Origin: Alphaproteobacteria bacterium
GTDB taxonomy: Bacteria; Pseudomonadota; Alphaproteobacteria; SP197
DNA: 44,697 nt
Direction of reading: 5' to 3'
NCBI GenBank assembly: GCA_016869675.1
Contig: VGDP01000026.1
Location: forward strand, 1 to 44,697
The position numbers were made by a program, and so were the translations under genes. Position 1 is the first letter of the stretch. Every line of letters begins with the position of its first letter. Shown here piece after piece: positions 1 to 44,697 of the stretch. A model generated the notes under the pieces. The model worked only from the letters and a program-made list of their open reading frames with translations. It had not been told where the DNA came from and ran no database searches.

Positions 1-24
1 GGCCATCCTGCCGCGCGACAGTGG

Positions 25-1161
25 CTAGGCGGGGGGCAGCGCGGTCAGGAACGCCGCCTTGAGCCGGCATTCGTCGTACTCGTGGTCGGGCTCCGAATCG
101 GCGACGATGCCGCTGCCGATGCCCATGGTGGCGCGCCCCTCGCCCAGGGCGACCGTGCGGATCGGCACGGCGAACGCCATGGTGCGGTCGGGCGCGATCC
201 AGCCGAGCGCGCCGCAGTAGACGCCGCGCGGGCGCCGTTCGAGTTCGGCGATGATCTCCATGGCGCGGATCTTCGGCGCCCCCGTCACCGAGCCGCACGG
301 AAAGAGCGCGCGGAACAGGTCGAGCAGCGGCACGCCCGGCGACACCTCGGCCGCGACCGTCGAGGTCATCTGGTGCAGCGTCGCGTAGGTCTCGACCTGG
401 AACAGGCGTTCCACGCGCACGCTGCCGATGGTCGCGATGCGCCCGAGGTCGTTACGGATGAGGTCGACGATCATCAGGTTCTCGGCGCGGTTCTTGGCGT
501 CCGTGCCCAGGCCCGCGGCCAGCGCCGCATCGGCCGCCGCGTCCGCGCCGCGCGGCGCCGTACCCTTCATGGGCCTGGCCACGATGCGCGAGCCCGCCTT
601 GGCGAAGAACAGCTCGGGAGACAGCGACGCGACGCGAAGCTCGGGGAGATCGAGCACGCCGCCGTGGGCGACCCTCTGGTGCGCCGCGAGCCGGGCATAG
701 AGCGCCCAGGGCCCGGCGTCCCACGGGAAACGGACCGGGAAGGTGTGGTTGATCTGGTAGACGTCGCCCGCGGCGATGTAGTCAAGGATGCGTCGGATCT
801 TGGCGCCGTAGGCGGCGCGGGTCTCGCCCCAGGCCGGCACGATTGGCCGGGCCGGGCCGGCATGCCCGGCCACGAACGCGTCGTGATCGGCCACGACATC
901 CGGCGCGCCGAACACGCCCACGTGGATCAGGGGCTCGTCGCGCGCTTGTGGCAACAGGGGCGCCAGGCGCGGCTCCAGAACATGGCCGAGTTCGTAGGCG
1001 AACGCGCCAGCCACGTGCAGGCCCTGGTCGAGCGCCTGCTCGATCGCCGCGAAGGTGCGCGGCACGTCCTCGGGTGTCCGGCACGTCAGGACGTCCTTGG
1101 GATCGCGGTAGAGCCGGGCCGGGCCGCCGTCGACCGCGTTGCGCAGGAAAACCGCGGTCAC
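25..1161 (-). CDS. pabB: Aminodeoxychorismate synthase component I (PabB)
   Basis: Predicted cytosolic enzyme that aminates chorismate to 4-amino-4-deoxychorismate for p-aminobenzoate and folate synthesis. The 378-aa protein has the chorismate-binding fold. PMKGTAPRG lies at 197-205, with Lys199 at the place where PabB has its catalytic lysine and anthranilate synthases have PIAGT; this favours PabB over TrpE. ENLMIVDLIRNDLGRI (227-242) and PCGSVTGAPKIRAMEII (288-304) are also present. It is shorter than E. coli PabB (about 450 aa), mainly because the N-terminal domain is reduced. Its ATG overlaps the stop of the upstream FAD oxidoreductase gene (ATGA), so the two are translationally coupled. 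Downstream, an ATG reads off the window at base 6 and may begin the next gene (pabC would be expected), but only two codons are visible. Confidence 0.9.
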   Translation of the reverse strand: MTAVFLRNAVDGGPARLYRDPKDVLTCRTPEDVPRTFAAIEQALDQGLHVAGAFAYELGHVLEPRLAPLLPQARDEPLIHVGVFGAPDVVADHDAFVAGHAGPARPIVPAWGETRAAYGAKIRRILDYIAAGDVYQINHTFPVRFPWDAGPWALYARLAAHQRVAHGGVLDLPELRVASLSPELFFAKAGSRIVARPMKGTAPRGADAAADAALAAGLGTDAKNRAENLMIVDLIRNDLGRIATIGSVRVERLFQVETYATLHQMTSTVAAEVSPGVPLLDLFRALFPCGSVTGAPKIRAMEIIAELERRPRGVYCGALGWIAPDRTMAFAVPIRTVALGEGRATMGIGSGIVADSEPDHEYDECRLKAAFLTALPPA

Positions 1162-2285
1162 AGACCCGGCCGGGCGGGCGACAGTGTCGCCGCCGTGACG
1201 CCGAACGCGTACAGCTCAGCCGGCACGTCGCCGACGGCAATCAGGCCCGCGACGGCGTGGCCCATGGCCGGCGAGGTCAACATGCCGACACCGCCCAGGC
1301 CCGCCAGCCAGAACAGCCCCTCGGCGTCCGCCGCGAAGCCGGCCACGGGCGTGCCATCCGGCACGAACGAGCGCAGGCCGGCCCACGACCGGATCGGCCG
1401 GCCGACGCGCAAGTTCGTCGCGGCCTCGATGTTCGCCACCGCCTGGGCCACGTCGAGGTCGTCGGGCCAGGCGTCGCGTGGTTCATCGGGCGTGGCGTCG
1501 GACAGGCTGCCCATGAACGCGCCACGCTGCGGCTTGACGTACCACGTCTCGTCGGCGTCGCCGGTGTGGGCCCAGGCGGACGTGTCGCCGGTGTCCGCCG
1601 GTGCGGCGAAGACCAGCGCCGTGCGCCGCTTCGGCACCAGGCCGAGCGGGCGGGCGCCGGCCAGGCGCGCGATCGCATCGGCCCAGGCGCCGGCGGCGTC
1701 GATCACGATGGGCGCCGCGAAGTCGCCGGCGCGGGTGCGCGCGTGCCATTGGCCAGCGCGGCGCTCGAGCGCCGTCACCTCGGCGTCGGTGACCAGTCGC
1801 ACGCCCGCGGCACGCGCCCCGCGCAGATACCCCTGCAACAGCGCGTCCACGTCCAGATCGCCCGCGCCCGGCTCACTGAGCCCGGCCGAGTAGAGGCCGC
1901 GCGCCAGCGGCGGGAACAGGCGGCGCGCCCCCGCCTCGTCGACCAGGTCCGTGACGATTCCAATGGCGGCGCACGCCACCTGCTCGGCGACCAGTTCGGC
2001 CTCCTGCCCGGCGCGCGCGACGACCAGGGAGGCGCGCGGCGTCAGCAGCGGATGATCGGCGAAGCCTGGCGGCGGCCGCTCAAAGAAGCCGCGGCTGGCG
2101 CGCGCGAGCGCCCGCACGATGGGCGAGCCGAACGCCTCGGCGAACTGCGCCGCCGAGCGGCCCGACGTATGGTAGCCGGGCTGGGGCTCGCGCTCCAGGA
2201 TGACGACCCGGTGCTTGGGCGCCAGGAAATAGGCGGCCGTGACGCCGGCGATCCCGGCGCCGATGATCAGGATGTCGGTGGTCAC
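1158..2285 (-). CDS. FAD-dependent oxidoreductase, DAO family (glycine/D-amino-acid oxidase-like)
   Basis: Predicted flavoenzyme of 375 aa that oxidises an amino acid or secondary amine. The dinucleotide-binding motif GAGIAG (residues 9-14) follows a hydrophobic beta strand directly after the start, and an acidic end to the second strand (VVILERE) binds the FAD ribose. The C-terminal half has the DAO pattern (RPIRSWAGLRSFVPDGTPV, then an FWLAGLGGVGMLTSPAMG nucleotide-contact stretch). The GTG at 2285 is chosen because GAGGAG sits 7 bases upstream and the flavin fold begins at once; the longer upstream frame has no homology-like sequence. It diverges from the AstE-like gene across 111 bases and overlaps pabB by 4 bases. 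The exact substrate cannot be read from sequence. Confidence 0.85.
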   Translation of the reverse strand: MTTDILIIGAGIAGVTAAYFLAPKHRVVILEREPQPGYHTSGRSAAQFAEAFGSPIVRALARASRGFFERPPPGFADHPLLTPRASLVVARAGQEAELVAEQVACAAIGIVTDLVDEAGARRLFPPLARGLYSAGLSEPGAGDLDVDALLQGYLRGARAAGVRLVTDAEVTALERRAGQWHARTRAGDFAAPIVIDAAGAWADAIARLAGARPLGLVPKRRTALVFAAPADTGDTSAWAHTGDADETWYVKPQRGAFMGSLSDATPDEPRDAWPDDLDVAQAVANIEAATNLRVGRPIRSWAGLRSFVPDGTPVAGFAADAEGLFWLAGLGGVGMLTSPAMGHAVAGLIAVGDVPAELYAFGVTAATLSPARPGL

Positions 2286-2396
2286 GGGCGCTGCTCCTCG
2301 TTCTTCGCTTAGCCGATCGCCGCGCGCCCCCGCAAGCGCGGCCTTGACAGCCCCGCCGCCCAGGGGCACCAGGATCGGACGTAACGGGGAGCCGCC

Positions 2397-3527
2397 ATGC
2401 CGACGACGACGCGCGTGCCGCTGATCAGCCCGAGCCCGGGCACCACCCGCCATCTTGCGGTGCGGCGCTACGGCCTGGCCGGCGCACGGCCCAAGATCTA
2501 CCTGCAGGCGGCCCTACACGCCAATGAACTGCCCGGCATCCTGGTGTTGCACCATCTGGTCCGACGGCTGGACGACGCCGAGGCGGCGGGCGCCATCAAG
2601 GGCGAGATCGTCGTCGTGCCGACCGCCAACCCGATCGGCCTGGGCCAATCCATCAACGGCAAGCAGGTGGGGCGCTTCGAGCTGGCCGGCGCCGGCAACT
2701 TCAACCGCGGCTTTTCGCGCCTGGCGGACACGGCGGCCAAGCAGCTGGGCAACCGCCTGGGTGAGGCGGCCGAGGCCAATGTGGCGGCCGTGCGCGAGGC
2801 GCTGTTGGCGGCGGTGGCCGACCTAGACGCGCGTTCCGAGATGGATTCGCTGCGCAAGGCTCTGTTGAGCCATTCGGTCGACGCCGACATCGTGCTGGAC
2901 CTGCACAGCCACGGCGAGGCCGTGCTCTATCTGTACATGCCCGAGGCGTTCTGGCCGGGTTCCAGCGACCTGCCAGCGCAGTTGGGTTGCCGCCGCGTGC
3001 TGACTTGGTCGCGCGACGACGGCCACTCGTTCGACGAGGCCAACGGCGCGCCCTGGCTGGCGTTGGCCAAGGCATTCCCTGACCGGCCGATCCCGCCGTC
3101 GTGCCTGGGCGTCACGCTGGAGCTGCGCGGCCACAACCAGGCGGACGATGCCCTGTCGGGCAACGACGCGCTCAATCTGTTCCGCTTCATGCAGCGGCGC
3201 GGCATCGTGGCCGGCGACCCTGGGCCGCTGCCGGCGCTGGCCGGCACGGCGGCGCCCGCCGACGGGCTGGACCATCTGCGCGCGCCGATCGGCGGCATCG
3301 CGGTCTTTCGCAAGGCGCTGGGCGAGGAGGTCGCCGAGGGCGAGGTGGTGGCCGAGATCGTCGATCCCGTCGCCGACGACCCGGCGCGTGCCCGCGCGCC
3401 CGTGAAGGCGCGCACGCACGGCATGTTCTTCGGCCGTGACATGGATCTGCTGGTTCGTCCGGGCGACGCCTTTGCCTCGGTCAGCGGGCCGGAACCGTTG
3501 CCCGAGCCCGAGCCCAGCACCGACTAG
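2397..3527 (+). CDS. Succinylglutamate desuccinylase/aspartoacylase family Zn hydrolase
   Basis: Predicted zinc-dependent amidohydrolase (M14-related AstE/AspA/DoeB clan) that removes an acyl group from an N-acyl amino acid. The 376-aa protein has the H-x-x-E zinc pair in LHANELPG (His41, Glu44), VVPTANPIG (74-82), a third histidine in LDLHSHGEA (His170 or His172) and a Glu-bearing VTLELRGH strand. The C-terminal 100 residues form the usual beta domain of the family. The ATG at 2397 follows a GGGGAGCC ribosome site. It lies 109 bases upstream of a full polar amino-acid ABC importer, suggesting that the importer brings in an acylated or modified amino acid which this enzyme trims. DoeB sits beside an ectoine importer in other bacteria, but nothing here specifically shows ectoine use. 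Confidence 0.82.
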   Translation: MPTTTRVPLISPSPGTTRHLAVRRYGLAGARPKIYLQAALHANELPGILVLHHLVRRLDDAEAAGAIKGEIVVVPTANPIGLGQSINGKQVGRFELAGAGNFNRGFSRLADTAAKQLGNRLGEAAEANVAAVREALLAAVADLDARSEMDSLRKALLSHSVDADIVLDLHSHGEAVLYLYMPEAFWPGSSDLPAQLGCRRVLTWSRDDGHSFDEANGAPWLALAKAFPDRPIPPSCLGVTLELRGHNQADDALSGNDALNLFRFMQRRGIVAGDPGPLPALAGTAAPADGLDHLRAPIGGIAVFRKALGEEVAEGEVVAEIVDPVADDPARARAPVKARTHGMFFGRDMDLLVRPGDAFASVSGPEPLPEPEPSTD

Positions 3528-3587
3528 GGCCGATCCGCCCCGTGACTCGGGGCCCGGAAACGGACTAGGCTCGCGCCGCCGGTGAAC

Positions 3588-3617
3588 GGGCCGCGCGAGC
3601 CCGGGCCGCGCGAGCCC
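3588..3617. repeat. Two tandem copies of a 15-bp GC-rich unit
   Basis: GGGCCGCGCGAGCCC occurs twice head to tail, followed by a partial third copy that runs into the GGAGGCGAGGGC ribosome site of the ATPase gene. Each unit is partly self-complementary (GGGC...GCCC), so the mRNA leader could fold. No known function. Confidence 0.6.
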
Positions 3618-3636
3618 GGGCCGGGGAGGCGAGGGC

Positions 3637-4428
3637 ATGGGCGAAGCCAACGGCAAGTCGGCCGGGGCCGAGGCGCTGAGGGTCGAGGACCTGCACAAGA
3701 GCTTCGGCCCGCTCGAGGTGCTGAAGGGTGTGTCGCTGACCGCGAAGGTCGGCGACGTGATCGCCATGATCGGCGGTTCAGGCTCGGGCAAGTCCACATT
3801 CCTGCGCTGCATCAACCTGCTGGAGACACCGGATTCGGGCCGCGTCACCGTGGGCGGCGAGCTGATCCGCATGCGCCAGACGCGCGCCGGCCACGCCGTG
3901 CCGGCGGATCAACGCCAGGTGGACCGGCTCCGCGCCCGCCTCGGCATGGTGTTCCAGAGCTTCAACCTGTGGTCGCACATGACGGTGCTCGAGAACGTGA
4001 TCGAGGCGCCGGTCCACGTGCTGAAGAAGCCCAAGGCCCAGGCCGTCGAGGCGGCCAAGACCCTGCTCGACAAGGTCGGCATCGGCGACAAGCTCGGCCA
4101 CTACCCGTCCCATCTGTCGGGCGGCCAGCAGCAGCGCGCGGCGATCGCGCGCGCGCTGGCCATGGAACCCGACGTGATGCTGTTCGACGAGCCGACCTCG
4201 GCGCTCGATCCCGAACTGGTGGGCGAGGTGCTGCGCGTCATGCGTCAGCTCGCCGACGAAGGGCGGACCATGATCGTGGTCACCCACGAGATGGGCTTTG
4301 CTCGCGAAGTCGCGTCGGACGTAATCTTCCTGCACGCTGGCCGGATCGAGGAGCAGGGCCTGCCGGAGAGCGTGTTCGGCAACCCCAAGTCCGAGCGATG
4401 CCGGCAATTCCTGGCCCGGTTGCTCTGA
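3637..4428 (+). CDS. Polar amino-acid ABC transporter ATP-binding protein (HisP/GlnQ type)
   Basis: ATPase subunit of an importer for polar or basic amino acids, acting at the cytosolic face of the inner membrane. The 263-aa protein has Walker [10 protein letters not shown] (46-54), Q-loop Gln107, signature LSGGQQQR (160-167), Walker B VMLFDEP (180-186), D-loop SALD and switch His217. The insertion between Walker A and Q-loop is typical of the HisP group. GGAGGCGAGGGC precedes the ATG. It is the first gene of the transport operon (ATPase, binding protein, two permeases). The order with the ATPase first differs from the classical his operon but is common in alphaproteobacteria. Confidence 0.93.
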
Positions 4429-4490
4429 CGATGTTGGGCTCGGGGATGGCCGGAACCGTATTCGTTGACACCACGAAGGGGAGAAACACC

Positions 4491-5276
4491 GTGAAGAGAC
4501 TGACATACGTCATGGCCGCGCTGCTGGCCCTCGGCCTCGCCGCGGGGACCGCCGAGGCCCAGATGCGCAAGGTGCTGATCGGTACCGAGGGGGCCTATCC
4601 ACCGTTCAACTCGATCGACCCCAACGGCGAGCTGGTGGGCTTCGATGTCGACATCGCCAAGGCGCTGTGCGAGGTTGCCCAGTTTGAGTGCGAGTTCGTC
4701 GTGCAGGATTGGGATGGCATGATCCCGGGCCTTATCGCGAAGAAATACGATGCGATCATCGCCTCGATGTCCATCACAGAGGAACGCAAGGAGAAGGTCG
4801 ATTTCACCGGCAAGTACTACAACACGCCGGCGATGTTCGCTGCCACCAAGGGAACGACGTTCGAGTTCACGGCCGATGGGCTCGCCGGCAAGGTGATCGG
4901 CGCCCAGCGCGCGACCATCCACGAGAACTTCCTGCGCGACAATTTTCCCAACGCGGACATCCGCGTCTACGCGACTCAGGACGAGGCCAACGCCGACCTG
5001 GCGGCCGGCCGGCTGGACCTAGTGTTGGCGGATTCAGTCGCCCTGGACGAGGGCTTCATCAAGACCGAGGGCGGCGCATGTTGCGAACTGGTTGGGTCGG
5101 GCTACAGCGATCCGAAGTGGTTCGGCGAAGGCGCGGGCATCGCGATCCGCAAGGGCGAGCAGGACTTGGTTGAAGCCTTCAACGCGGCGATCAAGACGAT
5201 CCGCGAGGACGGCACCTACAAGGCGATCAACGACAAGTACTTCGCCTTCGATGTCTACGGCGAGGCGGGCATGTAG
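4491..5276 (+). CDS. Polar amino-acid ABC transporter periplasmic substrate-binding protein
   Basis: Periplasmic receptor of the importer, 261 aa. A Sec signal peptide is clear: KR, a hydrophobic run to about residue 18, and cleavage after AEAQ-type residues near 22. The mature part opens with the family pattern VLIGTEGAYPPFN, GELVGFDVDIAKALC and the DWDGMIPGLIAKKYDAII substrate-pocket strand. This most resembles the lysine/arginine/ornithine/histidine-binding (HisJ/AotJ) group. GTG at 4491 is chosen because GAAGGGGAG lies just upstream and the signal peptide starts there; the reading frame stays open far upstream only as a shadow of the ATPase gene. It has five cysteines in the mature part, including an adjacent Cys-Cys pair. 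Confidence 0.9.
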   Translation: MKRLTYVMAALLALGLAAGTAEAQMRKVLIGTEGAYPPFNSIDPNGELVGFDVDIAKALCEVAQFECEFVVQDWDGMIPGLIAKKYDAIIASMSITEERKEKVDFTGKYYNTPAMFAATKGTTFEFTADGLAGKVIGAQRATIHENFLRDNFPNADIRVYATQDEANADLAAGRLDLVLADSVALDEGFIKTEGGACCELVGSGYSDPKWFGEGAGIAIRKGEQDLVEAFNAAIKTIREDGTYKAINDKYFAFDVYGEAGM

Positions 5277-5301
5277 GCCGCCGCGCGGCACAAGACAGTG
5301 G

Positions 5302-5338
5302 TCGCCGCCGTTCGCGTCACCGGCGCGGGCGGCGGCGA
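5302..5338 (+). promoter_or_regulatory. GC-rich hairpin after the binding-protein gene
   Basis: TCGCCGCCG (5302-5310) pairs perfectly with CGGCGGCGA (5330-5338) around a 19-base loop, 26 bases after the binding-protein stop and 49 bases before the first permease. No T-run follows. Such a structure fits the mRNA-stabilising or partially terminating element that in many ABC operons keeps the binding protein in excess of the membrane subunits. The pairing is visible; the role is inferred. Confidence 0.45.
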
Positions 5339-5386
5339 TCGCGTTTCGGGCGGTCTCGGTGTCGCCGTCCGGGAAGCGGTGCGGGC

Positions 5387-6079
5387 ATGATCGACTTCAA
5401 GGGCTACGGCTGGGTCTTCGTCGAGGGCCTGATGGTGACCATTCCGGTCGCCTTGTGCGCTGGCGTCGTCGCGGTCGCGCTTGGTCTGTTCGGAGCCTGG
5501 GGCAAGCTGGCGTCGTCGACGCTGCCGCGTGGTATCGCCAACGCCTACACCACGGTCGTGCGGGGCGTGCCTGAGCTGGTGCTGATCCTCCTGGTCTACT
5601 ACGGCGTGACGACGCTGCTGCAGGATCTGCTGAGCACGCTGACGGGCGCGGACACGCGCATCGACATCGATCCGTTCAGCGCCGGCGTCATCACGCTGGG
5701 CACCATTTACGGCGCCTTCGCCACCGAAGTGTTCCGTGGCGCGTATCTGGCGGTCCCCAAGGGCCAGATCGAGGCGGCCAAGGCCGTCGGCATGCCGCGT
5801 ACCCTGTTCGTCCGTCGCGTCCTGCTGCCCCAGATGTGGCGCTTCGCCCTGCCGGGGCTCGGCAACGTCTGGCTCGTGCTGGTCAAGGCAACCGCTCTCA
5901 TGTCGGTGGTGCAGCTGCCCGAACTGATGCGCATGACGGACGTGGCCGCCCGCGCAGTGCGCATGCCGTTCACGTTCTACCTCGGCGCGTCGGTCATTTA
6001 CCTGGCCATCACCATTGCGTCGATGATCGCCTTCCAGCGGGCCGAAGCCTGGGCCAACCGTGGCGTGCGGAGGGCGTGA
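5387..6079 (+). CDS. Polar amino-acid ABC transporter permease (HisQ type)
   Basis: Inner-membrane permease of 230 aa with about five membrane spans. The EAA coupling loop is seen as EAAKAVGMPRTLFVRRVLLPQ, with the glycine spaced as in the HisQ/HisM family. The N-terminal span (GYGWVFVEGLMVTIPVALCA) is the usual first helix for this group. A 42-residue loop after the second span contains the polar segment TGADTRIDIDPF, a common feature of HisQ-like subunits. The stop is 3 bases before the ATG of the second permease. Together with the next gene it forms the translocation pore. Confidence 0.9.
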   Translation: MIDFKGYGWVFVEGLMVTIPVALCAGVVAVALGLFGAWGKLASSTLPRGIANAYTTVVRGVPELVLILLVYYGVTTLLQDLLSTLTGADTRIDIDPFSAGVITLGTIYGAFATEVFRGAYLAVPKGQIEAAKAVGMPRTLFVRRVLLPQMWRFALPGLGNVWLVLVKATALMSVVQLPELMRMTDVAARAVRMPFTFYLGASVIYLAITIASMIAFQRAEAWANRGVRRA

Positions 6080-6082
6080 TCC

Positions 6083-6826
6083 ATGGACCTTAGCCCCATC
6101 CTCGACAATCTACCGCGCTTCATCGATGGCCTGATCCTGACTATCGAGATCACGGCGCTGAGCGTCGTCATCGGGCTGTGCTGCGCCGTACCGCTCGCCC
6201 TGCTGCGGCTGTCACCGCGCCCATATCTGTGGATGCCGGTCTACGGCTACATCTTCTTCTTCCGCGGTACGCCGCTGCTGGTCCAGATCTTCCTGATCTA
6301 CTACGGCAGCGGCCAGTTCCGAGCCGAGCTCGAGTCGCTCGGACTGTGGACCCTGTTGCGCGAGCCTTACTTCTGCGCGGTACTGACGCTGACCCTTAAC
6401 ACCGCAGCCTACACCGCCGAGATCCTGCGTGGCTCGATCCAGGCCGTACCGCTCGGCGAGGTCGAGGCGGCGCGCGCCGTCGGCATGTCGCACTGGCAAC
6501 AGGTACGGCGCATCATCCTGCCCAAGGCCTTCCGGCTCGCCCTGCCCGCCTACACCAACGAAGTCGTGTTCCTGTTCCAGGCCACAAGCCTGGTCAGCAT
6601 CATCACGCTCATGGACCTGACCGGCGTGGCGCGTGTGTTGATCTCGCGCTCGTTCGCCGTCTACGAGATCTGGATCTTCGTGGGCGCGCTGTATTGCCTG
6701 CTCTCATACGGGATGCTCTACGGATTCCGCTGGATCGAGCACCGCTGGTCGGGGCACCTGCGCTTCACGCCCGGTACGGCAGGCGCCAGGGCGGATGTCC
6801 AGGCGACGACGGTGACCGTGCGCTGA
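6083..6826 (+). CDS. Polar amino-acid ABC transporter permease (HisM type)
   Basis: Second membrane subunit, 247 aa, about five spans. It shows the family strand FFFRGTPLLVQIFLIYYG near residues 57-74 and the EAA loop EVEAARAVGMSHWQQVRRII. The final 25 residues are polar and variable. It follows the HisQ-like gene after 3 bases and ends the transport operon; a short hairpin lies just downstream. Pairing with the HisQ-like subunit and the HisP-like ATPase is expected. Confidence 0.9.
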   Translation: MDLSPILDNLPRFIDGLILTIEITALSVVIGLCCAVPLALLRLSPRPYLWMPVYGYIFFFRGTPLLVQIFLIYYGSGQFRAELESLGLWTLLREPYFCAVLTLTLNTAAYTAEILRGSIQAVPLGEVEAARAVGMSHWQQVRRIILPKAFRLALPAYTNEVVFLFQATSLVSIITLMDLTGVARVLISRSFAVYEIWIFVGALYCLLSYGMLYGFRWIEHRWSGHLRFTPGTAGARADVQATTVTVR

Positions 6827-6835
6827 CATGCTTGC

Positions 6836-6854
6836 GCACCGTCGAAGGCGGTGC
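6836..6854 (+). terminator. Possible weak terminator hairpin after the ABC operon
   Basis: GCACCG (6836-6841) pairs with CGGTGC (6849-6854) across a 7-base loop, 10 bases after the permease stop. The sequence that follows (TGTC...) is not T-rich, so this is not a textbook intrinsic terminator. Confidence 0.3.
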
Positions 6855-6869
6855 TGTCTGACGTCAGCG

Positions 6870-7073
6870 CCCATGGGACGGATTGAAGGGATTCGGTAGT
6901 GGAGGATTTCTGGCTCATCGTAGGGACCGGAGATGAGACAGAAATCGCAAGCATTGATGTCCGAGGTGGAGCAGACGGTGCGGGACATCCGCCGTCGGAC
7001 GCGCAAGCAGTATTCGGCCGAGGAGAAGATCCGGATCGTTTTGTCCGGGCTGCGTGGCGAGGACAGCATCGCG
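6870..7073 (+). mobile_element. 5' remnant of an IS3-family insertion sequence
   Basis: From base 6933 the translation begins MRQKSQALMSEVEQTVRDIR and continues RRTRKQYSAEEKIRIVLSGL and RGEDSIA. This matches the N-terminal helix-turn-helix start of IS3-family OrfA proteins, whose next residues would be ELCRREGI. The match stops at residue 47 (base 7073), where an unrelated domain begins. The leader before the ATG probably belongs to the element too; the left limit at 6870 is a guess and no inverted repeat was recognised. The rest of OrfA and all of OrfB are absent. Confidence 0.65.
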
Positions 7074-7343
7074 TCCATGGATGGAGCGTGGTCCGAACGC
7101 CAGGGGGACAAGCTGGCCGACACATGGCGCGCCGACCGGCCGACCACGGCGATGGTGCTGCGTATCCAGGACGGGCTCGCCTCGTTCGGCTATCCGGTGG
7201 GTCCGGTGGACGGCATCGTCGGGCCCAAGACGCGCGGCGCCATCCGTAGCTATCAGAAGCGCAACGGGCTGACCGTCGACGGCCAAGCCACCGGCGCGCT
7301 GCAGGACCACATCGTGGCCCAGCGGCTCGCCATGCCGAACTGA
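6933..7343 (+). CDS. Chimeric ORF: IS3 OrfA N-terminus fused to a peptidoglycan-binding domain
   Basis: A 136-aa open frame in two parts. Residues 1-47 are the start of an IS3-family OrfA (helix-turn-helix region). Residues 48-136 are an unrelated segment with a PG_binding_1-type fold at about 68-125, including LRIQDGLASFGYPVGPVDGI and VGPKTRGAIRSYQKRNG. The usual signal peptide of PG-binding proteins is missing, so the product would stay in the cytosol unless an internal start is used. The best explanation is that an IS inserted in, or recombined with, a host gene for a secreted PG-binding protein, replacing its 5' end. The frame is open across the join, so a fusion protein may be made. It converges on the DUF1491 gene, 4 bases apart. 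Confidence 0.6.
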   Translation: MRQKSQALMSEVEQTVRDIRRRTRKQYSAEEKIRIVLSGLRGEDSIASMDGAWSERQGDKLADTWRADRPTTAMVLRIQDGLASFGYPVGPVDGIVGPKTRGAIRSYQKRNGLTVDGQATGALQDHIVAQRLAMPN

Positions 7344-7347
7344 GGCG

Positions 7348-7686
7348 TCAGCCGACCACCGGTGCGTCCAGTTCGTAGCGGCCGTCGCGGTCCTCGACCT
7401 CGAGCACCCAGACGTCCGGGTCGCGCGCGATGGCCCGGCCCAGATAGGCGTCGGCCTCCGCCTCGGCCACGGTCGCCGGGCCGAACACCGCGAGCCAGGC
7501 GTCCGTGCCTTCCGCCGTCACCGTGCGGGCGTAGACGTGGCAGCCCAGGCCCAGCCGGTTGTGCTTGACGATCACCGTGCCCGCCTGCTCGTCACCCTTG
7601 TGGGTCACCACCACCGGGATGTGGTCCTGGTCGCCGCGGCGCACCTGCACCTGAACCCAGAACGCGGTGCGCAGCCGGGGCGGCAC
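7348..7686 (-). CDS. DUF1491 family protein
   Basis: A small 112-aa protein matching the alphaproteobacterial DUF1491 family in length and pattern: an N-terminal RLRTAFWVQVQVRR, a central VIVKHNR strand, a TDAWLAVFG strand and a C-terminal DPDVWVLEVEDRDGRYELD. No catalytic motif or membrane segment is visible and its function is unknown. It starts 4 bases after the stop of the preceding small gene and lies last in an acs-led minus-strand operon. Confidence 0.75.
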   Translation of the reverse strand: MPPRLRTAFWVQVQVRRGDQDHIPVVVTHKGDEQAGTVIVKHNRLGLGCHVYARTVTAEGTDAWLAVFGPATVAEAEADAYLGRAIARDPDVWVLEVEDRDGRYELDAPVVG

Positions 7687-7690
7687 GGGC

Positions 7691-8155
7691 TCAGGCCATG
7701 GGCCGCAGGTCGGGCTCCACCCATCTGCGCCGCGCCGCGACCGCCATCAGACGCTCGCGGCTCCAGTAGGTGAACGGCCAGTCCTTGCCGCCCTCGGGCC
7801 GCGCGGCCAGGTCGTTGACCAGCGCGACGAACGAGGCGTCAACCGGCGCGCCCTCCAGGTAGCACGCGACCTGCCAGACGAAGAAGCGCGTGATCGTCTC
7901 GTGATAGCCGCCGCTGTCGGTGTTCTGGGTGCCGACGCTCAGATTGTACGACCAGATGCGGTCGCGCAGGCGCGCCAGCGCCTCGGCCTCGCCGTAGCGG
8001 CGGATGTGCCAGATCGCCACCACGATATGGGCATGGTGCGTCCAGCGCTGCCGCACCAGCGTGCGGTCGAGGAAGCCCTTGACGATTTCCTCGACCGCCG
8101 CGTCGGACGCGAACGGCGCGTGGGCGCGCGGCCCTTCGGGGGTAGGTGCGTTCAC
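7691..8155 (-). CDS. Conserved hypothetical protein
   Basis: A 154-aa protein with no signal peptide or membrane span. It carries the pattern FLDRTLVRQRWTHHAHIVVA (28-47), then LRDRIWSYN and NTDSGGYHETITRFFV. The conserved W-T-H-x-x-H and G-Y-H-E-T-I-T blocks recur in a widespread proteobacterial family of unknown function; paired histidines could bind a metal, but that is a guess. It starts 16 bases after the acs stop and ends 4 bases before the DUF1491 start, so it is likely cotranscribed with both. Confidence 0.65.
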   Translation of the reverse strand: MNAPTPEGPRAHAPFASDAAVEEIVKGFLDRTLVRQRWTHHAHIVVAIWHIRRYGEAEALARLRDRIWSYNLSVGTQNTDSGGYHETITRFFVWQVACYLEGAPVDASFVALVNDLAARPEGGKDWPFTYWSRERLMAVAARRRWVEPDLRPMA

Positions 8156-8171
8156 GGGGCGCGGCCGTCGC

Positions 8172-10109
<1,938 letters not shown>

Positions 10110-10177
10110 GGCGGGCCTCCCTTGGCAGCGCTCGGGCGATTCTTAAGCCAAGGCACCGGGGCCGAACAAGCAAACGA

Positions 10178-10255
10178 GCTGGTGTCCCGATTCCGAAATT
10201 CACCCGACCTCGCAGGCACGCTTCGGGCGAACTTCGGTATCGAGGGGACACCAGC
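10178..10255. repeat. Imperfect palindrome, copy 1
   Basis: The left arm GCTGGTGTCCCGATTCCGAA (continuing ATTC) is the near-complement of the right arm beginning GAACTTCGGTATCGAGGGGA and ending CACCAGC. The unpaired centre is about 27 bases. The arms begin and end with GTGTC/GACAC and share their layout with the palindrome at 10271-10342, so the two look like diverged copies of one repeat family. It lies between divergent gene starts, so it is not an ordinary terminator. Confidence 0.6.
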
Positions 10256-10270
10256 AAACTGTTGAATCGA

Positions 10271-10342
10271 GTGTCGTTTTGGTTTCGAGGTTCGCTCACG
10301 GGCTTGGCCCCGGAAATCGAGCGAACCTCGAAACCACGACAC
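10271..10342. repeat. Imperfect palindrome, copy 2
   Basis: The left arm GTGTCGTTTTGGTTTCGAGG (continuing TTCGCTC) pairs with GAGCGAACCTCGAAACCACG (ending ACAC), leaving about 21 central bases. The core GGTTTCGAGGTTCGCTC/GAGCGAACCTCGAAACC is a perfect 17-base match. Copy 1 carries the related GATTCCGAAATTCACCC/GGGCGAACTTCGG. The pair resembles REP/BIME-type elements or the tips of a small non-autonomous transposon; an operator role for acs is also possible. Confidence 0.6.
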
Positions 10343-10395
10343 TAGCCCGCGGCGCCGCGCCCGCATAGGCTCGCACCCCTTGAAGGGGAAACGCC

Positions 10396-11076
10396 ATGAT
10401 CCAGCGCAAGGTGGCGACGGCGCGGGCACGCACGCGGCGCGTGCGCCACTATCGCCAGACCACGAACTTCACGTGCGGGCCGTCCTCGCTCCTGATGGCC
10501 ATGAACGCCCAGGATCGCCGGGTCAAGCTCGCGCGCACGGACGAGCTCGCCATCTGGCGCGAGGCGACCACGATCTTCATGAGCCCGAAGGGCCGGCACG
10601 GCGGCTGCTCGGCGCTCGGCCTGGCGCTCGCGGCGCAGCGGCGCGGCTTCGCCGTCGGTGTGCAGTGCAACCACAAGGGGCCGCTGCTGCTGGCGCGGGC
10701 CAAGAAGCCCGAGTACCAGGCCATCGTGCGGCTGATGCACGCGCGTGACCTGGCCGAGGCGACGGCGCGCGCGATCCCGATCCACCATGGCGAGCTCGCG
10801 CTCGACGCTCTGGCCGAACGCCTGGCCGCCGGCTTCGTCCCGATCGTGCTGATCACATGCCGCTGGATCCACGGCGACGACACGCCGCACTGGATCGTCG
10901 TCACCGGCATCGACGCGGACGGCATCACCGTCAACGACCCCTGGGTCTCGGTGGACAAGGGCAAGACCGCGTGCGACATGACCAACCTGCGCGTCAGTCA
11001 CGACGCCTTCGCCAAGATGACGCACTACGGCAAGGCCAAGGAGCAGGCGACCGTGTTCGTCGGCGGGCGGGTCTAG
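10396..11076 (+). CDS. C39-like cysteine peptidase family protein (DUF3335 type)
   Basis: A 226-aa protein with the start of a papain-like C39 peptidase fold: QTTNFTCGPSSLLMAM places the nucleophile at Cys27, PHWIVVTGID gives His165 and TVNDPW gives Asp181. This is the DUF3335-like form that elsewhere is fused to a RimI-type acetyltransferase; here it stands alone, with no transmembrane ABC exporter domain. There is no signal peptide, so it should act in the cytosol. GAAGGGG precedes the ATG. The creatininase homologue starts 4 bases after its stop, suggesting a common amide- or peptide-processing role. The substrate is unknown. Confidence 0.75.
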   Translation: MIQRKVATARARTRRVRHYRQTTNFTCGPSSLLMAMNAQDRRVKLARTDELAIWREATTIFMSPKGRHGGCSALGLALAAQRRGFAVGVQCNHKGPLLLARAKKPEYQAIVRLMHARDLAEATARAIPIHHGELALDALAERLAAGFVPIVLITCRWIHGDDTPHWIVVTGIDADGITVNDPWVSVDKGKTACDMTNLRVSHDAFAKMTHYGKAKEQATVFVGGRV

Positions 11077-11080
11077 GTCG

Positions 11081-11827
11081 GTGCAGCTCCAGCTCGCCAC
11101 GTGGGAGGACGTCGGCGCGTATCTCGCGCGCTCGACCGGCGTCATCATCCCGATCGGCTCGACCGAGCAGCACGGGCCCAACGGGCTGATCGGCACCGAT
11201 GCGCTCTGCCCCGAGGTGATCGCCAGGGGCATCGTCGATGCCACCGGCGCGCTGGTCGCGCCGACCATCAGCGTCGGCATGGCGCAGCACCACATGGCGT
11301 TCACCGGCTCGATGACGCTCCGGCCCACGACGCTGATCGCCGTCATCCGCGACACGGTGGACAGCCTGGCGCGCCACGGCTTCGACCGCTTCATGTTCCT
11401 CAACGGCCACGGCGGCAACATCGCCACCATCCGCGCCGCGTTCTCAGAGATCCACGCCGAGATCAGCCTGGCTCGCGCCGGCAACGCACCATCGCTGCAT
11501 CTCGTGCTGAAGAACTGGTGGGACACGCCCAAGGTCAAGGCGCTGTCCAAGGAGTTGTTCGGCGACAAGGAGGGCGATCACGCCACCTGCTCCGAGGTCT
11601 CGGTGACCCAGTTCGCCTACCTGGACGCGATCAAGCCGGCGGCCTTCCAGGGCACGGCGCCCCGCAACACTGGGTTCGGCGACGCCGCCGACTACCGCCG
11701 ACGCTACCCCGACGGGCGCATCGGCTCGGACCCCAGCCTCGCGCGGCCCGAGCACGGGCGAAGGCTGGTCGAGGCCGCGGTGACCGACATCAGCGACGAT
11801 TGGCGGGCGCTGTTGGCGGAGACATAG
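11081..11827 (+). CDS. Creatininase family protein
   Basis: A 248-aa metal-dependent amidohydrolase homologue. The N-terminal block IPIGSTEQHGPNGLIGTDAL supplies the expected metal ligands Glu29, His31 and Asp40; GMAQHHMAF, FLNGHGGN and the later CSEVSVTQ add the histidines and glutamate of the two-metal site. Family members cleave creatinine, guanidine-type cyclic amides, or peptides (mycofactocin MftE). The GTG at 11081 follows the peptidase stop by 4 bases and has no strong ribosome site, consistent with coupling. No mycofactocin genes are nearby, so the peptidase neighbour is the only hint of function. Confidence 0.82.
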   Translation: MQLQLATWEDVGAYLARSTGVIIPIGSTEQHGPNGLIGTDALCPEVIARGIVDATGALVAPTISVGMAQHHMAFTGSMTLRPTTLIAVIRDTVDSLARHGFDRFMFLNGHGGNIATIRAAFSEIHAEISLARAGNAPSLHLVLKNWWDTPKVKALSKELFGDKEGDHATCSEVSVTQFAYLDAIKPAAFQGTAPRNTGFGDAADYRRRYPDGRIGSDPSLARPEHGRRLVEAAVTDISDDWRALLAET

Positions 11828-11828
11828 G

Positions 11829-12473
11829 TTAATAGTCGCGCCGGGTGCATCGCTCGAAGCGGTCGCATTCGAGCCACGGGCCGGTCTTGGCGCCGTTAGC
11901 TTAGGCGCCTTGTTCCATCAGGTAGAGCCCGGCCTAGAACCACGCACGGAACGGGCCGTCGGGGACGCCCGCGCGCGCAGCGCTCGGTCGAGCCGGCGTA
12001 GGCCGTCTCGACCACCGGCGTGGCGCCCTCGGCGCAGTCGAGCGGGCGGAGCGCCAGCGGCTGGTCCAGCATGGCGGGCAACAGCCCGAGTTCGTCGAAG
12101 TACATGGTGCCGTGGGCCTCGGCGCTGATCAGCGCGCCGATCACGAAGGCCGGGCCCTCGGGATCGAGCAGGAGCGCGATGGTGCGCGCCCGGCTCGGCA
12201 CGTCGATGGTGATGCCGACGCACGTCGGGAAGTCGCGGCCCGCATCGAGCGCCGGATCGCCGTTCTGCTCGTCGCAGTCGTTGATCTCCCACGCGACCCT
12301 GGCGCCCCTTGGGAGCGCGCCGGCGATCCATCGCTCGAGGGTCACAACGTCGGCAGGGACAGATCGAACATCGCGGCGCCGAGGCCGCGCATCGTCGCGA
12401 TCGCCGGGTCCTCGGCGAGGGCCGCCGCCGCCAGCGTGACGGCCACGGCGGCGCTCCGCGCGAAGGCCCTCAA
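11829..12473 (-). pseudogene. Broken gene for a secreted protein of unknown family
   Basis: The gene starts with TTG at 12473, which overlaps the EVE gene stop (TTGA), and opens with a signal peptide (LRAFARSAAVAVTLAAAALA). That frame stops at 12342. Protein-like sequence then continues in another frame from about 12345 ([20 protein letters not shown], then DFPTCVGITIDV, then HGTMYFDELGLLPAML). Near 11965 it returns to the first frame as VPDGPFRAWF, hits TAG at 11936-11934, continues as AGLYLMEQGA, hits TAA at 11903-11901, and reads on as GPWLECDRFERCTRRDY to TAA at 11831-11829. Two frameshifts and two in-frame stops point to a decayed gene. The family was not recognised; scattered cysteines and the signal peptide suggest a periplasmic protein. 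Confidence 0.65.
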
Positions 12474-12883
12474 GCCTTGGCGCCACCCATGGCACAGATC
12501 GCCACCCAGTGCGCGTCCGCGCACGGCACCACCGACAGGCGCGACAGCTTGACCAGGCCGAAGTCCTTGAACCAGCCGTCCGCCTTGATCGCGGCCAGCG
12601 TCACCGGCTTCGGCATCGGCGCTACGGCCTTGACGTCGACCATGACGAACGTGCCGGTCGGGTCGCTGTCGTCGGGGTACGCCTCCTTGACCACCTCGAC
12701 GATGCCGACCACGGCCTTCTCGTCGCCCGAGTGGTAGAAGAAAACCCGGTCGCCCTTCCTCATGGCCTTCAGGTTCAGCTTGGCCTGATGGTTGCGCACG
12801 CCGTCCCATTCGGTTTGCTTGGCCTTGACCATGTCATCCCACGACCAGGTGCCGGGCTCGGACTTGACCAGCCAGTACGCCAT
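12470..12883 (-). CDS. EVE domain-containing protein
   Basis: A 137-aa single-domain EVE protein (PUA-like fold, related to thymocyte nuclear protein 1). It opens MAYWLVKSEPGTWSWDDMV, followed by WDGVRNHQAKLNLKAMRKGD and VFFYHSG, and ends in a VPCADAHWVAIC segment. EVE domains are thought to read modified bases in DNA or RNA. ATG at 12883 is chosen because this motif begins there. It lies 5 bases after the YciI-like gene, and its stop overlaps the TTG start of the broken secreted-protein gene. EVE and YciI genes next to tsaD recur in alphaproteobacteria. Confidence 0.88.
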   Translation of the reverse strand: MAYWLVKSEPGTWSWDDMVKAKQTEWDGVRNHQAKLNLKAMRKGDRVFFYHSGDEKAVVGIVEVVKEAYPDDSDPTGTFVMVDVKAVAPMPKPVTLAAIKADGWFKDFGLVKLSRLSVVPCADAHWVAICAMGGAKA

Positions 12884-12888
12884 GGCGC

Positions 12889-13182
12889 TCACGCGAAGCT
12901 GACGGTGCCGACCGAGGCCCGCCACGGGTGGATCTCGACGCGGACAAAGACGCCGTTGCGATGGAACGGATCGCCCTCGGCGAACGTGCGCGCGGACGCC
13001 AAGTCGGCGGCCTCGACGACCAGCATCGAGCCGACCATGGCCTGGCCGTCGGGCGACAGCAGCGGGCCGGCGGTCTTGATCGTGGCGCCGTTGGCCTTCA
13101 GGTACTCCAGATGCGCCGAACGGTGGGCCTGGCGGCCGGCGCCGCCGTCGTTCTTGTCCTGGGCGTAGATGACGAACAGCAT
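12889..13182 (-). CDS. YciI family protein
   Basis: A 97-aa ferredoxin-like dimer-forming protein. MLFVIYAQDKND at the start, RSAHLEYL with the family histidine, AGPLLSPDGQAMVGSM and the FAEGDPFHRNGVF block with its Asp-Pro-Phe are all typical of YciI. Members probably catalyse or bind small acidic molecules, but the role is not defined. GGAGGACCCC gives a strong ribosome site before ATG 13182; the longer upstream frame overlaps the tsaD 3' end and lacks homology. It is 22 bases downstream of tsaD. Confidence 0.87.
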   Translation of the reverse strand: MLFVIYAQDKNDGGAGRQAHRSAHLEYLKANGATIKTAGPLLSPDGQAMVGSMLVVEAADLASARTFAEGDPFHRNGVFVRVEIHPWRASVGTVSFA

Positions 13183-13204
13183 GGGGTCCTCCGTGGCGCC
13201 GAGC

Positions 13205-14272
13205 CTATCGGGCGCCGGCGGGTGCGTCCATCGGCGCCGGCGCGTCGTGGCCCAGCGGCCAGCGGGCGCGCGCGGGCACGTCGAGCGCATCGGTCAGGCC
13301 AAGCCGCAGGCGCTCCACGCCGGCCCACGCGATCATCGCGGCGTTGTCGGTGCACAGCCGGGGTGGTGGCGCGGCGAAGCGCAGCCCGTGCGGGCGCGCG
13401 ACGACCTGCAGCGCGGCGCGCACCGCGCCGTTGGCGGCGACGCCGCCGGCGACCACCAGGGCGCCCGTGCCGTAGTCGGTGACGAAGGCCCGGGCGGCGT
13501 TGGCGGTGCGGTCGGCCAGGACGGCGACCACGGCCGCCTGGAACGCGGCCGCCAGGTCGGCGATGTCGCGCGGCGTCGGCTCGGCCAGGGCGGCCACCCG
13601 GTGGGCCAGCGCGGTCTTCAGCCCCGAGAACGAGAAGTCCGCGCCGGGCCGGCCCTCCAGCGGCCGGGGCAGGGCGAAACGGGCGCCATCGCCTTCGCGT
13701 GCCGCGCGCTCGACCGCCGGGCCGCCCGGGAAGCCCAGGCCCAGCAGCTTGGCCGCCTTGTCGAACGCCTCGCCCGCCGCGTCGTCGAGCGTCGTCCCGT
13801 AGCGGCGGTAGCGCCCGACGCCCTCGACCGCGAGCAACTGGCAATGCCCGCCCGAGACCAGCAGCAGCAGATAGGGAAACGGCACCGCCTCGGCCAGGCG
13901 GATCGAGAGCGCATGACCCTCCAGGTGGTTGACCGCCACCAGCGGGCGGCGGTGCACCGCGGCGATGGCCTTGCCCGTGACCAGGCCGACCATGACCCCG
14001 CCGATCAGGCCGGGCCCGGCGGTCGCCGCGACCGCCGCCAGGTCGGCGAACCCGACGTCCGCCTCCGCCAGGGTGGCCGCGATCAGGTGGTCGAGCCGCT
14101 CGACATGGGCGCGCGCCGCGATCTCGGGCACCACGCCGCCGTAGGCGCGGTGCTCTTCGTCCTGGGACGCGATGCGCTCGGCCAGCACGCGGCCGTCGCC
14201 GTCGACCAGCGCCGCCGCCGTCTCGTCGCAGCTCGTTTCGATGCCGAGGACGATCGCAGCGCGGTCCGTCAT
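13205..14272 (-). CDS. tsaD: tRNA N6-adenosine threonylcarbamoyltransferase TsaD
   Basis: Transfers the threonylcarbamoyl group to A37 of ANN-decoding tRNAs, with TsaB and TsaE, in the cytosol. The 355-aa length is normal. [12 protein letters not shown] (11-22) and VNHLEGHAL contain the hallmark metal ligands His116 and His120; [13 protein letters not shown] and [10 protein letters not shown] are also family blocks. Its ATG overlaps the hicB stop (ATGA), so it is coupled to hicB translation. In many alphaproteobacteria gpsA follows tsaD; here only 22 bases separate tsaD from the YciI gene, so gpsA must lie elsewhere or be lost. Confidence 0.96.
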
Positions 14273-14475
14273 GCCTCCACGTACTCGATGATGCTGCGCG
14301 CCTCGGGAACGGGCTGACCGTCGGCGATCAGGCCCTCGACGTGAAAGCGAATCGCGTCGCGGATCTCCTGTTCGGCCTCGGCGACAGTCGCCCCGGTCGC
14401 GACGCAGCCCGGCAGGTCCGGCACGTAGGCCGAGAAGTTCCCGGCGGCACGTTCGATGACGACGGCGTAGCGCAT
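14269..14475 (-). CDS. hicB: HicB-type antitoxin
   Basis: A compact 68-aa antitoxin with the RNase-H-like HicB fold: [40 protein letters not shown] and [12 protein letters not shown]. It would bind and inhibit HicA and repress the operon. There is no C-terminal DNA-binding domain, so repression would rely on a partner. Its start shares one base with the hicA stop (TGATG), and its stop overlaps the tsaD start (ATGA). The frame is intact although hicA is frameshifted. Tying an antitoxin to an essential tRNA-modification gene is unusual. Confidence 0.88.
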
Positions 14476-14670
14476 CACTCGACTCCCTTGATCCCGGCCT
14501 GCTTCAGGATGCTGTTCAACGTCCCCGGTGCCAGATCGTCCGACGGCTTCCCGGCGACGGTGACGCGCCCGGGGCGCTTCAGGTGCTTGAACTGGCGATG
14601 GCTGCCCCGGGGTCGCGATATGATACCAGCCGTTGCCTTCGATCGGCTTGAGGGCATCGCTGACCTTCAT
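14475..14670 (-). pseudogene. hicA: HicA-type toxin gene with one frameshift
   Basis: From ATG 14670 the frame reads MKVSDALKPIEGNGWYHIAT and is then lost. The remainder of HicA continues in the next frame as RGSHRQFKHLKRPGRVTVAG, then [20 protein letters not shown] to the stop at 14475. The break lies in the CCCCGGGG run at 14605-14612; one C fewer restores ATRGSHRQF, with the catalytic histidine of this dsRNA-binding-fold mRNA interferase. It could be a true loss of toxin activity, a phase-variable homopolymer, or a one-base sequence error. Both halves are otherwise well conserved, so any mutation is recent. Confidence 0.8.
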
Positions 14671-14731
14671 GGCTCCGTTATCCGTCCATGGACCCGAGCG
14701 CCGCAAGGGTTCGACGTGCTAGGAAGGCGCC

Positions 14732-15646
14732 ATGACGACCTTGCGCATCGGCACACGCGGCAGCCCGCTCGCCCTGATCCAGGCCGAGGAGGTGCGTGCC
14801 CGCCTGGCCGCCCTTCCGGGCGCGCCTCCCACGGCGATCGAGATCATCAAGACCACCGGCGATCAGATCCAGGACCGCACGCTCGCCGCGCTCGGCGGCA
14901 AGGGCCTGTTCACCAAGGAGATCGACGAAGCCCTGCTGGACGGCCGCATCGACCTGGCGGTGCACTCCATGAAGGACGTGCCGACCGTGCTGCCCGAAGG
15001 CACGGTCATCGCGGCGCACCTGCCGCGCGAGGACCCGCGCGACGCCCTGATCGGCCAGGGGCTCGCGGGCCTCGACGACCTGAAGCCCGGCGCCGTCGTG
15101 GGCACCGCGTCGCTGCGCCGCGCGGCCCAGGTGCTGATGGCGCGCCCCGATGCGCGCATCGTGCCGCTGCGCGGTAACGTCGGGACGCGGCTGGCCAAGA
15201 TCGCACGCGGCGAGGCGCAGGCGACGCTGCTGGCGGTGGCCGGGCTCAAGCGGCTCGGCGCGCTGGACAAGGCGGCGGCCGTGCTGGACCCCGAGGCCAT
15301 GCTGCCGGCGGTCGCCCAGGGCGCCATCGGCATCGCCACGCGCGTGGATGGCGCGGTGCGCGACCTTGTCACCCGGCTCGACGACCGCGTCACGGCGACG
15401 ACGGTGGGCGCCGAGCGGGCGCTGCTGGCGGCGCTCGACGGCAGCTGCAAGACGCCGATCGCCGCGCTCGCGCGCCTCGATGGCGCTTCCCTCGAGATCC
15501 ATGGCCTAATCGTCACGCCGGACGGCCGCGCCTGGCATCGCGCCTCGCGGCGCGGTCCGGCCGCGGACGCCGTGGCGCTCGGCGACGAGACCGGGCGCGC
15601 GCTGCGCGCGGCGGCGGGTCCGGCTTTCTTCGCCGCGCTCGGCTGA
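14732..15646 (+). CDS. hemC: Hydroxymethylbilane synthase (porphobilinogen deaminase)
   Basis: Joins four porphobilinogen units into hydroxymethylbilane for heme and related tetrapyrroles. The 304-aa protein has IGTRGSPLALIQAEEV at the N-terminus, HSMKDVPT with catalytic Asp82, SLRRAAQVL and RGNVGTRL substrate-binding arginines, and LDGSCKTPI with Cys239 holding the dipyrromethane cofactor. It diverges from hicA/tsaD across about 60 bases and is followed 3 bases later by hemD. The divergent hemC/tsaD order is conserved in alphaproteobacteria, with hicAB inserted here on the tsaD side. Confidence 0.97.
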   Translation: MTTLRIGTRGSPLALIQAEEVRARLAALPGAPPTAIEIIKTTGDQIQDRTLAALGGKGLFTKEIDEALLDGRIDLAVHSMKDVPTVLPEGTVIAAHLPREDPRDALIGQGLAGLDDLKPGAVVGTASLRRAAQVLMARPDARIVPLRGNVGTRLAKIARGEAQATLLAVAGLKRLGALDKAAAVLDPEAMLPAVAQGAIGIATRVDGAVRDLVTRLDDRVTATTVGAERALLAALDGSCKTPIAALARLDGASLEIHGLIVTPDGRAWHRASRRGPAADAVALGDETGRALRAAAGPAFFAALG

Positions 15647-15649
15647 GCC

Positions 15650-16375
15650 TTGCGCGTCCTGGTCACCCGGCCCGAGGACGACGCCGAACCCCTGGTCGCG
15701 GCGCTCGCGGCGCTCGGCGTCGAGGCCGTGTTGGCGCCGCTGCTCACCATCGTACCGCGCGCGGATGTGGTGCTCGACCTCGAGGGCGTCCAAGCGGTCC
15801 TGATCACCAGCGCCAACGGCGCCCGCGCGCTGGCGCGGCTGACCGCGCGCCGCGACCTGCGGCTGCTGGCCGTCGGCGCGGCTAGCGCGGCCGCCGCGCG
15901 CCAGGCCGGCTTCGCCGACGTGGCGAGCGCCGAGGGTGATGTCGCCGCGCTCGCCCGTCTTGCCCATCGCGTGCTCGATCCCCACGCGGGCGACCTGCTC
16001 CACGTGGCCGCCGGCGTCGTCGCGGGCGATCTGGCGGGCACTCTGCAGCGTTCCGGCTTCACGGTCCGGCGCTGCGTCGCCTACGACGCGGTCCCCGCCG
16101 CCACACTGCCCGAGATGGCGCGCGCCGCGTTGGCCGAGGGAACCATCGAGGCGGTCCTGCTGTTCTCGCCGCGCACCGCCCGGTCGTTCGTCACGCTGGT
16201 GCGCGCGGCGGGGCTGGGGGCCGCGCTCGGGTCCGTCGACGCCGTGTGCCTCAGTGCCGCCGTCGCGGCCGAGGCGCGCGCCGTGCCCTGGCGCGCCGTG
16301 CGCGTGGCGGCGCGGCCCGATACGGGTTCCCTGCTCGATGCGCTCGGCGGTGACGCGCCGGATGCGACGGGATAA
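15650..16375 (+). CDS. hemD: Uroporphyrinogen-III synthase
   Basis: Cyclises hydroxymethylbilane with D-ring inversion. The 241-aa protein begins at TTG 15650, 3 bases after the hemC stop, with MRVLVTRPEDDAEPLVAALA, the standard HemD opening. AVLITSANGARALA, LLAVGAASA and AVLLFSPRTARSFV are the other recognisable blocks; the family is otherwise poorly conserved. A TTG start and the tight spacing suggest translational coupling to hemC. The Mic60-like gene begins 9 bases downstream. Confidence 0.9.
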   Translation: MRVLVTRPEDDAEPLVAALAALGVEAVLAPLLTIVPRADVVLDLEGVQAVLITSANGARALARLTARRDLRLLAVGAASAAAARQAGFADVASAEGDVAALARLAHRVLDPHAGDLLHVAAGVVAGDLAGTLQRSGFTVRRCVAYDAVPAATLPEMARAALAEGTIEAVLLFSPRTARSFVTLVRAAGLGAALGSVDAVCLSAAVAAEARAVPWRAVRVAARPDTGSLLDALGGDAPDATG

Positions 16376-16384
16376 CGTGCGGCC

Positions 16385-17518
16385 ATGACCGTGTCCGACC
16401 CGAAGGACGAGACCGCGTCGCTGCCCGAACCCGAGGCAACGCCGGCCGAGGCTCCCGCCGCCGCCGTCACGCCGACGCGGCGCCGGGCGCGCTGGCCGGT
16501 GCTCGTGGCCCTCGTGCTCGCCGGTGCCATGCTGGCCGCCGGCTACTACGGGGCCGGCTACCGCTTCGAGCGCGCGTTCGAGGCGCACCTGGCGGCCGTC
16601 GAAGCCACGGCGGGCGCCGCGCCCTCCGTCGCGCCGGCCGACCTGGAAGCCCTGACGAATCGCGTGGCGGTCGTGGAGCAGCGCCTGGCGATGCTCGAAG
16701 CCACGCCCGCCCCAGCGGCCGACACCAGTCTGGCCGCACGCCTGGACGCTATGGAGTCCACGTTGTCCGACCTGGCGGCGTGGCCGGAGGCGCCGGCGGT
16801 GGCGGCGCCTGTCGCAGACGGACTGACAGAGCGCGTCGCTGCGCTTGAGGCCGCGCTCGCGGCCGTCGTCGCGCCGGACACGGCCTCACTCGAAAGGCGC
16901 CTGGACCAAGTAGCCGCCGCTGCCTCGACCCTGCAACCGCGCCTGGCTGCTCTGGAGAACGAAATCGGCGACCTGGCCGGCGATTTGGCCGAGGGACCGG
17001 CCGCGGCCCTGGTGGTCGCGGTGGGTCAGTTGCGCGACGAGGCGCGCGGGCCCGCGCCGTTCGCGCCGGCGCTCGACGCGGTGCGCGCGCTGGTGCCCGA
17101 CGACGGGTTCGTCGCGGCGATTTTGGACGGCCTGGCGGCTGTCGCGGCGTCCGGCGCGCCGACGCTCGACGACCTGCGGGCCAGCTTCGTCGGCGCCATG
17201 GAAGCGGCGCTGGCGCCGCCGACCGACCCGAACGCGCCGTGGCTGCGCCGCACGCTCGATCGTCTGGCCGGGCTCGTCACCGTGCGCCGGGTCGGCGACG
17301 ACGTGGCGGGCGATGATCTGGACGCCCGCATTGCCCGCGCCGAACAGGCCCTGGCGGCTGGCGATCTGGCCACGGCCGCGGCCAGCCTCGAGGGCAGCGG
17401 CGCAGCGGCGCTCGAGGACTGGGCGGCGGCGGCACGTGGGCGCGTCGGGCTGGACGCGGCACTGGCCGCGCTCGCCGACCACGCCCTGGTCGGCTTCGTC
17501 ACCGCGGCGGGGCCCTGA
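16385..17518 (+). CDS. Mic60/mitofilin-like inner-membrane protein
   Basis: A 377-aa protein with a short acidic, proline/alanine-rich cytoplasmic N-terminus, one membrane span at about 37-58 (WPVLVALVLAGAMLAAGYYG), a long alanine-rich helical or coiled-coil region at about 70-215, and a C-terminal mitofilin-type helical domain including LRRTLDRLAGLVTVRRVGDD and ARIARAEQALAAGDLATAAA. This layout and its place between hemD and a HemY-like TPR gene match alphaproteobacterial Mic60, a membrane-curving relative of the mitochondrial crista-junction protein. In annotation pipelines it may appear as COG4223 or a hypothetical protein. Confidence 0.75.
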   Translation: MTVSDPKDETASLPEPEATPAEAPAAAVTPTRRRARWPVLVALVLAGAMLAAGYYGAGYRFERAFEAHLAAVEATAGAAPSVAPADLEALTNRVAVVEQRLAMLEATPAPAADTSLAARLDAMESTLSDLAAWPEAPAVAAPVADGLTERVAALEAALAAVVAPDTASLERRLDQVAAAASTLQPRLAALENEIGDLAGDLAEGPAAALVVAVGQLRDEARGPAPFAPALDAVRALVPDDGFVAAILDGLAAVAASGAPTLDDLRASFVGAMEAALAPPTDPNAPWLRRTLDRLAGLVTVRRVGDDVAGDDLDARIARAEQALAAGDLATAAASLEGSGAAALEDWAAAARGRVGLDAALAALADHALVGFVTAAGP

Positions 17519-17523
17519 CGTTC

Positions 17524-18879
17524 ATGGCGCGCCTGATCGGGTTGCTGGTTCTCGTCGTCGCCAGCGCGCTGGGCGCCGCGTGGCTGGCCGACCATCCAGG
17601 CCAGGCCGTGCTGCGCTGGCAGGGCTGGGAGGTGCGCGCCTCCGTCGCCGTCCTGGCGGTGGTCGCGATCGCGATCCTGGTCCTGGCGCTTGGCGCCGAC
17701 CGCTTGGTGGGCGGGCTGCGGCGCGGCCCCGGCGCGCTGGCCCAGCGCCGTGGCCTGAAGCGGCGCGAGCAAGGTTACCGCGCGCTTTCGGACGGTCTGG
17801 TCGCCGTGGCCGCCGGGGATACCAGCGCGGCCCGCCAACTCGGCCGGCGTGCGGCCGTCTTGCTCGACGGCTCGCCCCTGCCGCTCCTGATCGAAGCGCA
17901 ATCGGCCCAGGCCGCCGGCGACGAAGCCGAGGCCAAGCGCCTCTACGAACGCATGCTCGCCAGCCCCGAGACCGAGTTCCTGGCCTTGCGCGGGCTAACG
18001 GTGCAGGCGAGCAACGCGGGCAACGTGGCCGGGGCGCTGGACTACGTGCGGCGTGCCCGTGCGCTGCGGCCCAAGGCCCCGTGGGTGCTCAACGCCATCG
18101 CCGAGCTGGAGGCCAAGGCCGGCCATTGGCGCGAGGCCGAGACCGCGCTGGCCGAGGCGGCGCGCGGCAAGTCGCTCGCGCGCGCCGATCTCGACCACCG
18201 AAAGGCCGAGCTGGCGGTGGCGGTGGCGCGCGAGGCGCGTGCCGCCGGCGACGTCGCGCGCGCCATGGAACGGGCGCACGAGGCCCATCGCCACGACCCG
18301 GGCCTGATCCCCGCCGCCGTACTGCTGGCCGAGTTGCAGGACGCCACCGGCAAGCAGGCCGCCATGGCCAAGACCATCGAGGCCACGTGGGCGCGCGCGC
18401 CGCACCCGGATCTGGCGCGGCTCTACCTCAAGGGCGAGGGCGACGCGCTGGCCCGGCTCAAGCGCATGGAACGGCTGGCGGCGCGCAACCCCGAGCACGA
18501 GGAAACGCGCATCGCCGTGGCCGAGGCAGCGCTCGACGCCGGTCTGTGGGGCGAGGCGCGACGCTGGCTCGCCCCCCTCGACGGACCGGCGACGCCGGCG
18601 CGGGCCTGTCGCCTGTTCGCCGCGATCGAACGTGGCGAGAAGGGCAACGCGGCGGCCGACCGCGCCTGGCGCGCCCGCGCCGACGCTGCGCCCGACGCGG
18701 CCTGGGCGTGCCGCGCGTGCGGCACGGCCGCCGGGGCGTGGGCGCCGAACTGCCCGGCGTGCGGCCGTGCCGGGACCTTGGCGTGGCGCACCGTGATCTC
18801 GGTCCCCCTCGATGTGAAAAATTTACATCACGGTCGGACCACTACCAGGGGGGGGGCGATCACTACGCCTCGAACCTAA
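17524..18879 (+). CDS. HemY-like TPR membrane protein
   Basis: A 451-aa protein of the HemY_N family, not the protoporphyrinogen oxidase of the same name. Two membrane spans lie at about 3-20 and 38-58, with the conserved WQGWEVR loop between them, followed by TPR-like helical repeats to about residue 400. A zinc-ribbon-like end, CRACG...CPACG, is present near 398-417. The last 20 or so residues (after TLAWRTVISVP) run into an AT-rich palindrome and a nine-G run and look unlike the family, so the original C-terminus may have been altered. It starts 5 bases after the Mic60-like gene and probably works with it at the membrane. Confidence 0.82.
   Translation: MARLIGLLVLVVASALGAAWLADHPGQAVLRWQGWEVRASVAVLAVVAIAILVLALGADRLVGGLRRGPGALAQRRGLKRREQGYRALSDGLVAVAAGDTSAARQLGRRAAVLLDGSPLPLLIEAQSAQAAGDEAEAKRLYERMLASPETEFLALRGLTVQASNAGNVAGALDYVRRARALRPKAPWVLNAIAELEAKAGHWREAETALAEAARGKSLARADLDHRKAELAVAVAREARAAGDVARAMERAHEAHRHDPGLIPAAVLLAELQDATGKQAAMAKTIEATWARAPHPDLARLYLKGEGDALARLKRMERLAARNPEHEETRIAVAEAALDAGLWGEARRWLAPLDGPATPARACRLFAAIERGEKGNAAADRAWRARADAAPDAAWACRACGTAAGAWAPNCPACGRAGTLAWRTVISVPLDVKNLHHGRTTTRGGAITTPRT
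18811..18829. repeat. 19-bp AT-rich near-palindrome
   Basis: GATGTGAAAAATTTACATC pairs GATGT with ACATC and most of the AT core in between. It lies within the last codons of the HemY-like gene, about 20 bases before a run of nine G. It stands out against the GC-rich context and could be an operator or a recombination scar; no known site was matched with certainty. Confidence 0.4.
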
Positions 18880-19182
18880 CGTCACGGGTGCACTCAAGGA
18901 GCCGTCGAATATCTGGCGTCGGCGCAAGGCACATGTTTCGATAGGTATGTAGAAAGGGCAGCCAGCAGGCAACATCCCTAAATTCTCTAGCTCCCGGCCT
19001 GCGCCGATTTTTGCGGGGCGCCCGCGGTAACTCGCAACCGCCCGTTCACTGCGCCAAATAGTTGCTCGCCCCGGGTGAGAACGTCGGCGGAATACTCCCC
19101 CACTGAAGCGGCCGTCTGGTTCGGCCGTGGCGGCGCAAGATGGGACCCTGGGGAGCCCTAAGCGTACGCGCTCGGCTTCGCC
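18880..19182. other. Gene-free stretch between the HemY-like and DUF2182 genes
   Basis: About 300 bases with visibly lower GC in the first half and no convincing coding frame on either strand. Just before the DUF2182 ATG, the same frame reads AYALGFAMW, the expected lead-in to the first conserved helix, but it is preceded by TAA at 19159-19161. The right end may therefore hold remains of the gene's lost N-terminus. No promoter, RNA or repeat was recognised. Confidence 0.5.
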
Positions 19183-19764
19183 ATGTGGTCACTCATGATG
19201 ATCGGCATGATGTTGCCAAGCGCCATGCCGATGATCGTCCTTCAGTTCCGGATAGCGCGAAAGTCTCGGATCCAGGGCCGATCGGTGGCGCCGACTGTCG
19301 TATTCACCGCCGGTTACCTTCTAGTACGGTCGGCGTTCAGCCTCGTCGTTACGATCGCTCAGGGAGCGTTAGTCGATCTCGCGCTCGTCACGAGGGCGAT
19401 GACGAGCGGCAGCGCGATGATGGCAAGTGGTGTGCTCGTCGTTGCCGGCCTCTACCAGTGGACGCCCCAAAAGCGCGCCTGCCTGGAGCATTGCCGCACA
19501 CCGAAAACGTTCTTGACCCGCTACTGGCGGCCCGGAACGCGGGGCGCGCTTCTCTTGGGACTCCGCCACGGCGCCTATTGCGTCGGTTGCTGCTGGGCGC
19601 TGATGGGTGTCTTGTTCGCGGTCGGCGTCATGAACCTAGCGTGGGTCGCTACTATCGCCATCTTTGTCCTGGTCGAGAAGACGGCGCCGTTCGGGCCGTG
19701 GACCGGGCGAATCGCCGGCGCGGCGTTGGCTGCCTTCGGGCTGGTGACGCTCACCAGCGAATGA
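19183..19764 (+). CDS. DUF2182 family membrane protein, N-terminally short
   Basis: A 193-aa integral membrane protein with about five spans. It has the family start MWSLMMIGMMLPSAMPMI, the central QWTPQKRACLEHCRTPKTFL and the cysteine block LRHGAYCVGCCWALMGVLF. The histidine and cysteine pattern suggests metal binding; the function is unknown. Family members usually carry another 50-80 residues and one more helix before the MWxxMM motif. Here the preceding in-frame codons encode AYALGFA after a TAA, so the gene may be 5'-damaged. The partner gene often found beside it (DUF1326) is absent. Confidence 0.72.
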   Translation: MWSLMMIGMMLPSAMPMIVLQFRIARKSRIQGRSVAPTVVFTAGYLLVRSAFSLVVTIAQGALVDLALVTRAMTSGSAMMASGVLVVAGLYQWTPQKRACLEHCRTPKTFLTRYWRPGTRGALLLGLRHGAYCVGCCWALMGVLFAVGVMNLAWVATIAIFVLVEKTAPFGPWTGRIAGAALAAFGLVTLTSE

Positions 19765-19771
19765 ACACCGC

Positions 19772-20542
19772 TTAGCCCGGCGGGATCGCGTCGGTGTGGC
19801 TGCGCGCGCTCAGGCCACCGTCGACGAAGAAGTACTGCCCGGTGACGAACGAGGCATCGTCGGACGCCAGGAACGCGGTCATCGCGGCGATGTCGGCCGG
19901 CGTGCCGATGCGCCCGGCCGGGTGCATGGCCAGCACTTTCTTCATGACCGCCTCGCCCACCGGCCCGGGTGGGAAGGCCGGCGCCATCATGTCGGTCATG
20001 ATCCAGCCCGGGCAGACCGCGTTGCAGCGGATGCCGTTCGGCCCGTAGTCGAGCGCCACGCCGCGCGTCAGCAGGTGCACCGCGGCCTTTGACGCGCAAT
20101 AAGCCGCGCCGGCGGGATCGGCGAACACGCCGCTGATCGACCCGAGGTTGACGATGCTGCCGCCGCCCTGGCGCCGCATGATGGGGATGACCGCGCGGCA
20201 CGCCAGGAAAACGCCACGCACGTTGGTGTCCATGGTGGCGTCCCATTGCTCGTCGGTCATGTCGGCGAGCGGCGCCTCAATCAGCACGCCGGCGTTGTTC
20301 ACCAGGATGTCGATGCGTCCCAGGTGGGTGTGGGCGGCGGCGACGAAACGCTCGACATCGGCGCGCTTGCCCACGTCGGCCCGGTCGTAACGCACGCCCT
20401 TGGCCGCGAAGGGCTCGGCCAGGGCCGACCGGCCGACGGCGAAGACGCGGGCGCCCTCGGCGACGAAGCGTTCCACGATGCCCCGGCCGATGCCGCGGTT
20501 GCCCCCGGTGACCACCGCCGTCTTGCCCGTCAGCATGCCCAT
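19772..20542 (-). CDS. SDR family oxidoreductase
   Basis: A 256-aa classical short-chain dehydrogenase/reductase. The cofactor motif TGGNRGIG lies at 12-19, NNAGV follows, then the catalytic serine in NLGSISGVF and YCASKAAVHLL with the Tyr-x-x-x-Lys pair. GNRGIGR with a following arginine is compatible with NADP or NAD. The C-terminal GQYFFVDGGLSAR is the usual SDR end. It converges on the DUF2182 gene and diverges from the amidohydrolase across 79 bases, so a shared promoter region with the amidohydrolase is likely. The substrate is not predictable. Confidence 0.9.
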   Translation of the reverse strand: MGMLTGKTAVVTGGNRGIGRGIVERFVAEGARVFAVGRSALAEPFAAKGVRYDRADVGKRADVERFVAAAHTHLGRIDILVNNAGVLIEAPLADMTDEQWDATMDTNVRGVFLACRAVIPIMRRQGGGSIVNLGSISGVFADPAGAAYCASKAAVHLLTRGVALDYGPNGIRCNAVCPGWIMTDMMAPAFPPGPVGEAVMKKVLAMHPAGRIGTPADIAAMTAFLASDDASFVTGQYFFVDGGLSARSHTDAIPPG

Positions 20543-20621
20543 GGCGTATCCCCTTGCCCGTGATCGTTACCCACCGACGTTAGCACGGCTGGGCCCCGCG
20601 CCCGCCAGGGGAGCCTCCCGC

Positions 20622-22265
20622 ATGACCGCCCGCGCCGCGCCCGACGCCATCGTCGTCAACGCCGACATCCGCACCATGGACGCGGCGCGCCCCCGCGTCC
20701 GCGCGCTGGCCATCGCCGACGGTCGCGTCATGGCGATGGGCGACGATGCCGACATCCGCGCCCTGGCCAACGGCCGGACGCGCCGCATCGATGCGGGCGG
20801 ACGCCTGGTGCTGCCGGGCTTCCAGGACACCCACATCCACCTGCAGGACAGCGGCACCGGGTTCGCCACCAGCGTCGACCTGGCCGCCGCGCGCACGGTC
20901 GATGAGCTGCAACGTCTGCTGCGCGACTACGCGGCCACGCGCACCAACGAGACCTGGGTGTGCGGCACGGGGTGGAACTCGGGCTGTTTCGGGGCGCACA
21001 ACCTGGACCGTGCCGTGCTCGACGCGGCGGTGCCCGACCGGCCCGTGTTCATCTTCGCCGCCGACGGGCACAACGCCGCGATCAACTCGGCCGCGTGCGC
21101 CGCCATCGGGCTGGACGCCTCGGTCGCCGATCCGCCGACCGGCAGCTTCGTGCGCGATGCCACGGGCACGCCCACCGGGCTGATCTACGAGTTCGCCATC
21201 GGCTGGGTCACCGACCGCATGCCGCCGACCAGCCACGAGACCTACGCGGACGGCGTGCGCTACGGCCAAGCCTTGTGCAACCGCCACGGCATCACCGGAG
21301 TGCTCGACGCGTTGGTCGCGGAGCGGCACATGGAGGTCTACGGCGCGCTGGAACGGGCCGGCGAGCTGACCGTGCGGGTGCGCGCCACCGCCGTGGTCGA
21401 CCCGGCCGAGACCGTGGCCGGCGCGATGGCGCGCGTGGGCGCCCTGCGCGACGCCCATCGCTCCGACATGCTGGCCGTGCATTCCGCCAAGTTCTTCCTG
21501 GACGGCGTTGTCGAGAACCGCACCGCGGCCATGATCGACGACTACGCCGACGCCACCGGCGGCAACGCGCCGATCATGTTCGACGTCGATCACCTGCGCG
21601 AGCTGTTCGTCGCCTTCGATGCGGCGCGTTATCAGCTGCACGTGCACGTGATCGGTGACCGTGCGACCCGCGTGGCGCTCGACTGCATCGAGGCCGCGCG
21701 CACGGCCAATGGCGCCTGGCCCGCCCTGCACCAACTCGCCCACGTGCAGTTCATCGACCCCGCCGACATTCCGCGCCTGGCCGCGCTGGGGGTCGTGACC
21801 AACATGCAGCCCCTGTGGGCGCGGCACGAGGCCTCGACCGCGCTCGCCATAAACTTCGTGGGGCCGCGACGCGGGCGCTGGATGTACCCCTGGCGCTCGA
21901 TCATCCAATCGGGCGCGCCCTACGCGGTCAGCAGTGACTGGGGCGTCTCGACGCTCAACCCGTTCCCCATCATGCAGACGGCGGTGACGCGCCAGCCCGA
22001 AGGTGCCCGGCCCGACGACCCCGTGTTCTTCCCCGAGGAGCGGATTACCGTCGAGGACGTGGTGCGCGGTTACACGGTCAACGCCGCCCAGGCCGCCTGG
22101 CGCGCCGGTTCGACCGGGGCGCTCACGCCGGGGCGCGCCGCCGACCTGATCGTGCTCGACCGCGACATCTTCACCGTCGACCCCCACGCGATCGGCGCGA
22201 CCGAGGTGCTGCTGACCCTGCTGGCCGGTCGCGAGGTGCATCGCGCCACGTCCTTCGACGGCTGA
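20622..22265 (+). CDS. Amidohydrolase, YtcJ/exoenzyme-regulatory-like
   Basis: A 547-aa metal-dependent hydrolase of the large YtcJ-type group. After a short beta domain (IVVNADIRTMD) comes the metal motif GFQDTHIHLQDSG (His-x-His), then LHVHVIGDRATRVALDCIEA with further histidines, LAHVQFIDPADIPRLAALGV, and the Asp in VSSDWGVSTLNPF. The C-terminus returns to the beta domain (GRAADLIVLDRDIF). ATG 20622 is chosen because CAGGGGAGCC precedes it and the fold begins there. Family members include N-substituted formamide deformylases; the actual amide or imine substrate is unknown. It is not clearly in an operon with the next gene. Confidence 0.87.
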   Translation: MTARAAPDAIVVNADIRTMDAARPRVRALAIADGRVMAMGDDADIRALANGRTRRIDAGGRLVLPGFQDTHIHLQDSGTGFATSVDLAAARTVDELQRLLRDYAATRTNETWVCGTGWNSGCFGAHNLDRAVLDAAVPDRPVFIFAADGHNAAINSAACAAIGLDASVADPPTGSFVRDATGTPTGLIYEFAIGWVTDRMPPTSHETYADGVRYGQALCNRHGITGVLDALVAERHMEVYGALERAGELTVRVRATAVVDPAETVAGAMARVGALRDAHRSDMLAVHSAKFFLDGVVENRTAAMIDDYADATGGNAPIMFDVDHLRELFVAFDAARYQLHVHVIGDRATRVALDCIEAARTANGAWPALHQLAHVQFIDPADIPRLAALGVVTNMQPLWARHEASTALAINFVGPRRGRWMYPWRSIIQSGAPYAVSSDWGVSTLNPFPIMQTAVTRQPEGARPDDPVFFPEERITVEDVVRGYTVNAAQAAWRAGSTGALTPGRAADLIVLDRDIFTVDPHAIGATEVLLTLLAGREVHRATSFDG

Positions 22266-22329
22266 GCCCGACCACCGTAAGATGAGCCGCGGGGCACCCG
22301 CCGGGGCCCCGTCGCCCGGGGACCAGGAC

Positions 22330-23556
22330 ATGGCCGTGACCATCGACGACATCCGCGCCGCCGCCCGCCTGCTGCAGGGCCAGGTGGTGCGCACGCCGAC
22401 CGAGCATTCGCGGACCCTATCCGAGATCTGCGGCTGCCAGATCGTGCTCAAGTTCGAGAACCAGCAGTTCACCGCCTCGTTCAAGGACCGCGGCGCCTAC
22501 GTCAAGCTCGCCTCGCTCGGCGAGGCCGAGCGCAAGTCCGGCGTCATCGCCATGTCGGCGGGCAACCACGCCCAGGCGGTGGCGTATCATGCCCAAAGAC
22601 TGGGCATTGCGTCGACCATCGTCATGCCCAACGGCACGCCCCAGGTGAAGGTGGAGAACACCCAGCGCTTCGGCGCGCGCGTCCTGTTCGGCGGCGAGAC
22701 CATCGACGAAGCCGCCGTGTTCGCCCGCGAACTGGCCCAGGACGAACACCTGATCTTCGTCCACCCCTACGACGACGAGAAGGTCATGGCCGGCCAGGGT
22801 ACCGTCGCGCTCGAGATGCTGGCGGACGACCCGGCTCTCGACGTCATCGTCATACCGATCGGCGGCGGCGGTCTGATCTCGGGCAACGCCATCGCCGCCA
22901 AGGCGATCAAGCCCAGCATCAAGATCGTCGGCGTCGAGGCCGCGCTGTACCCCTCCATGTACCAGGCGCTGAACGCCCTGCCGCCCAAGGCGGGCGGCCG
23001 TACCATCGCCGAGGGCATCGCGGTCAAGACGCCGGGCAAGCTCACCTTCCCCGTGGTGCGCGAGCTGGTCAGCGACGTGCTGCTGGTGGACGAGGCGGAC
23101 TTCGAGCGCGGGGTGCAGCTCCTGCTCAACATCGAGAAGTCGGTGGCCGAAGGGGCCGGCGCCGGCGCGCTGGCCGCCGTGCTGGCCAACCCGCAGCGCT
23201 TCCGCGGCAAGCGCGTCGGCTGCATCGTGACCGGCGGCAACATCGACCCACGCATCCTGGCGTCGATCATCATGCGCGGGCTGGTGCGCGAAGGCCGGCT
23301 GGTGCGCATGCGCATCGAGATTCCCGACCAGCCCGGCGTGCTGGCGCAGATCACCCGGATCATCGGCGAATCCGGCGCCAACATCATGGAGGTCTACCAC
23401 CAGCGCACGTTCTCGGCCCTGCCCGTCAAGTCCGCCGATCTCGACATCGTCATGGAGACGCGCGACATGACCCACGTGCGCGACCTGATGAACAAGCTGA
23501 CCAGCGCCGGGTTCAAGGCGGCGCTGTCCTCGGCGGCGGCCGGCGACATGGGCTGA
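22330..23556 (+). CDS. Threonine ammonia-lyase (threonine dehydratase)
   Basis: A PLP enzyme converting threonine to 2-oxobutanoate and ammonia. The 408 aa match the single-ACT bacterial form. FTASFKDRGAYVK supplies the PLP lysine (Lys52), SAGNHAQAVAYHA the substrate loop and IPIGGGGLISGNA the phosphate-binding glycine loop. An ACT-type regulatory domain fills about 330-400 (RIEIPDQPGVLAQITRIIGE). With this domain it could be the biosynthetic IlvA or a catabolic form; the short length makes the choice uncertain. ATG 22330 is preferred to 22282 because the conserved N-terminus starts there. The kinase-like gene follows 9 bases later. Confidence 0.92.
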   Translation: MAVTIDDIRAAARLLQGQVVRTPTEHSRTLSEICGCQIVLKFENQQFTASFKDRGAYVKLASLGEAERKSGVIAMSAGNHAQAVAYHAQRLGIASTIVMPNGTPQVKVENTQRFGARVLFGGETIDEAAVFARELAQDEHLIFVHPYDDEKVMAGQGTVALEMLADDPALDVIVIPIGGGGLISGNAIAAKAIKPSIKIVGVEAALYPSMYQALNALPPKAGGRTIAEGIAVKTPGKLTFPVVRELVSDVLLVDEADFERGVQLLLNIEKSVAEGAGAGALAAVLANPQRFRGKRVGCIVTGGNIDPRILASIIMRGLVREGRLVRMRIEIPDQPGVLAQITRIIGESGANIMEVYHQRTFSALPVKSADLDIVMETRDMTHVRDLMNKLTSAGFKAALSSAAAGDMG

Positions 23557-23565
23557 CGCGCCGTC

Positions 23566-24387
23566 GTGCCCGGCGATGACGTGCCGGCGCTCGCCCGCGC
23601 CTGGGGGCTGACGGTCGAAGGGCCCGAACGCCGTACGTTCTCTGGCACGGTCTGCTTCGTCCGGCGCGGTTCGGAGCACTTTGTCCTCAAGCTGCCGCGC
23701 GCGGAAGGCGACGAGACGAACGCGCCCGCGGTCTTGGGTCATTTCGACGGCCAGGGCGCGGTACGGCTGATCGCCGCCGACGGCCCGGCCCATCTGGTCG
23801 AACGGGCGATGCCGGGCGAACCGCTCACCGACCTCGTGCTTTCAGGGCGCGACGACGAGGCGACCGCGATCGTGTGTGCCGTCGCGGCACGGTTGCACGG
23901 TGCCGGTCGGCCGGCGTTCGCGGTGCCGATCGTCGCGGACTGGGGCGAAGGTTTTGCGCGCTACCGCGCCGGCGGCGGCACGGGCTTCCCCCGGGACCTG
24001 CTGGAGCGCGCTGAACACCTGTTCCAGGACCTGGCCGCGACGCAGCAATCGCCGGTTCTGCTGCACGGCGATCTGCACCACGACAACGTCCTGCGCGACG
24101 AGTTGCGTGGCTGGCTGGCCATCGACCCCAAGGGCGTAATCGGCGAGCCGGCCTACGAGTTCGGAGCGCTGCTGCGCAACCCGACCGAGGATCCCCGACG
24201 CTTCGCCGACCCGAACATTATCGAGCGGCGCCTCGCGATCATCGTTAACGCGACCGGGCTCGATCGCGCGCGGCTGGTGGGCTGGGCGTTCGCCCAGGCG
24301 ATGCTGTCGGCCGTCTGGTCGTGGGAGGATGGCGAGGCGGACGTGCGCGGCCTCGTGACCGCCCGGGCGGTCGCATCCCTGCTTTGA
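23566..24387 (+). CDS. Aminoglycoside phosphotransferase-like kinase (APH_6_hur type)
   Basis: A 273-aa protein kinase-like fold protein of the streptomycin/hydroxyurea phosphotransferase family. The Brenner motif LLHGDLHHDNVL gives the catalytic Asp and Asn, and WLAIDPKGVIGEPAYEFG gives the metal-binding Asp with the family's DPKG variant; FVLKLPR carries the ATP lysine. The GTG start lies 9 bases after the threonine ammonia-lyase stop. True drug resistance is not implied: chromosomal members often phosphorylate unknown small molecules. The operon partner suggests an amino-acid-like metabolite as one possibility. Confidence 0.82.
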   Translation: MPGDDVPALARAWGLTVEGPERRTFSGTVCFVRRGSEHFVLKLPRAEGDETNAPAVLGHFDGQGAVRLIAADGPAHLVERAMPGEPLTDLVLSGRDDEATAIVCAVAARLHGAGRPAFAVPIVADWGEGFARYRAGGGTGFPRDLLERAEHLFQDLAATQQSPVLLHGDLHHDNVLRDELRGWLAIDPKGVIGEPAYEFGALLRNPTEDPRRFADPNIIERRLAIIVNATGLDRARLVGWAFAQAMLSAVWSWEDGEADVRGLVTARAVASLL

Positions 24388-24455
24388 TCTGGCCCAATTG
24401 TTGCCTGTATGCGGTGCGACTCCTATAGTCCGTCGCCGCCGACGCCCCGCCAACC

Positions 24456-25160
24456 ATGGCCACGCCGAATCGAACCGTCCTCCTCGTCCTGCAGGGCGAA
24501 AACTCAAACCCCGGCCGCATCGAGCCCTTGCTGCGCGAGCGCGGCTGGGAGCCCAAACGTTGTAGGCCCAAGATCGGCGACCCGCTCGACGCGCCCGAGA
24601 GCCTGGCCGGTGCCGTGGTGTTCGGCGGCCCGATGAGCGCCAACGATGACGACAAGTTGTCGTTCATCGGCGACGAGCTGCGCTGGATCGACCGCCTGCT
24701 GGCCGCCGGGACACCGTTCTTCGGCGTCTGCCTGGGCGCGCAACTGATGGCCCGCGCGCTGGGCGCGCGCGTGGCGCCTCACGAGCAGGGCCACATGGAG
24801 ATCGGCTACTGGCCGATCGAGCCGACCGAGGCGGGGCACGGCGTCATCGACTCCCTGCGCATGGTCTACCACTGGCACGGCGAGGGCTTCACTCTGCCGG
24901 CGGGGGCCGAGCTGCTGGCCAAGGGCGACACGTTCCCGCACCAGGCTATGCGCTTCGGGCCGCGCGCCTATGGCGTGCAGTTCCATCCCGAGGTCACGCG
25001 CGACATCCTGTGTCTGTGGTCGACCGAAGCGAGCGAGCACCTGAAGCGGCCCGGAGCCCAGCCCTACACCGAGCAGATCGCGTGCTGCGATCAATACGAC
25101 CAGGTCATGGCGCGCTGGACCGGCCATTTCATGGACCTGTGGCTCGGCACGGCGCCCTGA
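24456..25160 (+). CDS. Class I glutamine amidotransferase-like protein
   Basis: A 234-aa stand-alone GATase1 domain related to GMP-synthase glutaminase. The nucleophile elbow FFGVCLGAQLMA places Cys92, and VQFHPEV gives His177 and Glu179, so the triad is complete. GVVFGGPMS-like AVVFGGPMSAND is the oxyanion strand. Stand-alone members (YfeJ/GuaA-like, gamma-glutamyl hydrolases) act on glutamine or gamma-glutamyl compounds. The C-terminal tail (residues 195-234) includes two adjacent cysteines. It is separated from neighbours by about 70 and 110 bases, so it is probably a single gene. Confidence 0.86.
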   Translation: MATPNRTVLLVLQGENSNPGRIEPLLRERGWEPKRCRPKIGDPLDAPESLAGAVVFGGPMSANDDDKLSFIGDELRWIDRLLAAGTPFFGVCLGAQLMARALGARVAPHEQGHMEIGYWPIEPTEAGHGVIDSLRMVYHWHGEGFTLPAGAELLAKGDTFPHQAMRFGPRAYGVQFHPEVTRDILCLWSTEASEHLKRPGAQPYTEQIACCDQYDQVMARWTGHFMDLWLGTAP

Positions 25161-25272
25161 GCGCCTTTGCGCGAACGCACGGGCCCCGTGCGGTCGTGCC
25201 TACTTGATCGTTCCGACCCTCCGTCCCAGCTAAGCCGCATCGGCATGGCCCCTGCCGTGCTCCTGGAGGGAT

Positions 25273-25878
25273 GTGATGACCAAGATCCTGGTGCTGTACT
25301 ACAGCGCTTACGGCCACGTGGAAGCCATGGCGAACGCCGTGGCCGACGGTGCGCGCCAAGTGGCCGGCGTCGATGTCACGATCAAGCGTGCGCCCGAACT
25401 GGTGGCGGCGGAGGTCGCGGCGAAGTCGGGCATGAAGACCGACCAGGCGGCGCCCATCGCCGAGCCGGACGAGCTGGCCGGCTACGACGCCGTGATCTTC
25501 GGCACGCCGACTCGCTTCGGCAACATGGCGGCGCAGATGCGCAACTTCCTCGATCGCACCGGCGGCCTGTGGGCCAAGGGTGCGCTGATCGGCAAGGTGG
25601 GCAGCGTGTTCGCCTCGACCGCCACCCAGCACGGCGGGCAGGAGACGACGATCACCTCGTTCCACGCGACGCTGCTGCACCACGGCTTCGTCATCGTCGG
25701 GCTGCCCTACTCCGCCCAGGGCCAGATGCGCATGGACGAGATCACCGGCGGATCGCCCTACGGCGCCACCACGTTGGCCGGCGGCGACGGCAAGCGCACG
25801 CCCAGCGCCAACGAGCTGGAGCTCGCCTGCTTCCAGGGCCGTCACGTCGCGTCCATCACGAAGCGGCTGTTCCCGTAG
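25273..25878 (+). CDS. wrbA: NAD(P)H:quinone oxidoreductase WrbA
   Basis: A flavodoxin-like FMN protein of 201 aa that reduces quinones by two electrons. [16 protein letters not shown] is the FMN phosphate loop, [19 protein letters not shown] the isoalloxazine loop and [12 protein letters not shown] the WrbA-specific loop. GGAGGG lies 6 bases upstream of ATG. It converges with the SulP/STAS remnant, whose frame ends at 25856 inside the last codons of wrbA. Confidence 0.95.
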
Positions 25879-26124
25879 CGACGCCCAGGCCCGCGGCGGC
25901 GGCGCGCAGCGCGTCGAGACGCCGGTCGAACCTGCGATCGGCCGGGATGTGGTCGAGCACGCGCAGCTTGTCCAACACCGCCTTCACCGTCGGGCCGGCG
26001 CCGGCCAGGTAGACCGCACAGCCCTGGCCCGAGACCTAGGTGACAATTTCCTCGATCGCGAGCGAGGCGCTACTGTCGATCGTCGGCACCTCGCCGAGGT
26101 CGAGCACCAGGGCCTCGAACGGGG
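25856..26124 (-). pseudogene. Detached STAS domain of the SulP gene
   Basis: Reading on from the SulP stop in the next frame gives QVVTPFEALVLDLGEVPTID then SSASLAIEEIVT, a TAG at 26038-26036, then VSGQGCAVYLAGAGPTVKAV and LDKLRVLDHIPADRRFD to TGA at 25858-25856. DLGEVPTIDSSA is the phosphorylatable loop of STAS domains, and the whole is the expected SulP C-terminus. Two separate lesions (a frameshift at about 26130 and the TAG) cut it off, so it is most likely untranslated. Confidence 0.8.
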
Positions 26125-27510
26125 TCACGACCTGGGTTGTGTCATCCGGCTGACCAGCTCCTTAGCGGCGCCGAAGCTCATCGGGCCCCGCAGGTGGTAG
26201 ACCAGCAACCGACCTTTCGCGGCGCCGAGCAGCGCGTCCTCCTCGGCGCTGAAGACGCCGCCGGGGGTCGGGCCCGACACCAGGTTCATGTTCGCGGCCT
26301 GCAAGTCCGCCATGCGCTTGACGAACAACAGGCTGGCCATGATGACGCCGACCGCGACAGCGGCGATCAGATCAACCACGACGGTCAGCACTAGCACCAC
26401 GGCCATCATGACCACGCCGTCGCGCGGCGCGGTGCGCACGCGGCGCAGGTAGTTCCAGTCGATGATGTCGATGCCGACCTTGATCAGGATGCCGGCCAGC
26501 ACGGCGAGCGGGATTCCCTCGGCGAGCGGCGCCAGGCCGAGCACGAGCGCCAGCAAGACCACGGCGTGCAGCGCACCGGACAGCGGCGTGCGCCCCCCGG
26601 TCCGTACGTTGACCACCGTACGCATGGTGGCTCCGGCACCGGGCAGGCCGCCGACCAGGCCCGAGACCATGTTGCCGATGCCCTGGCCGATCAGCTCGCG
26701 ATCGGACAGGTTCTGGGTGCGCGTGATCGTGTCGGCGATCAACGACGTGAGCAGACTGTCGATCGAGCCGAGCACCGCCAGCACCAAAGCCGCCGTGACG
26801 ATCGCCGGCAGCTCGTCGAGCCCGATCCCCGGCATGTGCGGGGTCGGCACGCCATGTGGGATCGCGCCGATCACGGGCGCGTCCTTCAGCAGCACGTGCG
26901 CCAGCACCGTGCCGACGACCAGGGCGATCAGCGGCGCCGGTACGATGCGCGTGACGCGTCGCGGCGCCAGGTAGACGATGGCGAGCGACAGGGCACCGAG
27001 GAACGCGGCGTCCAGGTTGATCGCGCCGAGCGCGGCGGGCAGCTCCGCCAGGGCTGGAATCGGGCCGCCCGGCGGCGGCGCATGGCCGATCAGCGGCTCG
27101 AGCTGGAGCGCGATGATGATGCAGCCGATGTCGCTCATGAAGCCGGAAATCACCGGGTATGGCATCAGGCGGATGTAGCCGCCGAACTTCATGACGCCGA
27201 ACGCGATCTGCAGCGCGCCACCCAGCAGGATCACCGAGAACGCAATCGCTGGATCATGGGCGAACTGGACGAACAGACCCGAGGCGACCACGGTCATCGG
27301 CCCGGTCGGGCGGGACACCTGGGCGGGCGTGCCGCCGAACAACGCCGCGAAGAAGCCGACGAAGATCGCGCCGTAGAGCCCCGCGATGGCGCCCGCGCCC
27401 GAGGCGACACCGAACGCCAGCGCCAGCGGCAGGGCGATCACGGCGGTCGTGACGCCGCCATAGATGTCGCCCCGCACATTCCCGAAATGGAGGCCGTGAA
27501 ACAGGGCCAT
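26125..27510 (-). CDS. SulP family anion transporter, STAS domain lost
   Basis: A 461-aa inner-membrane transporter with about 12 hydrophobic segments. The SulP signature region is seen as GVTTAVIALPLALAFGVASG, QVSRPTGPMTVVASGLFVQF and GQGIGNMVSGLVGGLPGAGA. It belongs to the bacterial SulP group carrying sulfate, bicarbonate or C4-dicarboxylates; no carbonic anhydrase is fused. The frame ends early at 26125 after LVSRMTQPRS, before the STAS domain needed in many members for folding or regulation. The transport core is intact, so it is either a truncated working gene or an early pseudogene. ATG 27510 starts the conserved N-terminus; the frame upstream is a shadow of the aminotransferase gene. 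Confidence 0.82.
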   Translation of the reverse strand: MALFHGLHFGNVRGDIYGGVTTAVIALPLALAFGVASGAGAIAGLYGAIFVGFFAALFGGTPAQVSRPTGPMTVVASGLFVQFAHDPAIAFSVILLGGALQIAFGVMKFGGYIRLMPYPVISGFMSDIGCIIIALQLEPLIGHAPPPGGPIPALAELPAALGAINLDAAFLGALSLAIVYLAPRRVTRIVPAPLIALVVGTVLAHVLLKDAPVIGAIPHGVPTPHMPGIGLDELPAIVTAALVLAVLGSIDSLLTSLIADTITRTQNLSDRELIGQGIGNMVSGLVGGLPGAGATMRTVVNVRTGGRTPLSGALHAVVLLALVLGLAPLAEGIPLAVLAGILIKVGIDIIDWNYLRRVRTAPRDGVVMMAVVLVLTVVVDLIAAVAVGVIMASLLFVKRMADLQAANMNLVSGPTPGGVFSAEEDALLGAAKGRLLVYHLRGPMSFGAAKELVSRMTQPRS

Positions 27511-27633
27511 GGCGGACCGCCAAGTGCAGGCGCCGGAGTGTAGCGGCGCCTGCCACCGTGTCCAGCCGAGGCCGCCTTGCCCGGCCGCGCGGGGAGCGGC
27601 TACTGTCCGCGCCTTGCCGCCACGGAGCCCCCG

Positions 27634-28833
27634 ATGCGCTACGCCGACCTGGTCCACCGGCTGGAGAACGAAGGCTCGCGCGCCTGGGAAATCCACAGCG
27701 CCGCGCGCGCGCGCGAGGACGCCGGCCACGACGTGATCGTGCTGAGCATCGGCGATCCGGACTTCGAGACGCCGAAGGCGGTCGTCGACACAACCGTCGC
27801 GGCCCTGCGCGGTGGGCGGACCCACTACACCTACGTCGAGGGCGGCCCGGAGGTGCGCCGCGCCATCGCCGAACACCACCAGCGCCTGACCGGCATCGCC
27901 GTCGACCCGGACTGCGTGGTCGCCACGTTCGGCGCCCAAGGCGCGCTCTACAGCGCCCTTGTCTGTGTCGTCGGGCCCGGTGACGAGGTCATCGTGCCCG
28001 AGCCCATGTACGCGACCTACGACGGCACCATCGGCGCGACGGGCGCCACCATGGTGCGCGTGGCCTTGCGCGGCGATCGGCGTTTCCACCTGGATGCCGC
28101 CGACGTCGAACGCGCCGTGACGCCGCGTACGCGTGCCGTGCTGCTGAACACGCCGCACAACCCGACGGGCGCCGTGCTCAGCCGCGCCGAGATCGAGGCG
28201 ATCGGCGATGTCTGTCGGCGCCACGACCTGTGGCTGGTGTGCGACGAGGTCTACGCCACCCTGACCTACGGCGTGGCCCATGTCTCGCCGTCGGCCGTCC
28301 CGGCCATCGCCGACCGGGTCATCGTGGTCAGCAGCCTGTCCAAGTCCCACGCCATGTGCGGCTGGCGCGTCGGCTGGGTGATCGGGCCCAAGGAGCTGGC
28401 GCACCACCTCTACAACCTCAGCCTGGTCATCCACTACGGCCTGCCCACGTTCGTCCAGGATGCGGTGCCGGTCGCCCTGGCCCACGACCACGACGAGGTC
28501 GCGTCCATGCGCGAGACCTTCCGCGCCCGGCGCGATCTGGTGGTGCAGCGGGTGCGCGCGATGCCCGGGCTCGACTGCATCCAGCCCGAAGGCTCGGTGT
28601 TTCTGATGGTCGACGTGCGCGGCAGCGGGCTGTCGTCCCAGGCGTTCGCCTGGCGCCTGCTGGAGGAGGCGGACGTGGCCGCACTGCCGGCCGACGGCTT
28701 CGGCCCCAGCGGCACCGGCTACCTGCGTTGGTCGTTGACCGTGCCGACCGAGCGGCTGAGCCAGGCGTGCGACCGGCTCGAGGCCTTCGTGCGCGGCCTG
28801 CGCCGCGGCCACGCGCCCATCACGCCCGAGTGA
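27634..28833 (+). CDS. Class I/II PLP-dependent aminotransferase, AruH-like
   Basis: A 399-aa fold-type I aminotransferase. LSIGDPDFETP begins the substrate loop; NTPHNPTGAVLS, the Asp204/Tyr207 pair in CDEVYATL, and SSLSKSHAMCGWRVGW with PLP Lys237 are complete. The N-terminus MRYADLVHRLENEGSRAWEI and the SKSHAMxGWRVGW block closely recall arginine:pyruvate transaminase AruH of Pseudomonas, more than aspartate aminotransferases, but the substrate is not proven. It diverges from the SulP gene; 67 bases downstream begins the thioredoxin-like cassette. ATG 27634 fits the family start. Confidence 0.87.
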   Translation: MRYADLVHRLENEGSRAWEIHSAARAREDAGHDVIVLSIGDPDFETPKAVVDTTVAALRGGRTHYTYVEGGPEVRRAIAEHHQRLTGIAVDPDCVVATFGAQGALYSALVCVVGPGDEVIVPEPMYATYDGTIGATGATMVRVALRGDRRFHLDAADVERAVTPRTRAVLLNTPHNPTGAVLSRAEIEAIGDVCRRHDLWLVCDEVYATLTYGVAHVSPSAVPAIADRVIVVSSLSKSHAMCGWRVGWVIGPKELAHHLYNLSLVIHYGLPTFVQDAVPVALAHDHDEVASMRETFRARRDLVVQRVRAMPGLDCIQPEGSVFLMVDVRGSGLSSQAFAWRLLEEADVAALPADGFGPSGTGYLRWSLTVPTERLSQACDRLEAFVRGLRRGHAPITPE

Positions 28834-28900
28834 ACGGCCGGTTCTGCCCTTGCCCGGGCGTGGTGGCCGGGCCATCTTGAGACCCGAGGCGCTGCCCCCC

Positions 28901-29461
28901 ATGACCGCCGAAACGAACCCCTCCCCGGCCCCGCGCCGCTGGCTGTTCGCCTTGCCGGTGGTGCTGTTCGTCGCCCTGGCGGTGGCCTTCGCCTTCGGGC
29001 TGGGGCGCGACCCGTCGATCGTGCCCTCGGCGCTGATCGACCAGCCGGCGCCCGAGTTCGACCTGCCGCCCGTGCCGGGCAGGGAGCTCGGGCTCAAGAC
29101 CGCCGACCTGAAGGGCGAGGTAGCCCTGGTCAACGTCTTCGCCTCGTGGTGCGTGGCATGCCGGGTCGAGCACCCGCTGCTCATGCGCTACGCCGCTGAG
29201 GGCCTGGTGCCCATCCACGGCCTCAACTACAAGGACGCGCCCGAGGATGCCGCGCGCTGGCTGGGCGAAATGGGCGACCCCTACACGCGCACCGGCGTCG
29301 ATCGTCAGGGCCGCGTCGGCATCGACTTCGGCGTCTACGGCGTGCCCGAGACCTTCGTGATCGACGCCGAGGGGCGCATCCGCTTCAAGCAGATCGGCCC
29401 AATCACGCCCGAAGCGTGGGAGCGCGACATCTGGCCGCTGATCCAGGACCTGCGCGGTTGA
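28901..29461 (+). CDS. CcmG/DsbE-type thiol:disulfide interchange protein
   Basis: A 186-aa membrane-anchored thioredoxin-like protein. One N-terminal span (about 13-33) is followed by a periplasmic domain with VNVFASWCVACRVEHPLLMR, the redox motif being WCVAC, and GVYGVPETFVID with the cis-proline. GIDFGVYGVPETF and the GRIRFKQIG tail are CcmG-like. It would reduce apocytochrome c or other periplasmic disulfides. No other ccm genes are present, and the stop overlaps the next ATG by one base (TGATG), tying it to the TlpA/CcdA pair. Confidence 0.88.
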   Translation: MTAETNPSPAPRRWLFALPVVLFVALAVAFAFGLGRDPSIVPSALIDQPAPEFDLPPVPGRELGLKTADLKGEVALVNVFASWCVACRVEHPLLMRYAAEGLVPIHGLNYKDAPEDAARWLGEMGDPYTRTGVDRQGRVGIDFGVYGVPETFVIDAEGRIRFKQIGPITPEAWERDIWPLIQDLRG

Positions 29462-30096
29462 TGCGCCGTCGGCTCGCGACCCTCGCCCTCCTCGGCCTGC
29501 TGGCGTTTCCCGCCCTTGCCCGGGCCGATCTGGACGCCCTGGTCTGGTTCGACGCGCCAGAGCCCGCGCCCGACGCTATCGTCTTCCAGGACGAGAAGGG
29601 CAGCGCACTGACGCTCGCCTCGTTCCGCAGCCGAGTCGTGCTGCTGAACTTCTGGGCCACCTGGTGCGCGCCCTGCCGGCGCGAGATGCCGAGCCTGGAC
29701 GCCCTCGAGGCACGCTTCGGCGGGCCCGACTTCATGGTGCTCGCCCTGTCCGAGGATCGCGGCGGTGTGGTCGACGTGCGGCCGTTCTTCGACGAACTCG
29801 GGCTCGAGCACCTGGCGATCCACGTGGACAAGGACATGGCGCTGGCGCGCGCCTTCAGGGTGGTCGGTCTGCCGGCCACGTACATCATCGACCACGAGGG
29901 CCGCGTGCTGGCCCGCCTGCTGGGCGACGCGGCGTGGGACAGCGACGCCGCCATGGCGCTCCTGGAGCCGCTCATCGTCAAGGCCCGCGACGCCCGCGCC
30001 ACCACGACGACCACGTCGTCGTCCTGCTCGTGCGGCGGGCCCAAGGCCTCGCGGGTCGCGCGCTACGGCACGGTCGCGCCGCCGCCGGACGACTAA
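29461..30096 (+). CDS. TlpA family thioredoxin-like protein with Cys/Thr-rich tail
   Basis: A 211-aa exported thioredoxin-like protein. A signal peptide covers about 1-22 (cleavage near ARA-D). The redox core is LLNFWATWCAPCRREMPSLD, with the cis-proline in VVGLPATYIID. After the domain comes a tail with five threonines, three serines and CSCGGPKASR, then APPPDD; a second Cys-x-Cys there is unusual for TlpA proteins. It could be a metal site or an extra redox pair. It sits between CcmG-like and CcdA genes (TGATG overlap and 3-base gap), so CcdA probably supplies its electrons. Confidence 0.85.
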   Translation: MRRRLATLALLGLLAFPALARADLDALVWFDAPEPAPDAIVFQDEKGSALTLASFRSRVVLLNFWATWCAPCRREMPSLDALEARFGGPDFMVLALSEDRGGVVDVRPFFDELGLEHLAIHVDKDMALARAFRVVGLPATYIIDHEGRVLARLLGDAAWDSDAAMALLEPLIVKARDARATTTTTSSSCSCGGPKASRVARYGTVAPPPDD

Positions 30097-30099
30097 CCC

Positions 30100-30840
30100 A
30101 TGCTGGAAATCTCGGGCATCGGCGTGCTGACCGCGTTCGCGGCCGGGGTCATCTCGTTCCTGTCGCCGTGCGTGCTGCCGCTCGTGCCGGGCTATGTCTC
30201 CTACGTCGCCGGACAGTCGCTCGACGAGCTGGAGGCCGAGGGCGACGCGCGTCGGCGCGCCGCCGCGCTTCTGCTCAGCTTCTGCTTCGTTGCCGGCTTT
30301 TCGGTCGTGTTCATCGGCTTCGGCGCCAGCGCCACGGCGATCGGCGGCCTGCTGCTGGATTACCGCTACGAGTTCGGCTTCATCGCCGGCGTCGTGGTGA
30401 TCCTGTTCGGGCTCTTCCTGCTCGGCGCCTACCGCCTGCCGGTGCTCGACCGCGACATCCGGTTCCACGCGCGCATCCCGGGCGGACGACCGCTGGGGGC
30501 GGGGCTGCTCGGCATGGCCTTCGCGTTCGGCTGGACGCCGTGCATCGGGCCGGTGCTGGGCGGCATCCTGGCGGTCAGCGCCTCGACCGCCGAGGCAGGG
30601 TCGGGCGTCGCCCTGCTCGCGATCTATTCGCTCGGCCTCGGCGTGCCGTTCCTGCTGGCGGCGGCGTTCACCGGCGCGTTCCTGCGCCGCCTGAAGGGCC
30701 TGCGGCGGTTCGGCAAGCCGTTGCACATGCTGGCCGGCGTGGTGTTGATCGGCATGGGCGTGCTGATGATCACCGGCGATCTGCCGACCATCGCCTTGTG
30801 GCTGCTGGATACCTTCCCGGTGCTGGCGACGATCGGCTGA
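30100..30840 (+). CDS. ccdA: CcdA-type cytochrome c biogenesis membrane protein
   Basis: A 246-aa inner-membrane protein with six spans that carries electrons from cytosolic thioredoxin to periplasmic TlpA/CcmG proteins. VISFLSPCVLPLVPGYVSYV and AFGWTPCIGPVLGGIL contain the two membrane cysteines in S-P-C and T-P-C, the CcdA redox pair. Length fits the short CcdA form rather than DsbD. It starts 3 bases after the TlpA-like gene and closes the three-gene thiol relay; it converges on the FemAB remnant 12 bases away. Confidence 0.93.
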   Translation: MLEISGIGVLTAFAAGVISFLSPCVLPLVPGYVSYVAGQSLDELEAEGDARRRAAALLLSFCFVAGFSVVFIGFGASATAIGGLLLDYRYEFGFIAGVVVILFGLFLLGAYRLPVLDRDIRFHARIPGGRPLGAGLLGMAFAFGWTPCIGPVLGGILAVSASTAEAGSGVALLAIYSLGLGVPFLLAAAFTGAFLRRLKGLRRFGKPLHMLAGVVLIGMGVLMITGDLPTIALWLLDTFPVLATIG

Positions 30841-30852
30841 GGTGGAACTGGG

Positions 30853-31830
30853 TCAGCCCAGCCCGCGCACGATCCAGGGGCCGAGCGCGTTGGCGACCGG
30901 CAGGGGCAATCGCTTCCACGCGCCGATGAACAGCCGGTACTTCAGGTTCAGCGGGTTGATGTCGGGGATCGAGGCACCCGCGCGCAGGCGGTACGCGTAG
31001 CGCAGCGGCTCGGGCTCGAAGCCCCAGTTCTTCTTGAACGAGAAGCTGCCGGTGCCGATCTTGCCGCGCCCGAAGTCGAACAGGCGGCAGCCGCGCAAGG
31101 CGGCGCGGCTCATCACCTCCCAGTACATGAAGTCGTTGGCGGCCAGGTCGCGTGCCTCGGCCGTTCCGCCGCCGTAGTAGGGCAGCACCTCGTCGCGGAA
31201 GTAGAAGTTCATCACGCTGGCCACCGGCGCGCCCGCGGCGGTGACCGTTAGCACGTCGCAGTCCTCGCCGAACACCTCGCGCAGTGCGTGGAACCAGTGC
31301 TTGGAGAACACCGGCGTGCCCAGGTTGCGCACGCTCTCGGCGTAGATGGCGTGCAGCCGGTCGACGCCGTCGTCGAGCGTGCTTTCGAGTTCGGCCTTGA
31401 TGCCCTTGCGCACCATCGCGCGCTGCTTGCGCGGAATGGCCAGCATGTTTTTTTTCGGGATCGCCGTCGATCGTTTTGCGGAACGTGACGTAGAGGTCCG
31501 ACTTGGTCGGCCAGTCGGGATTCGAGGGCGCGCGGCAGCGCATCTCCAGATGATCGACGCCGAGTTCGTCGGCCAGCGCACAGGCCCGCTCGACCGGGGC
31601 CCGGCGCGCCTCGTCGTCGCTGGCCGCGACGCCGCCGTAGACCGCGAAGGCGGTCGACACCAGGCCGTTGCCGAACAGGGGGTCTTCAGGTGCATCAGTG
31701 GCAGCACGCCGACGATGGCGCCGCCGCGCTCGGCGTGAAGAAAGGGGCAGCGGTGGCCGAAGGTCGTTTCGATCGCCTGTTTCTAGCCGGCATCGAGCGT
31801 ACCGATCCCGAGCGCCGGAGCGGGCGGCAT
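30853..31830 (-). pseudogene. FemAB-like acyltransferase of an exosortase-A-type EPS system, frameshifted
   Basis: Three reading segments together give a FemAB/GNAT-type protein. From ATG 31830, overlapping the deacetylase stop, a short stretch reaches TAG at 31785-31783 where homologues have a Trp (GWKxxIE); it continues KQAIETTFGHRCPFLHAERG and VGVLPLMHLKTP. A missing base in the GGGGG run (31678-31682, plus strand) moves the frame to LVSTAFAVYGGVAAS and WPTKSDLYVTFRKTIDGDPE. An extra base in the A8 run (31448-31455) moves it back to MLAIPRKQRAMVRKGIKAEL, ending KKNWGFEPEPLRYAYRLRAG. The IPRKQRAMVRKG and FSFKKNWGFEP blocks are those of FemAB proteins found with PEP-CTERM/exosortase loci. 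At least three lesions make it a pseudogene. Confidence 0.8.
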
Positions 31831-32250
31831 CAGGCTGGGCGGTCGGTCAGGCCGAAGGCGCGGTCCACCCGGTCCCACGCGAAAGTGGCGAGCAGGCGGT
31901 GCAGCCGCCGCTCCATGCGGTCCAAGTTGGTGTAGTGACGCACGCGCGTGCGCAGGCTGATGCCGTGCTTACGCGGCTGGCCCCGGGTCGATCTCCCATG
32001 GGTGGAAATAGAAGATGCACGGCTCGCGGTCGACCCGGTTCACCCGGCCCATGGCGTAGCGCGACCAGGTGTAGGGCAACAGCCGGAACCAACCGCCGCC
32101 GCCGCACGGCCACGTGCGCCATGCCGTGGCTCGCCAGTTCGTGCCCCTGGTCGACGATGCGGCGGATCAGCGCCGGGTGGCGTTCGGCGACCCAACCCAC
32201 GGTGAACAAGGTCGCCTTGACCCGCGCGTCCGCGAACAAGGCGAGCACGG
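31830..32250 (-). pseudogene. XrtA-type polysaccharide deacetylase remnant
   Basis: From about 32250 the frame reads [40 protein letters not shown], then HGMAHV with the metal histidine pair. At about 32110 it jumps directly to [20 protein letters not shown] and [11 protein letters not shown], so roughly a hundred central residues are deleted. At about 31980 an extra C shifts the frame to [20 protein letters not shown], ending FGLTDRPA at 31830. HPWEIDP and the RHY-NLDRM end are hallmarks of the deacetylase of exosortase-A/PEP-CTERM exopolysaccharide loci. The N-terminal part, with the catalytic Asp of DVEDW, is missing; its place is taken by an MFS gene tail on the opposite strand. Confidence 0.78.
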
Positions 32251-32461
32251 CGTCGGGTTCACCATCAACCACATCGCGGCGGTCGTCATCCCCGCCGCGT
32301 TCGGCGCGTTGTGGATGGTGGCGCCGGCGGTGGTGTTCTTGGCCGGAGCGGCCATGGCGGCGGTTTCGCTCGCCCCGTCGTTCAACGTGCCTCGGGCCCC
32401 GGCGCCGGGCCGCGAGGCGATCCTGGATTGGCGGCCGGCGGCCCGCGCCGCGGCCGAGTAG
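32250..32461 (+). pseudogene. 3' fragment of an MFS transporter gene
   Basis: On the plus strand, from about 32250 to the TAG at 32459-32461, the frame reads [20 protein letters not shown], then [20 protein letters not shown] and [16 protein letters not shown]. These are two final membrane spans and the polar tail of a major facilitator protein; INHIAAVxxP is a typical late-helix pattern. The same frame upstream of 32250 is antisense to the deacetylase remnant and is not MFS-like, so the join is a rearrangement breakpoint. The tail meets the Sel1 gene end to end, 4 bases apart. Confidence 0.7.
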
Positions 32462-32465
32462 CGGT

Positions 32466-33242
32466 TCAGGGCGCGGGCACGGGCCGGCAGAACCGGCCCC
32501 GTTCGTTGAGCATGGCGCACGCGGTCTCGGCCGCCGCGTCGTCGGCGAACGGCCCGGCCTGCACCTGGTAGAACAGCCCGGCCTCGGCGCCCAGGTCGAG
32601 CTCGACCACCACCAGCGCCAACCCGCCCAGCACGTCGGCGAACGATTCCCTTGCGGTTTGCCAGACGGCGAGCGCCTGGTCCGTGTCGCGCACCGAGGCC
32701 AGGTGCACGCGCGCGGTTCGCGCGGCCGCGGCCGCATCAGCGGTGCGCGCCGGTTCGACGATCACATAGTCCGGTGCGAGCGGCACGGCCACGCCGGCGC
32801 TCCACTGGGTGGCGGCGCGCTGGTACCAGGCTGCGGCGCGCGTGGTATCCCGCGCCACACCGAGCCCGTGCTCGTAGAGCACACCCAGGCGGAACGCCGC
32901 TGAACCGCTGCCGCGCTTGGCGGCGCGTGTGTACCACCGCACGGCCTCGGCGTAGTCGCGCGCCACACCCCGTCCCTGTTCGTAGAGCTGGCCAAGGCTG
33001 AACGCGGCCAACGCGTTGCCCTGGGAGGCGGCGCGCCGGTACCAGTGCAACGCTCCGTCGTAGTCGGGCGCCCCGCCACGGCCCTGCTCGAGCATCTGGC
33101 CAAGCGCCACCTGGGCGTCAGCGTCGCCCTCGAGAGCGAGTGCCAGCACCGCATCGTTCTCGGCTGAGTCGAAGCGTTCGGGCAGGCGCGGCGCGCAGCC
33201 GACGGCGAGGCACAGGGCAAGCACGACAAGCGGGCGGATCAT
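32466..33242 (-). CDS. Sel1-repeat/SPOR-domain lipoprotein
   Basis: A 258-aa predicted lipoprotein. The N-terminus [16 protein letters not shown] has a lipobox-like end (AVGC). Three to four Sel1-like repeats follow (about 38-160), for example [20 protein letters not shown] and [20 protein letters not shown]. The C-terminus (about 185-258) has SPOR-domain features: [27 protein letters not shown] and [15 protein letters not shown] domains bind denuded peptidoglycan, so a cell-wall or division-site role is likely. ATG 33242 is chosen because the signal begins there. It follows the nuclease gene by 41 bases. Confidence 0.8.
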
Positions 33243-33283
33243 ACACCAAACGCTACGCCCGCGCGTGGCCGAGCGGAAGCCGA

Positions 33284-33784
33284 CTACTCGGCCGGGCACC
33301 AGCTTGCGCGCGCGCCACCCGCGTAAGCGCGGGCGAGCCCGGCCTCGGTCAGCCGAGCGCCCAGGTCGCGCCCCGTATCGTCACACACCGCCGCGCGCAC
33401 CCGGCCGCCGTACTTGTCGTGGCGCACGTCGCGCAAGAGCACCGGGCCTTCGCCGATCAGCCCGGCCAGCGTGGCGCGCGCCTGCTGGGCGAGCGCGCTC
33501 TCCACGGCGCAACGTCCCTTCAGCTCGGGCGCGTCGATTCCTTCGAGACGCACCAGGGTCTCGACGTCCTGATCCAGCCAGATGCGGACCCGGACCCTGG
33601 TCGTATCGCCGTCGACGATCGCGATCGGATCGGTGGCAAGCGGACCCGGCAATGGACCCTGGCGGTCGTTGGCGAACACCACGGGGAAACCGACGGGCAG
33701 GACAAGCGCCGCGCTGAGCGCCAGGGCGAGCCGGGACCGCCTTCGGGGTAGCGGCGTGGCGGGTGCCGAACAGGAACAAGCCAT
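33284..33784 (-). CDS. Thermonuclease (SNase) family protein
   Basis: A 166-aa exported nuclease-like protein. A basic, hydrophobic N-terminus (about 14-38) looks like a signal peptide or anchor. The OB-fold SNase domain has IAIVDGDTTRVR with calcium-type Asp58/Asp60, VRLEGIDAPELKGRC with Arg79, Asp84 and Glu87, and DKYGGRVRA with Arg128, so all catalytic positions of staphylococcal nuclease are kept. C-terminal AYAGGARASWCP matches the family. Upstream lies an unusually AT-rich stretch that could hold its promoter. It is followed by the Sel1/SPOR gene. Confidence 0.85.
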   Translation of the reverse strand: MACSCSAPATPLPRRRSRLALALSAALVLPVGFPVVFANDRQGPLPGPLATDPIAIVDGDTTRVRVRIWLDQDVETLVRLEGIDAPELKGRCAVESALAQQARATLAGLIGEGPVLLRDVRHDKYGGRVRAAVCDDTGRDLGARLTEAGLARAYAGGARASWCPAE

Positions 33785-34032
33785 GGCACCTTGTTTGGAA
33801 CAAATAGCGAATATAATACATACACATCGTGATTATCTTGTAAAGATTCGACATCACCTTGCTGTTGGCATTCACCGAAATTGAGTTCTCCTGAACCATA
33901 CCAATGTGACGCCAGTAACACGCAAATGACGGCGCATGCGGAAGTATGCCTGTGTGGCGGAGCACCGAACGATTCTTTTCGGAATGAGCCGCCACCATGA
34001 CGCGATGACGGCACGCGTGGCGGCACCGTTGA
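33785..34032. other. AT-rich intergenic stretch
   Basis: About 250 bases between the nuclease gene and the DUF1674 gene; the first 120 are strikingly AT-rich (for example TAGCGAATATAATACATACA) in an otherwise GC-rich window. Short open frames exist on the minus strand but show no family-like sequence. On the minus strand TTTACA and TATTAT-like boxes lie upstream of the nuclease start, but their spacing is not ideal. It may be a foreign insertion or a strong promoter region. Confidence 0.45.
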
Positions 34033-34200
34033 TCAGAAGTCGCTGACGCGGCCCTTGATCTGCCAATCGCCGTACCGGGTGGGCTCGGGCCCCTTGGGGC
34101 CGCCGACCTCGTCGGGTCGCGCGGCGGGCGAAGGCGCGCGCTCGCCAGTCGCGGCGGGTGTGGGCGGCGCGGGCTGCGGCGCGGGCTTGCTCTCGGTCAT
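34033..34200 (-). CDS. DUF1674/SDHAF4-like succinate dehydrogenase assembly factor
   Basis: A tiny 55-aa protein. After a proline/alanine-rich start, the C-terminus EVGGPKGPEPTRYGDWQIKG then RVSDF is the invariant DUF1674 signature shared with mitochondrial Sdh8/SDHAF4, which protects flavinylated SdhA before complex II assembly. ATG 34200 gives the normal compact form. It diverges from htpX across 87 bases; DUF1674 beside htpX and rsmB is a recurring alphaproteobacterial arrangement. Confidence 0.88.
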   Translation of the reverse strand: MTESKPAPQPAPPTPAATGERAPSPAARPDEVGGPKGPEPTRYGDWQIKGRVSDF

Positions 34201-34287
34201 GGACTTGATCCTACAGCACCTGGCCATACATAGGAGAGGCGTCCCGACACAACCCCGATCGCCGTCACCGACGCCCCGCCGAACCCC

Positions 34288-35139
34288 ATGAACCACGCCC
34301 ACACCGCCTTGCTGCTCGCGGCCATGACCGCGCTGTTCCTGGCCGCCGGCTGGCTACTGGCTGCCGAAGGCGGCATGGTGATCGCGCTCCCGATCGCCGC
34401 CGCAACCAATGCGTTCGCCTATTGGAACGCAGACCGCCTGGTGCTGGCGATGTACCGGGCGCGCGCCGTGGATCGTGCCGAGGCGCCCGATCTGGTCGGC
34501 CTGGTCGAGCAACTGGCCGAGCGCGCCGAAATCCCGATGCCCAAGGTCTACGTGGTGGACAACCCGCAGCCCAACGCCTTCGCCACCGGGCGCGACCCCG
34601 CGAACGCCGCAGTCGCGGTGACCACGGGGCTCATGCGCATGCTCGATACCGAGCAGGTCGCCGGCGTGCTGGCCCACGAATTGGCCCACATCAAGAACCG
34701 CGACACTCTGACCATGACTGTGACGGCGACCATCGCGGGCGCCATCGGCATGCTGGCAAACTTCGCCATGTTCTTCGGCGGCAATCGCGACAACCCCTTG
34801 GGCATGCTCGGCACGATCCTGGTCACGATCCTGGCGCCCCTGACCGCGACCCTGGTGCAGCTCGCCATCAGCCGATCGCGCGAGTACGAGGCCGACCGCG
34901 TCGGCGCCGCCATATGCGGCCGACCGTTGTGGCTGGCCAGCGCGCTGGAACGCATCCACGCCGGATCGCGCCACATCGACAACCACATCGCCGAGGCCAA
35001 CCCGGCGACTGCGCACCTGTTCATCGTCAACCCGCTGCACGCCCACGCGGTGGATGGTCTTTTCGCGACGCATCCGGCCGTCGAGAACCGGGTACGGCGG
35101 CTGCGCGCCCTGGCCGGACAGCACGGCCCCTGGGGTTGA
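34288..35139 (+). CDS. htpX: Protease HtpX homologue
   Basis: A membrane-bound zinc metalloprotease, 283 aa, taking part in quality control of inner-membrane proteins. Two N-terminal spans (about 6-26 and 28-46), the [15 protein letters not shown] active site with His130, Glu131 and His134, two further central spans, and [13 protein letters not shown] with the third zinc ligand Glu are present. [13 protein letters not shown] is the conserved substrate-side loop. The stop shares one base with the rsmB start (TGATG). Confidence 0.95.
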
Positions 35140-36452
35140 TGCGGTCCGCCAGGCCCGCCGGGCTGGATGCGCGCCTCGCGGCGCACGATCTGCTCGTCGA
35201 CGCGCTCGAACGTCGGCTGGCGCTGGACGCGCGTTTCGCCGCGCATCCCGGCCTGGACGATGTAAGTGCCCGCGACCGCGCCTTCGTCCGCAACCTGGTG
35301 ACGTCGTGCCTGCGCTGGCTCGGCGTGCTTGACCGGCTGATCGACGACACGATCGAGCGCCCGCTGCCGGCGCGCGCGCGCGGCGCGCGCCACGTGCTGC
35401 GTCTGGGCCTGACCCAGCTTCTGATCCTGGACACCCCGCCCCACGCCGCCGTGGACGGCGCCGTCAAACAGGCCGAGGCGCGCCGCATGGGCGCTTACAA
35501 GGGCCTGATCAACGCGGTGCTGCGCCGGCTGGCGCGCGAGGGCCGGGACCGGCTCGCCGCCTTGGACCCGCCACGGATCGCGACGCCGGATTGGCTGTGG
35601 CGGCGTTGGTGCGCGACCTACGGCGAGGACACCGCGCGGGCCATCGCGGCGGCGCACTTGGCCGAGCCGCCGCTCGATCTGACGGTCGCCGACGACGGCG
35701 CGGTATCGGCCGAGATGCTGGGCGCGGCCGTGCTGCCGACCGGCGCGCTGCGCATCGCACGCCCGCGCGGTCGCATCGATCGGCTGCCCGGTTACGATGA
35801 AGGGTCGTGGTGGGTGCAGGACGCCGCGGCCGCGCTGCCGGCACGTCTGCTGGGGCCGGTGGACGGACGCACCGTGATCGATGCGTGCGCGGCGCCCGGC
35901 GGCAAGACCCTGCAACTGCTGGCGGCCGGCGCACGGGTCGTCGCCGTCGAACGGTCGGCGGCGCGACTCGGGACCTTGCGCGCGAACCTAGCCCGCTTCG
36001 GCCGCGACGCCACCCTGATCGAAGCCGACGCCGCGACCTGGGCGCCGTCGGCGCAGGCCGATGCCGTGCTGCTGGACGCGCCCTGCTCGGGCACGGGCAC
36101 CCTGCGCCGCAACCCCGACATCGCCTGGAGCAAGCGGCCCGAGGACGTGGACCGACTGGCCGGGTATCAGGCGCGCCTGCTCGACGCGGCGCTTCGTTGG
36201 CTCGCGCCCGGCGGTACGCTCGTCTACGCGGTCTGTTCGCTGGAACCCGAGGAAGGCCCGGTGATTGTCGCGGACGCGCTCGTGCGGGACGCCACCATCG
36301 AGCGCGTGCCGGTCGCGGCCGCCGAGATCGGCGGCCTGGCCGAGGCGATCACCGCGGAGGGCGACGTGCGCACGACGCCCGCGTTGTGGTCGGACATCGG
36401 GGGACTCGACGGGTTCTACGCCGCTCGCTTGCGACGCCGAAGGGAAAGCTGA
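35139..36452 (+). CDS. rsmB: 16S rRNA (cytosine-C5)-methyltransferase, RsmB/Sun family
   Basis: A 437-aa SAM-dependent RNA methyltransferase. The N-terminal NusB-like helical domain (about 1-150) contains RDRAFVRNLVTSCLRWLGVL and AVDGAVKQAEARRMGAYKGL. The catalytic half has VIDACAAPGGKTLQLLAAGA for SAM, DAPCSGTGTLRRNPD with the release cysteine, and YAVCSLEPEEG with the nucleophile cysteine. This fits RsmB, which acts on C967 of 16S rRNA. Coupled to htpX by TGATG; rpe follows 11 bases later. Confidence 0.93.
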   Translation: MRSARPAGLDARLAAHDLLVDALERRLALDARFAAHPGLDDVSARDRAFVRNLVTSCLRWLGVLDRLIDDTIERPLPARARGARHVLRLGLTQLLILDTPPHAAVDGAVKQAEARRMGAYKGLINAVLRRLAREGRDRLAALDPPRIATPDWLWRRWCATYGEDTARAIAAAHLAEPPLDLTVADDGAVSAEMLGAAVLPTGALRIARPRGRIDRLPGYDEGSWWVQDAAAALPARLLGPVDGRTVIDACAAPGGKTLQLLAAGARVVAVERSAARLGTLRANLARFGRDATLIEADAATWAPSAQADAVLLDAPCSGTGTLRRNPDIAWSKRPEDVDRLAGYQARLLDAALRWLAPGGTLVYAVCSLEPEEGPVIVADALVRDATIERVPVAAAEIGGLAEAITAEGDVRTTPALWSDIGGLDGFYAARLRRRRES

Positions 36453-36463
36453 TACTGGGCGGC

Positions 36464-37129
36464 ATGGCACGTCCGGTACGGGTGGCACCGTCGATCCTGG
36501 CTGCGGACTTCGCCCGCCTCGGCGACGAGGTGCGGGCGATGGCTGAGGCTGGCGCCGACATGATCCACATCGACGTGATGGACGGGCACTTCGTGCCCAA
36601 CCTGACCATCGGTCCCGCCGTCGTGAAGGCATTGCGACCGCACACCGACCGCCCGTTCGACGTGCACCTGATGATCGCGCCGGTCGACCCGTTCATCGAC
36701 GCCTTCGCCGACGCGGGCGCCGACATCATCACGGTCCACCCCGAGTCGGGCGCGCACCTGCACCGCACCCTGCAGCGCATCAAGGATCGAGGCGTGCGCT
36801 GCGGCGTCGCGCTGAACCCGGTGACCCCGGCCGGCGCGGTGGCGCCGGTCTTGGGCCAGATCGACCTGGTCCTGGCCATGACCGTCAACCCGGGCTTCGG
36901 CGGCCAGTCGTTTATCGCCGAGGTAGTGCCGAAGATCGCCGCGTTGCGCGCCATGATCGACGGCGTCGGGCGGGCGATCGATCTGGAGGTCGACGGTGGC
37001 ATCACCGCGGCCACGGCGCGGCTCGCGCGCGCGGCGGGAGCTGACCTGCTGGTCGCCGGCACGGCCGCCTTCGCGGGCGGCGCGGGCGCCTACGGCGCCA
37101 ACCTCGAAGGCCTGCGCGGCGAACCGTGA
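36464..37129 (+). CDS. rpe: Ribulose-phosphate 3-epimerase
   Basis: Interconverts ribulose 5-phosphate and xylulose 5-phosphate in the pentose phosphate and Calvin pathways. The 221-aa TIM barrel has APSILAADFARLGDEV, IHIDVMDGHFVPNLTIGP with metal His and Asp, FDVHLMI with another His, MTVNPGFGGQSF, and DLEVDGGI with the second catalytic Asp. ATG 36464 begins the conserved N-terminus. The stop overlaps the heparinase ATG by one base. Confidence 0.95.
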   Translation: MARPVRVAPSILAADFARLGDEVRAMAEAGADMIHIDVMDGHFVPNLTIGPAVVKALRPHTDRPFDVHLMIAPVDPFIDAFADAGADIITVHPESGAHLHRTLQRIKDRGVRCGVALNPVTPAGAVAPVLGQIDLVLAMTVNPGFGGQSFIAEVVPKIAALRAMIDGVGRAIDLEVDGGITAATARLARAAGADLLVAGTAAFAGGAGAYGANLEGLRGEP

Positions 37130-38820
37130 TGCGGGCGTCGCGCCGCCGCACCTGGACGCCAGGCCCGCGCCAGGCGGTGGAACGGGCGCTGTTCCGCAAC
37201 CGCCTGTACCGCCTGTCCCTGCGTGGCCGCGTACCCGACGAACTGGCGGCCCTGCCGGGCGATCCCTGGACCGGCGACACGACGCGCGGCGTGCGCATGT
37301 TGGACGGCATCTGGTCGTTCGCCGGTCAGACGTTCGTCAGCCGCGACGGCCCGCCCTGGTACCCCGAGGATGCGGCGCCCGGCTGGCTCGAGGCCATGCA
37401 CGGCTTCGCCTGGCTGCGCGACAGCCGCGAGGTCGGCCAGGCGGCGCGCGAACTCGCCCGTGCCGCGGTCGCGAGCTGGATCAGCCGCTGCGCCGCCTGG
37501 CACGGCGTGACCTGGCGTGCCGACGTGGTCGCCCGGCGCCTGCTGTCGTGGCTGACCAACGCGGCGTTCCTGTTCAACGGCGCGGACGTCGCGTTCCGCC
37601 GCCGGTTCCTGGCCAGCCTGGCCGAGCAGGCGCGCCACCTGGCGCGCATCGCGCGCGGCGCACCCGACGGCGTGCCCCGCTTCGCGACCCTGACGGGCCT
37701 CGCCGTCGTCGAGCTGGCCCTGCCCAGCCTGGCGAGCCGCCTGCCGGCGACGCTGCGTGGCGTCGAAGCCGAGTTGAAGCGCCAGATCCTGGCGGACGGC
37801 GGCCATGTGTCGCGCAACCCGTCCGCCCTGTTCGCGGTGATGCGCGACGCGACCATGCTGCGCGCCGCCCTGGCCGCCGCGGGGCGCGACGCGCCGGACG
37901 GCCTGAACGGCGCCATCGAGCACACGGCGCCCATGCTGCGCTTCTTCCGCCACGGCGACGGCGGGCTCGCGCTGTTCAACGGCGGCACCGAGGACGAACC
38001 TTCGGCCATCGGCGCGGCGCTGGCCCTGGCTCGTTCCGTCGCCAAGCCGGCCAGCCACGCGCCCGCCAGCGGCTACGCTCGCCTGGTCGGTCGCGCGACC
38101 ACGCTGATCGTCGACGCGGGCGGTCCGGCGCCTGGACTGTTCGGCGCCGGCGCCCACGCCGGCATCGCGAGCTTCGAGTTGAGCGTCGGCACCGACCGGG
38201 TGATCGTGAACTGCGGCGGCTACGAAGGGCCCGACGAGAGCTGGAGCCGGGCGATGCGCGCCACCGCCGCCCACTCGACCCTGACCGTCGACGACACCAA
38301 CGCCTGCGAGCTGCTGCCCGACGGTATGGGCCGCGTGCCCGTGGCGGTCGGCGCCGAGCGGTTCGAGGCGGACGGTGCCTCGGGCATCGAGATCCGTCAC
38401 GACGGCTACCGCGCCCGGTTCAAGTTGGACCACGTGCGCCGGCTGACGCTGGCCGAGGACGGCCTGAGCGTACTTGGCGAGGAACGGCTGAACGGGCCCG
38501 GTGGCGAGCGCTGGACGTTGCGTTTCCACCTGCACCCCTCGGTGTCGGTCGCCCTGGTCGAGGACGGCACGGCGGCACTGTTCCGCCTGCCCAGCGGCGC
38601 CGGCTGGCGCCTGGTCGCGAGCGACGGCATCCTGTCTCTGGGCGAAAGCGTCTACCTGGGGCGGCGCGGCGAAGCGCGCCGGAGCTGGCAGATCGCCGTT
38701 GTCGGCGGGCTCAACGGCACGGAGACCGTGGTGCGCTGGACCCTGGCCGCGCTCGGCGCTCGCAAGGGCCGCGCGCTCAAGGATGCGTTAGCCCCAGAAC
38801 CGCGAGCTGACGGCGGATGA
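37129..38820 (+). CDS. Heparinase II/III family protein
   Basis: A 563-aa protein with an N-terminal alpha/alpha toroid (about 30-320) and a C-terminal beta-sandwich of the Hepar_II_III type. GIWSFAGQTF, ISRCAAWHGVTWRADVVARR, LADGGHVSRNPSALFAVMRD and HSTLTVDDTNACELL are typical of the alphaproteobacterial version, usually found between rsmB/rpe and purH. There is no signal peptide, so its substrate is unclear; many members are annotated as uronate lyases without proof. ATG 37129 (rather than GTG 37126) shares one base with the rpe stop. purH, the usual next gene, is missing; the 3' end overlaps the opposing glycosyltransferase by 44 bases. Confidence 0.87.
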   Translation: MRASRRRTWTPGPRQAVERALFRNRLYRLSLRGRVPDELAALPGDPWTGDTTRGVRMLDGIWSFAGQTFVSRDGPPWYPEDAAPGWLEAMHGFAWLRDSREVGQAARELARAAVASWISRCAAWHGVTWRADVVARRLLSWLTNAAFLFNGADVAFRRRFLASLAEQARHLARIARGAPDGVPRFATLTGLAVVELALPSLASRLPATLRGVEAELKRQILADGGHVSRNPSALFAVMRDATMLRAALAAAGRDAPDGLNGAIEHTAPMLRFFRHGDGGLALFNGGTEDEPSAIGAALALARSVAKPASHAPASGYARLVGRATTLIVDAGGPAPGLFGAGAHAGIASFELSVGTDRVIVNCGGYEGPDESWSRAMRATAAHSTLTVDDTNACELLPDGMGRVPVAVGAERFEADGASGIEIRHDGYRARFKLDHVRRLTLAEDGLSVLGEERLNGPGGERWTLRFHLHPSVSVALVEDGTAALFRLPSGAGWRLVASDGILSLGESVYLGRRGEARRSWQIAVVGGLNGTETVVRWTLAALGARKGRALKDALAPEPRADGG

Positions 38821-39910
38821 CGACGCGCTCGTCGTAGTTTTCCAGCGCGCGATGGCGCCCCGCCGCGCCCATCGCCGCCCGCAGGCCCGCATCGGCGCAC
38901 AGCGTTCCCAGCGCCTCGGCCAGCGCCGCCGCGTCGCGCGGTGGCACCAGCAGGCCGGTGACGCCGTTCACCACTTCCTCGCGGGTCCCCCGGATGTCGG
39001 TGCCGACCACCGGCAGGCCGGCCATCATCGCTTCGATCACCGAGCGCGGCATGCCTTCGCGGTGTGAGGCCAGGACGAACACGTCCGCCGCGTTGAGGAT
39101 CGCCGGCACGTCGTCGCGCGCGCCCAGCAGCCGCAGGCGCGCGCCGCGCCGCGCGTCCGAGGCCGCGGCGCGCAGCAGCCCGTCCACCGTTCCCCCCTGA
39201 TCGCTGGGCAGGCGTTCGCCGACGATCCATAGGTGCGCATCCAGCAGGCCGACCGCGTCGATCAGCTCGGCGTAGCCCTTTTCGGCGACGAGCCGGCCGA
39301 CCGTGACGATCACCGTCGCGTCGTCGGGCGTTTTGAGCTCGGCGCGCTGGCGCGCGCGCGCGGCGGCATCGGGAGGAGCGAACAGGCCGGGATCGACACC
39401 ATTGCCAATCGCTTCGACCGGCCGCCCCGCCGGCAACAGCCGCAGGCGTCGGGCGAACGCCGCGTCCTCAGCCGACTGGCAGAACAGCACGTGGGTGACG
39501 CGCCCCAGCAACCATTCGGCCGCGACCCAGGACGCGCGCCGCCACCACGGCATGCGGTCGTGGAAGTAGAAGCCGTGCGCCGTGTAAACGATGCGCGGCA
39601 CGCCGGCACGCCACGCGGCCAGCCGGGCCAGCGCCGCCGCCACGGGCGTGTGCGCATGCACCATGTCGAACCGCTCGGCCCGGAACAGATCCGCGAGCGC
39701 GCGGTAGGCCGTGAGCAACGCCAAGGGCGCCAGGCCGCGCGGGATCGCGACTGGCGCGACGCGAAGGCCGGCCGCCGCTACGCGCTCGAGCATGGGTCCC
39801 GGTGAGCACACGGCGACGACCTGATGGTCAGCGTCCCGTTCCGCCAGCGCGAGCGGCAGCAGGAACCGGGCGAAGGTGAAATCGACGGCGCAGACCTGGG
39901 CGATCTTCAA
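38777..39910 (-). CDS. GT4 family glycosyltransferase
   Basis: A 377-aa GT-B glycosyltransferase. The acceptor domain starts MKIAQVCAVDFTFARFLLPL and includes DMVHAHTPVAAALARLAAW and RIVYTAHGFYFHD. The donor domain has VIVTVGRLVAEKGYAELIDA and FVLASHREGMPRSVIEAMMA with the EX7E-type sugar-nucleotide site, then LPVVGTDIRGTREEVVNG. It probably adds a sugar to an exopolysaccharide or lipid-linked repeat unit. Last of four minus-strand genes; 10 bases after the lipoprotein gene. Confidence 0.9.
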   Translation of the reverse strand: MKIAQVCAVDFTFARFLLPLALAERDADHQVVAVCSPGPMLERVAAAGLRVAPVAIPRGLAPLALLTAYRALADLFRAERFDMVHAHTPVAAALARLAAWRAGVPRIVYTAHGFYFHDRMPWWRRASWVAAEWLLGRVTHVLFCQSAEDAAFARRLRLLPAGRPVEAIGNGVDPGLFAPPDAAARARQRAELKTPDDATVIVTVGRLVAEKGYAELIDAVGLLDAHLWIVGERLPSDQGGTVDGLLRAAASDARRGARLRLLGARDDVPAILNAADVFVLASHREGMPRSVIEAMMAGLPVVGTDIRGTREEVVNGVTGLLVPPRDAAALAEALGTLCADAGLRAAMGAAGRHRALENYDERVVIRRQLAVLGLTHP

Positions 39911-39920
39911 GGGGCGGACG

Positions 39921-40541
39921 TCACGTCGCGTCGCCCGGCGACCAGCCGGACTTCCACGCCTCGATCGGCACGATCTCGGCCGGGGCGCCGTTGTCGTGGA
40001 ACCACGAATCCACCGCGTAGCGCTGGCCCGTCGCCTTGTCGGCGATCACGGCCGAGGTGTGCGGCCAGCCGAACACGAACGCGCCGCGCGAGTCTGCGCC
40101 CTTGACCCGATGGAAGCGCAAGAGCCCCTGGGCCTCGAGCAGCACCAGGACGCGTGTGGTGTTGATAAATTCGTCGACGCAGTCGAGCTGGCCGACTTCG
40201 CCCACACCCTCGAACGTGCCGCCGCGATAGTGGCCGATCGGCGTCATCGCGGCCACCGCCCGTTCCCACGCGCCGACCGCCGCGGCGATGGCGCGCCGCT
40301 CCGCCTCGGCGTTCGCCGCCGGTTCGGCGAAGGACTCGGCGATGGCATCCCATTCGGAACCGAGATCGACCGCCGCTTCGCGCCGACAGCCATAGCCCCA
40401 GCACACCGCGAAGGCGGCCGGGTCCGGCGCGGCCGCACCGTACTTGGCGAGGTAACGGCGGCCCGTGCCCCCATCGGTGGCGCAGCCGGCGAGCGGGGCC
40501 AGGAAGCCGGCGGCGACAAGGCCGTGCAAACGAACCGTCAT
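39921..40541 (-). CDS. Lipoprotein with a possible papain-like Cys-His-Asp site
   Basis: A 206-aa predicted lipoprotein: MTVRLHGLVAAGFLAPLAGC has an LAGC lipobox at Cys20. The body contains CWGYGCRRE (47-55), GQLDCVDEFINT with Cys121, GWPHTSAVIADKATG with His161, and YAVDSWFHDNG with Asp178. The order Cys...His...Asp and the HTSAVIAD and VDSWF strands resemble transglutaminase/papain-like hydrolases, although the family is usually labelled hypothetical. It sits between asparagine synthase-type and glycosyltransferase genes (45- and 10-base gaps), suggesting a task at the envelope in polysaccharide assembly. The catalytic claim is inferred from motif spacing only. Confidence 0.65.
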   Translation of the reverse strand: MTVRLHGLVAAGFLAPLAGCATDGGTGRRYLAKYGAAAPDPAAFAVCWGYGCRREAAVDLGSEWDAIAESFAEPAANAEAERRAIAAAVGAWERAVAAMTPIGHYRGGTFEGVGEVGQLDCVDEFINTTRVLVLLEAQGLLRFHRVKGADSRGAFVFGWPHTSAVIADKATGQRYAVDSWFHDNGAPAEIVPIEAWKSGWSPGDAT

Positions 40542-40586
40542 GGGTGAGCGACTGTGCCGCATGGGCCGCCAGCGAGGCAATGGATG

Positions 40587-42467
40587 TCAGCCGAAGCCGT
40601 GCCGTTCGGACCACGCCTGGAACGCGATCAGCGCCCACAGCCGTTCGGCGGTGTCGCGTCGCCCCGCCGCCAACTCGGCGTGCCAGTGCTCGGCCAAGCC
40701 CGGCCGGAACAGGCCCTGACGGGCCAGGCGCACTGGATCGGTCGCGGCCGTCAGGCGGTCGGCCAACGGACCCAGCAGCCATGGTGCCACGGGCAGCTCG
40801 AAACCCCGCTTGGGCCGGGCGAACACCTCGGCCGGCAGGCGGTCGGCGAAGGTGCGGCGCAGCACCAGCTTGCCCCGACGTTGCCCGAGCTTGGCCCGAC
40901 CGGGCAGCGCGGCCGCCGCCTCGACCACACGATGATCGAGGAAGGGGCAGCGCACTTCGAGCCCATGGGCCATGGACGCGCGGTCGACCTTGACCAGCAT
41001 GTCGCCCGGCAGGCCAACAGCGATGTCACCGGCCAGGACGGCGTTCAGGCCGTCGTCGCCGGTGGTGGCCCGCGCGGCGCGGTAGAGCGCGGCGACGTCG
41101 GGCGCCGCACCGGGCCCGAGCAGAAGCGCGCTGATCTCGTCGTCGCCCATGATGCGCACCCAGCCGACTTGGCGCGCCAAGCCATCGGCACCGGCGTAGG
41201 CGACGAAACGGCGCAGGCGACGGGCGAGTTCCCACGCCGGCCGGCCCTTGTCCTCGGGCAACCGGCGCGCCCCCGGCTCGATCACCCGATGTCGCAGCCA
41301 GCCAGGCAACATCCCGTAGGTCGCCGCGTGGCGTTCGCCCAGGTGGCGGCGGTAGCCGGCGAGCACCTCGTCGGCGCCGTCGCCGCTAAGCGCGACGGTG
41401 ACGTGGGCGCGGGTCGCGCGCGCCAGGATCCACGACGGCACGGCCGAGGCATCGGCGAACGGCTCGTCGAAGGCGTCGAACACGCCGTCGAGCGAGGCGA
41501 CCGCCTCGCCCGGCGCGAGCTCGATGTCCTCGTGCGTCGTGCCGAGCGCGCTGGCGACCCGGCGCGCGGCGGGGCGCTCCTCGTAGTAGGCGGGCGCGTC
41601 GGCGAAACCGACGGTAAAGGTGCGCACGCGCGGCGCCTGGCGCGCCATGGACGCGACGACCAGCGCCGAATCGATACCACCCGACAGGTACGCACCGACC
41701 GGTACGTCGGCGACCAGCCGGTCGGCCACCGCCGCGTCGAGCGCGCGCACGAAGTCCGCGTCATCGGGCGGCGGCGCGCCGGGCGCGAACGCCGGTCCCA
41801 GGTTGTACCAGCGTGTCAGGCGCGCGCCCGAGCGATCGACCACGAGCCAGTGGCCAGGCGGCACCTTGACCACGCCCTTCAGGATCGTGCAGGGCTCGGG
41901 CACGTACTTGAGCGCCAGCATCAGGCGCAGGCTGACCGGATCGACCGCGCCTTCGGTGGCGCGCAGACGCGCGAGCGCCGTCAGATCCGAGGCGAAGGCG
42001 AGTCGCTGGCCCTCTTGGGCATAGGCGAGAGGCTTCTTGCCGAAGCGATCGCGCGCGAGCACGAGCGTGGCGCGCGCCACGTCCCACAACGCGAAGGCGA
42101 ACATGCCGCGCAGCCGGGGCAAGAGATCCGGCCCCCAGTGGCGCCAACCGGCCAGCAGCACCTCGGTGTCCGAGCGCGTGGCGAAGACGTGCCCCCCCGC
42201 CTCCAACTCGCGGCGCAGCTCGGCGTGGTTGTAGATCTCGCCGTTGTAGGTGACGATCAGGCCATCGCGCGCCATGGGCTGGGCGGCGGCGTCCGAGGTG
42301 TCGATCACCGCGAGCCGAACGTGGCCGAGTGCGGCGAGACCGTCGTACCAGGTGCCCGCGCCATCGGGCCCGCGCCGGCGCAGGGCCGCGACGGCCGCGT
42401 CGAGGCGAGGCGCCGCGACGGCGCGATCGAGACCGCCGAAATCCAGCAAGCCCGCGATGCCGCACAT
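40587..42467 (-). CDS. asnB: Asparagine synthase (glutamine-hydrolysing) family amidotransferase
   Basis: A 626-aa two-domain enzyme. The N-terminal glutaminase has Cys2 as nucleophile (MCGIAGLLDF) with YNGEIYNHAELRRELE and SDTEVLLAGW. The C-terminal synthase has GAYLSGGIDSALVVASMARQ, the PP-loop ATP site, and ALSGDGADEVLAGYRRH. The first domain carries an RFGKKPLAYAQEG segment. Members in polysaccharide clusters amidate sugar acids or intermediates rather than aspartate, and the two flanking glycosyltransferases favour that. The upstream glycosyltransferase ends 1 base before its ATG. Confidence 0.9.
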   Translation of the reverse strand: MCGIAGLLDFGGLDRAVAAPRLDAAVAALRRRGPDGAGTWYDGLAALGHVRLAVIDTSDAAAQPMARDGLIVTYNGEIYNHAELRRELEAGGHVFATRSDTEVLLAGWRHWGPDLLPRLRGMFAFALWDVARATLVLARDRFGKKPLAYAQEGQRLAFASDLTALARLRATEGAVDPVSLRLMLALKYVPEPCTILKGVVKVPPGHWLVVDRSGARLTRWYNLGPAFAPGAPPPDDADFVRALDAAVADRLVADVPVGAYLSGGIDSALVVASMARQAPRVRTFTVGFADAPAYYEERPAARRVASALGTTHEDIELAPGEAVASLDGVFDAFDEPFADASAVPSWILARATRAHVTVALSGDGADEVLAGYRRHLGERHAATYGMLPGWLRHRVIEPGARRLPEDKGRPAWELARRLRRFVAYAGADGLARQVGWVRIMGDDEISALLLGPGAAPDVAALYRAARATTGDDGLNAVLAGDIAVGLPGDMLVKVDRASMAHGLEVRCPFLDHRVVEAAAALPGRAKLGQRRGKLVLRRTFADRLPAEVFARPKRGFELPVAPWLLGPLADRLTAATDPVRLARQGLFRPGLAEHWHAELAAGRRDTAERLWALIAFQAWSERHGFG

Positions 42468-42468
42468 G

Positions 42469-43575
42469 TCAGGCGCCGTCCTGGATCGCGACGAAACGCT
42501 CGGCCGCCGCCGCGATCGTGAAGCGTTCGAGCACGCGGGCCCGCGCCGCCGCGCCACGCACCGGTTCGGCCAGGGCGGCCCCGATCGCACGCGCCAAGGC
42601 CACGGGATCGCGCGGCGGCACGACGAACCCGGTCTCGCCCACGATCGCGCGCGCGTCGCCCATGTCGGTCGCCACCGGCACCAAGCCGGTCGCCATAGCC
42701 TCGGCCAGAGCGTTGGAAAACCCCTCGCCGTATGCGGAGGAACTCACGAACACGTCGGCCGCCGCCATCAGCCGCGCCACGTCGTCGCGCAGGCCCAGGC
42801 GGTACAGGGTCGGCCGCGGCTCAAGCGTCTCCGTACCGAGCCCGACTATGATCGTGTGCACGCCCGCCACGCGGTCGAGCGCGGCGAACAGTGTCGCGTG
42901 GTCCTTCATGGGGTCGAGCCGGGCGACGTGGATGACGACCGGCGCGTCCCGTGGGATGCCGAGGTCCTGGCGCACGGCAACGCGTGCCGCCGCGTCGGGC
43001 CGGAATGCCCCGCCGTCGACGCCGTTGGGCACGACCGCCCAGCGCCGGGGCCGCACGCCGTGTGCCTCGTGCGCCGCGATGGCCGCCTGGGCGTTGGCGC
43101 TGACCACGTCGGGAACGCGGGCAAGCCACGCCGACAGCCGCAGCGCCACCCGAAACGAGCGGCCGTAGGCCGCGGGATCCAGATCGCTGGCCCGGATGCC
43201 CCAGATCAGCCGCGTCGACCGCCGTCGTGCCGCCAGGAACAGGGCGACGGTCGCCATGACGTTGGCATGATACATCCAGCCCTGTACCACCGCCGGCCGC
43301 TCGACGCGGACCAGCCGCGTGAGCGCGGCGAGCGCCGCGCCGTTGGGCCTGCCACGCGCCATGCCGAGCTCGACGACCGGAATGCCCGCCGCGCGCAGGC
43401 GCCCGGCCCACGCCCCGCCCGCGGTCAAGCTGACGACCGAGGCGCCGTGGGCGAAGCGCCCGCCGGCCAGCAGAAGCCGCCCGAGCTGCGCTTCCGCGCC
43501 GCCGACGCCGAGCCCGGTGATGACATGCATGACTCGCACGGCGGGCTCTGCTACTGCTTGCCCCCGTGTTGTCAC
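42469..43575 (-). CDS. GT4 family glycosyltransferase, first gene of EPS operon
   Basis: A GT-B glycosyltransferase of about 368 aa. MHVITGLGVGGAEAQLGRLL is the usual opening, with the donor site in VVIHVARLDPMKDHATLFAA and FVSSSAYGEGFSNALAEAMA, then LVPVATDMGDARAIVGETGF. GTG 43575 has GAGGGA upstream; starts at 43542 (GTG) or 43530 (ATG, giving MHVITG) are also possible. The longest form overlaps the opposing methyltransferase start head to head. It likely begins the minus-strand unit glycosyltransferase, asnB, lipoprotein, glycosyltransferase. Confidence 0.88.
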   Translation of the reverse strand: MTTRGQAVAEPAVRVMHVITGLGVGGAEAQLGRLLLAGGRFAHGASVVSLTAGGAWAGRLRAAGIPVVELGMARGRPNGAALAALTRLVRVERPAVVQGWMYHANVMATVALFLAARRRSTRLIWGIRASDLDPAAYGRSFRVALRLSAWLARVPDVVSANAQAAIAAHEAHGVRPRRWAVVPNGVDGGAFRPDAAARVAVRQDLGIPRDAPVVIHVARLDPMKDHATLFAALDRVAGVHTIIVGLGTETLEPRPTLYRLGLRDDVARLMAAADVFVSSSAYGEGFSNALAEAMATGLVPVATDMGDARAIVGETGFVVPPRDPVALARAIGAALAEPVRGAAARARVLERFTIAAAAERFVAIQDGA

Positions 43576-44492
43576 GGTCCCTCGCCCGCCTGGTGCGCCG
43601 CAACCGCGCGCTGACCTGCGCCTACTACCTGATCGACGATTGGCGCGCCCGGCGGCGCCTGGCGTCGGGGCGCATCGAGACGCGCTCGGGCCGGCGCCAT
43701 GCCGAACTCGATCTCGACGCTTCGCTCGCCTATGTCGAGGGCGTCGTCGACGACTATCTCGGCTACGCCGGCCGTGATCGGTTCGCCGGCCGCCTGGCCG
43801 AGATCGGGCCTGGCGACAGCCTGGCGGTAACCGTGCTGACCCTGGCGCGCGGCGCGCGCGAGGCGCACACCGTCGACCGCTACCGCACGATCCGCGACCC
43901 GGCGCGCGAGACGGCGATCCTGGAGGGACTCCGTGCCCGCTATGGTTGCGCGGCCACGTTGGCCGAGCGCATCCACGAGCACGCGGGATCGCCGGCCGAG
44001 ACGTTCTTCACGCGCACCGATCTGGCGTTCGACTGGATCGTGTCGCGCGCCGTACTGGAGCATCTCTACGACCCGATCGCGGCGCTCGACGCCATGGCGA
44101 CGCGCCTGGCGCCGGGCGGCGTCATGGTCCACCGCATCGACCTGCGCGACCACGGCATGTTCGAGGGTCATCCTCTGACATTCCTCACTGTGCCGGACCG
44201 ACTCTACCGCGCCATGACCGTTGGCTCGGGCCGGCCCAACCGCGTGCTGGCGCCCGAGTACACCGCGTGGCTGCGGCGTGCCGGCATGAACGGCGGCGTA
44301 CGCGTCACCCGGCTGGCTGGGGTCGCGGGCACTGTCGGCCCGGCGCGATGGGACGCGCTGGATGCGGCGGCAAGGCGCGAAGCGCTCGCCACGGTCGCGA
44401 CCATCCGCCCGCGCCTGGCCCCGCGGTTCCGAGCCTTGCCCGACGAGGATCTGGCGGTAGCCGGCATCGTCCTGGTCGCAGAGCGATCCTAG
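43566..44492 (+). CDS. Class I SAM-dependent methyltransferase
   Basis: A 308-aa protein with a Rossmann methyltransferase core. AEIGPGDSLAVTVL is motif I, followed by AHTVDRYRTIRD; DWIVSRAVLEHLYDPIAALD is the motif IV/post-IV region and LAPGGVMVHRIDLRDHG the next strand. The basic N-terminal 30 residues could contact a membrane or polymer. The GTG start at 43566 lacks a ribosome site and overlaps the divergent glycosyltransferase start, so the true start is uncertain. A role in O- or N-methylating a sugar of the exopolysaccharide is inferred from neighbours. Confidence 0.8.
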   Translation: MLSRSLARLVRRNRALTCAYYLIDDWRARRRLASGRIETRSGRRHAELDLDASLAYVEGVVDDYLGYAGRDRFAGRLAEIGPGDSLAVTVLTLARGAREAHTVDRYRTIRDPARETAILEGLRARYGCAATLAERIHEHAGSPAETFFTRTDLAFDWIVSRAVLEHLYDPIAALDAMATRLAPGGVMVHRIDLRDHGMFEGHPLTFLTVPDRLYRAMTVGSGRPNRVLAPEYTAWLRRAGMNGGVRVTRLAGVAGTVGPARWDALDAAARREALATVATIRPRLAPRFRALPDEDLAVAGIVLVAERS

Positions 44493-44697
44493 AGCGCATT
44501 CTCCGATATCCGGATCCGGCCGAGGCTCAGCCGGTTCGAGTAGATGTACTGCAGGCGGCCAATTACGCCGGCACGAACCGCGGCAAGCAATGCGCGGAAC
44601 GCGGGGTGGTAGCGCAGGAGATGCCCCACCATCAGCGTAAGGCTGGCCGACCGTGCCCGGGCGATCAGGGAGTTTCCATCTCCAATGTCCGTCGTCA
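44490..44697 (-). pseudogene. 3'-truncated Gfo/Idh/MocA oxidoreductase, runs off window
   Basis: On the minus strand the last 200 bases read SLTLMVGHLLRYHPAFRALL, AAVRAGVIGRLQYIYSNRLS and LGRIRISENAL, then TAG at 44492-44490. VGHLLRYHPA and GRLQYIYSNRLxLGRIRxxENAL are characteristic of Gfo/Idh/MocA sugar oxidoreductases, which continue WSFAPHD at once; here the Trp codon position is a stop and no continuation follows, because the plus-strand methyltransferase occupies the DNA. The CTAG tetramer serves as stop for both genes. The 5' part lies outside the window. It would have supplied a UDP-sugar intermediate for the polysaccharide island. Confidence 0.7.

Follow-up and report, generated by a model that had tools for sequence, protein, structure and literature searches.

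An open reading frame joining the start of an IS3-family OrfA to a peptidoglycan-binding domain is probably a fusion pseudogene

The window, a stretch of 44,697 nucleotides from an alphaproteobacterial draft genome, contains a single open reading frame (ORF) in which the beginning of an IS3-family transposase gene runs, in frame, into the end of a gene for a small peptidoglycan (PG)-binding lipoprotein. We consider this ORF to be a fusion pseudogene, a piece of genome debris that would have arisen by insertion of an insertion sequence (IS) and an adjacent deletion or recombination, and assign to this reading a probability of about 0.88. The features on which the analysis is based are the following:

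6083..6826, plus strand: ABC-transporter permease gene (BPD_transp_1), the left flank, ending 28 bp before the IS.
6855..7072, plus strand: left end of an IS3-family element whose 3' part is gone, with 86-92% identity to 10 other left ends.
6933..7343, plus strand: fused ORF of 136 aa with an ATG start, OrfA N-terminus plus a C-terminal PG_binding_1 remnant.
7072..7073, no strand: junction from IS to native sequence, placed by comparison with other IS copies.
7073..7343, plus strand: 3' remnant of a small glycine-zipper/PG-binding lipoprotein gene, assigned by PF01471, identity to the homologue in genome G007 and an alignment of homologues.
7348..7686, minus strand: convergent DUF1491 gene (PF07372), the right flank, ending 5 bp after the fused ORF.

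The 218 bp between 6855 and 7072 are all that remains of the IS in the window and comprise the left terminal repeat (TGTCTGACGTCAGCGCC), a 78-bp leader and OrfA codons 1-46 plus two bases. Identity to the other left ends of the same genome (86-92% at the DNA level, over up to 227 bp) begins at the terminal repeat, which identifies the segment as an IS3 left-end remnant. The first-pass annotation had recognised the first 47 codons as the start of an IS3-family OrfA, and this was borne out, since 49/67 residues are identical to the 124-aa OrfA of contig C57, which belongs to Pfam HTH_Tnp_1; it had, nonetheless, placed the start of the feature at 6870, which is neither the start of the IS (6855) nor that of the ORF (6933). 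Residues 1-47 taken alone gave no Pfam match, and most of the OrfA helix-turn-helix is missing from the window. No match to OrfB (the DDE integrase core) was found on contig C26, to which the window belongs. The window does not contain an autonomous IS3 element, which would have an OrfA with HTH_Tnp_1, an OrfB and paired terminal repeats; only the left repeat is present.

The join lies after base 7072, where the window reads GACAGCATCGC-GTCCATG and intact IS copies read GACAGCATCGC-CGAGCTG, so that 46 2/3 OrfA codons are followed, in the same frame, by 89 codons with PG_binding_1. The in-frame join and the nature of the second half had both been described correctly in the first-pass annotation: residues 74-122 match PF01471 (PG_binding_1) with an E-value of 2e-14 and 54 bits, well over the curated cut-off, and the domain, securely assigned from sequence, is intact. 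Judged in the same way, the resemblance of each half of ORF 6933-7343 to its family is far beyond chance, and their common frame is a 1-in-3 coincidence.

The nearest full-length relatives of the 89-codon tail are lipoproteins of about 145-150 aa from other Alphaproteobacteria (in genomes G007, G031, G085, G318 and others), which are composed, from N- to C-terminus, of a signal peptide carrying a lipobox cysteine, a YMGG glycine zipper (PF13441) and PF01471. In an alignment of the tail with nine distinct full-length homologues, all of them with lipobox signal peptide and glycine zipper, the window sequence (DKLADTWRADRPTTAMVLRIQDGL...) tracks the homologues from just past the zipper to the C-terminus, which is the natural one; where exactly the homology begins is uncertain, because strong identity sets in only at VLRIQDGL. 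Identity to the G007 homologue reaches 44% over residues 5-84 of the remnant. Of the parts that characterise these lipoproteins, the window has the C-terminal PG_binding_1 domain and, from 6855 to 7343, neither a lipobox signal peptide nor a glycine zipper. What it retains is the exported domain, without everything that would export it.

Two other candidates were considered and rejected. The PG-binding genes that are convergent with DUF1491 genes in relatives (G005, G001, G002, G009 and G012) do not represent the uninterrupted form, since their domain is N-terminal in secreted proteins of about 265-340 aa and identity is about 32-41%. On contig C14 near position 68,000 (locus L177, about 1502-1741, minus strand), a 79-aa glycine-zipper lipoprotein is 63% identical to the N-terminal part of the homologue and ends where the PG-binding domain of fused homologues starts. 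Rather than the relocated missing front half, it is more likely a stand-alone gene, because it has a natural end (DPPWAD-stop) and similar N-terminal-only matches with a nearby stop occur in many genomes; comparable stand-alone glycine-zipper forms seem to be present in other genomes.

The genome is a draft of 3.49 Mb in 97 contigs, in which contig ends interrupt three or four full copies of the IS. A search of it for the IS, as proposed in the first-pass annotation, located the left end at 11 sites, the window and 10 others, and intact copies encode a 124-aa OrfA. All copies start at the same base with TGTCTGACGTCAG (in a variant form, TGTCTGACGTCAGAG, on C6), and the right end, read from C38 and C57, is ...TATCCTGACGACGGACA; it matches the left end imperfectly in inverted orientation, the usual arrangement in IS3 elements. 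Four of the 11 left ends (C57, C44, C75 and C65) are interrupted by contig ends, and the remaining seven (window, C18, C28, C6, C32, C31 and C38) are cut, each at its own point. Breakage of the IS is routine in this genome, since six of the 10 other left ends are cut, at six different points. When OrfA was read onward in the seven cut copies, a recognised domain followed in the window only, the other continuations having been searched in part: the C18 copy continues antisense to a 325-aa ORF, the C6 copy meets a stop five codons on, and in the C38 copy a different sequence begins after about 100 bp. Since the chance per break is 1-in-3 for the frame and about 1-in-2 for the strand, one in-frame join among seven breaks would be expected.

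That the IS is repeated, and that four contigs end inside it, raises the question of an assembly artefact, in which a repeated IS end was wrongly joined to an unrelated contig. We regard this as improbable: the 218 bp are continuous with both flanks, and the divergence of the window copy from each of the others is about 5-14%. This divergence, together with a 9-bp deletion common only to the C18 copy, indicates that the window copy is not a collapsed repeat.

Some further observations were made on the IS in this genome. The seven left-end fragments stand against no solo right-end fragment; right ends occur at contig edges only (C70, C38 and C57), and internal IS pieces on C35 and C68. This asymmetry could be due to chance or to one-ended events. 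The C28 fragment (L005, 1677-1738) ends in a fold-back, with IS bases and then the reverse complement of those bases, a structure that template switching would produce. On C68 (G000:C68:5143-5158), a 16-bp palindrome, TGTCTGACGTCAGACA, corresponds to bases 1-12 of the IS tip overlapping with their own reverse complement.

In other genomes, residues 1-49 are matched at 63-86% amino acid identity in dozens of cases. The first-pass annotation had named two results that would speak against its description, a conserved 136-aa family and a lack of resemblance of residues 1-47 to IS3 OrfA, and neither was obtained: the resemblance holds, and in a collection of 84,980 species genomes the best 80 of 358 loci all match the OrfA part, residues 1-65 at most, and none has both halves. 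In this best-80 set, about 19-20 of the 64 loci away from contig or locus edges (about 30%) have no continuous OrfA and OrfB; those inspected include deletions as well as simple frameshifts or stops, and in L101 and L141 the break lies at most a few codons away from that in the window. Copies of this IS that are 3'-truncated or disrupted are common in other Alphaproteobacteria.

As alternatives, the first-pass annotation had proposed capture of the domain by an IS, perhaps creating a new gene, or mere debris of a deletion; the latter is supported and the former is not. If the PG-binding sequence were cargo that the IS could move, as the intact left terminal repeat and the in-frame join might suggest, it would sit between two IS ends, yet no right end lies downstream: with a query taken from the C38 and C57 copies, none was found near the junction or 7343, the sole match being one of 14 bp, attributable to chance. 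There is also no room for a right end directly behind the PG domain, because the convergent DUF1491 gene has its end just 5 bp past the fused ORF. The PG tail has no second occurrence in the genome, which likewise contains no other copy of the fusion and no further pairing of the domain with an IS copy. Capture is largely refuted, and we consider it the least probable of the readings.

The open fused frame and the intact PG domain fit recent debris, and they would fit a retained function too, which counts against a pseudogene. Both the IS leader and the start of OrfA are retained, and the leader could drive expression of a fusion protein that has a new role in the cytosol. Against such a working gene stand the absent signal peptide, the incomplete helix-turn-helix, the absence of relatives with the fusion among the best 80 loci and, as a weak test, a scan of 6700-7700 for sigma-70-like sites only, in which no promoter-like site was found. 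A working gene is, in our view, quite unlikely; its specific form, in which a gene was born by IS insertion and deletion, the IS leader expresses the fusion and a cytosolic PG_binding_1 domain took on a new binding role, is slightly less likely still.

Debris is much the best explanation, because there is no nearby right end, the PG tail is single-copy and no locus among the best 80 has both halves. Both parts, their junction and the absence of the rest are observed; the order of events, the deletion itself and the loss of function we infer. An IS3-family element would have inserted near or in the gene for a small outer-membrane or periplasmic lipoprotein. A later deletion or illegitimate recombination would then have eliminated the remainder of OrfA, OrfB in full and the right end, which make up the 3' part of the IS, together with the 5' portion of the lipoprotein gene, joining OrfA codon 47 to the 89 leftover codons. 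Any translation product would stay in the cytosol and combine an incomplete transposase helix-turn-helix with a PG-binding domain; it would probably have no function, because this domain could not reach peptidoglycan.

The fusion is of little importance in itself. It is, nevertheless, a clear example of IS breakage producing in-frame ORFs, which gene callers would label as peptidoglycan-binding proteins, and, if it works, it would exemplify a new gene from an IS-linked deletion. IS-associated truncation and fusion pseudogenes in general have the same layout, an IS end against a gene fragment, and the shared frame is the sole difference of the present case. IS3-family elements with an HTH_Tnp_1 OrfA and an integrase OrfB, such as the Nioella copy (L093), have the same left terminal repeat, leader and OrfA start, whereas the element in the window is reduced to 218 bp, without OrfB and without the right end. 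In the small glycine-zipper/PG_binding_1 lipoproteins (such as L010, L014/L170, L169 and L171), the C-terminal domain and the following residues align to the end with those of the fused ORF, in which OrfA residues replace the signal peptide, lipobox and glycine zipper.
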